Part shown: piece by piece, positions 1 to 64,000 of the stretch
Layout of the letters: each line of letters begins with the position of its first letter
Numbering within the stretch: position 1 is the first letter of the stretch
Source: Ethanoligenens harbinense YUAN-3
GTDB lineage: Bacteria; Bacillota; Clostridia; Oscillospirales; Ethanoligenentaceae
NCBI RefSeq assembly: GCF_000178115.2
Contig: NC_014828.1
Coordinates: forward strand, 2,077,310-2,141,309
Length of the DNA stretch: 64,000 nucleotides
Direction: 5' to 3'
The notes under the pieces: generated by a model
Told to the model about the DNA's origin: nothing
Seen by the model: the letters and a program-made list of their open reading frames with translations, nothing else
Database searches by the model: none
Translations under genes and position numbers: made by a program

Positions 1-1
1 A

Positions 2-493
2 TCGGGGCAGGTTCAGGTCGTGCAGGACGACTATTACGGGAACAGAAGCATTCTTGGAAAAATTGACATTGGAAATTTGTTTGGGGAATCCTTTGCCTGT
101 GCGGAAATAAAAACGCTTCCGGTCAGTGTAATCACAACGACCGAAAGCGATCTTCTCTTTATCGACTGTCACAGACTTGCCGTTCCGTGCGCCAAGGCGT
201 GCGGATTTCACAGCAGGCTAATTCAGAATATGTTGAATATCGTATCCATGAAAAATATATTGCTGACGCAGAAAATTGAATTCACCTCGAAACGCACCAC
301 CCGTGAAAAGCTTATGGCCTACCTTTCGGTTGAGGCCAAGAAATCGGGAAGCAGCAGCTTCAATATCCCATTCAATCGGCAGGAACTCGCGGATTACCTT
401 TCCGTCGAACGCAGCGCCATGTCGGCTGAGCTTTCAAAGCTCAGGGACGATGGCGTTTTGAGCTACCACAAAAATCAATTCAAGCTGTTATAA
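2..493 (+). CDS. Crp/Fnr-family transcriptional regulator, 5'-truncated by window edge
   Basis: The reading frame is open from base 2 to the TAA at 491-493, so the gene begins upstream of the window; the GTG at 20 is only an internal codon. What remains is the end of a cyclic-nucleotide-binding-like beta barrel (G-N-L-F-G-E-S-F is the usual turn before the last strands), the long dimerisation helix, and a C-terminal winged helix with the helix-turn-helix NRQELADYLSVERSAMSAEL. Proteins of this family bind palindromic DNA as dimers and respond to a small molecule, redox state or gas. No FNR-type cysteine cluster can be judged because the N-terminus is missing. It points towards a second, convergent Crp/Fnr gene, so two relatives flank the dehydratase-like operon. 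The ligand is unknown. Confidence 0.85.
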   Translation, partial: SGQVQVVQDDYYGNRSILGKIDIGNLFGESFACAEIKTLPVSVITTTESDLLFIDCHRLAVPCAKACGFHSRLIQNMLNIVSMKNILLTQKIEFTSKRTTREKLMAYLSVEAKKSGSSSFNIPFNRQELADYLSVERSAMSAELSKLRDDGVLSYHKNQFKLL

Positions 494-613
494 GAAACCA
501 GCGCGGTAGTCAGTCTCAACGATACCTCTGACGTTAATGATAAAATAAACCATATTTCTTGCCGCAAAGAATGACATAATTATGGCACTGTTTGCTTCAA
601 CATAATAATATTT

Positions 614-1297
614 TTAGGAATCAATGTGCAGTTTGTTCAGCAAATCAACATCCGTGATGGTAATCTGTTTTGAATCATAGATAATAAGACCATCTTTTCT
701 CATTTTATTTAGCTCTCTTGATAAGGAAGGCCTTTGAACTCCTATTTTTTCAGCCAACTCTTTTTTTGTCATATCCAATTTAATGGTTGTAGACTTTTGA
801 ACGCGATACTCGTAAAGTAAAAACTCAATGATGCACTGCCTGATAGTTTTCAATGCCAAAGTCTTGATTTTCCCCATTAAAATCAATGTTTTGTCTGATG
901 CAGACTGGAGAAAACCATTTAAGAACTTCATGTTTTCCTGGCACAGCTTTATAATTAATTCCTTCTTGATTTGGAGAATTTCCGTATCACACTTTGCTGT
1001 GATCGTCATGGGATAAAAATTTCTATGTGAAAAAAGAAGATTTTCTCCCATAGCCTCACCAGCCGAAAAACTGCAAATCGTGAGCAGATCCCCATCCGAA
1101 TCAATTTTTTGTACTAAGACAGTCCCGCTCAAAATGATGTCAAGGCTTTCACATTTTTCGTTCTGAAGATGTACTATGGAATCTTTGAAGTAAGTGCTGG
1201 TACGGTAAAGATTATTTTGAAACAATTTATCCAGTTCATTATTCGAGAAGCACTTAAACAGATTTACCGTTTCTAGAAAAGAAATAAAATTATCCAA
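614..1297 (-). CDS. Crp/Fnr-family transcriptional regulator, divergent to the dehydratase-like operon
   Basis: A 227-residue protein with the full family layout: N-terminal effector-binding barrel (about residues 15-125, with G-E-A-M-G-E-N-L-L-F in the family turn), dimer helix (about 130-155) and C-terminal winged helix whose helix-turn-helix is KKELAEKIGVQRPSLSRELN (about 180-200). The start is a TTG preceded by AGAGGTG at good spacing. Only two cysteines lie near the N-terminus and they do not match the FNR iron-sulfur pattern, so this is not a classical FNR. It is transcribed away from the operon that begins near 1400, and a perfect palindrome lies between them, so it is the natural candidate to activate that operon and control itself. 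Its codon use is more A+T-rich than the genes to the right of 16 kb. The effector is unknown. Confidence 0.9.
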   Translation of the reverse strand: MDNFISFLETVNLFKCFSNNELDKLFQNNLYRTSTYFKDSIVHLQNEKCESLDIILSGTVLVQKIDSDGDLLTICSFSAGEAMGENLLFSHRNFYPMTITAKCDTEILQIKKELIIKLCQENMKFLNGFLQSASDKTLILMGKIKTLALKTIRQCIIEFLLYEYRVQKSTTIKLDMTKKELAEKIGVQRPSLSRELNKMRKDGLIIYDSKQITITDVDLLNKLHIDS

Positions 1298-1315
1298 AAT
1301 ATCGCACCTCTCTTC

Positions 1316-1341
1316 AAAGGAGTAACCATGGTTACTCCTTT
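1316..1341. promoter_or_regulatory. Perfect 26-bp palindrome, putative Crp/Fnr operator
   Basis: Bases 1316-1341 read the same on both strands without a mismatch; the core is GTAACCATGGTTAC, i.e. GTAAC-N4-GTTAC. The centre (1328.5) lies 41.5 bp upstream of the start point predicted from the TATAAT at 1358-1363, the class II position for Crp/Fnr activators. The same site lies just upstream of the ribosome-binding site of the divergent regulator, fitting autoregulation. Binding is inferred. Confidence 0.75.
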
Positions 1342-1357
1342 CACTTTTGTTTTTGAT

Positions 1358-1363
1358 TATAAT
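1358..1363 (+). promoter_or_regulatory. -10 element (TATAAT) of the dehydratase-like operon promoter
   Basis: A consensus TATAAT with no good -35 hexamer at 17 bp; the palindrome occupies that region instead, as in activator-dependent promoters. The predicted start near 1370 leaves too short a leader for the ATGs at 1328 or 1379, so the TTG at 1400 is preferred as translation start. The surrounding ATTATAAT is self-complementary, so it could also serve the divergent regulator gene. Confidence 0.6.
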
Positions 1364-1399
1364 ACAAAAGTATCAAAGATGAAAGGGGCCTTAAATGTT

Positions 1400-2578
1400 T
1401 TGGATAAAAAATATGAGGATCAAATCCTGAAATCGATGGATGCCGTGCGCGAAAAAGCACCAGATATCCCGCTGGATTATTTTTTCGATATCTGGAAGGG
1501 ATTCTGGTTTGGGGAACAAAAGACAGAAATGCCGTCCATAGCGGTATTGGGAACCGGTATTCCTGAATTATATATCCGGGCTGCCGGTGCAAACCCGCAA
1601 TTTCTGTTTGGTGGTAATTACTTTACGGATCAATACGCAGAACAGGTGTTTCCGCAGATTTCGGACCCTGTGCTCAAATCCGCAAGCAGCATTCTCTTTT
1701 CCGGACAGCTCTCCTGCATAAGGGATATCACCGGGATGGTTGTGCCGGTAAGCAACACAGATACGCGTAAAGTTGTGCCTTATTTAAAAGACCTAGGGCA
1801 TCCGGTGATCGTGATGGAGGAGGAGCCATTTCTGGATTCAAAAGCCACATCACGGTTTCGGTCGTCACAGATGGATTTAGTTATGGAGCTGCAAAAGCTC
1901 ACACACCGACCGATCACCGCCAAGAGCATCCGAACTGCCGCGAAGCAAATCACCAGCGCACATGATGCCATCCGGCGCCTTAAGACTATGGATATTCCGC
2001 AAATCGCAAAGGATTTTATCAAGCAGACCTATTATCTTGCTCCTGACATTCAGGAATGGACCGACCGCGTGAATGGATTCGCCGAGGAAAACCTGAAGCC
2101 GATGCCCGAAAACCGGTCCCATCTGCTGCTGATCGGGTCACCGATCTTTTTCCCGAATGTCAAAATCCTGACTGTATTACATAATGTCGGCATCCAAGAT
2201 TATGAGAATCACTGCGGAGTCCCTGATCCGGAGGATTACACAGAGCTTATGGAGCATGATCCTTTCTCGCTGAATTCCATGTTCAGGGATCTGAATGAAA
2301 TTCATTACAGATCGGCACAAAACGATATTGCTCGCGCACTGTGTTCTGATACTTCTTTCCTGCAAAACGCCAGCGGTGTCATATACCATCTGCTCAAGGG
2401 ACAACTCATGTATGCTTATGAAGCGAATCGGATTGAAAAGGCCGCCATCAGGGCGGGGATTCCGTTCGTCTGCATTGAAACAGATTATACGAATGCCGAT
2501 ACCGAGCAGATCAAAATCCGCCTGGAAGCATTTTCAGAACTGCTGACGCAGACCGGAAAACTGCCTGCGGCAGTATAA
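1400..2578 (+). CDS. 2-hydroxyacyl-CoA dehydratase (HgdB/FldC-like) family subunit lacking cluster cysteines
   Basis: About 392 residues from the TTG at 1400, chosen because AAAGGGG lies about 11 bases upstream and the predicted transcript starts near 1370; an ATG at 1328 opens the same frame but lies inside the palindrome. The C-terminal GVIYHLLKG...IETDYTNADTEQIKIRLEAF block and the N-terminal PVLK block place it in the family of two-subunit radical dehydratases and benzoyl-CoA-reductase-like proteins, whose subunits normally hold a [4Fe-4S] cluster with three cysteines. By eye against the partner gene at 3735, these positions are Asp89, Thr120 and Gln335 here, so this subunit probably carries no conventional cluster. 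It is the first gene of the operon that ends with the activating ATPase. Substrate unknown. Confidence 0.85.
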   Translation: MDKKYEDQILKSMDAVREKAPDIPLDYFFDIWKGFWFGEQKTEMPSIAVLGTGIPELYIRAAGANPQFLFGGNYFTDQYAEQVFPQISDPVLKSASSILFSGQLSCIRDITGMVVPVSNTDTRKVVPYLKDLGHPVIVMEEEPFLDSKATSRFRSSQMDLVMELQKLTHRPITAKSIRTAAKQITSAHDAIRRLKTMDIPQIAKDFIKQTYYLAPDIQEWTDRVNGFAEENLKPMPENRSHLLLIGSPIFFPNVKILTVLHNVGIQDYENHCGVPDPEDYTELMEHDPFSLNSMFRDLNEIHYRSAQNDIARALCSDTSFLQNASGVIYHLLKGQLMYAYEANRIEKAAIRAGIPFVCIETDYTNADTEQIKIRLEAFSELLTQTGKLPAAV

Positions 2579-2626
2579 AAATAAATATTTATCAGCTTAA
2601 AACTCAAAGCGATTAAGGAGGAACTT

Positions 2627-3025
2627 ATGCCATTCAGCTTTCTTTTACAAGAACTGCATCAAAAGGCTGCGGAAAAGATAAAAGCGGCAAAAGCGCATCG
2701 TAGGATTATTGCCGTCGTGATTGTAGCTGCTCTTGTCACGATCGCCTTTTTCACCGTCAAAACGAATCTTGCGCGGAGCTCAGAGGTTGGAAACTCAGCA
2801 CCCGCAAGCAATATAATGCAAAGCGCAGGGAACGCAGCCCAGCCAAACGGTGGCAATCAAACCGAAACCGCTATGCAGGCCAAAACACTTAAGCGCATTG
2901 AAAATGTTGCCTCTATTTTAGGTATTGCCGTATTGACATCGGGAGGCATGATAATCTATTACCAAAAAAAGAAAAAACGCGTTGCACCGCTTCCGGTACT
3001 GCGGAGTGAGGAGGAGACACATTGA
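2627..3025 (+). CDS. Small two-helix membrane protein of unknown function
   Basis: 132 residues starting at an ATG with an excellent AAGGAGG site. There is a basic amphipathic N-terminus (residues 1-26, K/R-rich), a transmembrane helix (about 27-46, IIAVVIVAALVTIAFFTV), a Ser/Asn/Gln-rich low-complexity loop of about 45 residues, a second transmembrane helix (about 93-111, VASILGIAVLTSGGMIIYY) and a basic tail KKKKR. No enzymatic motif and no cysteines are visible. Its end overlaps the TTG start of the membrane polyferredoxin gene, so the two are probably translated together and may form a membrane complex. I do not recognise the family; a partner or anchor for the electron-transfer protein is an inference from position only. 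Confidence 0.75.
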   Translation: MPFSFLLQELHQKAAEKIKAAKAHRRIIAVVIVAALVTIAFFTVKTNLARSSEVGNSAPASNIMQSAGNAAQPNGGNQTETAMQAKTLKRIENVASILGIAVLTSGGMIIYYQKKKKRVAPLPVLRSEEETH

Positions 3026-3735
3026 AGCAGCGTAAAATTACGGCTTTCCGTATCATGTGTCTACTGATTGCCGTTGCTGTACTCGTTTTTCTGGGAAGCG
3101 GATACCGGATTATTATTTTGTTGCTCAGCATCTTCAGCGCTCTGGTTTTTGGGCGTCTCTGGTGCGGCTATGTCTGCCCGCTGGGCTTTTATCAGGAACT
3201 GCTTTCAATGCTTCGGAAAAAACTGCATATTCCGACGTTCCACGTGTCATTAAAGGTGAAATCCTATTTGCGTCCGCTGAAATGGATCATACTTGTATAT
3301 TTTCTGGCCAGCGTTTTGTTTTTTGGGCTGCGCCCAGTTATGTATATACGGCCCGACCTTTCCTTCAGCAGCGCAGATATGAGTATCTATAAAATCATTA
3401 TTGTCGGTATTGTAACGGGAATTTGTTTTCTGAAAGAAAGGGCGTTCTGTAAATACTGTCCGCTAGGGACACTCCGGGGCTTTGTCAATAAAATCAGCTT
3501 CGGAAAAATTAAAAAGGACGGCACCGCGTGTACACACTGCCGCGCTTGTCTTGAATGTTGTCCAATGGATATCCGCTCCATTTATGAAGAACGCAACAAA
3601 TCCGATATCACTCACTCGGATTGTATCTACTGTATGAAATGCATTGAGGCATGCCCGGAGCAGGATGTGCTTTCCTTTACCCTGTTTGGGAAAAAGGTAT
3701 TGTCATCCAAACGTAATAGTAAGCAGGTGAAATAA
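3022..3735 (+). CDS. Membrane polyferredoxin, NapH/NosR-C-terminal-like 4Fe-4S protein
   Basis: 237 residues from a TTG that overlaps the preceding stop codon. Transmembrane helices are visible near residues 8-40, 90-108 and 125-140. After them come the paired cysteine motifs typical of NapH-type proteins, LWCGYVCPLGF (about 49-59) and FCKYCPLGT (about 148-156), then two ferredoxin-like clusters CTHCRACLECCP (about 173-184) and CIYCMKCIEACP (about 203-214). Such proteins move electrons between the quinone or membrane pool and soluble partners on the cytoplasmic side. Within this operon it is well placed to reduce the HgdC-type activator or the dehydratase-like heterodimer, which is unusual because classical 2-hydroxyacyl-CoA dehydratases use soluble ferredoxin or flavodoxin. 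Its stop overlaps the next start. Confidence 0.9.
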   Translation: MKQRKITAFRIMCLLIAVAVLVFLGSGYRIIILLLSIFSALVFGRLWCGYVCPLGFYQELLSMLRKKLHIPTFHVSLKVKSYLRPLKWIILVYFLASVLFFGLRPVMYIRPDLSFSSADMSIYKIIIVGIVTGICFLKERAFCKYCPLGTLRGFVNKISFGKIKKDGTACTHCRACLECCPMDIRSIYEERNKSDITHSDCIYCMKCIEACPEQDVLSFTLFGKKVLSSKRNSKQVK

Positions 3736-4967
3736 TGGAAGAGCGTACATTAGAACGTTATAAGCGAAATATTTCGCGCGTTTCGGCTGGTTCACTGAAA
3801 CAGTTGACATCCATAGGAGATGTTCCCAAGGGGCTTGAATATTTTACGAATGTTCTTAAAAGAACATTCGTCGATTTTGAAAAGGATGACAACGAGTACA
3901 TAGGTAGCTACTGCGTGATGGTGCCGGATGAAATGATATACGCATTCGGCTACAGGCCGCTGCGCTTATGCGCTGGGCACAGCGTTGCGGCGATGATCGG
4001 GGATGAGATCGTCCCGCGTGATGCCTGCCCAGTCCTGAAGGCAACTGCCGGTTTTCACGCAATGCGCGTCATGCCGATCTATCAGCAGTGCAGGCTGGCA
4101 GTGCTGCCGATGACCTGCGATGGCAAGCGAAAAAGCGCTGCGCTTTTGTCGCAGTACCTTCCGGTTATTCCCTTGCCGATTGAAATGGATAAGTCGGAGG
4201 AACGCTTTGCGCAGAACCTGCAAAACATGCATGCTCTCATGAAAAGTATTTCCAAAGAAACGGGCCGCAGGTTCTCCAACCGGAAACTGATTGAATCCTG
4301 CAAAAGCATTAATGCGGCACAGCAGGAAGCATATAAACTATACGGCTTGCTCTCATCCGACAATCCGCCTGTCACGGGTTCACAGGTTATGGCTGTGCTG
4401 AACAGCTATTGCTATGATACGCCGGAAAGCTGGGCGCAGCACGCGAAAATACTAAATGCCGGACTTTCCCAAAAAGCAGCTGCCATGCAGCCTTTGAAAA
4501 GGAAAAAGCCGCGTATCTTTATCGCAGGCTCTCCCATTACATTTCCAAACTATAAACTGCCGTTTTTGATGGAAGGTCTGGGGGCACAGATTGTCGGAGA
4601 CGAGACGTGTATGGCGGGGAGGCTTTTATATGACCCCGTTGTTCCTGATGAGTACAGTACAGACGGCATCTTACGTGCGCTTACGGCGCGATATGTCTGC
4701 GCATGTACGTGTCCGGTATTCGAGCAGACGGACGATCGCCTCAGCAGTCTCACAGAAAAACTGCGTCAGACGAAAGCGGAGGGCGTTATTTATCATATCC
4801 TGCGCGGCTGCACGCCTTACGACTTCGAATTGTCCATGGTGGAACAGCTGGCAGATAAGCTTGATATTCCGGTTCTGCGTGTGGAAACAGATTTCTCCGC
4901 CGAGGATGCAGAACAGGTAAAAATCCGTCTGGAAGCGTTTGTTGAATTGATAGAACAAAGGAGATAA
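3735..4967 (+). CDS. 2-hydroxyacyl-CoA dehydratase family subunit with three cluster cysteines
   Basis: 410 residues, ATG overlapping the stop of the polyferredoxin gene. Three conserved cysteines can be read in the family positions: Cys98 (DACPVLKATAGF), Cys128 (PMTCDGKRK) and Cys359 (HILRGCTPYDFEL), with spacing similar to the cluster ligands known in 2-hydroxyisocaproyl-CoA dehydratase. The TCDG-K-R-K motif also resembles double-cubane cluster proteins and E. coli YjiM. Further cysteines sit in ETCMAG and VCACTC near residues 290-326. These enzymes accept one electron, energised by ATP hydrolysis in the activator, to drive a ketyl-radical elimination or a difficult reduction. Paired with the cysteine-poor subunit at 1400, it probably forms an asymmetric heterodimer. 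The substrate cannot be told from sequence. Confidence 0.9.
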   Translation: MEERTLERYKRNISRVSAGSLKQLTSIGDVPKGLEYFTNVLKRTFVDFEKDDNEYIGSYCVMVPDEMIYAFGYRPLRLCAGHSVAAMIGDEIVPRDACPVLKATAGFHAMRVMPIYQQCRLAVLPMTCDGKRKSAALLSQYLPVIPLPIEMDKSEERFAQNLQNMHALMKSISKETGRRFSNRKLIESCKSINAAQQEAYKLYGLLSSDNPPVTGSQVMAVLNSYCYDTPESWAQHAKILNAGLSQKAAAMQPLKRKKPRIFIAGSPITFPNYKLPFLMEGLGAQIVGDETCMAGRLLYDPVVPDEYSTDGILRALTARYVCACTCPVFEQTDDRLSSLTEKLRQTKAEGVIYHILRGCTPYDFELSMVEQLADKLDIPVLRVETDFSAEDAEQVKIRLEAFVELIEQRR

Positions 4968-4971
4968 ATAC

Positions 4972-5781
4972 ATGGGAAACTATTATGTGGGGCTGGATGC
5001 CGGTTCGACATACCTGAAAGCGGCATTGATAAAGGATAACTGTGTTTTAGGCGCTGAACTTCTTCCAACAGGCATCGACTGTGAGGAAACTGCGGCCAAA
5101 TTGCTGGAAAAGATCTATGCGAGCCAAAGTATCACACGCAATGATATCGCCGTAATCACCGCAACCGGATACAGCAGGCGCAGTATCGGCCTCGCAGATG
5201 CCACAATTTCAGAAATCACCGCTCATGCCTGCGGTGTACAATTGACAGCCCCTGAAAACGTGCATCCGCGCTTGATCATTGATATCGGAGGCCAAGACAG
5301 CAAGATCATCAGCCTTGGCCCCGATGGACATATCGTTAATTTTACAATGAATGATAAATGCGCCGCTGGAACAGGAAAGTTCTTGGAGGTCGTGGCTGAT
5401 CTTCTGGAAACTACCATTGATCAGATTGCTTCGCTTGCGAAAGAGAGTACAGACCCCTGTCAAATCAACAGCACCTGCGCCGTTTTCGCCCAGACGGAAG
5501 TGATCTCTCTTCTTGCTCAAAAGAAAAGCCGAAGTGATATCCTTGCAGGTATGCATATAGCCATGGCAAACCGTATCGCCAAAATGGCGCGTAAATATAA
5601 GTCGGATGGCGATGTGATGATGACCGGAGGCGGCGCTAACAATGATGCTCTTCGATCTGCGTTGGAAGATGAACTGATGTGCGATATTTACAAGGCAAAT
5701 TATCCGCAGTTCAACGGCGCAATCGGAGCTGCTTTAATTGGCAGGCATAACACTGAAAAAATGCAGGTCCAAATTTCTTAA
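4972..5781 (+). CDS. 2-hydroxyacyl-CoA dehydratase activating ATPase (HgdC/FldI type, BadF/BadG family)
   Basis: 269 residues, close to the roughly 260 of HgdC. The actin-like ATPase fold shows phosphate-binding motif GLDAGSTYLKAAL (about 7-19), the second motif IDIGGQDSKII (about 103-113), the cluster motif NDKCAAGTGKFLEVVADLL (Cys130) and a second ligand Cys169 in INSTCAVFAQTEV; the 39-residue spacing equals that of Cys127/Cys166 in HgdC. MMTGGGANN near the end closes the nucleotide site. The homodimer holds one [4Fe-4S] cluster between its halves and, on ATP hydrolysis, passes one electron at very low potential to its dehydratase. It follows the 410-residue subunit after 4 bases, so it ends the operon. 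Nearly complete motif conservation indicates an active protein. Confidence 0.93.
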   Translation: MGNYYVGLDAGSTYLKAALIKDNCVLGAELLPTGIDCEETAAKLLEKIYASQSITRNDIAVITATGYSRRSIGLADATISEITAHACGVQLTAPENVHPRLIIDIGGQDSKIISLGPDGHIVNFTMNDKCAAGTGKFLEVVADLLETTIDQIASLAKESTDPCQINSTCAVFAQTEVISLLAQKKSRSDILAGMHIAMANRIAKMARKYKSDGDVMMTGGGANNDALRSALEDELMCDIYKANYPQFNGAIGAALIGRHNTEKMQVQIS

Positions 5782-5807
5782 TTTAGCATATAAAATTAAA
5801 TATCAGA

Positions 5808-5886
5808 AAAGGCAAACTGACCGAAAGGCAGGGGCATAAAGCCAAGAGTCTAAGGTAAATAAACGTACTATGATAGTCTGGTTGCA
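5808..5886 (+). promoter_or_regulatory. GEMM-I (c-di-GMP-I) riboswitch
   Basis: The segment follows the GEMM-I consensus in order: GGCAAAC (5811-5817), a GAAA tetraloop between GACC and GGCAG, GGGGCATAAAGCC in place of GGGACGCAAAGCC, then GTCTAAGG...CTATGATAGTCTGGTTGC, whose TTGC pairs with the first GCAA to close P1. GEMM-I RNAs bind cyclic di-GMP. It is followed at once by an 18-bp terminator stem, so it probably controls readthrough to the right. The gene now downstream was moved away by the IS66 insertion. No clear own promoter is seen. Confidence 0.85.
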
Positions 5887-5887
5887 A

Positions 5888-5935
5888 AAAACATATCTTG
5901 ACTCTGCCACTCCGGATAGAGTCAAGATATGTTTT
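5888..5935 (+). terminator. Strong hairpin terminator (18-bp perfect stem)
   Basis: The arms 5888-5905 and 5918-5935 are exactly complementary around a 12-base loop, and the 3' arm ends in GTTTTGATTA. It directly follows the GEMM-I aptamer and should be its expression platform. It may also end the dehydratase-like operon and act in both directions. Confidence 0.8.
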
Positions 5936-5957
5936 GATTATGAATGATAAAACTATG

Positions 5958-5965
5958 ACAGGAGT
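5958..5965. repeat. Target-site duplication, left copy (ACAGGAGT)
   Basis: The 8 bases ACAGGAGT lie just outside the left IS66 end and are repeated exactly at 8396-8403. Eight-base duplications are characteristic of IS66-family insertion. Confidence 0.9.
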
Positions 5966-5972
5966 GTAACCG

Positions 5973-7505
5973 TCAAATCAACGGGCACGCCCCCCAAGGC
6001 ATGAGGTTTTCAACATCCGCGCCATTGGGCGCTTCGGTGAAAATCTTTGTGAGGTACTCAAAAGGCACAAGACCATTCTCCCTGGCAGAGACGATCAAGC
6101 TGTAATAGATTGCGCTGGCTTTTGCACCGTTTGGCGTGTTGGAAAACAGCCAGTTCTTCCGTCCCATTACAAAAGGTCGAATGGCGTTTTCCGCGCGATT
6201 GTTACTGATTTCCAGCCGTCCGTCCAACAGATACCGCACAAGATACATGCGCTGTGACTGTGCATAATGGATTGCTTTACCCATCAGGGTTTTAGGCAGT
6301 TCCCGGAGCGATCCGACCCAGGCGTAGAACGCCTCAACCACCGGTTTACTTTGCTGTTCGCGTTCCTTCAAACGATCTTCCGGGGTCAGCAAAGTGAACT
6401 GTTTCTCCAAATGAAACAGCCTGTCACAGTAAGCAATCCCCTTTGCGGCGTCAGACGATTTCCGTTTATCCTTCGGCAGTGTTTGCAGCGCTTCGTCAAA
6501 TTTCCGACGCAGATGCGCCCAACAGCCCACCACGGTGATTCGGTCAGGCAGCTTGTGGTATCCGTCATAACCATCTGCATGGAGAAAACCTGAAAAATCC
6601 TCTAAGAAGTCTTTCGGACGGATATGCTTTCGATCCCGCTGGTAGTCATACAGCACAATCTGGCGCTTAGCCTCGCCGCTTGTACGATAAAGCCACATGT
6701 AACTTTTACTCTGGGCGGGCTTGCCGTCCTCATGCAGCACCTGAAGGGTGGTTTCGTCTGCGTGAAGGACTTGATGATTGCATAGCTGTCGCTTCATTTC
6801 CTGATAAATTGGCTCCAGCCAATCTTCACAGGCTCTGATGAGCCAGTTGGACATGGTTTGACGTGAGAGCAGAATGCCGCTTTGCGCCCACTCCTGCTCT
6901 TGCCGATAAAGCGGGCTGCCCATCACAAATTTTTGCACGGCGATATGGGCGACGGATTCGGGTGATGCGAACCCTCCCTTGATGACGGGTTTTGGCATCT
7001 CCGCCTTGACAATCGGCACACGATCAGAGGACTCCTCGCAGTGGCGGCAGGCATAGACGTGCCGTACATGGCGTACAATCACGGCTTTTGCCGGGATGAT
7101 TTTCAGTTCCTCACGGATGTCTTCCCCCATTTTGTGCAGAGGACAACCGCAGTCCGGACAGATACGCGCCTCGATCGGCAGCTCGTGTTCAATGGTCTCA
7201 ACAGGTAAATCTTCCGGCAACTTGTCGGTGGTCAGGCGCGTCTTTCTGCGGTAATGCGCCTTGACCTCGGTGGTTTCCGGCTCTGGCACGGTCAAATCGG
7301 CGGTTTGCTCTGCTTCGTTAAACAGACATAATTGTTCGTTGTCCGTCTGTTCACTGGACGCGCCGAATTGCTTACGTTTGGCCAGGCGGAATTGCTCCAT
7401 CAGCCACTGAATCTGCTGTTTTAGCTCGGCAATCTGCTCCGCCTGTTTGAGAAAATTCTCGTAAACAGAAAGCGGTATTTCAATTGTTTTTTCTTGTTTT
7501 TCCAT
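5973..7505 (-). CDS. tnpC: IS66 family transposase TnpC
   Basis: 510 residues, the normal length. It starts with a coiled-coil region (about 10-45, leucine-zipper-like EQIAELKQQIQWLMEQFRLAK), followed by the AKRKQFGASSE motif, a zinc-finger-like ICPDCGCPL...YACRHCEE (about 115-160) and the DDE catalytic domain. Candidate acidic residues lie in LHADETTLQVL, FLHADGYDGY and the C-terminal EISNNRAENAIRPF. TnpC is the catalytic transposase. The stop codon lies within the left terminal inverted repeat, as expected for a compact element. No frameshift is seen. Confidence 0.95.
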   Translation of the reverse strand: MEKQEKTIEIPLSVYENFLKQAEQIAELKQQIQWLMEQFRLAKRKQFGASSEQTDNEQLCLFNEAEQTADLTVPEPETTEVKAHYRRKTRLTTDKLPEDLPVETIEHELPIEARICPDCGCPLHKMGEDIREELKIIPAKAVIVRHVRHVYACRHCEESSDRVPIVKAEMPKPVIKGGFASPESVAHIAVQKFVMGSPLYRQEQEWAQSGILLSRQTMSNWLIRACEDWLEPIYQEMKRQLCNHQVLHADETTLQVLHEDGKPAQSKSYMWLYRTSGEAKRQIVLYDYQRDRKHIRPKDFLEDFSGFLHADGYDGYHKLPDRITVVGCWAHLRRKFDEALQTLPKDKRKSSDAAKGIAYCDRLFHLEKQFTLLTPEDRLKEREQQSKPVVEAFYAWVGSLRELPKTLMGKAIHYAQSQRMYLVRYLLDGRLEISNNRAENAIRPFVMGRKNWLFSNTPNGAKASAIYYSLIVSARENGLVPFEYLTKIFTEAPNGADVENLMPWGACPLI

Positions 7506-7570
7506 TCTCTAATTATACCGGAAAAACCGCATAGAATCAAGAAAAAACGGCATTTTCGTATCCCGATGTG

Positions 7571-7924
7571 TTACGAAATATTGTGTTCAAGAACTTCGCT
7601 GCGGCGAAGCTTTTTCTCCAGCCTTGCGCCATCGATCAGACAAGACAGTTCCTCACTGTTCAGCGTCATTGTGGTTTCCTCGTCTGACGACGGCCAGCGG
7701 AAATGTCCGCGTTCCAGCCGTTTGAAATACAGCCAAAAGCCATCGCCGTCCCACTCCAGTATTTTCAGGCGGTCACGGCTTCGGTTGCAGAACACGAACA
7801 GCGCGTCGACAAAAGGGTCGAGAGAAAAACTGTGCTGCACAAGCGTCATTAGCCCGTTGATCGATTTCCTCATATCCGTGCACCCACAGCAAAGATACAC
7901 AGGTTTTTCTCCGAACTGCATCAC
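7571..7924 (-). CDS. tnpB: IS66 family accessory protein TnpB
   Basis: 117 residues, the standard size. The opening VYLCCGCTDMRKSINGLMTLV and the central LFVFCNRSRDRLKILEWDGDGFWLYFKRLERG are hallmarks of IS66 Orf2/TnpB. It is required with TnpA and TnpC for IS66 transposition; its biochemical role is not defined. The ATG overlaps the stop codon of tnpA, indicating translational coupling, and a 65-base gap separates it from tnpC. Confidence 0.95.
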   Translation of the reverse strand: MMQFGEKPVYLCCGCTDMRKSINGLMTLVQHSFSLDPFVDALFVFCNRSRDRLKILEWDGDGFWLYFKRLERGHFRWPSSDEETTMTLNSEELSCLIDGARLEKKLRRSEVLEHNIS

Positions 7925-8280
7925 AGCGATCTCAGGATGCGGCAGACTCTCGCCAGCAATTCCAGGTCGGTTTGGGCATTTGCAAGGATATGGCAGCCGG
8001 CGATTTCAATGTCTAGGGTGCCTTCGCCGGCAGTAACAGATTTTGCTTCCGTAAGCTGCGTCCAGCCGTCCGGCACAAGCCCGGTTCCGCGCTTTTGTTT
8101 CTCCATAAGCTCCATGCAGGCAGCTTCCCGTACTTTTTTCTGCCTGTAGTAATAGGTGGCCTTGCTGATGTTTTTTTCTTCGCAAAATGCGTCCACGCTC
8201 TGCCCGCCAGCTATTCGCTCCTTTACCGCCTCGCCCCACTCTGATAGCCGGAACTCCCTCGCGATTTTTTGCGTATCCAT
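7921..8280 (-). CDS. tnpA: IS66 family accessory protein TnpA (helix-turn-helix)
   Basis: 119 residues from the ATG at 8280, chosen because GGAG lies 8 bases upstream; an in-frame ATG at 8304 is possible. The N-terminal part (REFRLSEWGEAVKERIAGGQSVDAFCEEKNISKATYYYRQKKV) is the helix-turn-helix seen in IS66 Orf1 proteins that lets the complex bind DNA. The C-terminal half (TLDIEIAGCHILANAQTDLELLARVCRIL) matches the short domain of these proteins. It is the first gene of the element and overlaps tnpB. Confidence 0.88.
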   Translation of the reverse strand: MDTQKIAREFRLSEWGEAVKERIAGGQSVDAFCEEKNISKATYYYRQKKVREAACMELMEKQKRGTGLVPDGWTQLTEAKSVTAGEGTLDIEIAGCHILANAQTDLELLARVCRILRSL

Positions 8281-8395
8281 TTTATTCACTCCAATTTGGT
8301 CCAAAACACTCCATTACATGTTTTGAACCCTTTTGAAGTTCATTGTACCTTCCCCGACACCATGCTTACAAGGTGCGCGCGGTCTTGACGGTTAC

Positions 8396-8403
8396 ACAGG
8401 AGT
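8396..8403. repeat. Target-site duplication, right copy (ACAGGAGT)
   Basis: Exact repeat of 5958-5965. It contains AGGAG, the likely ribosome-binding site of the KTR gene, so the insertion left that gene with a site but removed it from the upstream riboswitch. Confidence 0.9.
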
Positions 8404-8409
8404 GATATT

Positions 8410-8598
8410 ACGACGGAAATCAAATGGGTATTATGCCCTGTTTGTAATAACAAGACACGTCTAAAAATCCGTGAGGATACAATCCTTAAAAACTTTCCGC
8501 TATTTTGTCCTAAGTGCAAACATGAGACACTAATAAATGTACGACATCTGAAAATATCAGTTATCAAAGAGCCAGCCGCTGAGACGCAGAGCCGATAA
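8410..8598 (+). CDS. Cysteine-rich KTR-domain small protein, ATG start lost (ACG)
   Basis: A 62-codon frame reading (ACG)-T-E-I-K-W-V-L-C-P-V-C-N-N-K-T-R ... LFCPKCKHETLINV ... SVIKEPAAETQSR, then TAA. It matches the small cysteine-rich KTR proteins found in Tn916/Tn1549-type elements, with two CPxC knuckles (CPVC and CPKC) that should bind one zinc. AGGAG sits 7 bases before an ACG where relatives would have ATG, so the start has probably mutated; weak initiation at ACG or ATT (8407) remains possible. Its function is unknown. The IS66 insertion lies 14 bases upstream of the ACG and separates it from the GEMM-I riboswitch. Its stop codon lies inside the following terminator stem. Confidence 0.7.
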   Translation, partial: TTEIKWVLCPVCNNKTRLKIREDTILKNFPLFCPKCKHETLINVRHLKISVIKEPAAETQSR

Positions 8599-8628
8599 CA
8601 TGTGAGATTAATCACAGTTATCGGCTCT
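8588..8628 (+). terminator. Terminator after the KTR gene
   Basis: The 12-base arms AGAGCCGATAAC (8588-8599) and GTTATCGGCTCT (8617-8628) pair perfectly, and TGTGA/TCACA (8601-8605/8612-8616) extends the stem above a one-base bulge. The T-run is short (CTCCTTGT). The KTR stop codon is part of the stem. Confidence 0.7.
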
Positions 8629-8682
8629 CCTTGTACATGATCTATAAAGTTGATTGTACTTGTGGTTAAGTTAGTTCAAATA

Positions 8683-9024
8683 CTATCCCTTGTTTTCATG
8701 GCGGAGTTCTTTCCAAATACCTCTTGCTGATGCAATAGCAATTTGCTGTTCTTGCTCGTTAGCATCCCGGAACTCCCGAATAAATTGTTCCTGCTCTGGC
8801 GTACCAGTTACATCCTCGGGACGAAAAATAAGATCAGCTGGAATACTTAATTCTTGAATGATTTTATAAAGGACCTCAAATGTTGGATTTCGTTTTCCAG
8901 TTTCAATGGCAATGATGGTTCTTAAAGAAACTTCTATTTTGTCAGCAAGCGCTGTTTGTGTCATTCCGCGCGATATACGGGCTCCTTGAATGATAGTACC
9001 CATTCGCTTCATGTCATAGTGCAT
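8683..9024 (-). CDS. XRE-family helix-turn-helix regulator of the integrative element
   Basis: 113 residues. A Cro/C1-type helix-turn-helix fills residues about 10-63: GARISRGMTQTALADKIEVSLRTIIAIETGKRNPTFEVLYKI. The remaining C-terminal part (TGTPEQEQFIREFRDANEQEQQIAIASARGIWKEL) is helical and looks like a dimerisation tail. Small regulators of this type sit beside the sigma-like gene and recombinases in Tn1549-like elements, where they are thought to repress transfer or excision genes. It is oriented away from the recombinases; the 556-bp spacer to the sigma-like gene should contain the divergent promoters. Its ligand and targets are unknown. Confidence 0.88.
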   Translation of the reverse strand: MHYDMKRMGTIIQGARISRGMTQTALADKIEVSLRTIIAIETGKRNPTFEVLYKIIQELSIPADLIFRPEDVTGTPEQEQFIREFRDANEQEQQIAIASARGIWKELRHENKG

Positions 9025-9580
9025 TATGTATCACCTCTTATCTAAGTTTAGTAGAAAAAAGATGATTACATAATGTGATTGTGCGTCATATTTACATGCA
9101 ACATATTTCACAAAAAACAACAGCCGGACAAGGCAAGAAAAAAAAGACTGCTTTGGCGGGTTATATTAATGCATCCAAAATCAAATGAGTCACCTGCCAA
9201 AGCAAACTGAAAGGAGCTTTGGCAGATGCTGTTTTTACTACCAAAATACCACTTTTATAGAAAGGTGGCAGTTTAGCAGATGGCCTGAATATTCTATGGG
9301 CAACCTTCCAAGGTAATCGCTTAAAAAAAGTTATTGCTTCATAAGGATAAATTCTAACCTTGCATATGCAAACTATGACATAATAGTATGTAATTTGTAT
9401 CAATTTCGACGTACCATGCGGAGGATATTCTGCTTTGGTACGTTTTTTATCTTCTTTTCTCTGGATAAATATTTCTGGTATGTTATATCGACGCGGTGTG
9501 ATATAAAGCCCCTCTGCCGCTCCCCTCCATCCTCTGTTTCGATTTGCCCAAGCCTAAAAATCGAAACGGAGGAAAAGAAA
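9025..9580. other. Intergenic spacer between XRE regulator and sigma-like gene
   Basis: I see no gene here. The stretch is A+T-rich and contains related segments GACTGCTTTGGCGGG, CTGCCAAAGCAAACTG and GAGCTTTGGCAGATGC (9149-9230) that can fold back on one another. A rho-independent terminator follows at 9409-9448. Just before the sigma-like gene is an inverted repeat GTTTCGATTT/AAATCGAAAC flanking GCCCAAGCCTAA (about 9536-9567). It looks like a decayed or regulatory spacer. Confidence 0.5.
9409..9448 (+). terminator. Intrinsic terminator upstream of the sigma-like gene
   Basis: ACGTACCA (9409-9416) pairs with TGGTACGT (9436-9443), and the second arm runs into six T residues. It lies about 130 bases upstream of the sigma-like gene, so it either ends a transcript from the left or attenuates this gene. 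Confidence 0.7.
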
Positions 9581-10006
9581 ATGGTCAAGATCAATCTGCG
9601 GGACTATTATCCCGATTTTTATACCACCGACTGCATCATTGCGGTACCGGACGAGGTTGCGGCACTCATGGATTCCTATGAACACGCCGAAGCCGCCTAC
9701 TATCTGCGGAGATACCGTCATAAGTCGTATTACTCTCTGGATCGCGGCGACGGCATCGAGCGTGACATCCTGTTCGTGTCCCTGTCCCCCTGCGAAATCT
9801 ATGAGTGCAAAGTGACGGGTGAGCAGATTCACGCTGCCATCGCCGCCTTGCCGGATAAGCAGGCCAAACGCATCTATGCTCATTACTTCTTGGGAATGAG
9901 CAAAAGTGCCATTGCTAAGGCAGAAGGGGTAAATAAAAGTCAAATCTCACGTTCTATCAATAAGGCGCTGAAAAATATGGAGGCAGTTCTCAAAAATTTC
10001 ATTTAA
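9581..10006 (+). CDS. Sigma-70 region-4-like regulatory protein of the integrative element
   Basis: 141 residues from an ATG 8 bases after GGAGGA. The N-terminal two-thirds (YYPDFYTTDCIIAVPDEVAALMDSYEHAEAAYYLRRYRHKSYYSLDRGDGIE) is typical of the small sigma-like proteins encoded in Tn916/Tn1549-type conjugative elements. The C-terminal part (about 95-135, LPDKQAKRIYAHYFLGMSKSAIAKAEGVNKSQISRSINKALKNM) is a sigma region 4-like helix-turn-helix. Such proteins are thought to switch on recombinase or transfer genes. It precedes TnpW and the recombinases on the same strand. No region 2 is present, so it is not a complete sigma factor. Confidence 0.88.
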   Translation: MVKINLRDYYPDFYTTDCIIAVPDEVAALMDSYEHAEAAYYLRRYRHKSYYSLDRGDGIERDILFVSLSPCEIYECKVTGEQIHAAIAALPDKQAKRIYAHYFLGMSKSAIAKAEGVNKSQISRSINKALKNMEAVLKNFI

Positions 10007-10543
10007 GGGAGCAACTTTTGCCCTGAAAATGAAAAGGTTTATGAGGGATATGTTTTTATTCTTCGCTGAACCTTGAAAATTGAATAAGGGACAAGCCGGA
10101 TACATACCGCGAGCAGCGGCATACAGGGAGCCGGGCGGCGGGTGCGCCACGATCTTTCCTTACGCGGGAGAGGGTGATTGATTTCAGCGTAACGGGAAGG
10201 GAGCGAAAAACACCAGCGCCGCAGGCAGAGCAGCGTCTTTCAGACGCAAGGCAGCTCTGCGGCAATTATCTGTATGTAATGAAACTTCCGTTCAGTCACA
10301 GTCCGAGCGTGATAAAACCGTCGCAGGCAATGAGAACGGCCCGCCATCATCATGGGGGGAGGTGCAATTCCTATGGTAACAGGTACGCCGCCTGTTCGTC
10401 CGGAATGTCTGTAAACATAAAAAGCAAATCGAAACAAAGGGACAACCGCGCCGAAATGCGACAGTCGTATGGCTGCTCTAGCCTGAAATCGGCGCGGCTG
10501 TCATCTTTTATATGGGTATGGTTTGGAATGGAGGTGTCTCTTT
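10007..10543. other. Structured non-coding spacer upstream of tnpW
   Basis: No convincing gene is present. Two strong foldbacks stand out. The first is a two-tier hairpin at 10218-10263: GCCGCAG pairs with CTGCGGC, enclosing GCGTCT-TTC-AGACGC. The second at 10446-10497 is closed by CCGCGCCGA/TCGGCGCGG. Between them is a G-rich stretch with a Shine-Dalgarno-like GGGGGGAGGTG near 10354. Comparable structured leaders precede recombinase modules of related elements. The function is unknown. Confidence 0.5.
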
Positions 10544-10729
10544 ATGGAGCAAGCCACACCATGCGGAAAAGCAAATACCTCTTACAAGGAAGTCAAGATC
10601 GGGAATACGCTGTATCGCGTGACCAGCGTGTTTTCCGGTGAGAAGGACCTGGGGCATACGCTGGAACAGCTCGCCGTCCGGCGTGCCATGACAGAGCTTA
10701 CACCGCCCCGCGTCCCTTCTGCTTCTTAA
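10544..10729 (+). CDS. TnpW-like small transposon-encoded protein
   Basis: 61 residues from the ATG at 10544, which has GGAGGTG 8 bases upstream. The sequence KEVKIGNTLYRVTSVFSGEKDLGHTLEQLAVRRAM follows the pattern of the small TnpW-like proteins of Tn4451/Tn1549-type elements (I-G-N-T-x-Y-x-V, then a short helix). Its role is not established. It lies 125 bases ahead of the first serine recombinase, on the same strand, in the position usual for this family. Confidence 0.75.
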   Translation: MEQATPCGKANTSYKEVKIGNTLYRVTSVFSGEKDLGHTLEQLAVRRAMTELTPPRVPSAS

Positions 10730-10854
10730 CGATAAAACCCTCTCGGCCAGCCGCATCCTTGCGCGGCGAAAGCTCCCGCGTTATCCTGATGATGTTCGAG
10801 AGCCATAAAACCGCACGGGGTATGATGCTGAGATGATCGGGAGGTAAAATATAG

Positions 10855-12519
10855 ATGATCGAAAAAACATACAACGTGGGCATCTACTGCCGACTGTCCA
10901 ACGACGATGAGCGCGACGGCGAATCCGCCAGCATTGAAAATCAAAAGTTGCTGCTCCAACGGTATGTCCGTGAGCGCGGCTGGAATGAAATCGACGTATA
11001 TACCGATGACGGATACTCCGGAACAAACTTCGACCGTCCCGGCGTCCAGCGGCTGATTGAGGATGCAAAAACAAAGCGCATCAACGTGATTTTGGTCAAG
11101 GATCTGTCGCGTTTCGGCAGAAACTACATTGAATTTGGACAATACACAGATTATCTGTTTCCTTCTATCGGGTGCCGCTTCATTGCGCTGAACAACGGCA
11201 TTGACACGGAAAGCACCAACGGCAGCACCGATGTCATGTGCTTTTTGAACTTATTTAACGAGTTCTACAGCCGGGATACCAGCAAGAAGGTCAAGGCCGT
11301 CAAGAAAGCGTGTGCGGAGGATGGCAAGTTTCTTGGAACTTACCCCGCTTATGGCTACAAGCGCGATCCTGCGGATAAGCACCACCTTGTAATCGACGAG
11401 GAAACCGCGCCGATTGTGCGCCGGATCTTCGCCATGCGCTGTCAGGGCATGGGCTTTTGGTCCATTGCCGTCGCGCTCAACGAGGAAGGAATTCAGCCGC
11501 CCGGAGTGCTGTACTATCAGCGCAAGGGGCGAAATGATCCGCGCAAGGTCAACCACCAGTGGGCCAATACCACCGTTCAGGTTATCCTCCGAAATGAGGT
11601 CTACATCGGTAATATGGTACAGGGCAAGCACGGGACGCTCTCGTATAAATCCCGCAAGCTCATTGTAAAACCGGAGGATGAATGGATACGGGTTGAAAAC
11701 ACGCATGAAGCAATCATTCCCCGCGACGTGTGGGATACGGTTGTCAGCATCGACCAAAAGAAGGTGCGGAAATCTCCCGCCGCAGAAGGCAGAAAAAGCA
11801 TCTTTACCGGTCTTGTCTACTGCGCCGACTGCGGTTTCAAAATGCGGTCCCACAATGAGACGCGCAAATACAGCGACGGCCACACGCAGGTGTTTCACTC
11901 CTTCATCTGCGGCAACTACAGCCGCAGCGGTAAAACCGCCTGCACCATCCACATGATTTATGAGGATGTGCTAAGTAAACTCGTGCTGGCGGACATCCGG
12001 GAAAAGGCGCAGTATGCGGAGTATGACCGGGATCGGCTCATAGCGCAGATTACCCGGCTGAAGGATAAGGAAAACCGCAGCCGCCTGTCCTCTTATGAGC
12101 AGGAGCTGAAAACGGCCACCACCCGTATCTCGGAGTTGGAAAAGCTGATGCAGAATCTTTACGAGGACAAATGCAAAGGCATCATCCCGCAGACCGTGTT
12201 CCAGACCCTGATGCAGAAATATGAATCCGAGCGCGCGGAAAAAGCCGCCGCAGTCCCTGAATTGGAACAGAAAGTCAAGACGCAGCTTGGAAACAAGCAG
12301 GACGCAGACCGTTGGACGGATATTATCCGGCGCTATACAGAAATCACAGAGCTGGATGAAACCATCCTGTTTGAGCTGGTTGACCGCATTGAGGTGGGCG
12401 AAACCAAAAAGCAGGGCGATCTTCGCATCTGCGACATCAAGGTGCATTACCGTTATGTCGGAAATGTGGATGAGGCGCTGACGCAGGAGAAGAGGGAGCG
12501 TTATGAAAAAGCTGTATAA
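10855..12519 (+). CDS. Large serine recombinase 1 (TnpX-like)
   Basis: 554 residues. The N-terminal resolvase domain (about 1-155) shows YCRLSNDDERDGESASIENQ with the presumed catalytic Ser16 in CRLS and the conserved KDLSRFGRNY and D-G-Y-S-G-T-N-F-D-R-P motifs. The recombinase domain (about 165-290) holds ANTTVQVILRNEVYIGNMVQGK. A zinc ribbon (about 315-370) has VYCADCGFKM and a matching downstream FICGNY...CTIH pair. A coiled-coil arm follows (about 395-465). Large serine recombinases cut and join att sites for excision and integration of the element. An ATG with GGGAGGT upstream starts it, and it overlaps recombinase 2 by 17 bases. The protein looks intact. Confidence 0.95.
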   Translation: MIEKTYNVGIYCRLSNDDERDGESASIENQKLLLQRYVRERGWNEIDVYTDDGYSGTNFDRPGVQRLIEDAKTKRINVILVKDLSRFGRNYIEFGQYTDYLFPSIGCRFIALNNGIDTESTNGSTDVMCFLNLFNEFYSRDTSKKVKAVKKACAEDGKFLGTYPAYGYKRDPADKHHLVIDEETAPIVRRIFAMRCQGMGFWSIAVALNEEGIQPPGVLYYQRKGRNDPRKVNHQWANTTVQVILRNEVYIGNMVQGKHGTLSYKSRKLIVKPEDEWIRVENTHEAIIPRDVWDTVVSIDQKKVRKSPAAEGRKSIFTGLVYCADCGFKMRSHNETRKYSDGHTQVFHSFICGNYSRSGKTACTIHMIYEDVLSKLVLADIREKAQYAEYDRDRLIAQITRLKDKENRSRLSSYEQELKTATTRISELEKLMQNLYEDKCKGIIPQTVFQTLMQKYESERAEKAAAVPELEQKVKTQLGNKQDADRWTDIIRRYTEITELDETILFELVDRIEVGETKKQGDLRICDIKVHYRYVGNVDEALTQEKRERYEKAV

Positions 12520-14161
12520 GGTCGGCATCTACTGCCGCTTGAGCATAGACGACGCTTCCAATTCCGCGAAAGCGAAAAGCTACATTCCCGCCGACGAATC
12601 CGTCAGCATTGAAAATCAGCGGGAAATCCTCTCCAAATTTGTGATGCTGAACGGCTGGACCGAAGTGAAAACCTACGCCGACGACGGTTACAGCGGCGGC
12701 AACTTCCAGCGCCCCGGTTTTCTGGAGATGCTGGAGGACGCCCGAAAAGGCGTTATCAACCTGATCCTCGTCAAAGACCTGTCACGTTTGGGTCGCGACT
12801 TTGTAGAGGTGGGCCGGTACACAGACGTTGTGTTTCCTTCCCTTGGGTGCCGCTTCGTTTCCGTGCTGGATTGTCTGGACACCGAGGGCGACAACACCGA
12901 TATGCTCCACTTCCGCAGCCTGATGAACGACTACCATTTGAAGGATTTGAGCAACAAAATCAAATCCGTGCGGTACGCCAAAATGAAAAGCGGGCAGTTC
13001 CTTTCCGCTTACGCCCCTTACGGCTACCGCAAAAGCGAGGACGATAAGCACAAACTGGTCATCGACGAATACGCCGCCGCTGTGGTCCACAGGGCCTTTT
13101 CCATGCGGCGGGACGGCGCGGCCTACGGCAAGATTGCCGCCGCTTTCAATCTGGACGGCATCCTCTCTCCGCGCGGATACTGGCACAGCCTGTACGGAAC
13201 CGGCGAATGCCGGTATTCTCAGCTCTGGACCTGCGCAACCGTAAAAAACCTTCTGAACAGCGAGGTCTATCTTGGAAATCTGCTTATGAACTACACCGGC
13301 TCCCGTTCTTATAAGGATGGCACGATGATTTATAAGCCGGAATCCGAGTGGATACGGTGTGAGGCAACCCACGAGGCAATCATTGTTCCGGAAGAATGGG
13401 ATGCCGTGCAGAAAATCAATCAGGCTGCAAAGCGACGCGTTGAGAATAACCGAAAGCCGACCCGAAGCCTTTTTTCTGGCAAACTGGTCTGCGCCGATTG
13501 TAAAGGTCCGCTTGGCGCAAGCACAGAGACGCAGCATCGTAAAAACGGCACCGTAAAACGCTATGTTTCCTACTGCTGTGAGAGATACATCCAGTCGGGT
13601 CGGAGCGTTTGTTCCTGGCACCGTATCTATGAAATGACGTTAGCGCGGATTGTGATGGCTGAAATTAAAGCGGACGCTGAGGCCGTCATTCTGGATGAGG
13701 CCGGTGCGGTGGAGAAGCTCAAACGCCGGATGGCACAGTATGATGAACAGTGCATGGCAAATACCCGTCAGGAAATCGGCAAACTGCGACGCCGCTTGCA
13801 GGAGTTGGAGAGCATGACCGCAAAGCTCTATGAGGACAAGGTTAGCGGAGCGGTCAGCGAAAGTACCTTCTCGGTGCTGATAGCGAAAAACGAACAGGAG
13901 CGCCTTGCCAAAGCGGAACGCCTTGACGTGCTTCTGTCCGAAGTTAAAAAATCCGATCAGGATGCCGCCGACATTCAGAGTTGGGCGGCGACGATCCGCA
14001 AATATCTGAACTTACAGGAACTTGACCGGGAAACCATCGATGAGCTGATAGACCACATTGAAATTGGTGAACGCACTGTTGTTGACGGAAAGCGTAGGCA
14101 GGATGTGAAGGTGTTCTATCGTTTTGTCGGGCAGGTCAACCGGGAACTTGATATGCAATGA
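12503..14161 (+). CDS. Large serine recombinase 2 (TnpX-like)
   Basis: 552 residues starting within the end of recombinase 1. The resolvase domain has YCRLSIDDASN with the presumed catalytic serine, SIENQREIL, DDGYSGGNFQRPGF and KDLSRLGRDF. The recombinase domain contains CATVKNLLNSEVYLGNLLMNY (about 250-270). The zinc ribbon is LVCADCKGPL...CSWH (about 330-375), followed by a coiled coil (about 410-470). It is a paralogue of recombinase 1 rather than a duplicate; an insertion (AKAKSYIPADES) follows the catalytic loop. Tandem large serine recombinases in such elements may act together or provide integration and excision separately. No damage is visible. Confidence 0.94.
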   Translation: MKKLYKVGIYCRLSIDDASNSAKAKSYIPADESVSIENQREILSKFVMLNGWTEVKTYADDGYSGGNFQRPGFLEMLEDARKGVINLILVKDLSRLGRDFVEVGRYTDVVFPSLGCRFVSVLDCLDTEGDNTDMLHFRSLMNDYHLKDLSNKIKSVRYAKMKSGQFLSAYAPYGYRKSEDDKHKLVIDEYAAAVVHRAFSMRRDGAAYGKIAAAFNLDGILSPRGYWHSLYGTGECRYSQLWTCATVKNLLNSEVYLGNLLMNYTGSRSYKDGTMIYKPESEWIRCEATHEAIIVPEEWDAVQKINQAAKRRVENNRKPTRSLFSGKLVCADCKGPLGASTETQHRKNGTVKRYVSYCCERYIQSGRSVCSWHRIYEMTLARIVMAEIKADAEAVILDEAGAVEKLKRRMAQYDEQCMANTRQEIGKLRRRLQELESMTAKLYEDKVSGAVSESTFSVLIAKNEQERLAKAERLDVLLSEVKKSDQDAADIQSWAATIRKYLNLQELDRETIDELIDHIEIGERTVVDGKRRQDVKVFYRFVGQVNRELDMQ

Positions 14162-14277
14162 AAATAGGCCGTCTTACAGGTTTTGAGAGTCTTTTAGCAC
14201 GACGTTCTCCAATAACGTACGCTCTTGAACACATGTATTGCAGGTACTTCCCGCTGGACAACGGGAAAGGATCTATC

Positions 14278-15863
14278 ATGCCTGAGAAGAAAAAAGTCTA
14301 TTGTCTGTATCGCGTTTCCACAAAAGGCCAGGTCGAAAAAGATGATATTCCCATGCAGAAAGATTACTGCCGGGATTTTGCCAAAGAGCAGGGCTGGGAA
14401 ATCATCGAAGAATTATCCGAAAAGGGTGTTTCGGGCTTTAAGGTTTCCGCCAAAGACCGGGATGCCATTTAGGAGATTCAGAAAGATGCCGCTTTGCACA
14501 AGTTCGACGTGTTGCTCGTCTTTATGTTCGACCGGCTGGGACGCCGCGAGGACGAGACACCCTTTGTCGTGGAGTGGTTCGTAAAGAACGGCATTGAGGT
14601 CTGGAGCGCCAAAGAAGGGCAGCAACGCTTTGATATACCCATGTGGACAAGCTGACCAATTACATACGCTACTGGCAGGCGTCCGGCGAAAGCATCAAGA
14701 CCTCCATCCGCACCAAAACCCGCCTTGCACAAATTGTACAGGAAGGGCGTTTCCGGGGCGGAAAAGCGCCATTTGGCTATCAACTGGAAAAGAAGGGCCG
14801 CATAAACAAAAAGAGCCATGAAGTCTATGAGATCGCGGTCAACGAGCAGGAGGCCGAAGTGGTGCGGCTCATCTTTCAGAAATATGTCCGGGAGGGCTAC
14901 GGCGCACAGCGGTTGGCCCACTATCTTTCTGATGAGGGAATCCACACCCGCCAAGGTGAAGGCTTTGTCAACACCAGCATTAACACGATCCTGAAAAACA
15001 TCATCTACGTCGGCATCCTGCGCAGCGGCGAATCGCAATCTGAAATCTTCCCGGAGCTGCAAATAATCGACGAGGATACATTTCAGCAGGCGCAGGAGAT
15101 CATGAAACAGCGCACACAGGAACATTCCTCCGTGCCCCGCAACAACAAAAGCCGGGCGCTGGTGTCCGGCCTGATCTATTGCGGCCACTGCGGGCACAAG
15201 ATGGTACTCTCCACCAGCGGCAAAAACTACAAGCGCGCAGACGGCACCGTCGTTGAGAACGTGCGGTTGCGGTATCAGTGCCACAATCAGGTTCGACATC
15301 CCGATCTATGCGACGGGCAGAACACCTATCGCACTGAGCGGGTAAACGCGCTGGTGGCGGAATCCATCCGCAGGCTGTTCGTCTACATCAAGACCATCTC
15401 TGAAAAAGAGGTGATTCAGGCGCAGATACACCGGCAAGAACTGTTCTGCCGGTCGCAGTTGGAGCAGGCCAACCGGTTGTTGGACAGCAAGAGCAAGGAG
15501 TTGAGCGACTACCAATCCGAGGTGCTCAAAGTGATCCGGGGCGAAAGCCCGCTGAAAATGGACATCATCAACGGATTGGTGGAGCAGGCCGAGGAGGCGC
15601 TCAAGCAGGCAAAGGCCGACGTGGCCCGTTGGCAGGAGGAATTGTCGAACGTTCAGACAAAAGGCGCGGAGATTCATAAATTTTATGGTCGCGTTGTAAA
15701 CTGGTCGGAACTGTTCGATAAGTGCAGCATCGCGGAGAAAAAGATGATCGTCTCCCAGCTTATCCAAAAAGTGTCCATCCACAAGGATTATTCGCTGGAC
15801 ATCGACTTCAACATCTCCGTCCACCAGATATTGGACTACAACAAGCCATCCAAGAGCGCATAA
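14278..15863 (+). pseudogene. Large serine recombinase 3, broken by a nonsense codon and a frameshift
   Basis: The gene starts at ATG 14278 (GGAAAGGA upstream) as MPEKKKVYCLYRVSTKGQ, with the catalytic serine in YRVS. A TAG at 14470-14472 interrupts ...KDRDAI*EIQKDAALHKFDVLL where CAG (Gln) is expected. The frame then continues to about 14632, where two extra bases (or one missing) shift it; the correct frame resumes at VDKLTNYIRYWQASGES and runs to 15863. The downstream part still contains the recombinase domain, zinc ribbon (LIYCGHCGHKM...CHNQ) and coiled coil. It is of a different subfamily from the two upstream copies. An active protein cannot be made without readthrough plus frameshifting, so loss of function is the simple view. 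Confidence 0.88.
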
Positions 15864-15974
15864 AAACGCGCAGATTTTCTCATTAATATGCGAAATTTCG
15901 ATGTAGCAACATCGGGGTCGATTCCCCCGAAGGAGGCGGTTCCCGTTATGACGTAGCTACTTGCTTTTAGGCAT
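15864..15974. other. Probable right end of the integrative element
   Basis: About 110 bases separate the last recombinase from the tRNA terminator. They contain two small hairpins, GATGT-AGCA-ACATC (about 15899-15912) and CGGGG-TCGATTC-CCCCG (about 15912-15930), and GTAGCTAC. This is where an attR site should lie, because the host tRNA gene and its terminator to the right are intact. No duplicate of this sequence was found by eye inside the window. Confidence 0.4.
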
Positions 15975-16007
15975 AAAAAATCCAGCAACCCGCATGGGCG
16001 CTGGATT
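15975..16007 (-). terminator. Terminator of the tRNA-Ala gene
   Basis: Read on the minus strand, AAATCCAGC pairs with GCTGGATTT, followed by a T-run (TTTTTATG). It starts 5 bases after the tRNA 3' end. Confidence 0.85.
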
Positions 16008-16011
16008 TATG

Positions 16012-16087
16012 TGGTGGAGATGAGGAGGATCGAACTCCTGACCTTACGGATGCGAACCGTACGCTCTCCCAGCTGAGCTACACCCCC
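16012..16087 (-). tRNA. tRNA-Ala (anticodon CGC)
   Basis: A 76-base cloverleaf including encoded CCA. The acceptor stem is GGGGGTG/CATCTCC with a G3-U70 pair, the identity mark of alanine tRNA. The D arm is GCTCAGCTGGGAGAGC, the anticodon stem-loop TACGG-TTCGCAT-CCGTA gives anticodon CGC for GCG codons, and the T arm is AGGAG-TTCGATC-CTCCT. A terminator follows immediately. It marks the border between the accessory region on the left and the core genome on the right. Confidence 0.95.
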
Positions 16088-16153
16088 ACGTATGTATGGA
16101 TATGCATCTGGGTCGCTATGAAGTTTTGAGGACAGGCTCATGGGACGAAAACT

Positions 16154-16188
16154 GAACCGTTTGCGCTCCCATCTGAGCCACACCCCAT
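16154..16188 (-). pseudogene. Degenerate 5' half of a tRNA-Ala-like sequence
   Basis: On the minus strand GGGGTGTGGCTCAGATGGGA continues to GCGCAAACGGTTC and matches the 5' half of the neighbouring tRNA-Ala at most positions, keeping the D arm GCTCAGATGGGAGC. After the anticodon 5' stem the similarity stops and no 3' half can be folded. It lies 66 bases upstream (minus-strand sense) of the real tRNA. It looks like a remnant of a duplicated tRNA or of an old integration event. Confidence 0.6.
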
Positions 16189-16327
16189 AAGTGTCTTGAA
16201 AGGGGACGTGTAACAGGCAACCCCTTCAAAAGACCGCTTTACTATTCTACACGCATAAAGTACTTTTGTCAAGCATTTTTCAGAACAAATTAAATAGAAA
16301 CTCCCATACAGAACATTATGCATAAAT

Positions 16328-16358
16328 AAAAGGCAAAGGCCTGCGGCCTTTGCCTTTT
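16328..16358 (-). terminator. Terminator of the NlpC/P60 gene
   Basis: The arms AAAAGGCAAAGGCC (16328-16341) and GGCCTTTGCCTTTT (16345-16358) form a 14-bp stem with a 3-base loop and provide a T-run on either strand. It lies 34 bases after the stop codon. Confidence 0.9.
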
Positions 16359-16391
16359 GCAATACCATCTACCGGTTTAGAGTGCTTACAA

Positions 16392-17588
16392 TCAGTTCAG
16401 AATCCGCCGCGCACAATCAAACTTGGACGCCCAATAACCGGAATTGATGTTATCAGTCACCACACCGACACCCGGTTTCTCGGCATTGACCATTTGTCCA
16501 CCGCCGACATAGATGCCCACATGGTCAATTGAGCCGCCGCTTACATGAAAGAAGACCAAGTCACCCGGCTGAAGCGCGCTTTTAGAAACAGCCGTGCCAT
16601 AACCAGCCTGTCCGGCCGCGGAATGCGGCAGACCAATATGAGCCGCATGCTGGTAAACATACATGACCAGACCGGAGCAGTCAAAACTGGTCGGACCGGC
16701 TGCATTCATTACATAGGAGCAACCGACAAACTGCTCGGCATACGAAACCAGCGCGGTAGCGTTGCCCAAAGCGGCCCCGGTCAGCTGCATTGTGTTGCTC
16801 GCCGTAGCCGTTGCGGTCAGTTGGGTCGCAGCCGCCTGTGCTGCAACCGCCGCGTTGATCTGGTCATTCGTCTGGGAAGCCTGCGCGTTCAAAGAATTGG
16901 CCTGCTGCTGCAGACTTTGCGAGCCTGCCTGCACCTGAGCCACAACCTGCGCCTGCTGTGCCAGTTGGGCGTTCAGAATGTCCTGCTTGGCGGCCGCCGC
17001 CCCCTGCACCTGCAACAGACTCTGCTTGGACTGATCCAGCGCCGTACGGTCGGCTTTCAGCTGGCTTTCATCCTGCTTCAGGCTCTGGATGATCTCGTTG
17101 TCGTGATCGGAAACCGCACGTACCACCGCCACACGTGTCAGGAAATCGCTGATGTCGTTTGAATTGAGCAGTACGGTCAGGAACGTATCGTCTCCGGACA
17201 TATACAGAGCACGCAAACGTTGCTTGAGCAATTCGGTATTCTGCTGGACACGCTGCTCGGTCGTCTGGATCTCATCTTCCTTGTTTGCAATCTGTGCGTT
17301 TACATTTTCGATCTGCTGTCTCAAAACAGCAAGCTGCCCTTGAATGATGGAAACCTCCTGATTGAGCGCCGCCTGTTTCGCTTTTTCGGTCTTCAGCTGA
17401 CTACTCTGCGCGTTCAGCTTGCCCTGCACCTGCTGGAGTTGCTGCTGCAGGGAAGCATATTGCTGCTTCCAATCGGAAATACTATCTGCCGAGGCTTGGA
17501 ACGGCACCAGCAGCATGCCTGCAGACAGAACGACCGTGCCGGCCAATATACGTAAATTCCATCGTTGTTTTTTCTCTGGTAAGTACAC
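16392..17588 (-). CDS. Secreted NlpC/P60 peptidoglycan hydrolase with coiled coil (CwlO/PcsB-like)
   Basis: 398 residues from a GTG 8 bases after GGGGGAG. A signal peptide is clear (basic start, hydrophobic LAGTVVLSAGMLLVPF, cleavage near QASA-DS at about 34). Residues about 38-270 form a long Gln/Ala-rich coiled coil. The last 120 residues are an NlpC/P60 domain with catalytic Cys in TSFDCSGLVMYVYQ, His in SIDHVGIYVGGG and a further polar residue in MVNAEKPG. Such enzymes cut D-Glu-diaminopimelate or similar peptide links and are held inactive by the coiled coil until activated, often by FtsEX. A WalR-like direct repeat lies just downstream of the predicted start point. The gene stands alone between its own terminator and that of nadE. 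Confidence 0.92.
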   Translation of the reverse strand: MYLPEKKQRWNLRILAGTVVLSAGMLLVPFQASADSISDWKQQYASLQQQLQQVQGKLNAQSSQLKTEKAKQAALNQEVSIIQGQLAVLRQQIENVNAQIANKEDEIQTTEQRVQQNTELLKQRLRALYMSGDDTFLTVLLNSNDISDFLTRVAVVRAVSDHDNEIIQSLKQDESQLKADRTALDQSKQSLLQVQGAAAAKQDILNAQLAQQAQVVAQVQAGSQSLQQQANSLNAQASQTNDQINAAVAAQAAATQLTATATASNTMQLTGAALGNATALVSYAEQFVGCSYVMNAAGPTSFDCSGLVMYVYQHAAHIGLPHSAAGQAGYGTAVSKSALQPGDLVFFHVSGGSIDHVGIYVGGGQMVNAEKPGVGVVTDNINSGYWASKFDCARRILN

Positions 17589-17730
17589 TGTTCAATCTCC
17601 CCCGCATGCATATCGGATCTCTTTCTAGACGTACTTTTTCGTTTCAACGTGGCGCTTTGCTCGATTACCCAAAGGATGAATGCCGTTGCCCACGCAAGCG
17701 CGCAGACAGGTAACGGTCTTTTTATGCTTT

Positions 17731-17747
17731 TGTAACTAAAATGTAAC
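17731..17747. promoter_or_regulatory. WalR-like box TGTAAC-N5-TGTAAC
   Basis: TGTAAC (17731-17736), five bases, TGTAAC (17742-17747) fits the WalR consensus TGTWAH-N5-TGTWAH exactly. It is read on the plus strand, opposite to the hydrolase gene, and lies just downstream of its predicted start point, a position that suggests repression. Cell-wall hydrolases of this type are classic WalR targets. Confidence 0.6.
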
Positions 17748-17758
17748 AACTGCTTATC

Positions 17759-17764
17759 ATTATA
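17759..17764 (-). promoter_or_regulatory. -10 element (TATAAT) of the NlpC/P60 gene
   Basis: On the minus strand TATAAT is preceded by TTTGCA at 16 bp (or TTGCAA at 15 bp). This gives a start near 17752 and a 5' leader of about 165 bases. Confidence 0.6.
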
Positions 17765-17893
17765 ACACATCCCATGCATTTGCAAAAGGGAAAATCCCTG
17801 TTTATACGAAAAACATCGCAATATTTTTTGATTTTTTTTGTATAATTTGTATAGCTGTCGTAGAGCGCGTTTCCCAAAAGTACAAAAACAAGA

Positions 17894-17932
17894 CCCAAAG
17901 GCGCTTTTTACGACCGACAAAGCGCCTTTGGG
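17894..17932 (-). terminator. Terminator of nadE
   Basis: The arms CCCAAAGGCGCTTT (17894-17907) and AAAGCGCCTTTGGG (17919-17932) form a 14-bp stem. On the minus strand it is followed by TCTTGTTTTTG. It lies 50 bases beyond the nadE stop. Nothing gene-like is seen elsewhere in 17589-17981 apart from the NlpC/P60 promoter. Confidence 0.85.
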
Positions 17933-17981
17933 CAAACCGACTTTACGGGTTGTTATCAAATTGTGACCGATTTGTCATGCG

Positions 17982-19916
17982 TCAAACGGCGGGTCCCGGC
18001 GCATCCGCACCGGCATTTTCCAGTCTATTGAGCCACGCGCGTGCAACGGCATCGCTCGGCATGCGCCAATCACCGCGGGGCGAGAGCGCCACGCTGCCCA
18101 CTTTGGGCCCGTCCGGCAGGCAGGAGCGCTTGAATTGTGCAGCAAAAAAGCGGCGCAGGAAATCCGCCAGACGCTGCCGGATTTCCGTTTCCTCGTAAGC
18201 ATCCGCAAACGCAAGGAAAGCCAGCCGCAAGATCTTTTCGGGCGAAAATCCGAAACGGAGAAAATAATACAGAAAGAAATCATGCAGTTCATACGGGCCG
18301 AGAATCTGCTCCGTTTTCTGCGGGATATCCCCATCTTTGGCGGGCAGCAACTCCGGGCTGACCGGCGTATCGAGGATGTCGTAGAGCGTATCGCGCAGCA
18401 GCGTGTTCTCCGCGTTCTCATCGGCTACATACCGGATGAGGTGCCGCACCAGCGTTTTCGGCACGCCCGCATTGACGCCGTACATGCTCATGTGGTCGCC
18501 GTTGTAGGTGGTGAACCCGAGCGCCAGTTCCGACATATCGCCCGTGCCCACCACGATGCCGCCTTCCATATTGGAAACATCCATAGCGATCTGCATCCGT
18601 TCGCGCGCCTGCGCGTTTTCAAAGGCGGTGTCCGGCGAACCGTCATGGCCGATGTCCGCCAGATGCCCCTCCACAGCTCCGGAAATGGGGATGACTTTCA
18701 GCGTGGCGCCGATGCTCCGGCACAGCGCGTCCGCATTGCCGCGCGTGCGGCCGGAGGTACCCGGCCCCGGCATGGTGATGGCCGTGATGGCGCAGGACAG
18801 CCCTGCGTTCTCGATCGCCCGGTGCGCCACCAACAGAGCCAGCGTGGAATCCAGTCCGCCCGATACCGCTACCACAGCGGTTTTGGCCCGTGTGTGCGCC
18901 AGCCGCTTGGCCAGCCCGGCGGTCTGGATATCCAGCACCTCTTTGCAGCGCTCGCGGTAGCGTTCGCCTTCGGGCGGCACGAACGGATGCCGGCCCACCA
19001 GCCGCAGGAGCGGCGCATACCGCACCGGTGTGAGCCGGAACGGCACCCGCCGGCAGCCGCCCGCTTCGCCCTCCGCGCCAAACGAGGTGGTGCGGCGACG
19101 TTCCTCGGCCAGCAGCTGCATGTCCAGATCAGCGGCGAGCATACCTTCTCCTCCCTCGCGTTCTTCGAGGATGCGCCCGTTTTCCGCCACGATGAGATGC
19201 CCGCTGAACACCAGGTCGGTGGAGGACTCGCCCTCGCCGCTGCCGGCATACAGATACCCGCTGATGCACCGCCCGGACTGTGTGCCCACGATGCCGCGCA
19301 GGTAGGCCGCCTTGCCCGCCACCTGCGTGCTGGCCGAGAGATTGGCGATCACCGTGGCGCCCGCCAGTGCCAACCGGCAGGATGGCGGCACCGGAACCCA
19401 CACGTCCTCGCAGATTTCCACGCCGAACACGAAATCCGGCAGGTTTTCACACGCAAACAGCAGGTCGGTGCCAAACGGTGCCTCCTGCCCCGCCAGTGTG
19501 ACGGTGCCGCCTGCGCGCACGCCGGATGTGAAATGACGCTGCTCGTAAAATTCCGCATAATTGGGCAGATAGGTTTTGGGCACGACCCCGAGCAGGCGGC
19601 CGCGGTGCAGCACGGCCGCGCAGTTGTACAGCTTGGTTCGGCGCACCGGCAGCCCCACCACCATCACCGCGTCGAAACCCCGGCTTTCCTTCAGAAGTGT
19701 TTCCAGCGCCGATTCCGCCGCGTCCAGCAGCGTCTGGTGCAGGAAAAGATCGCCGCAGGTATAGCCCGTGAGACAAAGCTCGGGGAAAACGACCAGGCCC
19801 GCTTGTTTTCCCTCCGCCTGCTCCATCCACCGGCCGATCACACGCGCGTTCTCCGCGCAATCCGCCACCGTAATGCGCGGAGAAACTACTGCGGCTCGAA
19901 TATATCCGTCTTTCAT
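17982..19916 (-). CDS. nadE: Glutamine-dependent NAD(+) synthetase
   Basis: 644 residues from the ATG at 19916 (AGGGGCG upstream); an in-frame TTG lies 21 bases earlier. The N-terminal nitrilase-type glutaminase (about 5-270) shows catalytic Glu in VVFPELCLTGYTCGD, Lys in VPKTYLPNYAEFYEQRHF and Cys in FGVEICEDVWVP. The C-terminal synthetase (about 330-640) carries the ATP-binding loop AVSGGLDSTLALLVAHRA and ITMPGPGTSGRTRGNA. The enzyme converts deamido-NAD to NAD with ammonia from glutamine in the cytoplasm. The length is normal for the two-domain form. It is a single-gene unit with its own terminator. Confidence 0.96.
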   Translation of the reverse strand: MKDGYIRAAVVSPRITVADCAENARVIGRWMEQAEGKQAGLVVFPELCLTGYTCGDLFLHQTLLDAAESALETLLKESRGFDAVMVVGLPVRRTKLYNCAAVLHRGRLLGVVPKTYLPNYAEFYEQRHFTSGVRAGGTVTLAGQEAPFGTDLLFACENLPDFVFGVEICEDVWVPVPPSCRLALAGATVIANLSASTQVAGKAAYLRGIVGTQSGRCISGYLYAGSGEGESSTDLVFSGHLIVAENGRILEEREGGEGMLAADLDMQLLAEERRRTTSFGAEGEAGGCRRVPFRLTPVRYAPLLRLVGRHPFVPPEGERYRERCKEVLDIQTAGLAKRLAHTRAKTAVVAVSGGLDSTLALLVAHRAIENAGLSCAITAITMPGPGTSGRTRGNADALCRSIGATLKVIPISGAVEGHLADIGHDGSPDTAFENAQARERMQIAMDVSNMEGGIVVGTGDMSELALGFTTYNGDHMSMYGVNAGVPKTLVRHLIRYVADENAENTLLRDTLYDILDTPVSPELLPAKDGDIPQKTEQILGPYELHDFFLYYFLRFGFSPEKILRLAFLAFADAYEETEIRQRLADFLRRFFAAQFKRSCLPDGPKVGSVALSPRGDWRMPSDAVARAWLNRLENAGADAPGPAV

Positions 19917-20047
19917 TGAAACGCCCCTATCCGGCAAAGCACCGTTTTCTGTATCCGTTGATTGTTCTTGCGCAGTCTGTCATACATAGTACTATTGTAA
20001 AAGCCTGCGCGCAAAAGTCAATCGCTTTTTCCGCAGAACCTCATATT

Positions 20048-20076
20048 TTGCGCATTCCCCGCAAACATGCTATAAT
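20048..20076 (+). promoter_or_regulatory. Sigma-A promoter of the acyltransferase-like gene
   Basis: TTGCGC (20048-20053), a 17-bp spacer and TATAAT (20071-20076), about 100 bases ahead of the start codon. Confidence 0.7.
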
Positions 20077-20175
20077 GAAAAAACTTGCTGTTGCTTTTTG
20101 CGCGGACGCGTACGCGGTGAACCGCAAACGCGCCGCGCGGGCATGAACGTTCACATCCATACAGGCAGGTGCTGC

Positions 20176-20934
20176 ATGGAACTCATCGTTAAAAAACACG
20201 CCCGCATTGATCTGCTGGACGCGGTGCGCGGCGTTGCCATCCTGGCCATGGTCTTTTACCATGCGCTGTTCGACCTCACTGCCATTTTCGGCGTGCGCAT
20301 TCCCCTGTTCGCCTGGCTGACGCCGCTGGAACCGCCGTTTGCGGGCGCGTTCATCCTGCTGGCCGGCTTGTCCTGCCGCTTTTCACACAACAATGTGCGG
20401 CGGGCGCTGCGTGTGCTGGCCATCGCCGCGGCCGTGACCATCGGCACGGTGCTGTTTCTGCCGGATGAAGCCATCTGGTTCGGCATCCTGCATTTCATGG
20501 GCGTCGCCATCCTGCTCTATATCCCCTGCCGCCCGCTGCTGGACCGGACACCCATGGCCGTCTCGCTGACGGTGCTGGGGGCGCTGTTCGTGCTGACGTA
20601 CACCCTGCCGTCCTCCGGCCTGCTCGGCATCCCCGGCCTGTTCGGCTTCGTGCTGCCGACAGACTGGTTTTCCACACCGTATCTGTTCTGGCTGGGGCTG
20701 CCCGACCCGTCGTTCGCGTCCGCCGATTATTTTCCGCTGCTGCCGTGGCTGTTTCTGTTCCTCATCGGCGCGGTGCTGGGCACTCCGGTGAAAGAACGGC
20801 GCCTGCCGGAGTGGTTTTACACCGCGCGCATGCCGGTGCTGGCCGCTGCGGGGCGGAACACGCTGCTGATCTACGCGTTGCACCAGCCCGTCCTGTACGG
20901 CGTGATGTACCTGATCTTTTCCATTATAAAGTAA
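20176..20934 (+). CDS. Polytopic membrane protein, DUF1624/heparan-alpha-glucosaminide acetyltransferase-like
   Basis: 252 residues from the ATG at 20176 (GGCAGGTG upstream); the frame is open further upstream but without a better site. The start RIDLLDAVRGVAILAMVFYHALFDLTAIFG is the signature of bacterial DUF1624 proteins, distant relatives of lysosomal acetyl-CoA:glucosaminide acetyltransferase; His43-like and Asp residues in this block are conserved. About seven transmembrane segments are visible, ending with LLIYALHQPVLYGVMYLIF. It probably transfers or exports an acyl group on a cell-envelope sugar; the exact substrate is unknown. It is followed 40 bases later by an amidohydrolase, so the two may be co-transcribed. 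Confidence 0.8.
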   Translation: MELIVKKHARIDLLDAVRGVAILAMVFYHALFDLTAIFGVRIPLFAWLTPLEPPFAGAFILLAGLSCRFSHNNVRRALRVLAIAAAVTIGTVLFLPDEAIWFGILHFMGVAILLYIPCRPLLDRTPMAVSLTVLGALFVLTYTLPSSGLLGIPGLFGFVLPTDWFSTPYLFWLGLPDPSFASADYFPLLPWLFLFLIGAVLGTPVKERRLPEWFYTARMPVLAAAGRNTLLIYALHQPVLYGVMYLIFSIIK

Positions 20935-20974
20935 TATTTCCACAGCGCCAAGACATCCCCAGGAGGCCCTTGTT

Positions 20975-21757
20975 ATGCAATTTTTCGATTTTCACACACA
21001 CATTTATCCCGAACACATTGCCGCGCGCTCGGTGGAGGGCATGCGCGCCCACTATCACCTCGCCGCAAGCGGCACCGGGCTGGTCGAAAATCTGCTCGCC
21101 TGTGCGGAGAAGGCCGGAGGCGGCTATCTGATGGCGCTTGCCGTCGCGTCCAAGCCCGGGCAGGTCGCCACCATCAACAAATGGCTCTCGCGGCATCTGT
21201 CGGACCGCCTGTTCGGTTTCGGCGGCCTGCACCCGCACTCCAAGCACCTGGAACAAGACGCGGAGCAGCTGCTGGCACTGGGGCTGCGCGGCATCAAGCT
21301 GCACCCGGATTATCAGCATGTGGCGGCGGACGACCCGTCGATGGACGCCGTCTACGACCTGGCGGTACAGCATCATCTGCCGGTGCTCATCCATGCGGGC
21401 GACGTGCGTACCCCCTATTCCTCCCCGGTGCGCATCGCGCATGTGCTGGAGCGCTTTCCGCAGATGACGGTGATCGTCCCGCACCTGGGCGGATACTCCG
21501 AATGGGACGAGGCCGAGCGGCACATCATCGGCAAAAACTGTTACATCGACACTTCCAGCTCCCTTTGGGCCCTGCCGCCCGAAAAAGCGGCGGAACTCAT
21601 CCGCAAACACGGCGTGGAGCGTGTCCTGTTCGGCACCGACTACCCCCTCACCACCCAGGCGGAGGAACTGGAACGTTTTGACCGTCTGGGTTTCACCGAG
21701 GAAGAACGGCGCCTCATCCTGCTCGAAAACGCAAAGCGCTTTCTGGGTCTATCCTAA
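20975..21757 (+). CDS. Amidohydrolase-family metal-dependent hydrolase
   Basis: 260 residues, ATG after CAGGAGG. TIM-barrel amidohydrolase (Amidohydro_2 type) motifs occur in order: metal-binding FDFHTHIYPE (residues about 4-13), FGGLHPHS, RGIKLHPDYQ, LPVLIHAGD (about 140-148), VIVPHLGGY (about 168-176) and the acidic metal ligand in VLFGTDYPL (about 218-226). These enzymes hydrolyse or decarboxylate small ring or amide substrates with one or two metal ions. The substrate is not predictable from the sequence. It ends with a strong terminator. Confidence 0.88.
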   Translation: MQFFDFHTHIYPEHIAARSVEGMRAHYHLAASGTGLVENLLACAEKAGGGYLMALAVASKPGQVATINKWLSRHLSDRLFGFGGLHPHSKHLEQDAEQLLALGLRGIKLHPDYQHVAADDPSMDAVYDLAVQHHLPVLIHAGDVRTPYSSPVRIAHVLERFPQMTVIVPHLGGYSEWDEAERHIIGKNCYIDTSSSLWALPPEKAAELIRKHGVERVLFGTDYPLTTQAEELERFDRLGFTEEERRLILLENAKRFLGLS

Positions 21758-21849
21758 CAGACTGCCTCCGATACGGATACTGCGGAATTGCAGGAAAACT
21801 CCGCAGTACCGCCGGCCGGAATCCTGTGCGGACGTGGCTTGAACAGCGA

Positions 21850-21893
21850 AAGACGGCGTCTCTTTTCCCATCCGGGATAAGAGGCGCCGTCTT
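21850..21893 (+). terminator. Terminator after the amidohydrolase gene
   Basis: The arms AAGACGGCGTCTCTT (21850-21864) and AAGAGGCGCCGTCTT (21879-21893) form a stem of about 15 bp with one G-U pair. A second hairpin, ACTGCGGA/TCCGCAGT (21779-21807), precedes it. It may also stop minus-strand transcription from the lipoprotein gene. Confidence 0.8.
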
Positions 21894-21913
21894 GCTGTAT
21901 GACGAATTCTGTA

Positions 21914-22444
21914 TTACGATGCGGTGAAATCGTGGATGGTGGCGGCCAGGTTCAGCCGGGGTATCTGTAGCGACTGCGGGCGGTTCTGTCCGTCCAGCAC
22001 CAGTGTGAACGGCCCCGCCGCCGACTGCCCTTTCAGCACCGTGCTGACGCCCTGATGCGCGGCGGAGCCGCTCTTGGCCGCCGTTTCAAACGCGCCGAGC
22101 AGCGCGCTGCACACCGAGGACTGCGGCACCGAAGCCGGGTCCAGCTTCGCCTGCATGGCGCCGAACCGCACGCTCATCCCATCCTTATTGGAAAGAAAGG
22201 AAAGTTGCGAAAGCTCGGCGGGCCGCACGAACTGCACCGTGCTGCCGCCGTCGGCCAGGCGGACGATGTCCACGGTGTAATCGTGCCCGCTGAGCGTAAC
22301 GTCCGCCGTACAGCTAAACGCACCCGACAAAGCCGAAGCCGCCTGTTTGCCAGCCGCCGCGTCTTTTGCGCGGCAGGACACAAACGCCGTGACAAACAAA
22401 AGCGCCGTGAGCACAAAGAGCAAAATCTCCACGGTTTTGCGCAT
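21914..22444 (-). CDS. Small putative lipoprotein of unknown function
   Basis: 176 residues. A hydrophobic N-terminus (VEILLFVLTALLFVTAF) ends in VSC at residue 24, a weak lipobox, so it is probably exported and lipid-anchored or single-pass. The mature part is rich in beta-prone segments (FSCTADVTLSGHDYTVDIVRLADGGSTVQFVRPAELS, GPFTLVLDGQNRPQSLQIPRLNLAATIHDF) that resemble the open beta-sheet of LolA-like or DUF-type sensor lipoproteins. No catalytic motif is seen. It follows the NAD(P)HX repair gene by 12 bases and is the last gene of that minus-strand operon. The fold call is a guess. Confidence 0.7.
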   Translation of the reverse strand: MRKTVEILLFVLTALLFVTAFVSCRAKDAAAGKQAASALSGAFSCTADVTLSGHDYTVDIVRLADGGSTVQFVRPAELSQLSFLSNKDGMSVRFGAMQAKLDPASVPQSSVCSALLGAFETAAKSGSAAHQGVSTVLKGQSAAGPFTLVLDGQNRPQSLQIPRLNLAATIHDFTAS

Positions 22445-22456
22445 GGAAAGACCCCT

Positions 22457-23992
22457 CTAACGCGACAGATCGCGGAATATTTGCGGGATCTCCGAAAACA
22501 GATCGGTGGGCAGCATGGCATATTGGGACTGCTTTTCCGCGCAGCGGTCGGCGGCAAGGCCGTGGATGTGCACAGCCGCGCAGGCCGCCAGGACCGGGTC
22601 GATACCTTGTGCGGCAAGGCCGGACGTCATGCCCGCCAGAATATCGCCGCTGCCGCCTTTGGCCAGCCCCGGATTGCCGGTGTTGTTTTGGAACAAACGG
22701 CCGTCCGCCGCCGCGATGAGCGTGCCCGCACCCTTGAGCACCAGCGTCACGCCGTTTTCGCGCGCGAAAGAGACGGCGCAGCCTTCCCTGTCCGCCTGCA
22801 CCTCCGCCGCCGTTTTGCCGCAAAGCCTGCCCATCTCGCCGGGATGCGGCGTGAGCACGAGGTCTGCCCGGGATGCCCGCAATACATCTATATGCCCCGC
22901 GCAGGCATTTATGCCGTCCGCGTCCAGCACCACGGTGCCCCGCAGGCGGAGCAGCAGTTCGCGCACCAGCGCGGCGGTCTCGCTCTCCGGCGAAAGGCCG
23001 CAGCCGATAAGTACGCAGCTGCATTTCTCCGCGAACGCGAGGACTTCATCCAGCGCGGCCAGCGACAGCCCGCCCGCAGCGGTCTGCGGCAGCGGAAGAA
23101 CCATCACTTCACTCATCCGCGCGGCCAGCACACCCCAGAGGACTTCCGGGACGCCCACCGTGACCAGCCCCGCCCCGCAGCGCGCCGCAGCCATGCCGGA
23201 CATATACGCCGCGCCGGGATAGCGCCTGCTTCCGCACAGACAAAGCAGATGCCCGTAGCTGCCCTTGTTGCTGTCCGCCGTGCGCACCGGCAGGGCGCGG
23301 TCGAGCAGGGCGCGGTCGAGCAACTCGGTGGCATCCCGCGGCAGGCCCTCGTCCGGGATACCGATCTCCGCCAGCAGCAGCCTGCCGCAGTGCACGGAGG
23401 CCGGGGCTTTCATCTGCCCCTGTTTTGCCGCCGCGAACGTGATGGTAGCCGCCGCGCATACGGCGTGCGCGGCCGTCTCGCCGGTATCCGCATTTGCACC
23501 GCTGGGCATATCCAGCGCAAAAATGGGCCGGCCGCTCGCATTCATGGCGTCAAACAGCTCTGCACACGCCCCTTCCACCTCACCGTGGAAACCGGTGCCG
23601 AACACCGCATCCACCAGCATGCTGCTGCCGGTGAACGCCCGGCCGTACTCCGCGGAATCTTCCGTGTACCGCAGAACCGTCACCCCTTTTGGCAGTTTCC
23701 GAAACATGGCGACGGCCTCCTCGGTACGCGGCTCCCCGGCGGCCAGCACCACGGTGACCGTATGGCCCGCTTCGTGCAACCGGCGCGCCACCACAAAACC
23801 GTCCCCGCCGTTGTTGCCCGCGCCGCAGACCACGGCGCACACGGTTTTCTGCGCGAACGCTTCCAATACAATTTCCGCTATGATGCCCGCAGCCGCCGTT
23901 CCCGCGTTTTCCATGAGCCGGAGGGCGGAGATGCCATGCTCGATGGCATAACACTCTGCGGCCTTCATCTGTGCGACGCTGATGATCTTCAT
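22457..23992 (-). CDS. nnr: Bifunctional NAD(P)H-hydrate epimerase / ADP-dependent dehydratase
   Basis: 511 residues with two fused domains. The N-terminal YjeF_N epimerase (about 1-210) has VVCGAGNNGGDGFVVARRLHEAGH and the DAVFGTGFHGEV motif with its catalytic Asp. The C-terminal ribokinase-like YjeF_C dehydratase (about 220-505) shows GRTDSNKGSYGHLLCLCGS-like start, LTPHPGEMGRL and the NTGNPGLAKGGSGDILAGM signature with the catalytic Asp. Together they repair hydrated NADH and NADPH, using ADP in many bacteria. The ATG overlaps the end of acpS by 4 bases. The fusion is the normal form in Firmicutes. Confidence 0.95.
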   Translation of the reverse strand: MKIISVAQMKAAECYAIEHGISALRLMENAGTAAAGIIAEIVLEAFAQKTVCAVVCGAGNNGGDGFVVARRLHEAGHTVTVVLAAGEPRTEEAVAMFRKLPKGVTVLRYTEDSAEYGRAFTGSSMLVDAVFGTGFHGEVEGACAELFDAMNASGRPIFALDMPSGANADTGETAAHAVCAAATITFAAAKQGQMKAPASVHCGRLLLAEIGIPDEGLPRDATELLDRALLDRALPVRTADSNKGSYGHLLCLCGSRRYPGAAYMSGMAAARCGAGLVTVGVPEVLWGVLAARMSEVMVLPLPQTAAGGLSLAALDEVLAFAEKCSCVLIGCGLSPESETAALVRELLLRLRGTVVLDADGINACAGHIDVLRASRADLVLTPHPGEMGRLCGKTAAEVQADREGCAVSFARENGVTLVLKGAGTLIAAADGRLFQNNTGNPGLAKGGSGDILAGMTSGLAAQGIDPVLAACAAVHIHGLAADRCAEKQSQYAMLPTDLFSEIPQIFRDLSR

Positions 23993-24363
23993 CGCTGCGT
24001 CCTCCTTTCCGCCACGGCAAACGCCATGGCGTGGGTCTGATCGTGCGTGATACTGACATGCAGCACCAGTCCCAGTTTCTCCGCAAGCGCGCGCGCCCGT
24101 CCGGAAAGTGCATAATAGGGTTTACCGGCGCCGTCCCGCAGCAATTCCACCTCATGCAGGGCGAAACCGCGCACCCCCGTGCCCAGCGCTTTCGCAAACG
24201 CTTCTTTTGCACAGAAATGCGCGGCATACGAACCCAGACTGTTTTTTTGCAGAAGGAGCGCCTGTTCCCGTTCTCCATACACGCGGGAAAGATCGCGGTG
24301 CCTCCCGAGCAAACGGCGTATCCGCTCCAGTTCCACCGTGTCTGCCCCCACGCCGTAAATCAC
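23989..24363 (-). CDS. acpS: Holo-[acyl-carrier-protein] synthase
   Basis: 124 residues, usual size. The family motifs GVGADTVELERI (Asp8 for Mg) and HFCAKEAFAKALGTG (catalytic Glu in the KEA motif) are both present, with VSITHDQTHAMAFAVAE closing the fold. The trimeric enzyme moves 4'-phosphopantetheine from CoA to acyl carrier protein, giving active ACP for fatty acid synthesis. It overlaps the upstream small membrane protein gene and the downstream nnr gene by 4 bases each, so the three genes are translationally coupled. Confidence 0.96.
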   Translation of the reverse strand: MIYGVGADTVELERIRRLLGRHRDLSRVYGEREQALLLQKNSLGSYAAHFCAKEAFAKALGTGVRGFALHEVELLRDGAGKPYYALSGRARALAEKLGLVLHVSITHDQTHAMAFAVAERRTQR

Positions 24364-24875
24364 AGCACGGCCCGCGGATTGGCCGCCCGCACGGCCTTTT
24401 GGATGCGCTCGTCGGGACTGAACAGCAGCAGGGTCCTGCCACCGCTCTTGCTGTCAACGATCAGATACCAGGTTCCGTCCTTGTCATGGGCGGACGCATC
24501 CACACGCTTGCGCACCTCGGCTTCGCCCAACTGCCGGCGGTGCGCCTCGTCGAAGGGAGCAAAGTGCTCAATGGCGCGCAGGTCGAGGGAAAGCAGACGG
24601 CGGCGCTTTTTCTGCGCGATGATCACGTCGATATCCAGATCAAAATTGGTTAAGATATATTCATATTCCAGTTCAAACCGCCGCAGGATCATCCAGCCGC
24701 CCCAAATGCAGAGCAACAGCGCCAAAATGCCGAACGTCGCCAGCAGTTGTGTGGCCACGCAGATGAAAAACAGCCCCAGCCCCAGCGCAATGGACGCCAG
24801 AACCACACCGATCTTCAGCGCGAGCGTGACACGGTCCGTCCGGCGTTTCACCAGGCATTCCACATACGTATCCAA
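24360..24875 (-). CDS. Small membrane protein, DUF6106-like, unknown function
   Basis: 171 residues. Two adjacent transmembrane helices near the N-terminus (about 18-40 and 44-63: VTLALKIGVVLASIALGLGLFFICVATQLLATFGILALLLCIWGGWMIL) are followed by a soluble domain with FELEYEYILTNFDLDIDVIIAQKKRRRLLSLDLRAIEHFAPF, a beta-rich PH-like pattern seen in clostridial DUF6106 proteins. The C-terminus LIVDSKSGGRTLLLFSPDERIQKAVRAANPRAV resembles the end of that family. No enzymatic residues are obvious. It is the first gene of the acpS-nnr-lipoprotein operon and has its own promoter. The family name is from memory and should be treated as tentative. Confidence 0.75.
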   Translation of the reverse strand: MDTYVECLVKRRTDRVTLALKIGVVLASIALGLGLFFICVATQLLATFGILALLLCIWGGWMILRRFELEYEYILTNFDLDIDVIIAQKKRRRLLSLDLRAIEHFAPFDEAHRRQLGEAEVRKRVDASAHDKDGTWYLIVDSKSGGRTLLLFSPDERIQKAVRAANPRAVL

Positions 24876-24911
24876 TAAAAGCCCTCCGATATGGTATCAT
24901 TCTACAAAAAC

Positions 24912-24940
24912 AGTATAGCATACCCGTTTTTTTTTTACAA
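24912..24940 (-). promoter_or_regulatory. Sigma-A promoter of the DUF-acpS-nnr operon
   Basis: On the minus strand TTGTAA (24940-24935), a 17-bp spacer containing an A-run, and TATACT (24917-24912). Confidence 0.7.
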
Positions 24941-24976
24941 CCTGCGACATACTCCCCCGCCGATTTTCAAACGGCC

Positions 24977-25005
24977 TTGTATCCATTGCAAAGTCGTGCT
25001 ATATT
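24977..25005 (+). promoter_or_regulatory. Sigma-A promoter of the ferritin-like gene
   Basis: TTGTAT (24977-24982), a 17-bp spacer and TATATT (25000-25005), about 50 bases ahead of the ATG. Confidence 0.65.
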
Positions 25006-25053
25006 GTAAGCAGATTTCAGTCTGTCTACGCGATGCGGAAAGGATGTTGACGT

Positions 25054-25368
25054 ATGCCAGATTTTGCAAACCCGTTTCAGGGGAATGTGGATCGCAAACT
25101 GACCAGGGACGAGCTGATCCAGGCCATCCGGTTGGACATTGCCGGCGAGCTGGAAGCCATCTATGTATACGATGCGCATGTGCAGGCGACCGACAGCCCC
25201 GAAGCCCGCGCCGTGCTCAGCGACATCCGCGACGAGGAAAGAACGCATGTGGGCGAGCTCATCACGCTGCTCCGGCACCTCGACCCGAAAGAAGCCAAGC
25301 TGTTCCTCAACGGCGAAACCGAGGTCAAGAAACTGCTGGAAGGGCTCGACAAGTCCGCCGGAGACTGA
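25054..25368 (+). CDS. Encapsulated-ferritin-like protein (EncFtn family)
   Basis: 104 residues. The two-helix core aligns by eye with encapsulin cargo ferritins: LDIAGELEAIYVYDAH (Glu32, Glu34, Tyr39) and SDIRDEERTHVGELITLLRHLDP (Glu61/Glu62, His65), the same residues and spacing that form the di-iron ferroxidase site at the subunit interface in EncFtn. Such proteins oxidise Fe(II) and are usually packed into encapsulin shells. No shell gene is adjacent here, and the C-terminal tail (EVKKLLEGLDKSAGD) lacks the usual LTVGSL-type targeting peptide. It has its own promoter and a strong terminator, so it is a single-gene unit. An iron-handling or oxidative-stress role is likely. Confidence 0.82.
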   Translation: MPDFANPFQGNVDRKLTRDELIQAIRLDIAGELEAIYVYDAHVQATDSPEARAVLSDIRDEERTHVGELITLLRHLDPKEAKLFLNGETEVKKLLEGLDKSAGD

Positions 25369-25420
25369 GGATCGTCCCGGTTTCCGCAAGCGCCCGCACC
25401 GTTTTCAAACAGAACAACAA

Positions 25421-25463
25421 AAAGCCATGCACGGGCCTTTGCAAAGGCCGGGTGCATGGCTTT
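25421..25463. terminator. Bidirectional terminator between ferritin-like gene and cobO
   Basis: AAAGCCATGCAC (25421-25432) pairs with GTGCATGGCTTT (25452-25463), with an inner GGCCTTTGCAAAGGCC foldback. A-runs and T-runs on either side make it usable from both strands, serving both convergent genes. Confidence 0.9.
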
Positions 25464-25521
25464 TTTGTATGCGGGGACGGGCATACGGACGCCGCCGCTC
25501 CGCCAAGGCGCGAACCGGCTC

Positions 25522-26040
25522 TCAGAACTCGATCCCTCTGCGCGCCTGGATGCCCCGGTCATACGGATGCTTGACGCAGCGGATCTCCGAAACATAGTCC
25601 GCGCAGTCGATCAGCGCCTGGGGCGCGTCCCGCCCGGTGAGCACCAGTTCGACCCCCTTGGGCCTGCCGCGCACGCAGGCAAGCAGGGCCGCCGGGTCGA
25701 GCATGCCCGCGGAGGCCGCACCGATGGCTTCGTCCAGCACCACCAGGTCGTATTGGGGCAGCGCGGCGCACGCCTCCCGGAAGCAACGCTCCTGCCCTTC
25801 CCGGCAGACCGCCCGCTCTGCTTCATCCATGTAGGGGATAAATTTTTTCACATCGGTGCGCAATACACGGATGCCCAGCCTGCGCAGGGAATACAGTTCT
25901 CCGGTATCTCGCCCCTTGAGGAACTGCACGACCAGCACGCGCAGCCCCGCGCCCGCAGCCCGGCAGGCCAGCCCCATTGCCGCCGTGGTCTTGCCCTTCC
26001 CGTCGCCGGTATAGATATGCACCAGTCCCGTTTCCGCCAT
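25522..26040 (-). CDS. cobO: Cob(I)yrinic acid a,c-diamide adenosyltransferase
   Basis: 172 residues from the ATG at 26040, set by GGAGG 7 bases upstream; the frame is open further but without a start site. The P-loop VHIYTGDGKGKTTAAMGLACRAAG (about 6-29) is the CobO/BtuR signature, followed by VVQFLKGRDTGEL and the Walker B-like LVVLDEAIGAASAGML. The C-terminal HPYDRGIQARRGIEF is the family's usual ending. The enzyme transfers the adenosyl group of ATP to the cobalt of corrinoids. No other cobalamin gene is near, so it may serve salvage. The call is strong. Confidence 0.94.
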   Translation of the reverse strand: MAETGLVHIYTGDGKGKTTAAMGLACRAAGAGLRVLVVQFLKGRDTGELYSLRRLGIRVLRTDVKKFIPYMDEAERAVCREGQERCFREACAALPQYDLVVLDEAIGAASAGMLDPAALLACVRGRPKGVELVLTGRDAPQALIDCADYVSEIRCVKHPYDRGIQARRGIEF

Positions 26041-26245
26041 GCTTTGCTCCTCCCTGTTTTCCACCGAAGCGGATGCGTTGTTCCATCCAGTATACACCGC
26101 GCCGGACATATGGTAAATGCCCCGCCGGGGCGGCGGCGTTCTTCCCTCCGGGCGGTTGACGAACCGCGGCAATGCGTCTACAATGAAACTGGTTTCTTTC
26201 CCGGCCGCGGGGCCGCTATCCCGACATTTAAAAGAGGTAACACTG

Positions 26246-27172
26246 ATGAACGAATACACATTCGACGACCTGCGCACGCCCGAAGGCGCCACCATTTTTA
26301 CCGACGGCATCGGCGCGAACATTATGACCCGCATCCTGATCGAATCCAAAGCCCAAAAGGTCTGGGATATGGCCGAGGTAAAAAACCTGCCCTCGCTCAG
26401 CACCTTTGAGATACGGAAAATCATCACGCGGGTATTCGACAACTCCCTGGCCAAAAAAGGATACTTTGGCGCCGACGGCGGGGACGCGCTCAAGCTCAGC
26501 CATAACATCCGCAAAAAACTGATCTACGATTTTCTGGAACAGCGGCTTCATCCCAGCATTTTCCGCCTGTTCCACTCCGCTGTGCACGAACTGGAAAACC
26601 TGTCCTCCGGCCAGACGCTGTACCTCATCGCGCCGTTCGCCTACTGCCCCGTGGGCATCGGCTATTCCAAAGTGTATGCCAAGGCGTTCAGCCTGCTTTT
26701 GCAGTCGTCCATCCTGCTCGCCGCGTTCCGACGCTGCATCGACACCAATTTCAGGATTGACGACCCGCTCAGTGAGCTTTTATTCCGCCGACGCCTCTAT
26801 ACCATCAAGGCCGGCTGCGACTTCATCCCCATGGACAAAGTGGAGAACGCCTACCTGTACCGCGCAAGAATCGCCAAATGGAACTGGCTGCTGCGCAACC
26901 AGTATACCGATATCCTGCTGGAAAAACGACTGCCCCGCCACATGGGGGAAGCGGGCTTTTTCCGTCCGCGCATCTTTGCCGCCGTGCGCGACAAGCGGTA
27001 CGGCCTTCCAACGGACACGTGGTACAGCGCGGATGTCGATGGACTACGCTGGGAAAACGGCGGCACCACCCTTTTCGTCACGCTGTATGATGTTGAGCGG
27101 CCCGACCGCGTCGTCGGCTCGGTCGATCTGGCCGACGTCATCTTTACCCTTATCGCCCAAGACGAGACATAA
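26246..27172 (+). CDS. Conserved-looking protein of unknown function
   Basis: 308 residues from the ATG at 26246 (AAAGAGGT upstream). I do not recognise a family. It opens with TPEGATIFTDGIGANIMTRILIES and has a helical middle rich in Arg/Lys (LSHNIRKKLIYDFLEQRLHPSIFRLFHSAVHELENL), a hydrophobic stretch LIAPFAYCPVGIGYSKVYAKAFSLLLQSSILLAAF (about 130-165) that could be membrane-associated or buried, and a beta-rich C-terminus (TWYSADVDGLRWENGGTTLFVTLYDVERPDRVVGSVDLADVIFTL). Four cysteines at most and no metal-binding cluster are seen. It precedes fbp by 50 bases on the same strand with no terminator between, so co-transcription with gluconeogenic Fbp is likely. Confidence 0.75.
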   Translation: MNEYTFDDLRTPEGATIFTDGIGANIMTRILIESKAQKVWDMAEVKNLPSLSTFEIRKIITRVFDNSLAKKGYFGADGGDALKLSHNIRKKLIYDFLEQRLHPSIFRLFHSAVHELENLSSGQTLYLIAPFAYCPVGIGYSKVYAKAFSLLLQSSILLAAFRRCIDTNFRIDDPLSELLFRRRLYTIKAGCDFIPMDKVENAYLYRARIAKWNWLLRNQYTDILLEKRLPRHMGEAGFFRPRIFAAVRDKRYGLPTDTWYSADVDGLRWENGGTTLFVTLYDVERPDRVVGSVDLADVIFTLIAQDET

Positions 27173-27223
27173 GCCTTTTGGCGCGGATCAATACGATATC
27201 GCCTAAACAGAGGAGTCCTGCCG

Positions 27224-29122
27224 ATGGATCAAACGGATGCAAAAACCAAGTATTTTCACCTTCTTGCCGCCCAATACCCCTCGGTGCAGGATGTCTGCAC
27301 CGAGATCATCAACCTGCAGGCCATCCTCAACCTGCCCAAGGGCACCGAGCATTTCATGAGCGACCTGCACGGGGAGTATGAGGCGTTTTACCACATCCTG
27401 AACAACTGCTCGGGCGTGGTGCGCGAAAAAGTGGACCTGCTGTTTGCCTCCACCATGTCGGAATCCGAGCGTTCCGAACTCTGCACACTCATCTATTATC
27501 CCCGCGAAAAGCTCAAGATGACCCGGGTGGACGGCAAAAACTCGCCCGCGTGGTACCGCTTCACGCTGCAGTGCATGATTGAGCTGGCCAAGATGCTTTC
27601 TTCCAAATACACGCGCTCCAAGGTCCGCAAGGCCATGCCGAAAGCATACGCCTACATTCTGGATGAGCTGCTGCACGCGCAGCCCGACGAGGACAACAAC
27701 CAGCTGGTCTACCACGACAAGATCATCGACACCCTCATCGGGCTGGGCGGCGGCGACGCGTTCATTGAGGCGCTGGCCGTGCTCATCAAGCGGCTGGCGG
27801 TGGATCACCTGCACATCGTGGGCGACATCTTCGACCGCGGCCCCCGCCCCGACACCATTATTGAGTTCCTGATGGGCCACCACTCGTTCGACATCGAGTG
27901 GGGCAACCACGACATCCTCTGGATGGGCGCGGCGGCGGGCAGCGAAGCCTGCGTGGCCACCGTGGTGCGCAACAGCGTATCCCACCACAACATGGATGTG
28001 CTCGAGCGGGGCTATGCCATCAGCCTGCGTCCGCTCACCCTGTTCGCGCAGCGGGTCTACAGCGCGTATGACGACCCGAACGAAGCCGCCCTCCAGGCGA
28101 TCTCGGTGATCCTGTTCAAGATTGAGGGACAGATCATCAAGCGGCACCCGGAATACCACATGGAAGACCGCCTGCTGCTGGACAAGATCCATTACGAAGC
28201 CAAGACCGTGCACGCCTACGGCAAAGACTGGCCGATGCGCACGGTGGATTTCCCCACGGTGGACCCCAAAGACCCCTATACGCTCACACCGGAGGAACAG
28301 GCCGTGCTTGCCGATCTGAAAAACGCGTTTCTGGAAAGTGAGCGGCTTGCCCGGCACATCCGCTTCCTGTATGAAACCGGCAGCGTCTACCTCTGCTTCA
28401 ACCAGAACCTGCTGTTTCACGGCTGCATCCCGATGAACGAGCACGGGCAATTCGAAACGCTGTTCGTGGACGGCAACGCCTGCAAGGGCAAGGCGTATAT
28501 GGACGCCACCGAGCGGGTGGCGCGCCGCGCCTATTTCGGCGACCGGGATCAGAGCAGTCTGGACTTCATGTGGTACCTGTGGTGCGGCAGCAAATCCCCG
28601 CTCTGCGGGCGCATCGTCAAAACATTCGAGCGCATGTGGGTCACCGACCGCGAAGCCTGGGTGGAACCACAAAACGATTATTATGTATACTGCCAGCAGA
28701 AAGCCTCCTGCCGTATGGTACTGCGCGAATTCGGTCTGTTCGGGGATTTCTGCCACATCATCAACGGCCACCTGCCCGTCAAGGTCATCCGCGGCGAGCG
28801 GCCGGTTAAGGGTGGCGGCGCGCTCATCACCATCGACGGCGGCTTTTGCCGCGCCTATCAGAAAACCACCGGCATCGCAGGCTATACCCTCATCTTCAAC
28901 TCACACGGTCTGCGCCTGATGTCGCACCAGCCCTTCAAGGGAAAAGAGCATGTCCTGCACGAAAACGGCGACATGCAGTCCCAGTCGGAGGTGATTGCCA
29001 CCGCGCCCAAACGGGTGCTGGTGATGGACGCCGACAACGGCCACGCCATCCGCGAACGCATCGCCGACCTGAAAGAACTGATGCGCATCTACCAGACCGA
29101 AGACCTGGACGGGCGCGTGTGA
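27224..29122 (+). CDS. fbp: Fructose-1,6-bisphosphatase, class III
   Basis: 632 residues, close to the 640-670 usual for class III. The metallophosphatase motifs are GTEHFMSDLHGEYEAF (Asp, His), GDIFDRGPRPD (about 203-213) and WGNHDILWMGAAAGSEAC (about 227-244), followed by conserved blocks DRDQSSLDFMWYLWCGSKSPLCGR and GHLPVKVIRGERPVKGGGALITIDGGFCRAYQKTTGIAGYTL. It removes the 1-phosphate from fructose 1,6-bisphosphate in gluconeogenesis; the B. subtilis enzyme needs PEP or Mn. The stop lies 13 bases from the end of the convergent Nudix gene. No frameshift. Confidence 0.97.
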   Translation: MDQTDAKTKYFHLLAAQYPSVQDVCTEIINLQAILNLPKGTEHFMSDLHGEYEAFYHILNNCSGVVREKVDLLFASTMSESERSELCTLIYYPREKLKMTRVDGKNSPAWYRFTLQCMIELAKMLSSKYTRSKVRKAMPKAYAYILDELLHAQPDEDNNQLVYHDKIIDTLIGLGGGDAFIEALAVLIKRLAVDHLHIVGDIFDRGPRPDTIIEFLMGHHSFDIEWGNHDILWMGAAAGSEACVATVVRNSVSHHNMDVLERGYAISLRPLTLFAQRVYSAYDDPNEAALQAISVILFKIEGQIIKRHPEYHMEDRLLLDKIHYEAKTVHAYGKDWPMRTVDFPTVDPKDPYTLTPEEQAVLADLKNAFLESERLARHIRFLYETGSVYLCFNQNLLFHGCIPMNEHGQFETLFVDGNACKGKAYMDATERVARRAYFGDRDQSSLDFMWYLWCGSKSPLCGRIVKTFERMWVTDREAWVEPQNDYYVYCQQKASCRMVLREFGLFGDFCHIINGHLPVKVIRGERPVKGGGALITIDGGFCRAYQKTTGIAGYTLIFNSHGLRLMSHQPFKGKEHVLHENGDMQSQSEVIATAPKRVLVMDADNGHAIRERIADLKELMRIYQTEDLDGRV

Positions 29123-29135
29123 TGGACGGCGGAGG

Positions 29136-29618
29136 TTACAGCGCGTGCCCGATCACATGTTCGATCTGGGTGGGCAGATGCAGCAGGCGGGCTTTCATGA
29201 AATCCGGCCGGAGCGGCAGCACGTCTACCCGAGCGAAATCGACCCACACAAACTCCAGATGCGGCGTGCCGTCCTTCTCCAGCTCTTTGGAAAAAAAGGT
29301 GCCGTCGGCGGGAATGGCGGGTTCCCCGTCGAACTCCACCAAATAATAGAATCCCAACTCGTGGAACGTTTTTCCTCTGTTGCGGAAAAAGTTTTCATGC
29401 ACCACCAGCAGCCGGTCGATTTTGACCGGCTGCCCCATTTCCTCCTGAAATTCACGGCACAGCGCCTGCTCCGAATCCTCAAACGGCTCCACCCGGCCGC
29501 CCGGGAAGGCATAATAACCATCCTTTTCACTCCGGTGCAGCAGCACTTTCCCTTGCCGGCACAGCACACCGGCCACACGAAAATGAAAGATACCGCCCGG
29601 TATTTCAAAACGGATCAT
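29136..29618 (-). CDS. Nudix hydrolase
   Basis: 160 residues from the ATG at 29618, which has AAGGAG 9 bases upstream; an ATG three codons earlier abuts that site and is less likely. The Nudix box reads GGRVEPFEDSEQALCREFQEEMG (about 35-57), matching GX5EX7REUXEEXGU with the catalytic REFQEEMG. Following residues FFRNRGKTFHELGFYYLVEFDG are typical of the ADP-ribose/NADH-type and YjhB-like subfamilies. It cleaves a nucleoside diphosphate linked to another moiety; the substrate is not determinable. It is convergent with fbp. Confidence 0.9.
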   Translation of the reverse strand: MIRFEIPGGIFHFRVAGVLCRQGKVLLHRSEKDGYYAFPGGRVEPFEDSEQALCREFQEEMGQPVKIDRLLVVHENFFRNRGKTFHELGFYYLVEFDGEPAIPADGTFFSKELEKDGTPHLEFVWVDFARVDVLPLRPDFMKARLLHLPTQIEHVIGHAL

Positions 29619-29680
29619 ACGGCTCATCTCCTTTACATTTTGGATAGATTCACACAAAATACACGTCGAGTAAAGCAACG

Positions 29681-29723
29681 CGCCCGTGCGCAGGCAGGCA
29701 AATCGCCTCCTTGCGCACGGGCG
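29681..29723 (-). terminator. Terminator of ireB
   Basis: CGCCCGTGCGCA (29681-29692) pairs with TGCGCACGGGCG (29712-29723), a 12-bp G+C-rich stem. On the minus strand the T-tract after it is weak (CGTTGCTTTACT). Confidence 0.7.
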
Positions 29724-29760
29724 CCCGAATGTTTGAAAAAATGCCGCGCAAACCCGCAGC

Positions 29761-30018
29761 TCAGGAATCGATATAAGACTGAATAAGCGTGTGCAGCAAT
29801 TCGTCGCGGTCAAGCTTGCGTATGAGCGCCCGCGCATTGTTGTGCGTGGTGATATAGGTCGGGTCCTCGGAAAGCAGATAGCCCACGATCTGGTTGACGG
29901 GGTTGTATCCTTTTTCTTTCAGGGCGGCATACACAGCCGTGAGGATTGTTTTCATTTCCTTGCCTTTGTCCTCATGGATCGAGAAAATCATAGTCGGTTC
30001 ATTTGGCTGCTCGTGCAT
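29761..30018 (-). CDS. ireB: IreB family regulatory phosphoprotein (UPF0297)
   Basis: 85 residues, normal size. The sequence TMIFSIHEDKGKEMKTILTAVYAALKEKGYNPVNQIVGYLLSEDPTYITTHNNARALIRKLDRDELLHTLIQSYI runs the whole length of the IreB/YrzL family. In Enterococcus, IreB is a small dimer phosphorylated by the PASTA-domain Ser/Thr kinase IreK and affects cell-wall stress and cephalosporin tolerance; the N-terminal Thr (NEPTMIF) is in the right place to be a phosphosite. In many Firmicutes it sits with ruvX; here it is alone with its own terminator. Confidence 0.94.
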   Translation of the reverse strand: MHEQPNEPTMIFSIHEDKGKEMKTILTAVYAALKEKGYNPVNQIVGYLLSEDPTYITTHNNARALIRKLDRDELLHTLIQSYIDS

Positions 30019-30087
30019 AACAGCACCCCCTGTTAGAATTAGGATACCCTATACCGGACCAATTTGCAAGACCCAATCCAAAACATT

Positions 30088-32472
30088 TTACACGCGCAGG
30101 ACCGCGCCAGCCTGCTCCAGCGCCGCGAGCATCTTCTGCACCGCCGCGTCAGCCTCCCTGTCGGTGAGGGTGTGGTCGGCCACGCGCAGCGTGACGGAGA
30201 ACGCCACACTCTTTTTGCCCGCCTCGATCTGCTGCCCCTGATAGACATCGAACAGGTGAATGCTTTCCAGCTTATCTTTTGCCGCGCCGCGCATCGCTTT
30301 TTCCAGCGTGAGCACGGGGACGGACGCGTCGCAGAGCACGGCAATGTCCCGCGTGGTGGCCGGAAATTTCGGCAGCGGGTGGTATTCCGCGCTCGTGCGC
30401 GCATGGGCAAACAGTGTGGCAAAGTCGATCTCCGCCGCATAGGCCCGCACGCCGATCTCGTAGTTTTCCAGCACCTGCGGATGCACTTCGCCAAGCAGCG
30501 CCAGTTCCTCGCCGCCCGCCAGAATGCGCGCGCACCGACCGGGATGATAGTACGGCAGGTCGGTCACGCGCTCCACGTCGAACGCGTCGATGCCCGCACC
30601 CGCGAGGATGGCTTCCACCGCGCCCTTGAGCGTGAAGTAGTCCGTGCCCTCGCCATACAGGCCGATCTCGATCTTTTGGCGTTCATCCGGAAGTTCCTGC
30701 CCGACTTCGGGCAGGTAGACGGTGCCGGCCTCATACAGCGCCGCCTCCAAATTGCGGGCCGCGTAGTTGCGCGCCAGCACATCCAGCATGGAAGGCAGCA
30801 GCGTGGTGCGCAGGATGCTGGTTTCTTCCCCCAACGGGTTGGAAATACGCACGCTGTTGCGCATCGGGTCGCCCGCCGGCAGGCGGATGAGGTCGCAGGC
30901 GCGCGGGCTGAGGAACGAATAGGTCTCGATCCCGCTCAGCCCGGCCGCGCGGGCCACCTCGCCCATCCGTTTTTCAAAGCGCTGCTTGGCGTTCAGCCCG
31001 CCCTGCGTGGTGGCTCCCAATGTGACCGTGACGGGGATCTGGTTGTAGCCGTAGATGCGTGCCACTTCCTCGGCCACATCGGCCTTGTGCTCCACGTCCG
31101 CACGGAACGACGGCACATGCACCACCCCGTCCCGCACGGTGAATTCCAGTCGTTTGAGCGCGTCTTCCATGAACACCGGCGAAAGCGACGTGCCCAGAAA
31201 CGCATTGATCCAATTCGGATCAAGCGCCACGGTCGTTTCCGTTTTGGCGCTGCGGTCGATATCCAGAGCGTCGTCGCAGACGACGCCCGCGTCGAGCAGC
31301 TCCACCAGTTCGCAGGCACGCGCGAGGGCAACCGGCGTGGCGGCGGCATTCAGCCCTTTTTCAAACCGTGCGGAGGCTTCGGTGCGCAGGCCCAGCTTCT
31401 TGGCGGCCAGACGCACATCCGGCCCGCTGAACATGGCCGATTCGAACACGATGGTATGGGTATCCGGCAGAATGCCGCTGCATTCACCGCCCATCACGCC
31501 CGCCACGGCCACCGGTTTCTCCGTATCCGCAATGACACAAATGGACGGGTCAAGCGCATGCTCCACGCCGTCGAGCGTGGTGATGCGCTCACCCTCCTCC
31601 GCCCGCCGCACCCGGATCGCGCCGCCCGCGATGGAGCGCACATCGAACGCATGGAGCGGCTGGCCGTATTCAAGCATGACATAGTTGGTGATGTCCACAA
31701 TGTTGTTGATGGGGCGCACGCCCGCCGCGCGCAGGCGCTCCCGCATCCAGCGCGGCGACGGCTTGATGCACACCTGCTTCACCGCGCGCGCGCAGTACCG
31801 CGTGCAGAGCTCCGGTGCGTCGATCTGCGCGGAGAGCAGATCGGAGGTTTTGCCCGCGCCGCCGCGCACGGCCGGAACATGCACCCGGCGGAGCTTGCGG
31901 TATGTGGCGGCCGCCTCGCGCGCCAGCCCGATGACCGACAGGCAATCCGGGCGATTGGGCGTGATCTCAAATTCCACGACCACATCGTCCAGCCCGACGG
32001 CCTTGCGGATGTCCTCGCCGGGCGCGCAGTCCTCCCGCAGGATGAAGATGCCGTCTTCGGCCGCGTAAGGGAAATCCGCCTGTGAAAGCCCCAGTTCTCC
32101 CAGCGAGCACAGCATGCCGTCGGACATCACGCCCCGCAGCTTGCCGCTGTTGATCCGCTTGCCGCCCGGCAGCAGCGCACCATCCAGCGCGGCGGGCACC
32201 AGCGCGCCCACGAACACGTTCTGCGCGCCGGTGACGATCTGCACCGACACCGGCCCGCCGGCATCCACCCGGCAGATAAGCAGATGATCGGAATCCGGAT
32301 GCTTTTCTATTGAAAGAATGGAGGCCACCACGACACCGCGGATCTCTTCACCCAGGGTCTCATAGCCTTCCACCTTCTGCCCGGTCATGGTCATATCTTC
32401 GGAAAACTGCCGCGGGGTGACGCCTTCCGGCACATCCACATGCTCCGCGAGCCATTTCATCGACAATTTCAT
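30088..32472 (-). CDS. pheT: Phenylalanine--tRNA ligase beta subunit
   Basis: 794 residues, typical for the bacterial beta subunit. It begins MKLSMKWLAEHVDV, has an EMAP/tRNA-binding domain (about 40-150, VVVASILSIEKHPDSDHLLICRVDAGG), B3/4 and B5 domains in the middle (FGVT-like editing region around EITPNRPDCLSVIGLAREAAA) and a C-terminal anticodon-binding FDX-ACB domain (KFPATTRDIAVLCDASVPVLTLEKAM ... SVTLRVADHTLTDREAD). With PheS it charges tRNA-Phe. It follows pheS by 15 bases, under the same T-box leader. Confidence 0.97.
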   Translation of the reverse strand: MKLSMKWLAEHVDVPEGVTPRQFSEDMTMTGQKVEGYETLGEEIRGVVVASILSIEKHPDSDHLLICRVDAGGPVSVQIVTGAQNVFVGALVPAALDGALLPGGKRINSGKLRGVMSDGMLCSLGELGLSQADFPYAAEDGIFILREDCAPGEDIRKAVGLDDVVVEFEITPNRPDCLSVIGLAREAAATYRKLRRVHVPAVRGGAGKTSDLLSAQIDAPELCTRYCARAVKQVCIKPSPRWMRERLRAAGVRPINNIVDITNYVMLEYGQPLHAFDVRSIAGGAIRVRRAEEGERITTLDGVEHALDPSICVIADTEKPVAVAGVMGGECSGILPDTHTIVFESAMFSGPDVRLAAKKLGLRTEASARFEKGLNAAATPVALARACELVELLDAGVVCDDALDIDRSAKTETTVALDPNWINAFLGTSLSPVFMEDALKRLEFTVRDGVVHVPSFRADVEHKADVAEEVARIYGYNQIPVTVTLGATTQGGLNAKQRFEKRMGEVARAAGLSGIETYSFLSPRACDLIRLPAGDPMRNSVRISNPLGEETSILRTTLLPSMLDVLARNYAARNLEAALYEAGTVYLPEVGQELPDERQKIEIGLYGEGTDYFTLKGAVEAILAGAGIDAFDVERVTDLPYYHPGRCARILAGGEELALLGEVHPQVLENYEIGVRAYAAEIDFATLFAHARTSAEYHPLPKFPATTRDIAVLCDASVPVLTLEKAMRGAAKDKLESIHLFDVYQGQQIEAGKKSVAFSVTLRVADHTLTDREADAAVQKMLAALEQAGAVLRV

Positions 32473-32487
32473 CGTGTACCCTCCCCC

Positions 32488-33510
32488 TTAAAACTGATTT
32501 AGAAAACGCAGGTCGTTTTCATAGAACAGCCGCATGTCGTCGATGCCGTAGCGGCGCATGACCAGCCGCTCCAGCCCCATGCCGAATGCGAACCCGCTGT
32601 ACTCCTCGGGATCGACGCCGCCGTTTTGCAGCACTTTCGGGTGCACCATGCCTGCGCCGAGCAGCTCGATCCAGCCCTCGCCTTTGCAGAGACGGCAGCC
32701 CTCGCCGTGGCAGGCGAAGCACATCGTGTCCATCTCGCAGGACGGCTCGGTGAACTGGAAATGATGCGGCCGGAAGCGCAGCACCGCGTCCTGCCCATAC
32801 AGAGTTTTGGCAAACGTGACCAGCGTACCCTTGAGGTCGGCCATGGTAATGCCTTTGTCCACCACCAGCCCCTCGATCTGGTGGAACAGCGGGGAATGGG
32901 TGGCGTCGATGGCGTCGGAGCGGTAGACGCGGCCCGGTGCAATGATGCGAATGGGCGGTTTCTGCTTTTCCATCACGCGGATCTGCACCGGCGAGGTCTG
33001 GGAGCGCAGCAGGACATTCTCCGTGATATAGAATGTGTCCTGCGTGTCACGCGCGGGGTGGTTTTTGGGGATATTGAGCGCCTCGAAATTGTAGTAATCC
33101 AGTTCCACCTCGGGGCCTTCCGCAACGGAAAAGCCCATGCCGATGAAAATGTCCTGAATCTCATCCAGCACCAGCGAGAGCGGGTGCTGCGTGCCGATGG
33201 GGCGGCGCTTGCCGGGCATAGTCACATCAAGGGTCTCTTGAGCGATCTGCTCCTGCATCTGCCGCTCGCGCAGGGCGGCCGCGGCAGCCGCGATCTTGTC
33301 CTCGATGGACGCGCGCACCTCGTTGGCCAGCGCCCCGATCACCGGGCGCTCCTCCGCCGAAAGCTTGCCCATCTGCTTGAGAATGGCCGTCAGCTCCCCT
33401 TTTTTGCCCAGGAACCGCACACGCAGGGCTTCCAGCTCGCTGCTTTCCCGCACATCGGCGAACGCCTGCGCGGCCACCTGCGCGATGGTCTCCAACTGTT
33501 CTTTTATCAA
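32488..33510 (-). CDS. pheS: Phenylalanine--tRNA ligase alpha subunit
   Basis: 340 residues from a TTG 7 bases after GGAGGT. An N-terminal coiled coil (about 1-90, [30 protein letters not shown]) is followed by the class II catalytic core: motif 1 around [10 protein letters not shown], motif 2 [24 protein letters not shown] and motif 3 [36 protein letters not shown]. It contains the substrate-binding [12 protein letters not shown]. It binds phenylalanine and ATP and forms the heterotetramer with PheT. Expression is set by the T-box leader in front. Confidence 0.97.
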
Positions 33511-33534
33511 CCCGATCTACCTCCTGTGTAATCT

Positions 33535-33830
33535 TCATCCTGCAAAACGGCAAAATAAAAACGCCCCGCCCCTCCAAAGGGACGAAGGCGCGATTTTCCT
33601 CCGCGATACCACCCTGCTTTTTGCCATAGAGCAAACACTCCTGCGGCGGATAACGGCGCCTGCCGTCGCCGCCTACTGAGGAAAAAAGCCCTTTCCCGTT
33701 GAGCGGCGCCGCTCCAAAGCGAAACCCGGAAAGCCGGTGCCGCAAGGCCGCTTTCAGCCGCGGCGGCCTCTCTCTGTGCAGAACCATTGGCTTTCCGAAA
33801 CTTTTTCACTGCGTTTCCAATGCAAGCATT
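33535..33830 (-). promoter_or_regulatory. T-box leader of pheST
   Basis: On the minus strand the conserved T-box AGGGTGGTATCGCGG lies at about 33601-33615, followed by a terminator stem between about 33556 and 33590 (GCGCCTTCGTCCC...GGGGCGGGGCGTTTTTATTTT). Stem I lies upstream; a TTC (Phe) triplet within GGGTTTCGC (about 33720-33728) is the best specifier candidate. Uncharged tRNA-Phe binding the specifier and T-box should prevent termination. The pheS site GGAGGT follows. Confidence 0.9.
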
Positions 33831-33859
33831 AGGATAGCACAGTTTGCGCCCGATTACAA
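33831..33859 (-). promoter_or_regulatory. Sigma-A promoter of the T-box pheST operon
   Basis: On the minus strand TTGTAA (33859-33854), a 17-bp spacer and TATCCT (33836-33831). The predicted start lies just ahead of the T-box stem I. Confidence 0.7.
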
Positions 33860-33885
33860 GCGCAAAACGGTAAAACCCCGGATTT

Positions 33886-35475
33886 TCAGCCTTCTTGGCC
33901 ATACTCTGCACCATCTTCCTCGCTCCACACGCGTACGCAGTTGCGGCCTTCGCTTTTAGCCTGATACAGCATCTGGTCCGCATAGCGGTAATAATCGTCA
34001 AACGTGAGAGTGTATGCCGTGACCACACCCACGCTGATAGTAACCGGCACGATCACGCCCTCATGGACGAACATATGCCCTTCCACTTCCTTGCGCATGG
34101 CTTCCGCGAGCAGGCGCGCCTCTTTTGCCGTATATCCCCGCAAAAACACCATGAACTCTTCGCCGCCGGCCCGGCAGAACAGGGTCTTTTCCCCGATGAC
34201 GGCGGCCACACAGGTGCAGGTCTCGCACAGCACCTGGTCACCGAATATATGCCCGCAGGTATCATTGATCCGTTTGAAATAATCCATGTCGAAATACAGC
34301 ACCGACCACGGCCCGGCTCCCTGGCGCAGCTGCTGTTCGGCCAGCCGGGTGAACGTCTGCCGGTTGTAGATGCCTGTCAGTCCATCCCGTTCCGCCTGCT
34401 CCTGCAGAATCTGCGTCTGGTCATGTTCGGTGGTCATGTCCCGGATTACCGCAATGGAGCCGACCACCTTATAAGCCTGGTTGTGGAACGGGTATATCCG
34501 GCAGTGGTAATAACGGTTCTGACATTTTGCCTTCAGACGCACGTCAAATTGGTGGTTTCCGAAACCGTCCTTTCCCCGCCAATTCGGAAAACGTTCTTCG
34601 ATCAGGCGCTGCATCCGCCGCCGTCCTTTCCGGTCGTTTTGAATCACATCGTTGACATGGAGAGCAAAGATGTCCTGCATAGCGCGGTTGAAATTAAGCA
34701 CCTCCCCGCTCTCCAGAAAAATGATCACGCCCTCATCGATAATCTGAAACACCTCTTGATAGGCGATCGGCACCAGCGAAGTCAGATCATACTGCCAGAT
34801 GCCGAACAGCCCGATCAGGGCGCTGATGAAAAACATAAACGGAATCGGCGGGAGCACGTTCCGTCCCGAAGGGAGGATTGCGTGGACAAACGCATACAGG
34901 ATAAACACGGATGCCGCCAGCATGATGGTGCGCGCCCGCGTACGCACGCCGCCCTGCGCGCGGCTCCAGAAAAAGACGATGATGCTGACGGAAATGATGT
35001 TGACCGCATAATTGAGCAGCATGGCAAAGTTGCCCAGGGTGGTCAGCTGCATGAGCAACTCTCCGAACCGGTCGGATTTCAGCTCCGCGGCTTTCCAGAT
35101 GAGGTGATGGAACGGATTGGTGAACACCAGCGCCAGAACGAAGGTTTCCCATACATAGAGCGCCGCCAGCACTCGTTTGAGCAGCGGCCTGTAGAACCCG
35201 GTGTAATACAAAACATAACTGAAAAATGCCGGAACGACGTAGAGCGCGCCGATCTGCGACAACGTCAAGCAAATCAGTTTCTGCCAGCCGACAAACATCG
35301 GTGTGCATTCAAGCCAGACACACAGCAGCCATACGAACGTCGCGCAGCATGTCAACAGTAATTGCGAGCAACTGGTCACAGCGCGGTTCTTCCACGCAAA
35401 ATACGCAATGAAAGAAATTAAAAGAACAGAAAGCAGGCCAAAAAACAATTCCAGCGGGCCCAGCAATCCCAACAC
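33886..35475 (-). CDS. 7TM-PAS-GGDEF diguanylate cyclase
   Basis: 529 residues; GTG, TTG and later starts are possible because AAAGGG lies close to the first codon. The first 225 residues contain seven transmembrane helices of the histidine-kinase-type 7TM sensor, then a PAS domain (about 235-355, IIDEGVIIFLESGEVLNFNRAMQDIF ... YPFHNQAYKVVGSIAVIRDMT). The C-terminal GGDEF domain (about 370-520) has LTGIYNRQTF, SVLYFDMDYFKRINDTCGHIFGD and the active-site motif as GGEEF in CRAGGEEFMVF, which supports activity. No RxxD inhibitory site is evident at the usual place. It should make c-di-GMP in response to a membrane or small-molecule signal. The GEMM-I riboswitch in this window could respond to it. 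Confidence 0.93.
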   Translation of the reverse strand: MLGLLGPLELFFGLLSVLLISFIAYFAWKNRAVTSCSQLLLTCCATFVWLLCVWLECTPMFVGWQKLICLTLSQIGALYVVPAFFSYVLYYTGFYRPLLKRVLAALYVWETFVLALVFTNPFHHLIWKAAELKSDRFGELLMQLTTLGNFAMLLNYAVNIISVSIIVFFWSRAQGGVRTRARTIMLAASVFILYAFVHAILPSGRNVLPPIPFMFFISALIGLFGIWQYDLTSLVPIAYQEVFQIIDEGVIIFLESGEVLNFNRAMQDIFALHVNDVIQNDRKGRRRMQRLIEERFPNWRGKDGFGNHQFDVRLKAKCQNRYYHCRIYPFHNQAYKVVGSIAVIRDMTTEHDQTQILQEQAERDGLTGIYNRQTFTRLAEQQLRQGAGPWSVLYFDMDYFKRINDTCGHIFGDQVLCETCTCVAAVIGEKTLFCRAGGEEFMVFLRGYTAKEARLLAEAMRKEVEGHMFVHEGVIVPVTISVGVVTAYTLTFDDYYRYADQMLYQAKSEGRNCVRVWSEEDGAEYGQEG

Positions 35476-35504
35476 CCTTTCTACACACCGGCTTTTTACA
35501 TCGT

Positions 35505-37895
35505 TCAGGTCAGTTCCACAATCGTCACGCCGCTCTCGCCCTCGCCATACCGTCCCAGACGAAACGATTTGACCGAACGGTTGCCTTTCAAGTGCTGCTG
35601 CACGGCGGTGCGCAGCGCGCCGGTGCCTTTTCCATGGATGATCGACACCTGGCTCAGCGATGCAAGCCGTGCGTCGTCAATGAATTTATCCACCGCTTCC
35701 AGCGCTTCCTGCACCGTCTGCCCGCGCAGGTCGATCTCGGTTTGCGCGGCGGTGTGTGTGCCGCGCAGCGTGCGCGCCAGGCGTGCGCCGCCGGCGCGCG
35801 CCTGCACCGTCACCCGCTCGTTTTCCAATAGCCGCAGATCGCTTTCGGGCACGCGGGTCTTGATGATGCCCGCCTGCACTTCCACCATGCCGGACGCATC
35901 CGCAGTGGAAAGCACCGTACCTTTCTGGTCGATGTCGTGGATGAGCACCCGGTCGCCCGAACGCAGCCTGCGCGGCAGACGGTAGGGCTGCGCCTGCTTT
36001 TTGCGCACCGGATCGGCCGTTTTTTCCAACGCGTCCAGCCGGGCGCCCACCGTGCTTTTGGCCAGTTCGCGCAGCGCCTCCGCCTTTTCGGCGGCTTCCA
36101 TTTTACGCAGCTCGTCGATGTCCGTCAGCAGAGCCTGCGCTTCGGCGCGCGCACGGCCCACCATCGCCTGCGCCTGCACCCGCGCGCGCTCCAATTCTTT
36201 TTCCCGCGCGTTTTCCATCTGGTCACGCAGGTGCGCTGCGGCTTCTCTGTCCTGCTCGGCCTGCCGACGGAGCGCTTCAGCCTCCGTGCGCGCGGCTTCC
36301 AACGCCAGGCGGTTCTTTTCCAAACCCTCCACCACCTGCTCGAAGCGGGTATCCTCGTTGGAAAGCAGGGCCTTTGCCCGCACGATGATGCTCTCATACA
36401 GCCCCAGCCTGGCCGAAATGGCAAACGCGTTCGACCGGCCAGGCACGCCGATGAGCAGCCGGTAGGTAGGCCGCAGGGTGGCCACGTCGAATTCGCAGGA
36501 GCCGTTTTCCACACCCGGTGTTTCCAGCGCATAGAGCTTCAGCTCCGCATAGTGGGTGGTGGCCGCCACTTTTGCCCCACGCAGCCGCAAATGCTCCAGG
36601 ATGGCGACCGCCAGCGCCGCACCCTCGGTCGGGTCGGTGCCGGAACCGAGTTCGTCGAGCAGCACCAGGCTGCGTGTCCCGCAGGTATGCAGGATGCCGA
36701 TGATATTGGTCATGTGGGCCGAAAAGGTGGACAGCGACTGCTCGATGCTCTGCTCGTCCCCGATATCCGCCAGCACCTGCTCGAAAAACGACAGCTTGGA
36801 ATCGTCCGCCACCGGCACCGCCAACCCGGACATCGCCATCAGCGTGATGAGGCCGAGCGTTTTGAGCGCCACCGTCTTGCCGCCGGTGTTCGGCCCGGTG
36901 ATGACCAGCGTATCGAATGGCTCGCCCAGCCGGATGTCGATGGGCACGGCTTGGTCAGGTGGAAGCAGCGGGTGGCGCGCCCGGTGCAGGTCGATGATGC
37001 CGTCGTCCGCAAGATGGGGCACGCCCGCTTTCATGGCAAACGACAATCTGGCCCGCGCAAAGACGAAATCCAGCTTTTCCGCGGTGCGAACATCCTGGGC
37101 GATTACGTCCGCAAAGGTGGACACCTCGGCGGAAAGCGCTGCGAGGATGCGCTCGATCTCCTTTTCCTCTTTGACATACAGCACTTTCAGCTCGTTGTCG
37201 GCTTCCACCACCGCCATCGGCTCGATGAACAGCGTGGCGCCCGAGGCGGAGGTGTCGTGCACCAGTCCGGGCACTTCCGAACGATATTCGGCCCGCACGG
37301 GGATGACGAACCGCCCACCGCGCTGGGTCACAATGGCCTCCTGCAAAAATTTGGCATAGCGCTGGGAATGCACCATCTTGTCCAACTGCTCGCGCACGCG
37401 CTGCCCGGCACGGCGGATATTCCGGCGAATGTCGGCCAGCTCGGCGCTGGCGGTATCCGCCATCTCCTCCTCGGGCAGAATGGCCGCGGTGATCTTTTCT
37501 TCCAGATATTTATTCGGGGCCAGCGCGTCGAAAAAATCATCCAGACAGGTCGTTTCCTGCTCTGCGCCGTCCCGCCAGCGCACCAGCGCGCGAATGACGG
37601 AAAGCACCCGCGCCACCCGCAGCAGGTCGCCCATCTGCAGCGACGCGCCGATTTTGGCGCGCTGCAGTGCGTCCGATACATCCTGCACACCGCCAAACGG
37701 CGGATCGCCAAACCGCGTGCTCAGGCGGACGGCATCCGCCGTCTGCGCCAACTGTTCGCGCGCATCCTCCAGCGAGCCGGAGGGCGTGAGCGCCCGTGCG
37801 TGCCGCGCGCCGCCCGGACAAACGCAGGCTTTAGCAAGCCGGTCACGTACACGATCGTACTCCAGCACCATATAAGAACGTTCGATTGACTCCAT
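35505..37895 (-). CDS. mutS2: Endonuclease MutS2
   Basis: 796 residues from the ATG at 37895 (GGGAGA upstream), the normal size. An N-terminal core/lever region (about 1-300, VLEYDRVRDRLAKACV...FVIPVRAEYRSEVPGLVHDTSASGATLFIEPMAVVEADN) precedes the ABC-type ATPase with Walker A TGPNTGGKTVALKTLG (about 330-345), ST..F.AHMTNI and LVLLDELGSGTDPTEGAAL. A long coiled coil (about 510-620) leads to a C-terminal Smr nuclease domain (IDLRGQTVQEALEAVDKF ... IIHGKGTGALRTAVQ). MutS2 binds branched DNA and collided ribosomes in Firmicutes. The Smr motif LDLHG reads IDLRG here, a common variant. Confidence 0.96.
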   Translation of the reverse strand: MESIERSYMVLEYDRVRDRLAKACVCPGGARHARALTPSGSLEDAREQLAQTADAVRLSTRFGDPPFGGVQDVSDALQRAKIGASLQMGDLLRVARVLSVIRALVRWRDGAEQETTCLDDFFDALAPNKYLEEKITAAILPEEEMADTASAELADIRRNIRRAGQRVREQLDKMVHSQRYAKFLQEAIVTQRGGRFVIPVRAEYRSEVPGLVHDTSASGATLFIEPMAVVEADNELKVLYVKEEKEIERILAALSAEVSTFADVIAQDVRTAEKLDFVFARARLSFAMKAGVPHLADDGIIDLHRARHPLLPPDQAVPIDIRLGEPFDTLVITGPNTGGKTVALKTLGLITLMAMSGLAVPVADDSKLSFFEQVLADIGDEQSIEQSLSTFSAHMTNIIGILHTCGTRSLVLLDELGSGTDPTEGAALAVAILEHLRLRGAKVAATTHYAELKLYALETPGVENGSCEFDVATLRPTYRLLIGVPGRSNAFAISARLGLYESIIVRAKALLSNEDTRFEQVVEGLEKNRLALEAARTEAEALRRQAEQDREAAAHLRDQMENAREKELERARVQAQAMVGRARAEAQALLTDIDELRKMEAAEKAEALRELAKSTVGARLDALEKTADPVRKKQAQPYRLPRRLRSGDRVLIHDIDQKGTVLSTADASGMVEVQAGIIKTRVPESDLRLLENERVTVQARAGGARLARTLRGTHTAAQTEIDLRGQTVQEALEAVDKFIDDARLASLSQVSIIHGKGTGALRTAVQQHLKGNRSVKSFRLGRYGEGESGVTIVELT

Positions 37896-38105
37896 GTTCT
37901 CCCATCCAGTTGCGGCTCGAAGCCGCGGGTTATCCATATTCCAACAGGCGGAAAGGCTTTTCATCGCAGGCAGGCTCGCCCTGTTCCGCCCAAATTCAGT
38001 GCACAAGCAGCATTAGTATACCATGTTTGGAGAAAAAATTCGACGGGAAATTTGTAAAATGTGGAACAACGGTTGCCCCGCGCCTGATTTCACCCCGGTT
38101 TTACA

Positions 38106-39504
<1,399 letters not shown>

Positions 39505-39557
39505 TTTTTCCTGGCGTTTCCGCCACCCGGCGAAGCAAAACAGAACCGGCAACCATA

Positions 39558-39592
39558 GCAAAGCCCCCGAAACAATGTTTCGGGGGCTTTGC
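39558..39592 (+). terminator. Terminator of purA
   Basis: GCAAAGCCCCCGAAAC (39558-39573) pairs with GTTTCGGGGGCTTTGC (39577-39592), a 16-bp perfect stem with a 3-base loop. No T-run follows. Confidence 0.8.
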
Positions 39593-39606
39593 TGCGCCAT
39601 ACAAAA

Positions 39607-39630
39607 CCGGGCGGCATATCTGCCGCCCGG
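39607..39630 (-). terminator. Hairpin terminator downstream of rbr
   Basis: CCGGGCGGCA (39607-39616) pairs with TGCCGCCCGG (39621-39630). On the minus strand it is followed by TTTTGT, so it probably ends the perR-rbr transcript. Confidence 0.75.
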
Positions 39631-39717
39631 TTGTACACAAAAAACACAGCAGACCGCACCCTCTGTTGCCGCATGAGGAGCAGGACCTGTGCCGGCCTAA
39701 CTGCCGCAGTCGTACTC

Positions 39718-40254
39718 TTAATAGTTTTCCGCTTTGACTTCAAAAAACGCCTTGGGATGTTTGCACACCGGGCAGATCTCCGGCGGGTTTTTGCCCACAT
39801 GGATATGGCCGCATACCCGGCATTTCCAGACCACGGTACCGTCTTTCAGGAATATTTTTCCTTCTTTGAGGTTCTCAAGCAATTTATTATACCGTTCTTC
39901 ATGGGTTTTTTCGATGTTGGCCACCAACGCGAATTTCGCGGCAATCTCATCAAACCCTTCCGCTTTGGCTTCTTCAGCAAAGGTCTTGTACATATCGGTC
40001 CACTCGTAGTGCTCGCCCGCCGCGGCCGATTTCAGATTGGCTTCCGTATCGCTGATGCCGCCCAGATATTCAAACCACAGCTTGGCATGCATGCGCTCGT
40101 TGCCCGCCGTCTCCTCGAAAATGGCGCCGATCTGCTGATAACCCTCTTTGGCCGCAACCTGCGAGAAATATGTATATTTGTTGCGCGCCTGGGATTCGCC
40201 GGAAAAAGCGGTCTGCAGGTTCTGCTCCGTCTTCGTGCCCTTCAGATCTTTCAT
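39718..40254 (-). CDS. rbr: Rubrerythrin
   Basis: 178 residues. The N-terminal four-helix di-iron domain (about 1-135) has the two EXXH-type ligand sets in [53 protein letters not shown] and [17 protein letters not shown]-terminal rubredoxin-like domain (about 143-175) has [30 protein letters not shown] with four cysteines for one iron. It reduces hydrogen peroxide to water in anaerobes. It follows the PerR-like gene by 62 bases on the same strand, so both are probably induced by peroxide. Confidence 0.97.
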
Positions 40255-40316
40255 GTATCAAACACTCCTTCATTTCCACACAAAATCCATCCGTCGCTGG
40301 AAAGACCCGCGCAGAC

Positions 40317-40736
40317 TTATTTGGAATTCTCAAGGCATTTGCTGCAAACGCCCTGAAAAAACACATCTTGAGTTTCCACCGTGCAACCATCCAGCCCCTG
40401 TACGGCCAGTTGCCCGATCTCCACTGGAAAATCCATAACCGCGCCGCAGCGGGTGCAGCGGAAATGCCCGTGCACCGAGGTATCACCGTCATAACGCGCC
40501 TCACCGTCCTCGATGGAGAGCTGGCGCGCCAAATGCTCCCGTACAAACAGGCCCAAGGTGTTGTATACGGTCGTTTTGGAAAGCGACGGATTGTCCGGCA
40601 ACAGCGCTTTAAACACATCGTCCGCAGTGGGATGGCTCTTGGATTCCCTCAGATATTCAAAAATGCGCAGCCGCTGCATGGAAGGACGAATCCCATGCCG
40701 CACCAGTTCGGCCGCCAAATCCGTGGTCTGGACCAC
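40317..40736 (-). CDS. perR: Fur-family regulator, PerR-like
   Basis: 139 residues from a GTG after a G-rich site. The winged-helix N-terminus (LVRHGIRPSMQRLRIFEYLRESKSHPTADDVFKALLPDNPSLSKTTVYNTLGLF) is Fur-like. The regulatory metal site YDGDTSVHGHFRCTRCGAVMDF retains the Asp, HxH and Asp pattern of B. subtilis PerR, and the CTRC and CSKC pairs form the structural zinc site. PerR senses peroxide by iron-dependent histidine oxidation. The promoter holds a 7-1-7 palindrome, and rubrerythrin follows. Sequence alone cannot exclude another Fur subclass, but the context favours PerR. Confidence 0.88.
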   Translation of the reverse strand: MVQTTDLAAELVRHGIRPSMQRLRIFEYLRESKSHPTADDVFKALLPDNPSLSKTTVYNTLGLFVREHLARQLSIEDGEARYDGDTSVHGHFRCTRCGAVMDFPVEIGQLAVQGLDGCTVETQDVFFQGVCSKCLENSK

Positions 40737-40774
40737 TCTGCACCCCCCCCCTGCGATCGTTATGCTGTAATGAT

Positions 40775-40789
40775 TACAATATTATTGTA
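40775..40789. promoter_or_regulatory. PerR/Fur-type operator upstream of perR-rbr
   Basis: TACAATA-T-TATTGTA is a perfect 7-1-7 inverted repeat, the arrangement used by Fur-family regulators (PerR consensus TTATAATNATTATAA). It lies about 40 bases ahead of the GTG start, so PerR probably controls itself and rubrerythrin. Confidence 0.75.
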
Positions 40790-40907
40790 CCGCACTCACA
40801 GCCGTTTGTCAAGACACGAAACGGGAATTTTTTTCCATCCTTCGACAAACATACCTCGGCTATGGCGCTTTCCGGTGAAATTCTGCACAAACAGACCCGC
40901 TCCGCTG

Positions 40908-42767
40908 TTATTCCTTTTCGGGCGCCGCGGTTCCGGACGTTTCGCTCTGCCCGGCCGCAAGTGCCAGCAGCTTCGCGCTGCGCTCCATAAAACCGGACAT
41001 TTCCTCCGCCGTCAGCGGCTTCTGCCCCAGCTGTGCCAGATCGTAGATATAGCGGCTGAGCAGCGCGGCGCGGTCTTTTCCCAGCGTGGGCAGCGCCTGC
41101 ACCACGGAATTTTCCAGATTAAGGATGAGCGTGCCCTGCGGCGCTGGCGCGGCCGGGCCGCCCTGATACATCCGGCTCATCTCCTGGAACCGGCGGGCAT
41201 TTTCCTCGAGAAGCATGACGGCGGGCGTGGCGGAATTTTTGAGCCGCTCGGCCTTCACCGTCAGATCGTCTTTGCCCAGCAGTTCCTTAAAGGAAGACGC
41301 GACTGCTTCGGCATTTCCACCCGCCTCGCCGTCCTTGACCGCATAGCTGATGTCCGCGTCGATGCGCACGAATTTCATCTCTTTTTCCTTATATTCCAAA
41401 AAACTGATGAAATGGCTGTCGATCATATGCGACAAGACGGCGGCGTCTTTGCCCTCTTCCTTGAACAGGCGGACATACTGCGCCTGAAGATCCAGATTAG
41501 AGACATAAAAGATCTGATTGTCTTTGTCTTTGGGGAAATCCATCAGCGTTTTATACCCGCCGTTGATGGATTTGAGCAATACGATATCCTTCACGCGCTC
41601 ATAGAAGCTCTCGTCGCGGATGCAGCCGAACTTAATGAACGGGGCGATGTCGTCCCAGTATTTCTCGTAGTTCTCGCGCTCGTTGTTGAAGATCTCGTGC
41701 AGCTTGTCGGACACCTTTTTAGTGATGTGCCTGGAGATCTTCTGCACATCGCCGTCGTTCTGCAAAAAGCTGCGCGACACGTTCAGCGGCAAATCGGGGC
41801 AGTCGATTACGCCCTTGAGCAACAGGAGAAATTCCGGCACGACTTCCTTGATGTTGTCGGCAATATAGACCTGGTTGTTATACAGCTTGACCTCGCCGGG
41901 CTGAACCTCCACCTTGTCGGCCTGCTGCGGAAAATACAGGATGCCCTTGAGATTGAACGGGTAATCCACGTTGAGGTGAATCCAGAATAACGGCGGATTG
42001 AAATCCATGAACAGCTCGGTGTAGAACTGCTCGTATTCCTCCTTGGTGCAGTCTTTGGGCGCTTTCAACCAGAGGGGATGGGGGTTGTTCACCGGGCGGG
42101 ATCCGGCGGGCGCTTCCTCACCCTCTTTGGCTTCTTCCGGCGCTTTGGGGTTGAGGAAAATCTCATACGGCATGAACTGGCAGTATTTGCGCAGCATGCC
42201 CCGGATGCGGCCTTCCTCCAGAAATTCCACTTCTTCGCCCGAAATATGCAGCGTCACCGTCGTGCCGCGCGTGGTGCGCGTACCCTCGCCGATCTCGTAG
42301 GCCGACTCGCCCTTGGACTGCCAATGCACGGGTTTGGCGTCTTTTTGGTAGCTCAGCGTGTCGATCTCCACTTTGTCTGCCACCATGAACGCCGAATAGA
42401 ACCCCAGGCCGAAGTGCCCGATGATGCCGCCCTCGTCGCCGGGCTGATCCTTGTATTTTTTTACGAATTCCTCGGCGCCGGAGAACGCCACCTGCGTGAT
42501 GTATTTTTCCACTTCCTCCTCGGTCATGCCGAGGCCGTTGTCTTCCACGCGCAGGGTTTTGTCGTCCTTATCCACGAAAACATGGATGAACGGCTTGGCG
42601 TCGTCCTTTTCCGCCTCGCCCATCCCGGCCAGCCGCTCCAGCTTGCGGATGGCGTCCGAGCTGTTGGAAACCAGTTCGCGCAGAAAAATATCCTTGTCGG
42701 AATACAGCCATTTTTTGATGATGGGCAGAATATTGTCCGAATGTACCTGAATGTTGCCTTCACGCAT
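40908..42767 (-). CDS. htpG: Molecular chaperone HtpG (bacterial Hsp90)
   Basis: 619 residues. The N-terminal GHKL ATPase has FLRELVSNSSDAIRKLERL, VEDNGLGMTEEEVEKYIT and IIGHFGLGFYSAFMVADKVEI. The middle domain contains PLFWIHLNVDYPFNLKGILYFP and VPEFLLLLKGVIDCPDLPLNVSRSFLQND, and a C-terminal dimerisation domain ends with a charged tail. An acidic insert EAKEGEEAPAGSRPVNN lies near residue 215. It assists folding and stress survival. The ATG is preceded by AGGAGG-like sequence in the spacer after pgsA. No CIRCE element was seen upstream. Confidence 0.96.
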   Translation of the reverse strand: MREGNIQVHSDNILPIIKKWLYSDKDIFLRELVSNSSDAIRKLERLAGMGEAEKDDAKPFIHVFVDKDDKTLRVEDNGLGMTEEEVEKYITQVAFSGAEEFVKKYKDQPGDEGGIIGHFGLGFYSAFMVADKVEIDTLSYQKDAKPVHWQSKGESAYEIGEGTRTTRGTTVTLHISGEEVEFLEEGRIRGMLRKYCQFMPYEIFLNPKAPEEAKEGEEAPAGSRPVNNPHPLWLKAPKDCTKEEYEQFYTELFMDFNPPLFWIHLNVDYPFNLKGILYFPQQADKVEVQPGEVKLYNNQVYIADNIKEVVPEFLLLLKGVIDCPDLPLNVSRSFLQNDGDVQKISRHITKKVSDKLHEIFNNERENYEKYWDDIAPFIKFGCIRDESFYERVKDIVLLKSINGGYKTLMDFPKDKDNQIFYVSNLDLQAQYVRLFKEEGKDAAVLSHMIDSHFISFLEYKEKEMKFVRIDADISYAVKDGEAGGNAEAVASSFKELLGKDDLTVKAERLKNSATPAVMLLEENARRFQEMSRMYQGGPAAPAPQGTLILNLENSVVQALPTLGKDRAALLSRYIYDLAQLGQKPLTAEEMSGFMERSAKLLALAAGQSETSGTAAPEKE

Positions 42768-42847
42768 GATATTCGATTCCTCCTGTTTGTTCGATGAGGG
42801 GATTTCCCCATATGATGACGGGCGCAGGCCCGTGTTTTACGATTGGT

Positions 42848-43387
42848 TTATTTGGTGGTGTCGATATACCTCCGGTAGGCCCAGAGGTATTGCAGGCCCG
42901 AAATAACCGTGAAGACCGCCGCTGCCCACACCAGCAGATAGCCGATCCAGAGCGGACCGCCCAGCCCCGCCACCAGCAGTGCAAGGATGATGGCGTACAT
43001 CTGGCTGTTGGTCTTGACCTTGCCCCAGATATTGGCGGGGATGACTTCGCCGCTGCCGGCCGCCAGCAGGCGCAGGGACGTGACCAGAAATTCACGTGCG
43101 ATGATGAGCACCACCGCCCAAGTGCTGGCCAGCCCGATCTGCACGAAAACGACCAACGCCGCGCAGACCAGCAGCTTATCGGCCAGCGGGTCCATAAACT
43201 TGCCGAAGGTGGTAACCTGGTTGTACTTGCGGGCCAGCTTGCCGTCGATGAGGTCGGTCACCGAGGCGACGATGAACACCGCCAACGCGGCCAGCAGCCG
43301 CCAGCGCCCGGCGGGCAGCAGCGCGAACACCATAAATACCGGCACCAGGATCATGCGAAATACCGTAAGCTTGTTGGGTGTATTCAA
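42848..43387 (-). CDS. pgsA: CDP-diacylglycerol--glycerol-3-phosphate 3-phosphatidyltransferase
   Basis: 179 residues from a TTG that overlaps the rimO stop (TTGA), with GGGGAG 8 bases upstream. The CDP-alcohol phosphatidyltransferase motif D-G-x2-A-R-x8-G-x3-D-x3-D is complete in VTDLIDGKLARKYNQVTTFGKFMDPLADKLL (about 45-75). Five or six transmembrane helices fill the rest. It makes phosphatidylglycerol phosphate, the precursor of phosphatidylglycerol, in the membrane. The position after rimO is common in Firmicutes. Confidence 0.94.
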   Translation of the reverse strand: MNTPNKLTVFRMILVPVFMVFALLPAGRWRLLAALAVFIVASVTDLIDGKLARKYNQVTTFGKFMDPLADKLLVCAALVVFVQIGLASTWAVVLIIAREFLVTSLRLLAAGSGEVIPANIWGKVKTNSQMYAIILALLVAGLGGPLWIGYLLVWAAAVFTVISGLQYLWAYRRYIDTTK

Positions 43388-44739
43388 GCCTGCATCTCCC
43401 CTTCTTCCAGACTGCCGATCAGGTCGTCCCCACACACCTCATCGAGATGCACGGACACGAACGTGCCCGGCCGGTTTGTCTTCTGCGAACGGATGAAGAT
43501 TTTGCCGTCGATCTCCGGGGCTTCCGCCGCACTGCGCCCGAACCAGCACCCGGCATAGCGGTCATAACCCTCCACCAGCACCTCGACGGTGCTGCCCAGA
43601 CGGCGCTGGTTGTTTGCGTCGGCCACCAACATCTGTTCTTCCATGATCTGCTCCTGCCTGCGCTTCTTCACGTCCTCGTCGATCTGGCCGGGCAATTCGG
43701 CGGCGGGGGTGCCCTCCTCCTGCGAATAGGCAAACGCGCCCAGCCGCTCAAAGCGCGTCTCCCGCACAAACGCGGCCAGCTCGGCGAACTCTTCCTCCGT
43801 TTCGCCCGGGAAACCGACAATGAGCGTGGTGCGCAGCGTTACGTCCGGGATGCGTGCGCGCAGTTTGCACACCAGCGCGGTGATCTCCGCTTTAGACATC
43901 CGGCGGTTCATGGCGCGCACCACCCGCGGGCTGACATGCTGGATGGGCATATCGAGATAGGGCACCACTTTTTCCTCGGATGCGATGGTGTCGATCAGCT
44001 CGTCGTCGAGGGCTTCGGGGTAACAATAGAGCAGGCGCACCCAGTGCAGGCCGTCGATGCGGCAAAAGCGGCGCAGCAGCTCCGGCAGCATTCGTTTGCC
44101 GCCGGATAGATCCGTGCCGTAGCGGGTGGTGTCCTGCGCCACCAGCGTCAGCTCGCGCACGCCGCGCGCCGCCAACTGCTCCGCCTCACGCACCAGATCG
44201 TCCAGTGGGCGGCTGCGATACCGGCCGCGCAGTTTGGGAATGATGCAGTAGGTGCAGTGGTTGTCACAGCCCTCGGCGATCTTGAGGTAGCTGTAAAACG
44301 GCAATGTGGTGAGGACGCGCGTACCGCCGGCCGCCAGGCTTTCCGGCCGCCCGGAGAAATCGAGCGTGCCGCCGTCAGCCGCCGCGCGCACGGCCTCGGC
44401 GATGTCTCCTGCCCGGCCCACCTGCAAAATGCAGTTGACCTCCGGAAACTCCTGCCGCATCTCCTTGAAATACCGCTCGGACAAACAGCCGGTGACCACC
44501 AGCCCGCGGATGGCGCCCTCTTTTTTGAGCTGCGCCATTTCCAGTATATTTTCGATGGACTCCTTTTTGGCGTCCTCGATGAAACCGCAGGTATTAACAA
44601 TCACCACATCCGCTGCGTCGGCGTGCGGCGTGAGAGTGAACCCCTCACCGGTCAGCTTCGCAAGCATTACTTCGGCGTCCACCTGGTTTTTAGGACATCC
44701 CAGCGAGATCATTCCCACCCGGATCGGTGTGTTTTCCAT
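43384..44739 (-). CDS. rimO: Ribosomal protein S12 methylthiotransferase
   Basis: 451 residues. The N-terminal UPF0004 domain (about 1-130) has GCPKNQVDAE and VNTCGFIEDAKKES with cluster cysteines. The radical SAM domain (about 140-370) carries CDNHCTYCIIPKLRGRYRSRP with the CxxxCxxC motif, here CDNHCTYC. The C-terminal TRAM domain (about 375-445, GSTVEVLVEGYDRYAGCWFGRSAAEAPEIDGKIF) binds S12. The protein methylthiolates Asp88 of ribosomal protein S12. It is in the recA-recX-rimO-pgsA cluster. Confidence 0.96.
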   Translation of the reverse strand: MENTPIRVGMISLGCPKNQVDAEVMLAKLTGEGFTLTPHADAADVVIVNTCGFIEDAKKESIENILEMAQLKKEGAIRGLVVTGCLSERYFKEMRQEFPEVNCILQVGRAGDIAEAVRAAADGGTLDFSGRPESLAAGGTRVLTTLPFYSYLKIAEGCDNHCTYCIIPKLRGRYRSRPLDDLVREAEQLAARGVRELTLVAQDTTRYGTDLSGGKRMLPELLRRFCRIDGLHWVRLLYCYPEALDDELIDTIASEEKVVPYLDMPIQHVSPRVVRAMNRRMSKAEITALVCKLRARIPDVTLRTTLIVGFPGETEEEFAELAAFVRETRFERLGAFAYSQEEGTPAAELPGQIDEDVKKRRQEQIMEEQMLVADANNQRRLGSTVEVLVEGYDRYAGCWFGRSAAEAPEIDGKIFIRSQKTNRPGTFVSVHLDEVCGDDLIGSLEEGEMQA

Positions 44740-44833
44740 TGATTCCTCCCGGCGTGCCGGAGCACACCCGTTCAGCCGCCCGACGGGCGGCGCGGCTCAC
44801 CATACGACAAAACACAACTGCATAACCCAAGCG

Positions 44834-45445
44834 TTACGCGGTCGTGTCCCACCCCAGCGCTTCGCGCGCCGTATCCCAGTCATAACCCGCGCGTTCCAGC
44901 GCCGCGAGCGCGCGCCGTCTGTCTTTCTCATCAGCGGACGCGTGCGGGTATTTCTTTTCCAAAAACGCCGCCGCACGGCGGACCGGCTCACCGTCCAGCT
45001 CCGCGCAGATTTCTTCCGCGAGCGTTCGGGCCACGCCGCGCCGGCAAAGCTCCAGCACGGCGCGCCGCCGGCCGTACAGCCTCCTGCCATACAGCTCGCG
45101 CGCAAAGCGCTCGGCAAACGCGCGGTCGTCCAGCAGGCCTGCGCGCTCCATCTCGTCCGCCGCCGCTTCGGCCGCTTCCGCGCCCTCGGTGCGGGCGATT
45201 TTACGCGCCAACTCCGCCTTGGCGTGGTCGCGCCCCGCCAGCAGGCGCAGCGCTTTGTTGCGCGCCTTGTCCGCCTGTGCGCGGGCAAACAGGCTTTCAA
45301 GTTCCTCATCTTCCAGCGCGTCGCCTTTGGCGACGCCCGCCTCCAGCAGCGCGCCGCCGCTGAGCGAACAGAGGAATCTATCATCCGAAAACAGGCCGTA
45401 CCGCCCGTTTTTGAGCAGGCGGACCGCAGTGACCACCGTACTCAA
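44834..45445 (-). CDS. recX: Recombination regulator RecX
   Basis: 203 residues; ATG overlaps the stop of recA, so the two are coupled. The all-helical repeats typical of RecX are visible: [63 protein letters not shown] and [21 protein letters not shown]. RecX binds along the RecA filament and limits its activity. Fusion with or overlap to recA is common. Confidence 0.93.
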
Positions 45446-46644
45446 ATATCGTCTGCCTCCACATCTATGCTGGCCGCCTTGGAGCGGGCCGATACCGCCG
45501 TCGGCTCATCGTCCCCCACGCCCAGCAGTGCGTCCAGGTCGTCGTCATCCGCCTGCGCCGCAGGCGCGGCGGCTCCGGCCGGGGCCTTTTTGCCCTTTAC
45601 CGGTTCTTCGGCGGGTTCTTCCTTACCCGCGGCGCGCACCTGCTTCTCGATCTCCTCGGCCAGCGCGGGGTCTTCTTCCAGCAGCTTCTTCACATTGTCG
45701 CGCCCCTGCCCCAGCCGCCTGTCTTGATACGAGAACCATGAGCCGCTCTTGTGGATGATGTCTTTCTCCACGGCGAGGTCGAGGATCTCGCCCTCGTGGG
45801 AGATGCCGGTGCCGTACATGATATCGAATTCGGCCACCTTGAACGGCGGCGCGACCTTGTTTTTCACGATCTTGACCTTGGTACGCGTACCGATGACCTC
45901 ATCCCCGTTTTTGATCGCTTCTTTTTTGCGCACGTCCATCCGCACCGAAGAATAGAACTTCAGCGCGCGGCCGCCGGTGGTCACCTCGGGGTTGCCGTAC
46001 ACCACGCCGACCTTTTCACGCAGCTGGTTGATGAACACCGCCGCGCAGTTGAATTTGGAGAGCGCGCCGGCCAGCTTGCGCAGCGCCTGCGACATCAGGC
46101 GCGCCTGCAGGCCCACATGGCTGTCGCCCATATCGCCCTCGATCTCCGCACGGGGTACCAGCGCGGCCACCGAATCCACCACCAGCACGTCGATGGCGCC
46201 GCTGCGCACCAGCGCCTCCGCGATCTCCAGCGCCTGCTCGCCGTTATCCGGCTGCGAGACCAGCAGCGCGTCCACATCCACGCCGAGCGCTTTGGCATAG
46301 ACCGGGTCAAGCGCGTGCTCGGCGTCGATGAACGCCGCGCTGCCGCCCGCTTTCTGCGCCTGCGCAATGATATGCAGCGCCACCGTGGTCTTGCCGGACG
46401 ACTCCGGCCCGTAGATCTCCACGATGCGCCCGCGCGGCACGCCGCCGATGCCCAGCGCCAGATCCAGCGAAACGGAACCGGTGGAGATGGACGCCACATT
46501 CATCGCCGCATTCTGCCCCAGACGCATCACCGCGCCCTTGCCGAACTGCTTTTCGATGTTGGCCAGCGCCGTGGCCAGTGCCTTCTGTTTATCGTCTGCC
46601 GTATTGGCAGGAACGGCCGCCGCCGTACGTTTTCTGGAATCCAT
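45442..46644 (-). CDS. recA: Recombinase A
   Basis: 400 residues from the ATG at 46644, which has AGGAGGGCG upstream. The ATPase core has [12 protein letters not shown], Walker [14 protein letters not shown] (about 75-87), [15 protein letters not shown], Walker B-like [17 protein letters not shown] and the L2 region [28 protein letters not shown]. The long acidic tail ([20 protein letters not shown]) is longer than in many relatives and ends in EADDI. RecA pairs homologous DNA and triggers LexA cleavage. The promoter has a LexA-like box. Confidence 0.98.
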
Positions 46645-46679
46645 TCCGCGCCCTCCTGACATGCCGCTTTCTTCCTGTT

Positions 46680-46732
46680 ATTATAGCGTTTTTTCAAAGC
46701 AAAAGCAACAAAACCGACGGAACCCGCCTTCG
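46680..46732 (-). promoter_or_regulatory. recA promoter with LexA-like box
   Basis: On the minus strand TTGCTT (46708-46703), a 17-bp spacer and TATAAT (46685-46680). CGAAGGCGGGTTCC (46732-46719), 10 bp upstream of -35, resembles the Gram-positive LexA box CGAAC-N4-GTTCG with one mismatch in each outer part. LexA control is likely in principle, but the box match is imperfect. Confidence 0.5.
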
Positions 46733-46765
46733 TTTTTTCTTTCCGCGCCGCAGACCGCAAAACTG

Positions 46766-47218
46766 CTAGGATTCCTGCCGCGGCGGGTCGGAAATGGCGC
46801 CGCGCGCTTTTTCCGCCAGCCGACGCAGCAGGCCGGAAAGCACCTGTTCTTCCTCTTCGGTGAGTTCCGCCGTCACCAGCGCGTCCCATTCGCGGATGGC
46901 CCCTCGGATGGCGGGCAAAACGGCGTGCCCGGCCTTGGCAAGATACACCCGATAGGCACGGCGGTCGCGCTCGTCCACCTCGCGCCGGACATACCCCTGC
47001 CGCTCCAGCTTCTGCAGGGCCTTGCAGGTGGTTGCCTTGTCGATGCCCAGCCGCTCGGAGATCTGCTCCTGGTTCTGGCCGTCGTGCCGCTCAAGCGTGA
47101 GCAAAAACACATACAGTCCCGCCACGCGTCCGAAATCGCCCAGCCGCCTGCTCATAAAGCTCTTCCGAAACCGGTAGAGCATGGAAATATACCGCCCGAT
47201 GAACTGTTCACTGTCCAC
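46766..47218 (-). CDS. MarR-family transcriptional regulator
   Basis: 150 residues from the GTG at 47218 with AGAGGTG 7 bases upstream; the frame is open further but shows no site. The winged-helix region (about 30-110) reads RVAGLYVFLLTLERHDGQNQEQISERLGIDKATTCKALQKLERQGYVRREVDERDRRAYRVYLAKAG, a clear MarR pattern with the D-x-R-D-R-R-A wing. It is divergent to a DHA2-type MFS transporter, and the spacer contains a TAGTTG-N6-CAACTA operator over the transporter promoter. It probably represses the pump until a toxic ligand binds. The ligand is unknown. Confidence 0.92.
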   Translation of the reverse strand: MDSEQFIGRYISMLYRFRKSFMSRRLGDFGRVAGLYVFLLTLERHDGQNQEQISERLGIDKATTCKALQKLERQGYVRREVDERDRRAYRVYLAKAGHAVLPAIRGAIREWDALVTAELTEEEEQVLSGLLRRLAEKARGAISDPPRQES

Positions 47219-47329
47219 TGTTTCGCACCTCTGTCCGCCCGCCGGCGCGCGGGCTGTTCCTTCAGAATTATACAAAACCCTTGTAAAAAGCAGCCTGCTT
47301 TTTGCGTAAAATCCCGTATTTGATTCATA

Positions 47330-47361
47330 TAGTTGCATACTCAACTAACTCTAGTTATAAT
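47330..47361. promoter_or_regulatory. MFS promoter overlapped by MarR-type operator
   Basis: TAGTTG-N6-CAACTA (47330-47347) is a perfect inverted repeat, followed by a second, AACTA-N4-TAGTT (47343-47356). The plus-strand promoter TTGCAT (47333-47338), a 17-bp spacer and TATAAT (47356-47361) lies within the same bases, so repressor binding would block the polymerase. Confidence 0.75.
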
Positions 47362-47607
47362 GGAAACGGCTGTGATTGTCAAGTACGCGTGCGGGGGCAC
47401 CCGTGCCCCGCGCCGATGAAATACAGGACTTTCGTGGCAAAACCCCCAAAGGAACCACCGATTCATTCCGAGCGCACGGCTGCGTCCAAAATGCTCCGCA
47501 TACGGCAAGTATTCGCGCGCCTTCGTCCTTGCCGAACAAAAAACAGTCTCGGCCAGCCACGCACTCTCCATGCAATCCGCGGTTTCCAAAAGAAAGGACT
47601 GTTTGCC

Positions 47608-49329
47608 TTGCAAGACCAAACCGTTTCCACCGCGTCCGCCGGACGGCCTCTCCCTTCCCATTACAAATGGCTGGCGCTTTCCAACACCACGCTGGGCATT
47701 TTGATGGCGGCGCTCAACAGCAACATCATCCTCATTTCCCTGCCCGCGATCTTCCGCGGGATGCATGTGGACCCCATGCAGGCGAGCAACGTGCCCTATA
47801 TGCTCTGGATGCTGATGGGCTACACCGTGGTGACCGCCACGCTGCTCGTTTCATTCGGCCGCATATCGGACATCTACGGCCGGGTGCGGCTGTATAACAT
47901 GGGATTTGCCGTGTTCGCCGTCACCTCGGTGCTGCTGTTCCTCGTGCCCGGGCGGGGCGTGGCCGGTGTGCAGCAGCTCATCGTACTGCGGCTGCTCCAG
48001 GGCGTGGGCGCGGGCTTTCTCTTTTCCAACAGCACCGCCATCATCACCGATGCCTTTCCCTCCCATCAGCGCGGCATGGCCATGGGCATCAACCAGATCG
48101 CAGGCATCGGCGGCTCTCTCGTTGGGCTGATCGCGGGCGGCCTACTTGCGGACATCAACTGGCGGTTGGTGTTTCTCGTCAGCGTGCCGGCCGGCCTGTT
48201 CGGCACCGTCTGGGCCTATCTCAAACTAAAGGAAACCACCCGCCCCGACCGCTCGCAGAAGATCGACTGGCCGGGCAACATCACCTTCGCGGTGGGGCTC
48301 ACCGTGCTGCTGCTCGCGCTCACCTACGGCATCATGCCCTATGGCAGCGACAAAATGGGCTGGCGCAACCCGTTCGTCATTGTGGGCTGCATCGTCGGCG
48401 TGCTGCTGTTGGCCGCGTTCATACTGGTGGAGCTGCGGGTGAAAAACCCCATGTTCCACCTGCGCCTGTTCCGCATCCGCGCGTTTTCCTGCGGGTGCAT
48501 CAGCCTGTTCCTTTCCTCTGTGGCGCGCGGCGGCCTGCAGTTCATGCTCATCATCTGGCTGCAAGGCATCTGGCTGCCGCTGCACGGCTTCAGCTTCGCA
48601 TCCACACCGCTCTGGTCGGGCATTTACATGCTGCCGATGATGGCGGGCTTCTTCGCCATGGGGCCGCTGAGCGGCATGCTTTCCGACCGTTTCGGCGCGC
48701 GCTGGTTCTCCACCGGCGGCATGGTACTCACGGCCGTCGGCTTCATCCTGCTGACATTCCTGCCCGCCAATTTCAGCTACGGCGTGTTCTTCCTCCTGCT
48801 GCTTGTGCTGGGCTTCGGCATGGGCATGTTCTCCGCACCGAACACCACCGCCATCATGAACGCCGTGCCGGCCAACCAGCGCGGCGCGTCGGCCGGCATG
48901 CGCTCCACCATTCAGAACACCGGCATCGCCCTGAGCATGACGCTCTACTTCACCATTCTCCTGCTGGGGATGGTGCACCAGCTGCCGCCGGTGCTGGAGC
49001 AGGGCATGGCGGCACAGGGCGTGCCGGCGGCCGCGGCGGCGCGCATCTCCCAACTTCCGCCCACGGTGGCGCTGTTCTCGGCATTTTTGGGATACAATCC
49101 CATGAGCAACCTGGTACCCGCATCCATCCTCTCGGCGCTGCCCGCCGCTTCGCGCGCCACGCTGCTGGGCACCCGGTTCTTCCCGCTTACCATCGCGCCC
49201 GCAGTGATGTCCAGCCTGCGGCTGGCATTTTATATGTCCGCGGCCATGTCGGTGGTGGCGGCGGTGGCCTCGTTTCTGCGCGGCGGCCGGTATGTCTATG
49301 GCGAAAACGAAAACAGGGCAGGCAAATAA
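47608..49329 (+). CDS. MFS transporter, DHA2/EmrB-QacA family
   Basis: 573 residues from the TTG at 47608 (AAAGGA upstream); the frame extends 306 bases upstream but the extra residues are hydrophilic and run through the operator and promoter. The first helix LSNTTLGILMAALNSNIILISLPAIF, motif A SFGRISDIYGRVRLYNMGF and motif C-like GGSLVGLIAGGLLADINWRLVFLVSVPAG are typical of 14-helix drug/H+ antiporters. It probably exports hydrophobic drugs, detergents or metabolites. The leader of about 240 bases includes a G+C-rich hairpin (GCGGGGGCAC/GTGCCCCGC). Regulation by the divergent MarR is likely. Confidence 0.92.
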   Translation: MQDQTVSTASAGRPLPSHYKWLALSNTTLGILMAALNSNIILISLPAIFRGMHVDPMQASNVPYMLWMLMGYTVVTATLLVSFGRISDIYGRVRLYNMGFAVFAVTSVLLFLVPGRGVAGVQQLIVLRLLQGVGAGFLFSNSTAIITDAFPSHQRGMAMGINQIAGIGGSLVGLIAGGLLADINWRLVFLVSVPAGLFGTVWAYLKLKETTRPDRSQKIDWPGNITFAVGLTVLLLALTYGIMPYGSDKMGWRNPFVIVGCIVGVLLLAAFILVELRVKNPMFHLRLFRIRAFSCGCISLFLSSVARGGLQFMLIIWLQGIWLPLHGFSFASTPLWSGIYMLPMMAGFFAMGPLSGMLSDRFGARWFSTGGMVLTAVGFILLTFLPANFSYGVFFLLLLVLGFGMGMFSAPNTTAIMNAVPANQRGASAGMRSTIQNTGIALSMTLYFTILLLGMVHQLPPVLEQGMAAQGVPAAAAARISQLPPTVALFSAFLGYNPMSNLVPASILSALPAASRATLLGTRFFPLTIAPAVMSSLRLAFYMSAAMSVVAAVASFLRGGRYVYGENENRAGK

Positions 49330-49348
49330 AACGCCCGCATCCTACAAC

Positions 49349-49406
49349 ACAGAAGGCTTTCCGGTCACGGGTGGACCGGGAAGCCTTCTGTGTTTTGTCT
49401 GTTTTT
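49349..49406 (+). terminator. Terminator of the MFS gene
   Basis: ACAGAAGGCTT (49349-49359) pairs with AAGCCTTCTGT (49381-49391), with an inner GGTC...GACC pairing; GTTTTGTCTGTTTTT follows. Confidence 0.85.
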
Positions 49407-50673
49407 ATTTGAGAAAGCCGCCTTTGCGCAGCGCCTGCGCGGCGCACTGCACGCCCAGCATGCCGGTCTCGAACGTCAGGCCGCCCTGCATCCACACGGC
49501 ATAGGGCGGGCGCAGAGGCGCGTCGGCCGAAAGCTCGATGGACGCGCCCAGCGTGAACGCACCCGCCGCCATGATCACCGGGCTGTCGTACCCCGGCATA
49601 TCCCACGGCTCCGGCCGCACAAACGCATCAATGGGCGAGCCGCTCTGCAGCCCCTGGCAGAACGCCACCAGCGCGTCGGCATTTCCAAGCTCGATGGTTT
49701 CGATGATGTCGGTGCGGGGCGCATCCCAGCGCGGCGTGGCGCCAAAGCCAAACTGCTCGAACAGCGCCGCCGCGAACACCGCCGTTTTCAGCGCCTGCGC
49801 GGTGACATGCGGTGCAAAGAACAGTCCTTTGAACATTGCGCGCGTGTTGCCCAAACTGGCGCCCACCTCGCGCCCCACGCCCGGCGCAGTGAGACGGTAG
49901 CCCGCCAGTTCGACCAGATCGTGCCGCCCGGCGATATATCCGCCCGAATCGGCCATGCCGCCGCCGGGGTTCTTGATGAGCGAACCGATGATGAGGTCGG
50001 CGCCCACCTCCGGCGGCTCTCTGTCCTCCACAAACTCGCCGTAGCAGTTATCCACCACCACGAGCGTATCGGGGGAAACGCGTTTGACCGTCTCGCACAG
50101 CGCTGCAATGACGTCGATGCAGAGCGACGGACGCAGGCTGTAGCCGCGCGAACGCTGGAGATAGGCCACTTTCACCTTGCCCCTGCGCAGGCGGGCGGCC
50201 ACCGCATCCAGATCAGGTGCGCCGTCGGGCAGCAAGTCGATCTGCTCATAGAGCACGCCGTAATCCTTCAGAGAGCCCTGCCCCTCGCCCCGCAGGCCGA
50301 TGACGCCGTGCAGCGTATCATACGGCAGGCCGGAGCAGGAAAGCAGCACGTCGCCGGGGCGCAGCACCGCAAACAGCGCGGTGGAAATGGCGTGTGTGCC
50401 GGAAACAAAATGGTGGCGCACCAGTGCGTCCTCGGTGCCCAGCGCCTGCGCAAACACCGCATCCAGCGTGTCGCGCCCGCGGTCGCCGTAGCCGTAACCG
50501 GTGGACGGCGCGAAGTGCGATTCGCTCACGCGGTTTGCGGCGAACGCCGCCAGCACTTTGCGGCTGTTCTGTGCCGCCATCCGCTCGATACGCGCAAACG
50601 CGGGCGCGCAAACGCGCAGCGCCTCCTCCGAAGCATCCTCAACAGATTTGTCGATTGCAAAAATATCGTTCAT
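49405..50673 (-). CDS. Methionine gamma-lyase-like PLP enzyme (aluminium-resistance protein family)
   Basis: 422 residues. It belongs by eye to the Met_gamma_lyase (PF06838-type) family found beside glutamine synthetase or hfq in many Firmicutes. The blocks FAPSTGYGYGDRGRDTLDAVFAQALGTEDALVRHHFVSGTHAISTALFAVLRPGDVLLSCSGLPYDTL, VVVDNCYGEFVEDREPPEVGADLIIGSLIKNPGGG (PLP lysine in SLIKNPGGG) and GRHDLVELAGYRLTAPGVGREVGASLG are typical. The reaction is not proven for the family; older databases call it aluminium resistance protein. It is the last gene of the minus-strand operon, 24 bases after prmC. Confidence 0.93.
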   Translation of the reverse strand: MNDIFAIDKSVEDASEEALRVCAPAFARIERMAAQNSRKVLAAFAANRVSESHFAPSTGYGYGDRGRDTLDAVFAQALGTEDALVRHHFVSGTHAISTALFAVLRPGDVLLSCSGLPYDTLHGVIGLRGEGQGSLKDYGVLYEQIDLLPDGAPDLDAVAARLRRGKVKVAYLQRSRGYSLRPSLCIDVIAALCETVKRVSPDTLVVVDNCYGEFVEDREPPEVGADLIIGSLIKNPGGGMADSGGYIAGRHDLVELAGYRLTAPGVGREVGASLGNTRAMFKGLFFAPHVTAQALKTAVFAAALFEQFGFGATPRWDAPRTDIIETIELGNADALVAFCQGLQSGSPIDAFVRPEPWDMPGYDSPVIMAAGAFTLGASIELSADAPLRPPYAVWMQGGLTFETGMLGVQCAAQALRKGGFLK

Positions 50674-50697
50674 AAGCCGAAGCCGGCCCTCCTATTG

Positions 50698-51561
50698 TTA
50701 TTGATCGGCTTTCGCCCGGTATCCCCGGACCATCCGCCCGATGCCCGCATAGTCGTTACGCACCGCCACATTGCAAAGTCCCGCGTCTTCCAGCAGGCGC
50801 GCCACATCTTCCGCCTGCCCCATGCCCACCTCGCAGGCAAGCAGGCCGCCGGGGCGCAGCACCGGCACCCACGCGCAGAGCGCCCGGTAAAAACGCAGGC
50901 CGTCCGGCCCGCCGTCCAGTGCCAACACCGGCTCGCGGCGCACTTCCGCCTGGAGCGCGGGCAGCTCCTCCGTGCGGATGTACGGCGGGTTGCAGAGCAG
51001 CACGTCAAACGAGCCGGACAATACGCCGCGCGGCGGCAGGAGCATGTCCCCCTCCACCGCGCGGACACGGTCTTCCAACCCGTGCAGGGCGATGTTTGCC
51101 CGCAGATAACCCAATGCGTCGGCGGAATATTCGAGACAGACGGCTTCGCAACCGGTGGCGCGCGCCGCCGAGATGGCCACGCACCCGCTCCCCGCGCAAA
51201 GCTCCAGCAGGCGCGGCGCGGCGGCATCCGGCGGCTGCACGTTCAGATACGCAATAGCCGCTTCCACCAGCAGTTCCGTCTCCGGCCGCGGGATGAGTAC
51301 ACCCGGCCCCACCTTGAACGGCAGGCCCATAAACTCCCATTCGCCCAGCAGGTATTGCAGCGGCTCACCCGCCGCGCGGCGCTCCACGTCGGCCCACAGC
51401 GCGGTGCAGACGTCTTCCGCCACGGGCGTGTCGCCGCGCAGGGGCAGTTCCTCCCGCCGGAGACGCACATGCTTCTCAAGCAGGCAGGCGGCGTCGAACG
51501 CCGGTTTATCCGCCTGCGTCAGCCGCTGCCGAATAGCGCGGTAGAGCGCGCGCGCCGTCAT
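50698..51561 (-). CDS. prmC: Peptide chain release factor N5-glutamine methyltransferase
   Basis: 287 residues from the ATG at 51561; another in-frame ATG at 51585 lies within the preceding gene. A helical N-domain (about 1-80) is followed by the SAM methyltransferase fold with LLELCAGSGCVAISAARA, the NPPYI motif in VLLCNPPYIRTEEL (about 185-198) that grips the glutamine amide, and VLALDGGPDGLRFYRALCAW. It methylates the GGQ glutamine of RF1 and RF2. It overlaps or abuts the DUF1385 gene, as in many Firmicutes. Confidence 0.95.
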   Translation of the reverse strand: MTARALYRAIRQRLTQADKPAFDAACLLEKHVRLRREELPLRGDTPVAEDVCTALWADVERRAAGEPLQYLLGEWEFMGLPFKVGPGVLIPRPETELLVEAAIAYLNVQPPDAAAPRLLELCAGSGCVAISAARATGCEAVCLEYSADALGYLRANIALHGLEDRVRAVEGDMLLPPRGVLSGSFDVLLCNPPYIRTEELPALQAEVRREPVLALDGGPDGLRFYRALCAWVPVLRPGGLLACEVGMGQAEDVARLLEDAGLCNVAVRNDYAGIGRMVRGYRAKADQ

Positions 51562-51574
51562 ACCGCCGCCCCGC

Positions 51575-52561
51575 TCACCACGCATCGTCCGCGCGGTTGC
51601 CCGTGAGCACCGCCTGAAGTGAACGGATGGCTACTTCCAACTGGCTGTCGTCCGGCTCGCGGGTGGTCAGCTTTTGCAGCCAGAGTCCGGGCGCCAGCAC
51701 GGCGCGCATCAGACCGGTGTCATGCCGTCCCGCAAACTTGATGATCTCATACGAAACGCCCACCACCAGCGGCAGCAGCAGCAGCTTGAGCAACACCCGC
51801 ACGGCCAGATTATCCCAGGTGATGAACGAGGAAACCACGATGCCGATGATGATGACAATAAGCAGGAAACTGGTGCCGCAGCGCGGGTGCAGGCGGGTGT
51901 AGCGGCGGGCGTTCTCCACCGTCAGCTCGTCCCCGTGTTCATAGCAGTAGATGGTCTTGTGCTCCGCGCCGTGGTAACCGTACAGGCGCTTGACATCCTC
52001 CATACGCGAAAGCAGCGCCAGATAGCCCACGAACAGCCCCAGCCGCACGGCGCCCTCCGCCAGCGAGCGGAAGGCGCCGTAGTGGACGACGCCGGATGTA
52101 TATTTGACCAGCACGGCCGGCAGCACAAGAAACAGCCCCACAGCCAGCAGCAGGCCCAGCACCATGGAGAAGCCCGCCACCGCCGTCATCCCTTTGGAGG
52201 ACGGCGCATCCGATTCATCTTCTTTTGCCGCCGCGGCGGTGTCCGTCTGCTCCGAAGGCGATGCGGCATCCGCCCGCACGGCCTCCTGATCGGTTTCCTC
52301 CAGCATGCCGGAGATCTCGGCCGAGGTCATCAACGTCTTGTAGCCGAACACCAGCATTTCCACAAAACTGACCACCCCGCGCAGGATAGGCAGCCCCAGA
52401 ATGGGCCAGCGGTCGCGGATGCTGCTGTTTTCCCAGGTTTCCAGATGGATCTCGCCGCCCGGTCTGCGCACCGCCATGGCGGTGGACTGCGGGCCGCGCA
52501 TCATCACGCCCTCGATCACGGCCTGCCCGCCGATCATCGTGCGATGGTTCGTCGTTGTCAC
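51575..52561 (-). CDS. DUF1385 membrane protein (YqhQ-like)
   Basis: 328 residues from the GTG at 52561 with GGAGGAG 7 bases upstream (a TTG two codons earlier abuts the site). The start MIGGQAVIEGVMMRGPQ is the family signature. The middle holds an Asp/Ala-rich insert (about 90-125), then transmembrane helices and the conserved YLALLSRMEDVKRLYGYHGAEHKTIYCYE and RRYTRLHPRCGTSFLLIVIIIGIV. The conserved His and Cys suggest metal binding. The function in Firmicutes is not clear; it usually lies near prmC, prfA and rpmE, as here near prmC. Confidence 0.9.
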   Translation of the reverse strand: MTTTNHRTMIGGQAVIEGVMMRGPQSTAMAVRRPGGEIHLETWENSSIRDRWPILGLPILRGVVSFVEMLVFGYKTLMTSAEISGMLEETDQEAVRADAASPSEQTDTAAAAKEDESDAPSSKGMTAVAGFSMVLGLLLAVGLFLVLPAVLVKYTSGVVHYGAFRSLAEGAVRLGLFVGYLALLSRMEDVKRLYGYHGAEHKTIYCYEHGDELTVENARRYTRLHPRCGTSFLLIVIIIGIVVSSFITWDNLAVRVLLKLLLLPLVVGVSYEIIKFAGRHDTGLMRAVLAPGLWLQKLTTREPDDSQLEVAIRSLQAVLTGNRADDAW

Positions 52562-52599
52562 TTGCAAACTCCTCCGTTTGTCGGCCGGCCCACAACCGC

Positions 52600-54030
52600 C
52601 TATTTGGAAATGACCGGCAGCGTAATGGTAACGGCCGTGCCCTTGCCTTCCTCACTGGCGATCTCCAGCGTGCCGCCATGCAGGCAGACGATCTCGTCCG
52701 CTACCGCAAGCCCGATACCGGAGCCGCGCCGCGTGGCGTTGCCCTTGAAAAACTTCTGTTTGACACGGGAGAGATCCCTTGCCGGGATGCCGCATCCCGT
52801 ATCGCTGACAATAATGCGGACATGGTTGCCGCAGTCGATCGCATCCACCTTGACCACGCCGCCCGCGTCTGAATATTTGAACGCGTTGTCCAGGATATTG
52901 ACGAACACCTGCCGCAGCCGGTTGCGGTCGCCCATCATGGGCGGCAGGCTGGCCGGCTCGTTGTATATGAACGTCAGGCCCTCGCGGTGCGCGCGGTCGG
53001 AAAACATCAGCACGGCCTCGCCCATTTCCGCGAGGATGTCGATCTTGTCGATGGCCATGCGGAAACGGCCGCTCTGCATCCGCGAAAAATCCAGCAGGTC
53101 TTCCACCATGGCGGAGAGCCGCCCGGTTTCATCCGTGATGACGCGCATGCCCTTATGAATGGTGTCGGTATCGCCGGGTGCGCAGCCCTGGATGGTTTCC
53201 GCCCAGCCTTTGATGGCGGTAAGCGGCGTGCGCAGTTCGTGCGAGACCGAGGAGATGAAATCGTTTTTGATGCGGTCGGCCGTGCCGAGCTCCCCGGCAA
53301 GGTTGTTGATGGTGTCGCAGAGCGCGCCGATTTCGTCGTCATAGCTTTTGCCGATGCGGGCGTTGTAATCGCCGGACGCGATGCGCCCCGCCATGGCGGT
53401 CACTTCGCGCACCGGCACCACGATGGAATTGATGAAATACATCCCCGAAAACAGAACGAACAGAATGATGGCAATGCAGATGATGCCGCTGATGAGCGAG
53501 AACAGAGCAATCTGCCAGTCCACCTCCGTCATCGAGACCACATAACGCGCGGCGCCCAGCTCTTTACCCTGAGAATCGCGCAGGATGCTGGTGACCGCCA
53601 TCACCTTTTCCCCTGTGGAGGCGTTCACGCCCATCCAGTTGCCAAGGCCCTGCGCGGATGCGCTCGCCTGCGTGAAATCCGGCATGGAGAGCTTCTGGTC
53701 GGGCAAGAAATCGCTGGAGGTGAGCAGAACGTCGCCCTTTTTGTTCAGGATGAGCAGCTCCATAATACCCCTGTCCGAGAAGCTGGCCACAAAATCCTTC
53801 GCGGTAGCGTAGAAATCCGGAGTCTGCGGGTCGATGTCGCGCGTGAACTGGGTGGCGCGCACCCGCGCCTCGGTGGTGAGATAACTCTGCACCGCGCTGT
53901 AATAGTAGTTGTGCACGGCAAAGGCAAATACGACCCACACGATGCCGAGGATGGCGACGATGATGCCCATGCTGTTGAACACCCACCGCCGGGTGATGCC
54001 TTTAAATATGAAGACCTGCCTGAATTTCAT
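52600..54030 (-). CDS. Membrane sensor histidine kinase
   Basis: 476 residues. Two transmembrane segments (about 14-38 and 175-200) flank an extracytoplasmic sensor of about 130 residues, followed by a HAMP linker (about 200-250). HisKA has the phosphorylated His in FISSVSHELRTPLTAIKGWAE. The ATPase domain shows the N box RQVFVNILDNAFKYS, G1 DTGCGIPARDL and G2 GSGIGLAVADEI. It works with the adjacent response regulator (spacing 48 bases). The lipoprotein in front of both may be its signal partner or target. The signal is unknown; the architecture is PhoR/ResE-like without PAS. Confidence 0.95.
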   Translation of the reverse strand: MKFRQVFIFKGITRRWVFNSMGIIVAILGIVWVVFAFAVHNYYYSAVQSYLTTEARVRATQFTRDIDPQTPDFYATAKDFVASFSDRGIMELLILNKKGDVLLTSSDFLPDQKLSMPDFTQASASAQGLGNWMGVNASTGEKVMAVTSILRDSQGKELGAARYVVSMTEVDWQIALFSLISGIICIAIILFVLFSGMYFINSIVVPVREVTAMAGRIASGDYNARIGKSYDDEIGALCDTINNLAGELGTADRIKNDFISSVSHELRTPLTAIKGWAETIQGCAPGDTDTIHKGMRVITDETGRLSAMVEDLLDFSRMQSGRFRMAIDKIDILAEMGEAVLMFSDRAHREGLTFIYNEPASLPPMMGDRNRLRQVFVNILDNAFKYSDAGGVVKVDAIDCGNHVRIIVSDTGCGIPARDLSRVKQKFFKGNATRRGSGIGLAVADEIVCLHGGTLEIASEEGKGTAVTITLPVISK

Positions 54031-54078
54031 GGATGACGCTCCTGCCGTCCGCGCAGAGCAGCCCGCCGGGCTGTGTCT

Positions 54079-54789
54079 TTACGCGGGTTCTCCTTTGCTC
54101 CACTTGTATCCGAACCCCCATACCGTGAGAATATGGCGGGGGGCCGACGGATCTTCCTCCACTTTCATCCGCAGCCGGCGGATATTGACGTCCACAATCT
54201 TCAGTTCGCCGAAATAATCCTCGCCCCACACATGGTTGAGAATATCCCCGCGGGAAAGCGCCGTGTCCGGGTTCTCCAGAAAATATTTCATGATCTGGTA
54301 TTCCATCTGTGTCAGTTCAATGGGCTGGCCGCGCCGGTAAAACGTGCGGCTTTTCGTATTCAGCACAAAATCCCCCGACACGATGCCGTTTTCGTCCTCT
54401 TTTTCACCGGCTTCGAGGTTCAGCCGGCGATAGAGCGCATCCACCCGCGCCACCAGTTCGGACGGGCTGAACGGCTTGGTCACATAGTCGTCCGCACCAA
54501 TCATCAGCCCGCCCACTTTGTCCATCTCCTGCGTGCGCGCCGTGAGCATGATGATGCCGAGCGTCTTGCTTTTCTGGCGCAGTTCCCGGCAGACGGCAAA
54601 GCCGTCTATCCCCGGCAGCATGATATCCAGCAGCGCGATGCGGATCTCGTTCCCGTGTGACTCATACAGCTTGAGCGCCGCCTCGCCCGTGCCTGCTTCC
54701 AGCACTTCATAGCCGGCCCGTTTGAGATTGATGATGACAAACTCACGGATGGCCTGCTCGTCTTCCACCACCAGGATGGTCTTGGTCAT
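54079..54789 (-). CDS. OmpR/PhoB-family response regulator
   Basis: 236 residues from the ATG at 54789 (AAGGAG upstream). The receiver domain shows VVEDEQAIREFV, the phosphoacceptor Asp in RIALLDIMLPGIDGF (about Asp53), MLTAR and the conserved Lys in DYVTKPFSPSELVAR. The C-terminal winged helix (about 135-230) ends in GEDYFGELKIVDVNIRRLRMKVEEDPSAPRHILTVWGFGYKW, standard for OmpR regulators. It pairs with the downstream kinase in the same operon. Confidence 0.96.
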   Translation of the reverse strand: MTKTILVVEDEQAIREFVIINLKRAGYEVLEAGTGEAALKLYESHGNEIRIALLDIMLPGIDGFAVCRELRQKSKTLGIIMLTARTQEMDKVGGLMIGADDYVTKPFSPSELVARVDALYRRLNLEAGEKEDENGIVSGDFVLNTKSRTFYRRGQPIELTQMEYQIMKYFLENPDTALSRGDILNHVWGEDYFGELKIVDVNIRRLRMKVEEDPSAPRHILTVWGFGYKWSKGEPA

Positions 54790-54856
54790 GCAATCTCCTT
54801 CTTTCCGTCTGCCCGCCGCCGCGCCCGGGGCGCCCGTCTGTTTCAAAGCCTGCCGC

Positions 54857-56203
54857 TCAGTCCACCAGTTTGAACTGCTGGCGCACCGTACCGATATCCA
54901 GCATATACGGGCTGTTTGCGCCCGCTGCATCAGCCTGATAGGCATACACCATGCCGTCGCTTTCGTCTATACGCTGCAAAGCGGTGTTTGCGCTCACGGT
55001 ACTCCACACATCGCTGGAATACGCCAGGATATCAAACAGGTGCGCGCCCACCGTCCGCGTGGCGGGGTTCCATTCATAAAACGCCCAGTCGGAATCGCCG
55101 TTCTCCCGCTGAACGGTGATCGTCTGCGTGCCGGTCTCCCATTTTGCCGGAAAAAGAAACGTGTATCCCTCCGTGCTGTTGATGACCGAGGAGAGTTTGG
55201 GGACCAGCGCGCCGTTTTTCCAGATCATCCACTGCACTTTCCAGATTTTTTCGGCGGATTTTGTGCCGCTGATCTCTTCATAGCCGGGAAGCTCGATCGG
55301 TACCGGGATCTCGATGCTGCCGTCCCCGTCGATATCCTGGCAGGTAACGGACACATCGCGCAGGGTCTCCGCATTCGCCATTTTCTGGTCCGGGTCATAC
55401 AGCGGGGAGGTAAGCTGCCCGTTTTTCCAAAGCACCATCTCCGTCACCATCTTATCGGGGCCCTTACGGCTGTCGATCAGCACGGCCGGAGACCCGTCCT
55501 CACTGGTGGGATACAGGCCGGCGTAACCGGTCACGGTGCTGTCGAGCGGTGCCTGGCTGACCGGCCCGACCGAACCGGCGGCGGCGCCCACCAGCTCTGC
55601 AGATGCCTTTTTGTCGGCGCCGTCAAGCTTCAGCAGCAACAGATCGTCGCGGTTGCCGCCGGTCATGTTCGCGCGGATCATCTCCGTATAGGTGTCGCGG
55701 TAGATCTTCTCATAATTGTTGCCGTGGAACGCATAGATGCCCAGCGCCATGTCGGTGCTTGTGAACGAGGTCCATCCCACGGCCAGTTCCTCGGTGCCGC
55801 TGCCGTCGAAATCACCGAACACGATCCGGTCAACTTCGTTGCCGTCCCCGCTGATGTCGCAGGTTTCCTTCCATTTAGAGCCCGCCTGATGCAGCACCAT
55901 GATGTGGGTGCCGCTTTTTTCTTTGGTGGGGCTGTAAAAAGCCAGCACCGAATTGGTGGCGCCGTGGTCGAAGCTGTGCAGTACGAAGGAGGAACGGTAG
56001 TCGCCGTTGTGCGGGTATTTGAGGGTGGGCGACCCGCCGCCCAGCGCGCTTGCGAGCGCCTGCTCGATGGCCTGCTGCTGTTTGGTCAGCTTCGGCGGGT
56101 TCATCAGCGCCGTGACGTCGGTGGACACGACCGTGCAGCCCGACAGCGCCGCCGCCAGCAAAAGAACCATACCGCAGAGCAGCCATTTTAAACCCTTACG
56201 CAC
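54857..56203 (-). CDS. Lipoprotein with VCBS/FG-GAP-like repeats
   Basis: 448 residues from the GTG at 56203 (AAAGGA 8 bases upstream); ATGs 9 and 21 bases earlier are possible. The signal peptide ends in the lipobox LAAALSGC (Cys about 20), so the protein is anchored outside the membrane. The mature part contains calcium-type Asp-rich loops: DISGDGNEVDRIVFGDFDGSGTEELAVGW, GGNRDDLLLLKLDG and CQDIDGDGSIEIPVPIEL, recalling FG-GAP/VCBS beta-propeller repeats. No catalytic site is seen. It is the first gene of the operon with the response regulator and kinase, so a sensory or target role for the two-component system is likely. Confidence 0.85.
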   Translation of the reverse strand: MRKGLKWLLCGMVLLLAAALSGCTVVSTDVTALMNPPKLTKQQQAIEQALASALGGGSPTLKYPHNGDYRSSFVLHSFDHGATNSVLAFYSPTKEKSGTHIMVLHQAGSKWKETCDISGDGNEVDRIVFGDFDGSGTEELAVGWTSFTSTDMALGIYAFHGNNYEKIYRDTYTEMIRANMTGGNRDDLLLLKLDGADKKASAELVGAAAGSVGPVSQAPLDSTVTGYAGLYPTSEDGSPAVLIDSRKGPDKMVTEMVLWKNGQLTSPLYDPDQKMANAETLRDVSVTCQDIDGDGSIEIPVPIELPGYEEISGTKSAEKIWKVQWMIWKNGALVPKLSSVINSTEGYTFLFPAKWETGTQTITVQRENGDSDWAFYEWNPATRTVGAHLFDILAYSSDVWSTVSANTALQRIDESDGMVYAYQADAAGANSPYMLDIGTVRQQFKLVD

Positions 56204-56286
56204 GCGTGACATCCTTTCCGGCATCGCCGAGCCGACCCGGCCGCCCGTTTTTCCCGCCGCACAGCGGGCGGGCGGCCATGTAAAGC

Positions 56287-56312
56287 AAAAAAAAACGCCG
56301 GTCAAAGCCGGC
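56287..56312 (-). terminator. Leader terminator ahead of the lipoprotein-TCS operon
   Basis: On the minus strand GCCGG-CTTTGA-CCGGC is followed by nine T residues. It lies between the extended -10 promoter at 56385-56393 and the GTG at 56203, about 65-90 bases into the transcript, so it looks like an attenuator. Nothing coding is visible in 56204-56446. Confidence 0.8.
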
Positions 56313-56384
56313 ACAAAAAATGGAGGGACAATGTAATCGGAAAAATTGCCAACTGAACTTCGGCAACATGATTTCCTACCACAA

Positions 56385-56393
56385 ATTATAGCA
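56385..56393 (-). promoter_or_regulatory. Extended -10 promoter of the lipoprotein-TCS operon
   Basis: On the minus strand TGCTATAAT, an extended -10 without a good -35. The predicted start near 56378 gives a leader with a small TTGCC/GGCAA hairpin (56346-56366) and then the terminator. Confidence 0.6.
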
Positions 56394-56446
56394 CCACTCC
56401 CGCCGCCGGTGGTTACACTTTTATTACAAACCTATTACTTTTTCTT

Positions 56447-56477
56447 CAAAAAACGCGGCGTGGCCACAAATGCCGCG
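56447..56477 (-). terminator. Terminator downstream of the polytopic membrane protein gene
   Basis: On the minus strand CGCGGC (56477-56472) pairs with GCCGCG (56459-56454), followed by six T residues. It is about 125 bases beyond the stop at 56604. Confidence 0.75.
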
Positions 56478-56603
56478 CCGACTGCGAAATCCACCCCTTG
56501 TGCGCGAAAAAGCGCGTTTCCGCGCTGCCCGTCCGCATACGGCGCACTTGTATTGTAACGCATTCCGGCAAAGAAGTAAACAGGCGGCGCGGGTGGAAGG
56601 TTC

Positions 56604-58370
56604 TCAGCGTGTAAGCTCGCGGGGCTTCACGGCTTCGATACGCTTCCGAAGAACCAGGATCGTCGTCCCGATGGTGAAGCAAACAAAGAACGCCATCTGG
56701 AAATATGCCGACACCATATACTGCGGAATGATCGGCACTTCCGAGCTGACAAAGCCATAGGCGAAGATCAGCACGCGGAGGAAAAACGTCAGGAAAACAC
56801 CTGTGCAGACCAGCCAGTGCGGTCCGAAACGCAGTTTTCGTTTCCGGAACAGGCCGACCAGCAGGTAAACCGTCAGGAAAACATAGCAGCCGCAGGCGAT
56901 GACAAACAAGATGGGAAATACCTTTTGATACCCAATGGTCACCAAATTCAAGAACGTCAGTTTCTGGTGATTGAAGCGAATGGCGCCCTGATACAGCATG
57001 TACCCCGATGTGCGGACAAACGGCGTCTCTTTCGAGGTATCGGCGAAATCCGACGTTTTATCCCAGCTGCCCACCTCGTTGGTAACGGCCTGATAGATAT
57101 CATCGCCCGCCGGCATGGGGTCGCTTATGATCGGATACGGTGAGCAATCCTTGAACGTCACGTCATACCAGATCGCATAGAGCGTCTTTTTGACAGTCGG
57201 CACAAGGTAGGCGCCGCGCCACGGGGAAAGCATACCGACACTGATGGTCTTGGGATACGATTTGAGCTTTCCGCTGTCAAACGCCGCGTTCAGTTCGGCA
57301 GCAAGGCGCTTGTAATATGCGCTGGCAGTCGCCGCGTTTTTGCAATACCCCGCCGCAGCCACCGCGTTGCGCAGGTTCCAGGTGAAAAACGTGCCGTGCG
57401 TCTCCTGGTCGTCTGCATTAACGAAAATCGCCATCTTTTGCCCTTCCAGATACGGTTCCAGCTCCCGGAAGGCCGGACTGACCGCATACGCCGCCTGCCT
57501 TGCGGCCTTCGTCACCGGTACGTTGGGCATCCATTTGCCACCGTCGATCCGGCACAGGGCACTGTATGCGTTGATGAAATTCGCGTCGGCATATTCGTTG
57601 GTGACAAATTTCCCGTACGCATATGCGTTGGCCCCGGCGATGACGGCGCTGCACACCCCCACCAGAACAAACGGCAGAACCAAGACGGCAAGGCTTTTCA
57701 CGCGCGGCTTGCCCCTGAGTTTGAAGAAGGTCATAACGGCGCATAGCAGGCTGGCCACAACAATCAGCGGGAGTACCCACGCGGAGTCCTCGCGTGTGAG
57801 CAGCGTGGCCGCAAGAGACAGACCCAGCAGAACCGCCCATGGTTTCCATGCGGTATACCGCTCCCCGACCCGGGCATAGATCGCCACCATGCTTGAAACG
57901 GCAAGGAAAGCAAAACTGGCGCAGGTAAAATCCCGGATCACACGTGCGGTGGCGGTGGCGGTATAGCTGCCCGGATTGAACAGCACCACGCAGTACGACA
58001 CGGCAAGGATCGCCCGGCGGGGGATCAGCTTGCGGATGGCGACGATAAAGATGACGCAGGCAAACACGTAGAGGAGCTGCTGCGCAAGCAGCAGCGGGAT
58101 CCCTGTAAAATGGACCCCCGCCACGAACAGAGAATAAAACGCGCCTTTTACCAGCGTATTCTGGGTATAGACGCCCAGCCAGTGCCCGCGGATGATAGAG
58201 GCGGCGTGGGCCAGAAACACCGTATCGTCATCTTCCTGACCCGGCAGAAACGCGATCGGCTGGGCGGCCGTCATCCAAAGCCGGAAGAGCGTGACAGCGG
58301 CCATTGCCACGAGCAAATACAGCCGTTTCCGGTCAGGATATTTTTTCCAGCATGCGCGAATATACGACAT
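56604..58370 (-). CDS. Polytopic membrane protein, possible GT-C-type glycosyltransferase
   Basis: 588 residues with about ten to twelve transmembrane helices. A short cytoplasmic start (KKYPDRKRLY) leads into the first helix, then a loop with acidic residues FLPGQEDDDTVFLAHAASIIRGHWLG, which resembles the Asp-rich first external loop of GT-C glycosyltransferases such as PMT/ArnT. Later loops are long and extracytoplasmic (about 255-440, YADANFINAYSALCRIDGGKWMPN...). GT-C enzymes use lipid-linked sugars outside the membrane. Other motifs are not recognised, so the call is tentative. The gene stands alone. Confidence 0.7.
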   Translation of the reverse strand: MSYIRACWKKYPDRKRLYLLVAMAAVTLFRLWMTAAQPIAFLPGQEDDDTVFLAHAASIIRGHWLGVYTQNTLVKGAFYSLFVAGVHFTGIPLLLAQQLLYVFACVIFIVAIRKLIPRRAILAVSYCVVLFNPGSYTATATARVIRDFTCASFAFLAVSSMVAIYARVGERYTAWKPWAVLLGLSLAATLLTREDSAWVLPLIVVASLLCAVMTFFKLRGKPRVKSLAVLVLPFVLVGVCSAVIAGANAYAYGKFVTNEYADANFINAYSALCRIDGGKWMPNVPVTKAARQAAYAVSPAFRELEPYLEGQKMAIFVNADDQETHGTFFTWNLRNAVAAAGYCKNAATASAYYKRLAAELNAAFDSGKLKSYPKTISVGMLSPWRGAYLVPTVKKTLYAIWYDVTFKDCSPYPIISDPMPAGDDIYQAVTNEVGSWDKTSDFADTSKETPFVRTSGYMLYQGAIRFNHQKLTFLNLVTIGYQKVFPILFVIACGCYVFLTVYLLVGLFRKRKLRFGPHWLVCTGVFLTFFLRVLIFAYGFVSSEVPIIPQYMVSAYFQMAFFVCFTIGTTILVLRKRIEAVKPRELTR

Positions 58371-58515
58371 GTTTTTTCATTCCTCCGTCTTTTGCCGACC
58401 GCCCCTGAAAAAGGCCGCCTGCCCGCGACCCGTCTTCTCCCCCGCGGGGGCCGGCTTTCCCTTCCGTTTTGTCGTATCGGCCCGGGTGCCCGGAGCACCG
58501 CCGCGCCGCACGGTT

Positions 58516-59313
58516 CTAAATCTGTATGCCGAAAACCGAGCAGATCGCATCCACCACGCCGTTTTCATCGTTCGACTTTGCCACGTGGCGGCTGACCGCT
58601 TTGAGTTTCGGGTGCGCGTTGGCCATCGCATAATTTTCGCCGCAGACCTGGAGCATCTCGTAATCGTTGAGATAATCGCCGAAGGCCATGCACTCATCCG
58701 GCGCGATTCCATATTCTTTCTGGAACACGCGAATGGCTTCTCCCTTGTTGACGCCGGGGTTCATCAAATCCACCCAGTGGGTGCCCGAAAGGACGACACC
58801 CAGCGCGTTGTCAAACGGCTGCAGCAACGGGTATGCATGTGTTTCGGCGTTTTCCATGTCGAACACGGCAATCTTGCAGATGCGGTCGCGCCGCGCCGCC
58901 TCCAGCACATCGCCCACCCGTTGGCAGCGCGTGTAATACAACGCCACATTTTCCATAAAAAACGGCACGTCGGAGTCCACATAGGCGCTTTTTTCGCCGC
59001 TGAGAACCGGCATCAGGCCGCCGGCGCCGCGAATGGCCTCCACCACCGCCGTGACGAGCGCTTCGGGGATCTCGCTCACCCACAGGCTGCGCCCACGGTC
59101 GATGACCATCGCACCGTTTTCCGAAATAAACGAAACCTGTTCCTGGACAGGTTCAAACAGTTGCCGCAGATTATAATACTGCCGCCCGCTCGCAACGGCG
59201 AACCGCACCCCCCGGTCGAACAACTGCCGCAGCACGGGGAACAGATGCGCGGGCAATTCCTTTTGGCTGTTGAGCAGCGTCCCGTCCATATCCGAAGCCA
59301 CCAGTTTCAGCAC
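58516..59313 (-). CDS. Cof-type HAD-superfamily phosphatase
   Basis: 265 residues from the GTG at 59313 with AGGAGGGG upstream. The HAD motifs are motif I KLVASDMDGTLLNSQKELP (nucleophile Asp and the second Asp), motif II in FAVASGRQYYNL, motif III Lys in NKGEAIRVFQKEYG and motif IV MAFGDYLNDYEMLQ. The cap between them is of the Cof (C2B) type. These enzymes remove phosphate from sugars or cofactors such as FMN or erythrose-4-phosphate. Substrate unknown. Isolated gene. Confidence 0.93.
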   Translation of the reverse strand: MLKLVASDMDGTLLNSQKELPAHLFPVLRQLFDRGVRFAVASGRQYYNLRQLFEPVQEQVSFISENGAMVIDRGRSLWVSEIPEALVTAVVEAIRGAGGLMPVLSGEKSAYVDSDVPFFMENVALYYTRCQRVGDVLEAARRDRICKIAVFDMENAETHAYPLLQPFDNALGVVLSGTHWVDLMNPGVNKGEAIRVFQKEYGIAPDECMAFGDYLNDYEMLQVCGENYAMANAHPKLKAVSRHVAKSNDENGVVDAICSVFGIQI

Positions 59314-59635
59314 GATACCCCTCCTGACCATGTCCAGCATATCGAGCACCCCAAACGGGCCTGCCGGGCAGCTCACAAAACGGGCGCGCAGACCGAACTT
59401 CATTATATACCATTTTAACCGCCCACGCAAACCATCCCCCATCCCGCATGCCGAGCATCCGCGGCTTTTCCAAAAGGCGCAAAATCCCGCATTCCAGTCA
59501 CGCGGACGCCGCTTCGCAATAGGATGAAAAAGGAAGCCTCACGCCGCCGGTGCGGATGCACCGCCATGTTCCTACATATTGGTTCTGCCGGGCACCTCAT
59601 GCCCGGGCAAGACCCGCACGACAGGGTGGATTCTG

Positions 59636-60247
59636 ATGGATCTGATAGCGATTTTTCTGTTCGCGCTCTCGGCAAATCTGGACAATTTCACGGTGGCCAT
59701 CACCTACGGGATGCGCCGCATCCGGATCGGCTTTGCCGCCAATCTTCTGATTGCGGGCATTTCCGGAGCCGGCACCTGGCTGTTCATGTCGGTGGGCGTC
59801 CTGATCGGACGCTTCCTGCCGCACCCGCTGGCCACCGCCGCCGGCAGCCTGATCCTGGTGGGCATCGGTCTGTGGAGCATCAAAAGCGCACTCCGTCCCA
59901 AAACCGCCCGTCCCCCGCAGGAAACCGGCGTCCGCCTGGGCGATCTGCTGGAGCAGCCGGAAAAAGCAGACGCCGACGCGTCCGGACGCATCGACCTCAA
60001 AGAAGCGGTCATCCTCGCTTTTGCGCTGACGCTCAACAACGCCGGGCTGGGGCTCGGGGCCAGCATTGCGGGCGTCAACATCCTGTTCACCACGCTCTGC
60101 ACCGCCGTTTTGAGTATGGCGCTGATCTGCGCAGGCTGTTTCGTGGGGAAAAACTGGGCTTCGCGCCTGTTTGGGCGCTTTGCCCCGCTGGTGGCCGGGA
60201 TCGTCATTGCCGCGCTGGGCATTTATGAACTGCTCCCGGTTTTTTAG
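59636..60247 (+). CDS. ytaF: Sporulation membrane protein YtaF-like (MntP family)
   Basis: 203 residues from the ATG at 59636 (AGGGTGG upstream). Six hydrophobic segments are visible; the first, MDLIAIFLFALSANLDNFTVAITYGMRRIRI, and its repeat FALTLNNAGLGLGASIAGVN hold the paired N-L-D-N / L-N-N-A-G-L-G motifs of the YtaF branch of MntP-like proteins. A hydrophilic middle loop (about 90-130, RPKTARPPQETGVRLGDLLEQPEKADADASG) separates the halves. In B. subtilis YtaF is a sporulation membrane protein of unclear function; metal export is suggested by homology to MntP. Its presence suggests a spore former. Confidence 0.85.
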   Translation: MDLIAIFLFALSANLDNFTVAITYGMRRIRIGFAANLLIAGISGAGTWLFMSVGVLIGRFLPHPLATAAGSLILVGIGLWSIKSALRPKTARPPQETGVRLGDLLEQPEKADADASGRIDLKEAVILAFALTLNNAGLGLGASIAGVNILFTTLCTAVLSMALICAGCFVGKNWASRLFGRFAPLVAGIVIAALGIYELLPVF

Positions 60248-60748
60248 CCGTTGGCTCCGGCCGGAAACCCAACGGCATTTCCGGCAAAACAGACAAGTCC
60301 CTTCTCTTCTCGGAACAAGGCCTGACCTGAAACGGCCCACTGTATTTTTGCCGCCGGAACGGACATAAAGGCCTCCCTTCAGTCGTATATTCCATCAAGG
60401 GGGTCTTTCCACCGCCCCCGTTATGCATCTCCGCACATTTTATGTATCCGCCTCATATAATTCCCAACGGATATGCATTTTCTCCTTCCAGCCACAAAGT
60501 TTGTTATTTTGTAGACAATGTAGAATCACATGAAATATCTTTACATTATTTTTTCACTCTTTCACAACAATCGTCTTTACAATGTTGTGTGAATATGGTA
60601 AAATTCTAATAGAAAATCGTGATTTTAACCATGATTTGTTTGGATTGTCATGTCACGATTGGAACAATTCCACAAACATTCTAACATTTTCTTTTTAACG
60701 CTCTAAAATCGGATCATATTCATAAAACCGTTGACCGAGGTGGGAAAA
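60248..60748. other. Intergenic region ahead of glgB
   Basis: No gene is seen. A hairpin GCCGTTGG...CCAACGGC (60248-60275) right after the ytaF stop is a weak terminator. The second half becomes A+T-rich. The inverted repeat TTCACAACA (60561-60569)/TGTTGTGTGAA (60583-60593) brackets the -35 of the glg promoter, and the leader from about 60611 to the ATG is about 140 bases long. Confidence 0.6.
60576..60604 (+). promoter_or_regulatory. Sigma-A promoter of the glycogen operon
   Basis: TTTACA (60576-60581), a 17-bp spacer and TAAAAT (60599-60604). The inverted repeat TTCACAACA/TGTTGTGTGAA encloses the -35 region and could be an operator. Confidence 0.65.
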
Positions 60749-62653
60749 ATGTACACAAATGCACCAAAAAAAACAGGACGTGAACAAGAATTACAGTGTT
60801 TCCACGAGAGCGTATACCCGCTGTCCTTTGAATATTTCGGCGGGCACTCCTCTCATCGCAGCAAAAAATCCGGCGTTGTGTTCCGTGTGTGGGCACCCAA
60901 AGCAGTTTCCGTTTCCATTGTGGGAGATTTCAACAACTGGGACGCATCCAAAAACCCGATGATCTCCGTGGACGACCAGGGGGTATGGGAAGGATTTGTG
61001 CCCGGCATCAAAAGCTTCGACATCTACAAATATCAGATTGAAACAGCGGATGGGAAAACTCTTCTCAAAAGCGACCCTTATGCCACGCACATGGAAACCC
61101 GGCCGGACACCGCTTCGCGTTACTACAATCTTTCGGGATATCACTGGAAAGATCAGGAGTGGCAGAAAAAGAAAGAAAAGAAATCCGCTTACGATGTTCC
61201 CATGAACATTTATGAGCTGCATGCCGGATCCTGGAAAAAATATCCTGACGGCAATCCGTTTGAATACCGCAAGCTGGCCGAAGAGCTCATTCCCTACCTC
61301 CAGAAAATGGGGTATACCCATGTGGAACTGATGCCCATCATGGAGTATCCGCTGGACAATTCCTGGGGCTACCAGGTCACCGGCTATTTCGCCCCCACCT
61401 CCCGTTATGGCTCGCCCAGGGACTTCATGGCTTTCGTGGATTACTGCCACCAGGCCGACATCGGCGTCATCATGGACTGGGTGCCCGCGCATTTTCCCAA
61501 AGACGCGCACGGGCTGTACCGCTTCGACGGGGACTGCTGCTATGAGTATACGGACCCGCTCAAGCAGGAACACAAATCCTGGGGCACCTGCGTGTTTGAT
61601 TACAGCAAAAGCGAAGTGCGCAGCTTCCTCGTCTCGAACGCCATCTTCTGGCTCCAAAAATATCACATCGACGGCCTGCGCGTGGACGCGGTCGCTTCCA
61701 TGCTCTATCTGGACTATGACCGAAAAAACGGCGAGTGGCGGCCCAACCAGTACGGCGGGCACGAAAACCTTGAAGCGGTTTCGTTCCTGCAGGAACTGAA
61801 CAGGGAAGTATTTTCCCGCTTCCCCAACGCGCTGATGATCGCGGAGGAGTCCACCGCGTGGCCGCTGGTGACCAAACCGGTGGACGTCGGCGGGCTGGGC
61901 TTCAATTTCAAGTGGAATATGGGCTGGATGAACGACATGCTCGATTATGTCTCCACCGACCCCTATTTCCGTAAAGACCACCACAAAGACATCACGTTCT
62001 CGTTCCACTATGCCTTTTCCGAAAACTACATCCTCCCCATCTCTCACGACGAAGTGGTGCATGGCAAGCGCTCGCTGCTTGAGAAAATGCCGGGCGATAA
62101 GGCGGAGCAATTCGCCGGCGTGCGCGTCTTCCTGGCCTACATGATCGCCCACCCCGGCAAAAAGCTGCTGTTCATGGGCAGCGAGTTTGGCCAGGTGCAC
62201 GAATGGGACTGCCATGACGCGCTGCAGTGGCAGCTGCTCGGTGAAAAAGGCCATCAGAACCTGCAGGATTTCACCGCGGCCCTCAACCACTTCTATCTCG
62301 ACCAGTCGCCTTTGTGGCAGAATGATTTCTCATGGGAGGGATTCCAATGGATATCTTACGACGACAACCTGCAAAACATCATCGCGTTCCGGCGTATTGA
62401 CCGGAAAGGTGAAGAGCTCGTCTGCCTGTTCAATTTCGCCCCGGTAAAACGTGACGATTACCGGATCGGCATTCCTGCCGCCGGCTATTATCAGGAAGCG
62501 TTCAACACGGATGCGGAACAGTTTGGAGGAACGGGGGAAAGCAATAAGGAGCCGGTGCCAACCGAAAAGATTCCTCTCCACGGGTACCAGCAATCCATTG
62601 CGCTCACCGTTCCGCCGATGGCGGCACTCTTCTTGAAGCATCAACCAAAATGA
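60749..62653 (+). CDS. glgB: 1,4-alpha-glucan branching enzyme
   Basis: 634 residues from the ATG at 60749 with GAGGTGGG 6 bases upstream. An N-terminal CBM48 (about 35-120, GVVFRVWAPKAVSVSIVGDFNNWD) precedes the GH13 catalytic barrel. The conserved regions are DWVPAHFP (region I), DGLRVDAVASMLYLDY (region II, nucleophile Asp), ALMIAEESTAWP (region III, acid Glu) and PISHDEVVHGK (region IV, Asp). The C-terminal beta domain is present. It makes alpha-1,6 branches in glycogen. It is the first gene of glgB-glgC-glgD, about 40 bases ahead of glgC. Confidence 0.97.
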   Translation: MYTNAPKKTGREQELQCFHESVYPLSFEYFGGHSSHRSKKSGVVFRVWAPKAVSVSIVGDFNNWDASKNPMISVDDQGVWEGFVPGIKSFDIYKYQIETADGKTLLKSDPYATHMETRPDTASRYYNLSGYHWKDQEWQKKKEKKSAYDVPMNIYELHAGSWKKYPDGNPFEYRKLAEELIPYLQKMGYTHVELMPIMEYPLDNSWGYQVTGYFAPTSRYGSPRDFMAFVDYCHQADIGVIMDWVPAHFPKDAHGLYRFDGDCCYEYTDPLKQEHKSWGTCVFDYSKSEVRSFLVSNAIFWLQKYHIDGLRVDAVASMLYLDYDRKNGEWRPNQYGGHENLEAVSFLQELNREVFSRFPNALMIAEESTAWPLVTKPVDVGGLGFNFKWNMGWMNDMLDYVSTDPYFRKDHHKDITFSFHYAFSENYILPISHDEVVHGKRSLLEKMPGDKAEQFAGVRVFLAYMIAHPGKKLLFMGSEFGQVHEWDCHDALQWQLLGEKGHQNLQDFTAALNHFYLDQSPLWQNDFSWEGFQWISYDDNLQNIIAFRRIDRKGEELVCLFNFAPVKRDDYRIGIPAAGYYQEAFNTDAEQFGGTGESNKEPVPTEKIPLHGYQQSIALTVPPMAALFLKHQPK

Positions 62654-62691
62654 ATTTCGGCTCAACGTAATGAAAGCGGGAGGTATGGGTT

Positions 62692-63903
62692 ATGGCTGGG
62701 AATACAAAATGCATCGCAATGCTGTTGGCCGGCGGACAGGGAAGCCGGCTCGGCGTTCTGACGAAGAGCAGGGCTAAGCCTGCTGTTCCGTTTGGCGGCA
62801 AATATCGCATCATCGACTTTACGCTGTCCAACTGCGTCAACTCCGGCGTGAGCACCGTGGGCGTGCTGACGCAATACCAACCCCTGGAGCTCAACGACTA
62901 CATCGGCAACGGCCAGCCTTGGGATCTCGACCGCATGGACGGCGGGGTCCATGTCCTGCCGCCTTACCAGCACCGCAAGGGAGCCGACTGGTATTCCGGA
63001 ACCGTCAACGCAATCTACCAAAACATTCCCTTCATCGACCGCTACAATCCCGACTACCTGCTGGTGCTCGGCGGCGACCACATCTACAAAATGGATTACG
63101 CGAAAATGCTCGCGTTCCATCGTGAAAAGCAGGCGGACTGCACCATTGCCGGCTTGGTGGTGCCCAAAGATCAGGCTTCGCGTTTCGGCATCATGAACAC
63201 CAACGGCGACAACAGTATTTACGAATTCGAAGAAAAGCCCGCGAGGCCGAAAAGCAACTTCGCTTCCATGGGCATCTATATCTTCTCCTGGAAAAAACTG
63301 CGGGCCTACATGACCTCTGAAGAAGGCCGCAAGCTGGACGACTTCGGCAAGCACCTCATTCCCGCCATGCTTGAAGCGGGCGAACGCATTTTTGCTTACC
63401 CGTTCGAAGGCTATTGGAAAGACGTGGGCACGGTGGAAAGCTACTGGCAGTCCAACATGGATATGCTCAACCCGACTTCCGGCCTGAACATGCACGACCC
63501 CAACTGGCGCATCTACGCCCGCAGCGCCGCCGAACCGCCGCATTACACCGGGTGCAATGCCGTCATACGCAACTCGATTGTGGCGGAAGGCTGCTCGGTG
63601 GACGGCACCATCTATAATTCCGTGCTGTTCTGCGGCGCAAAGATCGAAGCCGGCGCCGTGGTGCGTGATTCGATCGTGCTGCCGGGTGCCATCATCCGTG
63701 CCGGCGCAAAGGTTCAGAAAGCCGTCATCGGAGAGACGGCGATCATCGGAGAAAACACCATCGTCGGTTTCCGCTCCGACGAGATTGGCAAACCGGTCGC
63801 CGGAATCACCGTCGTGGGCGACGGTGTGCACGTGGGCCGCAGCGCCATCGTGATGGAAGAAACCATGCTGGATGCTGATATTCCAGAGGTGAAAGCTGTA
63901 TGA
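62692..63903 (+). CDS. glgC: Glucose-1-phosphate adenylyltransferase, catalytic subunit
   Basis: 403 residues, ATG after GGGAGG. The nucleotidyltransferase fold begins [37 protein letters not shown], with the ADP-Glc PPase motifs [25 protein letters not shown] and [12 protein letters not shown]-terminal left-handed beta-helix (about 290-400, [59 protein letters not shown]) follows. The enzyme makes ADP-glucose, the glycogen donor. Clostridial and bacillary forms pair it with GlgD, whose gene overlaps by 4 bases. Confidence 0.97.
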
Positions 63904-64000
63904 ACAACAAAACAACCGGCATCATTTTTGCAGACATTTCCGACGGAAATCTGCATGAACTGACTGCCCACCGCCCCACCGCATCGGTGCCGTTCGGAGG
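63900..64000 (+). CDS. glgD: Glucose-1-phosphate adenylyltransferase subunit GlgD, start only
   Basis: The ATG at 63900 overlaps the glgC stop (ATGA). The visible 33 residues, [20 protein letters not shown] followed by [13 protein letters not shown], are the typical start of GlgD, the modulatory subunit that lacks a fully conserved catalytic loop (P-T-A-S-V-P-F-G aligns with the glgC K-P-A-V-P-F-G). The window ends inside the gene. GlgD raises the activity of GlgC in a heterotetramer. Confidence 0.88.

Follow-up and report, generated by a model that had tools for sequence, protein, structure and literature searches.

A WalR-type box and an early intrinsic terminator in the leader of a WalR-like two-component operon of Ethanoligenens harbinense: a candidate autoregulated, attenuated promoter

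Results

The leader and its operon

The window analysed here is the whole 64,000-nucleotide stretch covering bases 2077310-2141309 of the single-contig, 3,008,576-base genome of E. harbinense YUAN-3, and positions below refer to it unless another locus is named. On its minus strand, a leader lies between an upstream gene, which ends at 56604, and the GTG at which a five-gene operon begins (Table 1). Searches of the lipoprotein against Pfam and NCBIfam gave no match, and FG-GAP was found in its counterpart in the family relative G003. The upstream gene (56604-58370) was found in none of the three family relatives G001-G003, in a search without a positive control and in genomes that are all 60-76% complete. 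The sequence-only reading of this DNA had described an extended -10, a TTGCC/GGCAA hairpin, a GCCGG terminator with nine T residues and the operon start, all of which we located on the minus strand where it had put them; it had overlooked the WalR-type box at 56428-56412 and a 57-codon leader ORF.

Table 1 Features of the operon, its leader and the second box in the window
Feature	Position	Strand	Basis or remark
Lipoprotein, operon gene 1	54857..56203	-	GTG start at 56203
OmpR/PhoB-family response regulator, WalR-like	54079..54801	-	Domain and NCBIfam searches
Histidine kinase, HAMP-HisKA-HATPase	52600..54030	-	Domain searches
DUF1385 protein, downstream in operon	52567-51575	-	
PrmC-domain protein, downstream in operon	51585-50698	-	
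Third half-site AGTAAT	56434..56439	-	11 bp above the box; one-mismatch match at 56423-56439
WalR-type box TGTAAT-AAAAG-TGTAAC	56412..56428	-	Exact TGTWAH-N5-TGTWAH
Extended -10, TG-C-TATAAT	56385..56393	-	Sequence; TATAAT also in G003
Predicted ~90-nt leader RNA	56288..56378	-	Inferred from positions of -10 and terminator
First hairpin TTGCC...GGCAA	56346..56366	-	TTGCC 56366-56362, GGCAA 56350-56346; not conserved in G003
Unpaired anti-Shine-Dalgarno stretch ATTGTCCCTCCAT	56320..56332	-	CCUCC unpaired probability 0.88-0.99
Intrinsic terminator GCCGG-CTTTGA-CCGGC, G, nine T	56287..56312	-	Scan, fold and G001 identity; arms 56312-56308 and 56301-56297, T run 56295-56287
Leader ORF, 57 codons, ATG after AGGA	56196..56369	-	Frame crosses terminator and overlaps lipoprotein start
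Second exact box in the window	17731..17747	+	11 nt downstream of TATAAT (17764-17759, minus strand; by eye)

Promoter and WalR-type box

The leader promoter has no recognisable -35, and a two-hexamer promoter scan does not list it. Upstream of its TATAAT, at a distance of 21 nt, lies an exact match to the WalR consensus TGTWAH-N5-TGTWAH as given in PMC9210968. With transcription assumed to start about 7 nt past the -10, this box occupies about -50 to -34.

Exact boxes are in excess. The window holds two against 0.05 expected, a number reached in 0 of 100 shuffles, and a larger sample of 501,503 bases (the window, three stretches around other regulators and twenty 20-kb stretches taken at even steps) contains five exact N5 boxes where shuffles predict 0.6. 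At other spacings these half-sites occur in this sample three times with N3, twice with N4, once with N6 and never with N7, and the box excess is therefore smaller by the spacing control than by the shuffles. One of the three exact boxes outside the window lies within a reading frame (L116, 6929) and another in the 5' portion of a listed frame of the YibE/F family (L119, 18305); the remaining one (L116, 14452-14468, minus strand) stands about 155 bases before the gene of an exported 1792-aa protein with NAGPA (phosphodiester-glycosidase), metallophosphatase and FIVAR domains.

Just upstream of the leader box, at 56580-56454 on the minus strand, there is a further promoter-like element (TTTACT-17-TACAAT) followed by a terminator-like hairpin and a T run, which could be a second transcript of about 90 nt or the end of the upstream gene. 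The candidate transcript (56546-56453) has no Rfam match, and 32 of 200 shuffles fold as well.

Terminator and folding of the leader RNA

A loose terminator scan over 2.5 kb returned five sites against 3.2 expected and is therefore not decisive alone; a stricter scan expects 0.05 sites per 350-nt leader from mononucleotide shuffles. The terminator by itself folds at -9.6 kcal/mol (z -2.4; 4 of 200 shuffles as good) and the 92-nt RNA gives a z of -1.9 (8 of 200 as good). When the whole 192 nt to the gene start are folded, 61 of 200 shuffles do as well and the terminator hairpin is missing from the minimum-energy fold, because its 3' arm can pair with sequence made later; during transcription, polymerase would reach the terminator before that downstream sequence is made. 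Taken on a single sequence, these figures are modest, and the case rests on conservation. Between terminator and gene, the sole site listed by the promoter scan overlaps the start codon (56212-56185). The upstream gene was considered as owner of the terminator and rejected: the promoter lies in between, and the gene next upstream in G003 runs divergently, so the terminator there belongs to the leader.

Between the terminator and the lipoprotein start we also observed a strong G+C-rich inverted repeat (GGCCGCCCG...CGGGCGGCC; 56276-56235, minus strand), which was not seen in G001 or G003.

The promoter-then-terminator arrangement had been read from the sequence as an attenuator or riboswitch, or as a small RNA. 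The attenuator or small-RNA layout holds up, as the arrangement recurs within the family, whereas the riboswitch found no support. Indeed, Rfam searches of the window at the gathering score and of the leader at E values up to 10 gave no family at threshold for the leader. Its five weak matches reach at best 17.2 of 55 bits; the alignments to RyhB (17.2 of 55 bits) and suhB (16.1 of 41) fall largely on the terminator and the C-rich part, and both families were set aside. The only antiterminator that could be drawn is a 7-bp pairing of -6.7 kcal/mol, against -9.6 for the terminator, and it does not form when the 5' part of the RNA is covered in the fold; nothing in the fold therefore points to a switch. 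When the leader DNA was compared with 59 genomes, the best non-self hit among the matches listed was 23 nt long (E 7.5e-4, G011) and covers the terminator and T run, and the other matches listed span at most 37 bases.

In the window, the anti-Shine-Dalgarno stretch sits between the two hairpins; it is missing from the G003 leader. An 18-mer around it has 17 matches in contigs of scattered taxa, which we take as chance. The ATG of the leader ORF lies about nine bases into the predicted RNA, no ATG was seen by eye at the matching place in G003, and the frame may be a chance one.

Conservation among relatives

The lipoprotein occurs in 37 of the 59 genomes, the window's own included. The regulator (E up to 1e-55) occurs in 38, and with one lone 45% match set aside these are the same 37; its identity there is 50-79%, and the lipoprotein lies on the same contig in every one, which in G002 rests on the lipoprotein's C-terminal piece. 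Leaders were read at the 30 lipoprotein loci listed among these 37 genomes; the G001 leader is truncated by the end of its contig, and the comparison therefore covers 29 leaders of 350 nt.

Only two of the 29 carry an exact box, namely the window and G003. One more leader (L044) has a one-mismatch site, and no exact box is present in G002 or in 26 more distant leaders; a single two-mismatch site in the G002 leader, with 0.56 expected, was counted as absent. Both exact boxes end 21 nt before TATAAT. From box to -10, the window and G003 are identical at 32 of 44 bases, against 10 of 44 over the next 44 bases, and the other leaders compared with the window share at most 24 of 44 over the region from box to -10.

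A strict scan of the sense strand found a terminator-like site in 6 of the 29 leaders, and within 120 nt of the start in three, the window, G003 and G033, the last with a poor T run. The G003 terminator has a different sequence at the same place, after a shorter and unrelated leader body. In the same-genus G001, whose contig begins at the terminator, 28 of 32 bases are identical to the window's at a lipoprotein identity of 52%, and the terminator is the one element seen; the G002 leader lacks the box as well as the terminator. Thus the two elements go together in a small family (this genome and G003, with the terminator only in G001) and not across the order.

Two of these loci have peculiarities of their own. 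In G001 (L032, G001:C56, 1-97), the lipoprotein frame contains no ATG, GTG or TTG from the terminator to the signal peptide, which would be explained by a start codon of an uncommon kind or by an error in the assembly. In G002 (L102, G002:C194, 1-3031), the lipoprotein gene is divergent from genes that resemble, by eye, mraZ and rsmH, with which a cluster of division and wall genes begins.

Boxes at PcsB-type hydrolase genes

The second exact box in the window belongs to a gene with a PcsB coiled coil and an NlpC/P60 domain (16392-17588, minus strand), and an identical 17-mer stands at the same place at its G001 ortholog. In total, two of the three PcsB-type genes of this genome have an exact box. 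At the paralog near 1719.5 kb (L181), the box overlaps a -10-like TATGAT, and three TTAC repeats at 11-bp spacing extend over this -10-like site (L181, 225-252); among further candidate sites for the regulator, this one is the clearest. The third paralog (L180, near 1801 kb) has only a two-mismatch box, with 0.71 expected by chance, and was not counted.

For comparison, upstream regions were read for 13 of 30 hydrolase loci, those with coiled-coil coverage, and for the window's own; NlpC-only matches were left out, and the genes were compared regardless of their place within an operon. Outside this genome and G001, none of the 12 upstream regions has a box, eight being from genomes with the regulator and four from genomes without it. 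A further PcsB-type gene in G003 likewise has no box upstream; by eye, it appears to be preceded by an FtsX-like gene.

Identity of the regulator and kinase

The response regulator consists of a receiver and a Trans_reg_C domain. Among NCBIfam models it scores highest with YycF (WalR), where its 220.7 bits fall short of the 340-bit equivalog cut-off that no protein of this genome passes, and it ranks third of 23 for this model, after the regulators at 1161205 (256.3 bits) and 2069249 (224.2 bits). Over its full length the best solved-structure match is RegX3, and its DNA-binding domain matches Staphylococcus aureus WalR best (77.8 bits), followed by OmpR (75.0) and VicR (73.5). A domain search found no PAS in the operon's kinase, whereas canonical WalK has an intracellular PAS. 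We describe the system as WalR-like and do not file it as WalRK.

Other parts of the window

In the rest of the window, Rfam recognised a c-di-GMP-I riboswitch (5801-5889, plus strand, 60.3 bits) and a pemK RNA motif (10276-10376, plus strand, 52.5 bits). The next listed frame after the riboswitch (5973-7505) has the opposite orientation and looks by eye like an IS66-type transposase, and the riboswitch is perhaps separated from its gene. A recombinase-like gene (10855-12519) lies close downstream of the pemK motif.

Discussion

We propose, with moderate confidence, that the leader is an autoregulated, attenuated promoter that the operon's own WalR-like regulator would activate and the early terminator would cap. 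From the sequence elements, their recurrence in the family and the box common to the hydrolase genes, all of which are observed, we infer that the direct repeats of 11-bp period at 56439-56412 are the binding site from which the phosphorylated regulator activates the extended -10 promoter. Polymerase would then meet the intrinsic terminator about 90 nt downstream, where most transcripts would end in vivo as a two-hairpin RNA of about 90 nt, and the remaining fraction would read through into the lipoprotein, regulator and kinase genes. The terminator would act as a fixed brake that limits positive feedback in this two-component system of the cell envelope. PcsB-type wall hydrolases are probably repressed by the same regulator, from boxes that coincide with the -10 or follow it closely. 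This assignment of signs follows the position rule reported in PMC4168254, by which activation is associated with sites that lie upstream of the -35, and repression with sites that overlap the promoter and extend into the start; by this rule, a box at about -50 to -34 would mean activation of the system's own operon, and the boxes at the PcsB-type genes would mean repression. The regulated step is most likely initiation, through the response-regulator box.

In favour of the proposed feedback loop we counted the excess of exact boxes, their recurrence in G003, the terminator kept in the family, the boxes at hydrolase genes, the WalR-like DNA-binding domain and the co-occurrence of lipoprotein and regulator, which together are consistent with it. 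Against it we counted the YycF score below the cut-off, the RegX3 and OmpR matches, the presence of the box in just 2 of 29 leaders and in none of the 12 PcsB-type upstream regions outside this genome and G001, the spacing control and the fold of the full leader.

One alternative concerns which regulator owns the box. Another OmpR-family regulator, such as that at 1161205, might be the true WalR, and the operon would then be a member of its regulon and not self-controlled. Against the YycF model, the 1161205 regulator indeed outscores every other protein of the genome (256 bits), and for WalK its kinase reaches 276.9 bits, versus 230.0 for the operon's, with PAS found in neither. The DNA-binding domain of the 1161205 regulator, however, is closest to SaeR (85.8 bits), with WalR at 65.2, whereas that of the operon's own regulator is closest to WalR (77.8 bits), and we consider this alternative quite unlikely. 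The remaining alternatives concern what the leader does. It might be the gene of a trans-acting small RNA of the csRNA type, in which an RNA of about 90 nt, driven by a response regulator, blocks translation of its targets and read-through into the operon is incidental. Hfq is encoded in the genome, and a regulator repeat, a -10, a terminator, two hairpins, an unpaired anti-Shine-Dalgarno stretch (with CCUCC here) and a length of about 90 nt are shared with the CiaR-controlled csRNAs of streptococci, whose genes were found through regulator repeat, -10 and terminator as described in PMC3091779. The box there is TTTAAG-N5-TTTAAG, as against TGTAAT-N5-TGTAAC here, and the csRNA search placed the last repeat half ten bases from the -10, as against 21 here, one 11-bp step more (PMC3091779). 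Moreover, the leader here precedes an operon, its anti-Shine-Dalgarno stretch is not conserved in G003, where the predicted RNA is much shorter, and CCUCC is not rare by chance in 90 nt. Matches to the start regions of 437 genes number 40, 11 and 3 at lengths 7, 8 and 9, against 17.2, 3.8 and 1.3, but such an excess is expected of any Shine-Dalgarno complement and no target stands out. A small-RNA gene of this kind is an unlikely reading of the leader.

The structured leader could also work through translation or sensing. In attenuation of the pyrBI type, a leader ORF crosses the terminator and ends at the next start, and ribosomes on the 57-codon frame here might similarly cross or mask the terminator and couple to the lipoprotein start. 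The geometry fits, with an ATG after AGGA about nine bases into the RNA and a frame that stays open past the terminator and ends over the lipoprotein start, but the ATG has no counterpart in G003, no pausing or nucleotide link was seen, covering the 5' part of the RNA yielded no convincing antiterminator, and G+C-rich DNA often contains long open frames by chance; such coupling seems improbable to us. A riboswitch, or another ligand- or protein-sensing attenuator of a new class, would likewise place a terminator after a structured leader at a position kept in the family, but with no Rfam match at threshold, a body between -10 and terminator that agrees with G003 at 10 of 44 bases, and an antiterminator weaker than the terminator, we regard it as highly improbable. 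The leader shares with the premature-terminator attenuators of PMC2965389 a terminator between promoter and first gene that recurs at the same gene across a family, and differs from those described there in that no signal or antiterminator was found, so that the terminator may be a fixed brake.

If the leader is an autoregulated, attenuated promoter, it would differ from the wal operons described for C. difficile and S. aureus in the papers cited here. A close parallel is the wal operon of Clostridioides difficile, walA-walR-walK-truA2, which has a lipoprotein, a regulator and a kinase in the same order; its WalK also lacks a PAS (PMC9210968). An envelope role is common to both, suggested here by the box at wall-hydrolase genes. 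In contrast, the C. difficile operon is reported not to be autoregulated, whereas an exact box and a leader terminator are present here, and, as compared by description, DUF1385 and prmC genes follow here in place of truA2 (PMC9210968). Likewise, the walRKHI promoter of S. aureus is reported to have no WalR site and its operon not to be autoregulated (PMC4801191), whereas here a site stands at the system's own promoter, and a 2023 paper calls autoregulation of VicR merely plausible (PMC10294662). The site itself is an exact match to the WalR/VicR sites of PMC9210968, PMC4801191 and PMC4168254, and it occurs also beside PcsB-type hydrolase genes, in keeping with the reported control of pcsB by VicR in streptococci (PMC11034029). 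Among the titles and opening lines of abstracts covered by our literature search, there was no autoregulated wal operon with a leader terminator and no WalR-driven leader RNA; set against those papers, a WalR-like operon that combines a regulator box with a leader terminator would be a new variant.

The feedback loop and the small RNA could also be parts of one arrangement, in which the WalR-type system activates its own operon, the terminator caps the loop and the short RNA made in dependence on the regulator acts on envelope mRNAs. We think this combination rather unlikely; if true, a single promoter would set the amount of the two-component system and supply a csRNA-like post-transcriptional arm. 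A small RNA linked to the Wal system has a precedent in SprX of S. aureus, which according to the review PMC9266662 acts on walR mRNA; SprX is a separate RNA that targets walR, whereas the RNA here is the operon's own leader.

In a lineage whose WalR-like operon has an exact site at its own promoter, followed by an early terminator that recurs, the loop controlling wall homeostasis would have been rewired. Feedback capped by attenuation could be studied there in a simple test system, and these little-studied Clostridia would gain a candidate small RNA that depends on a regulator.
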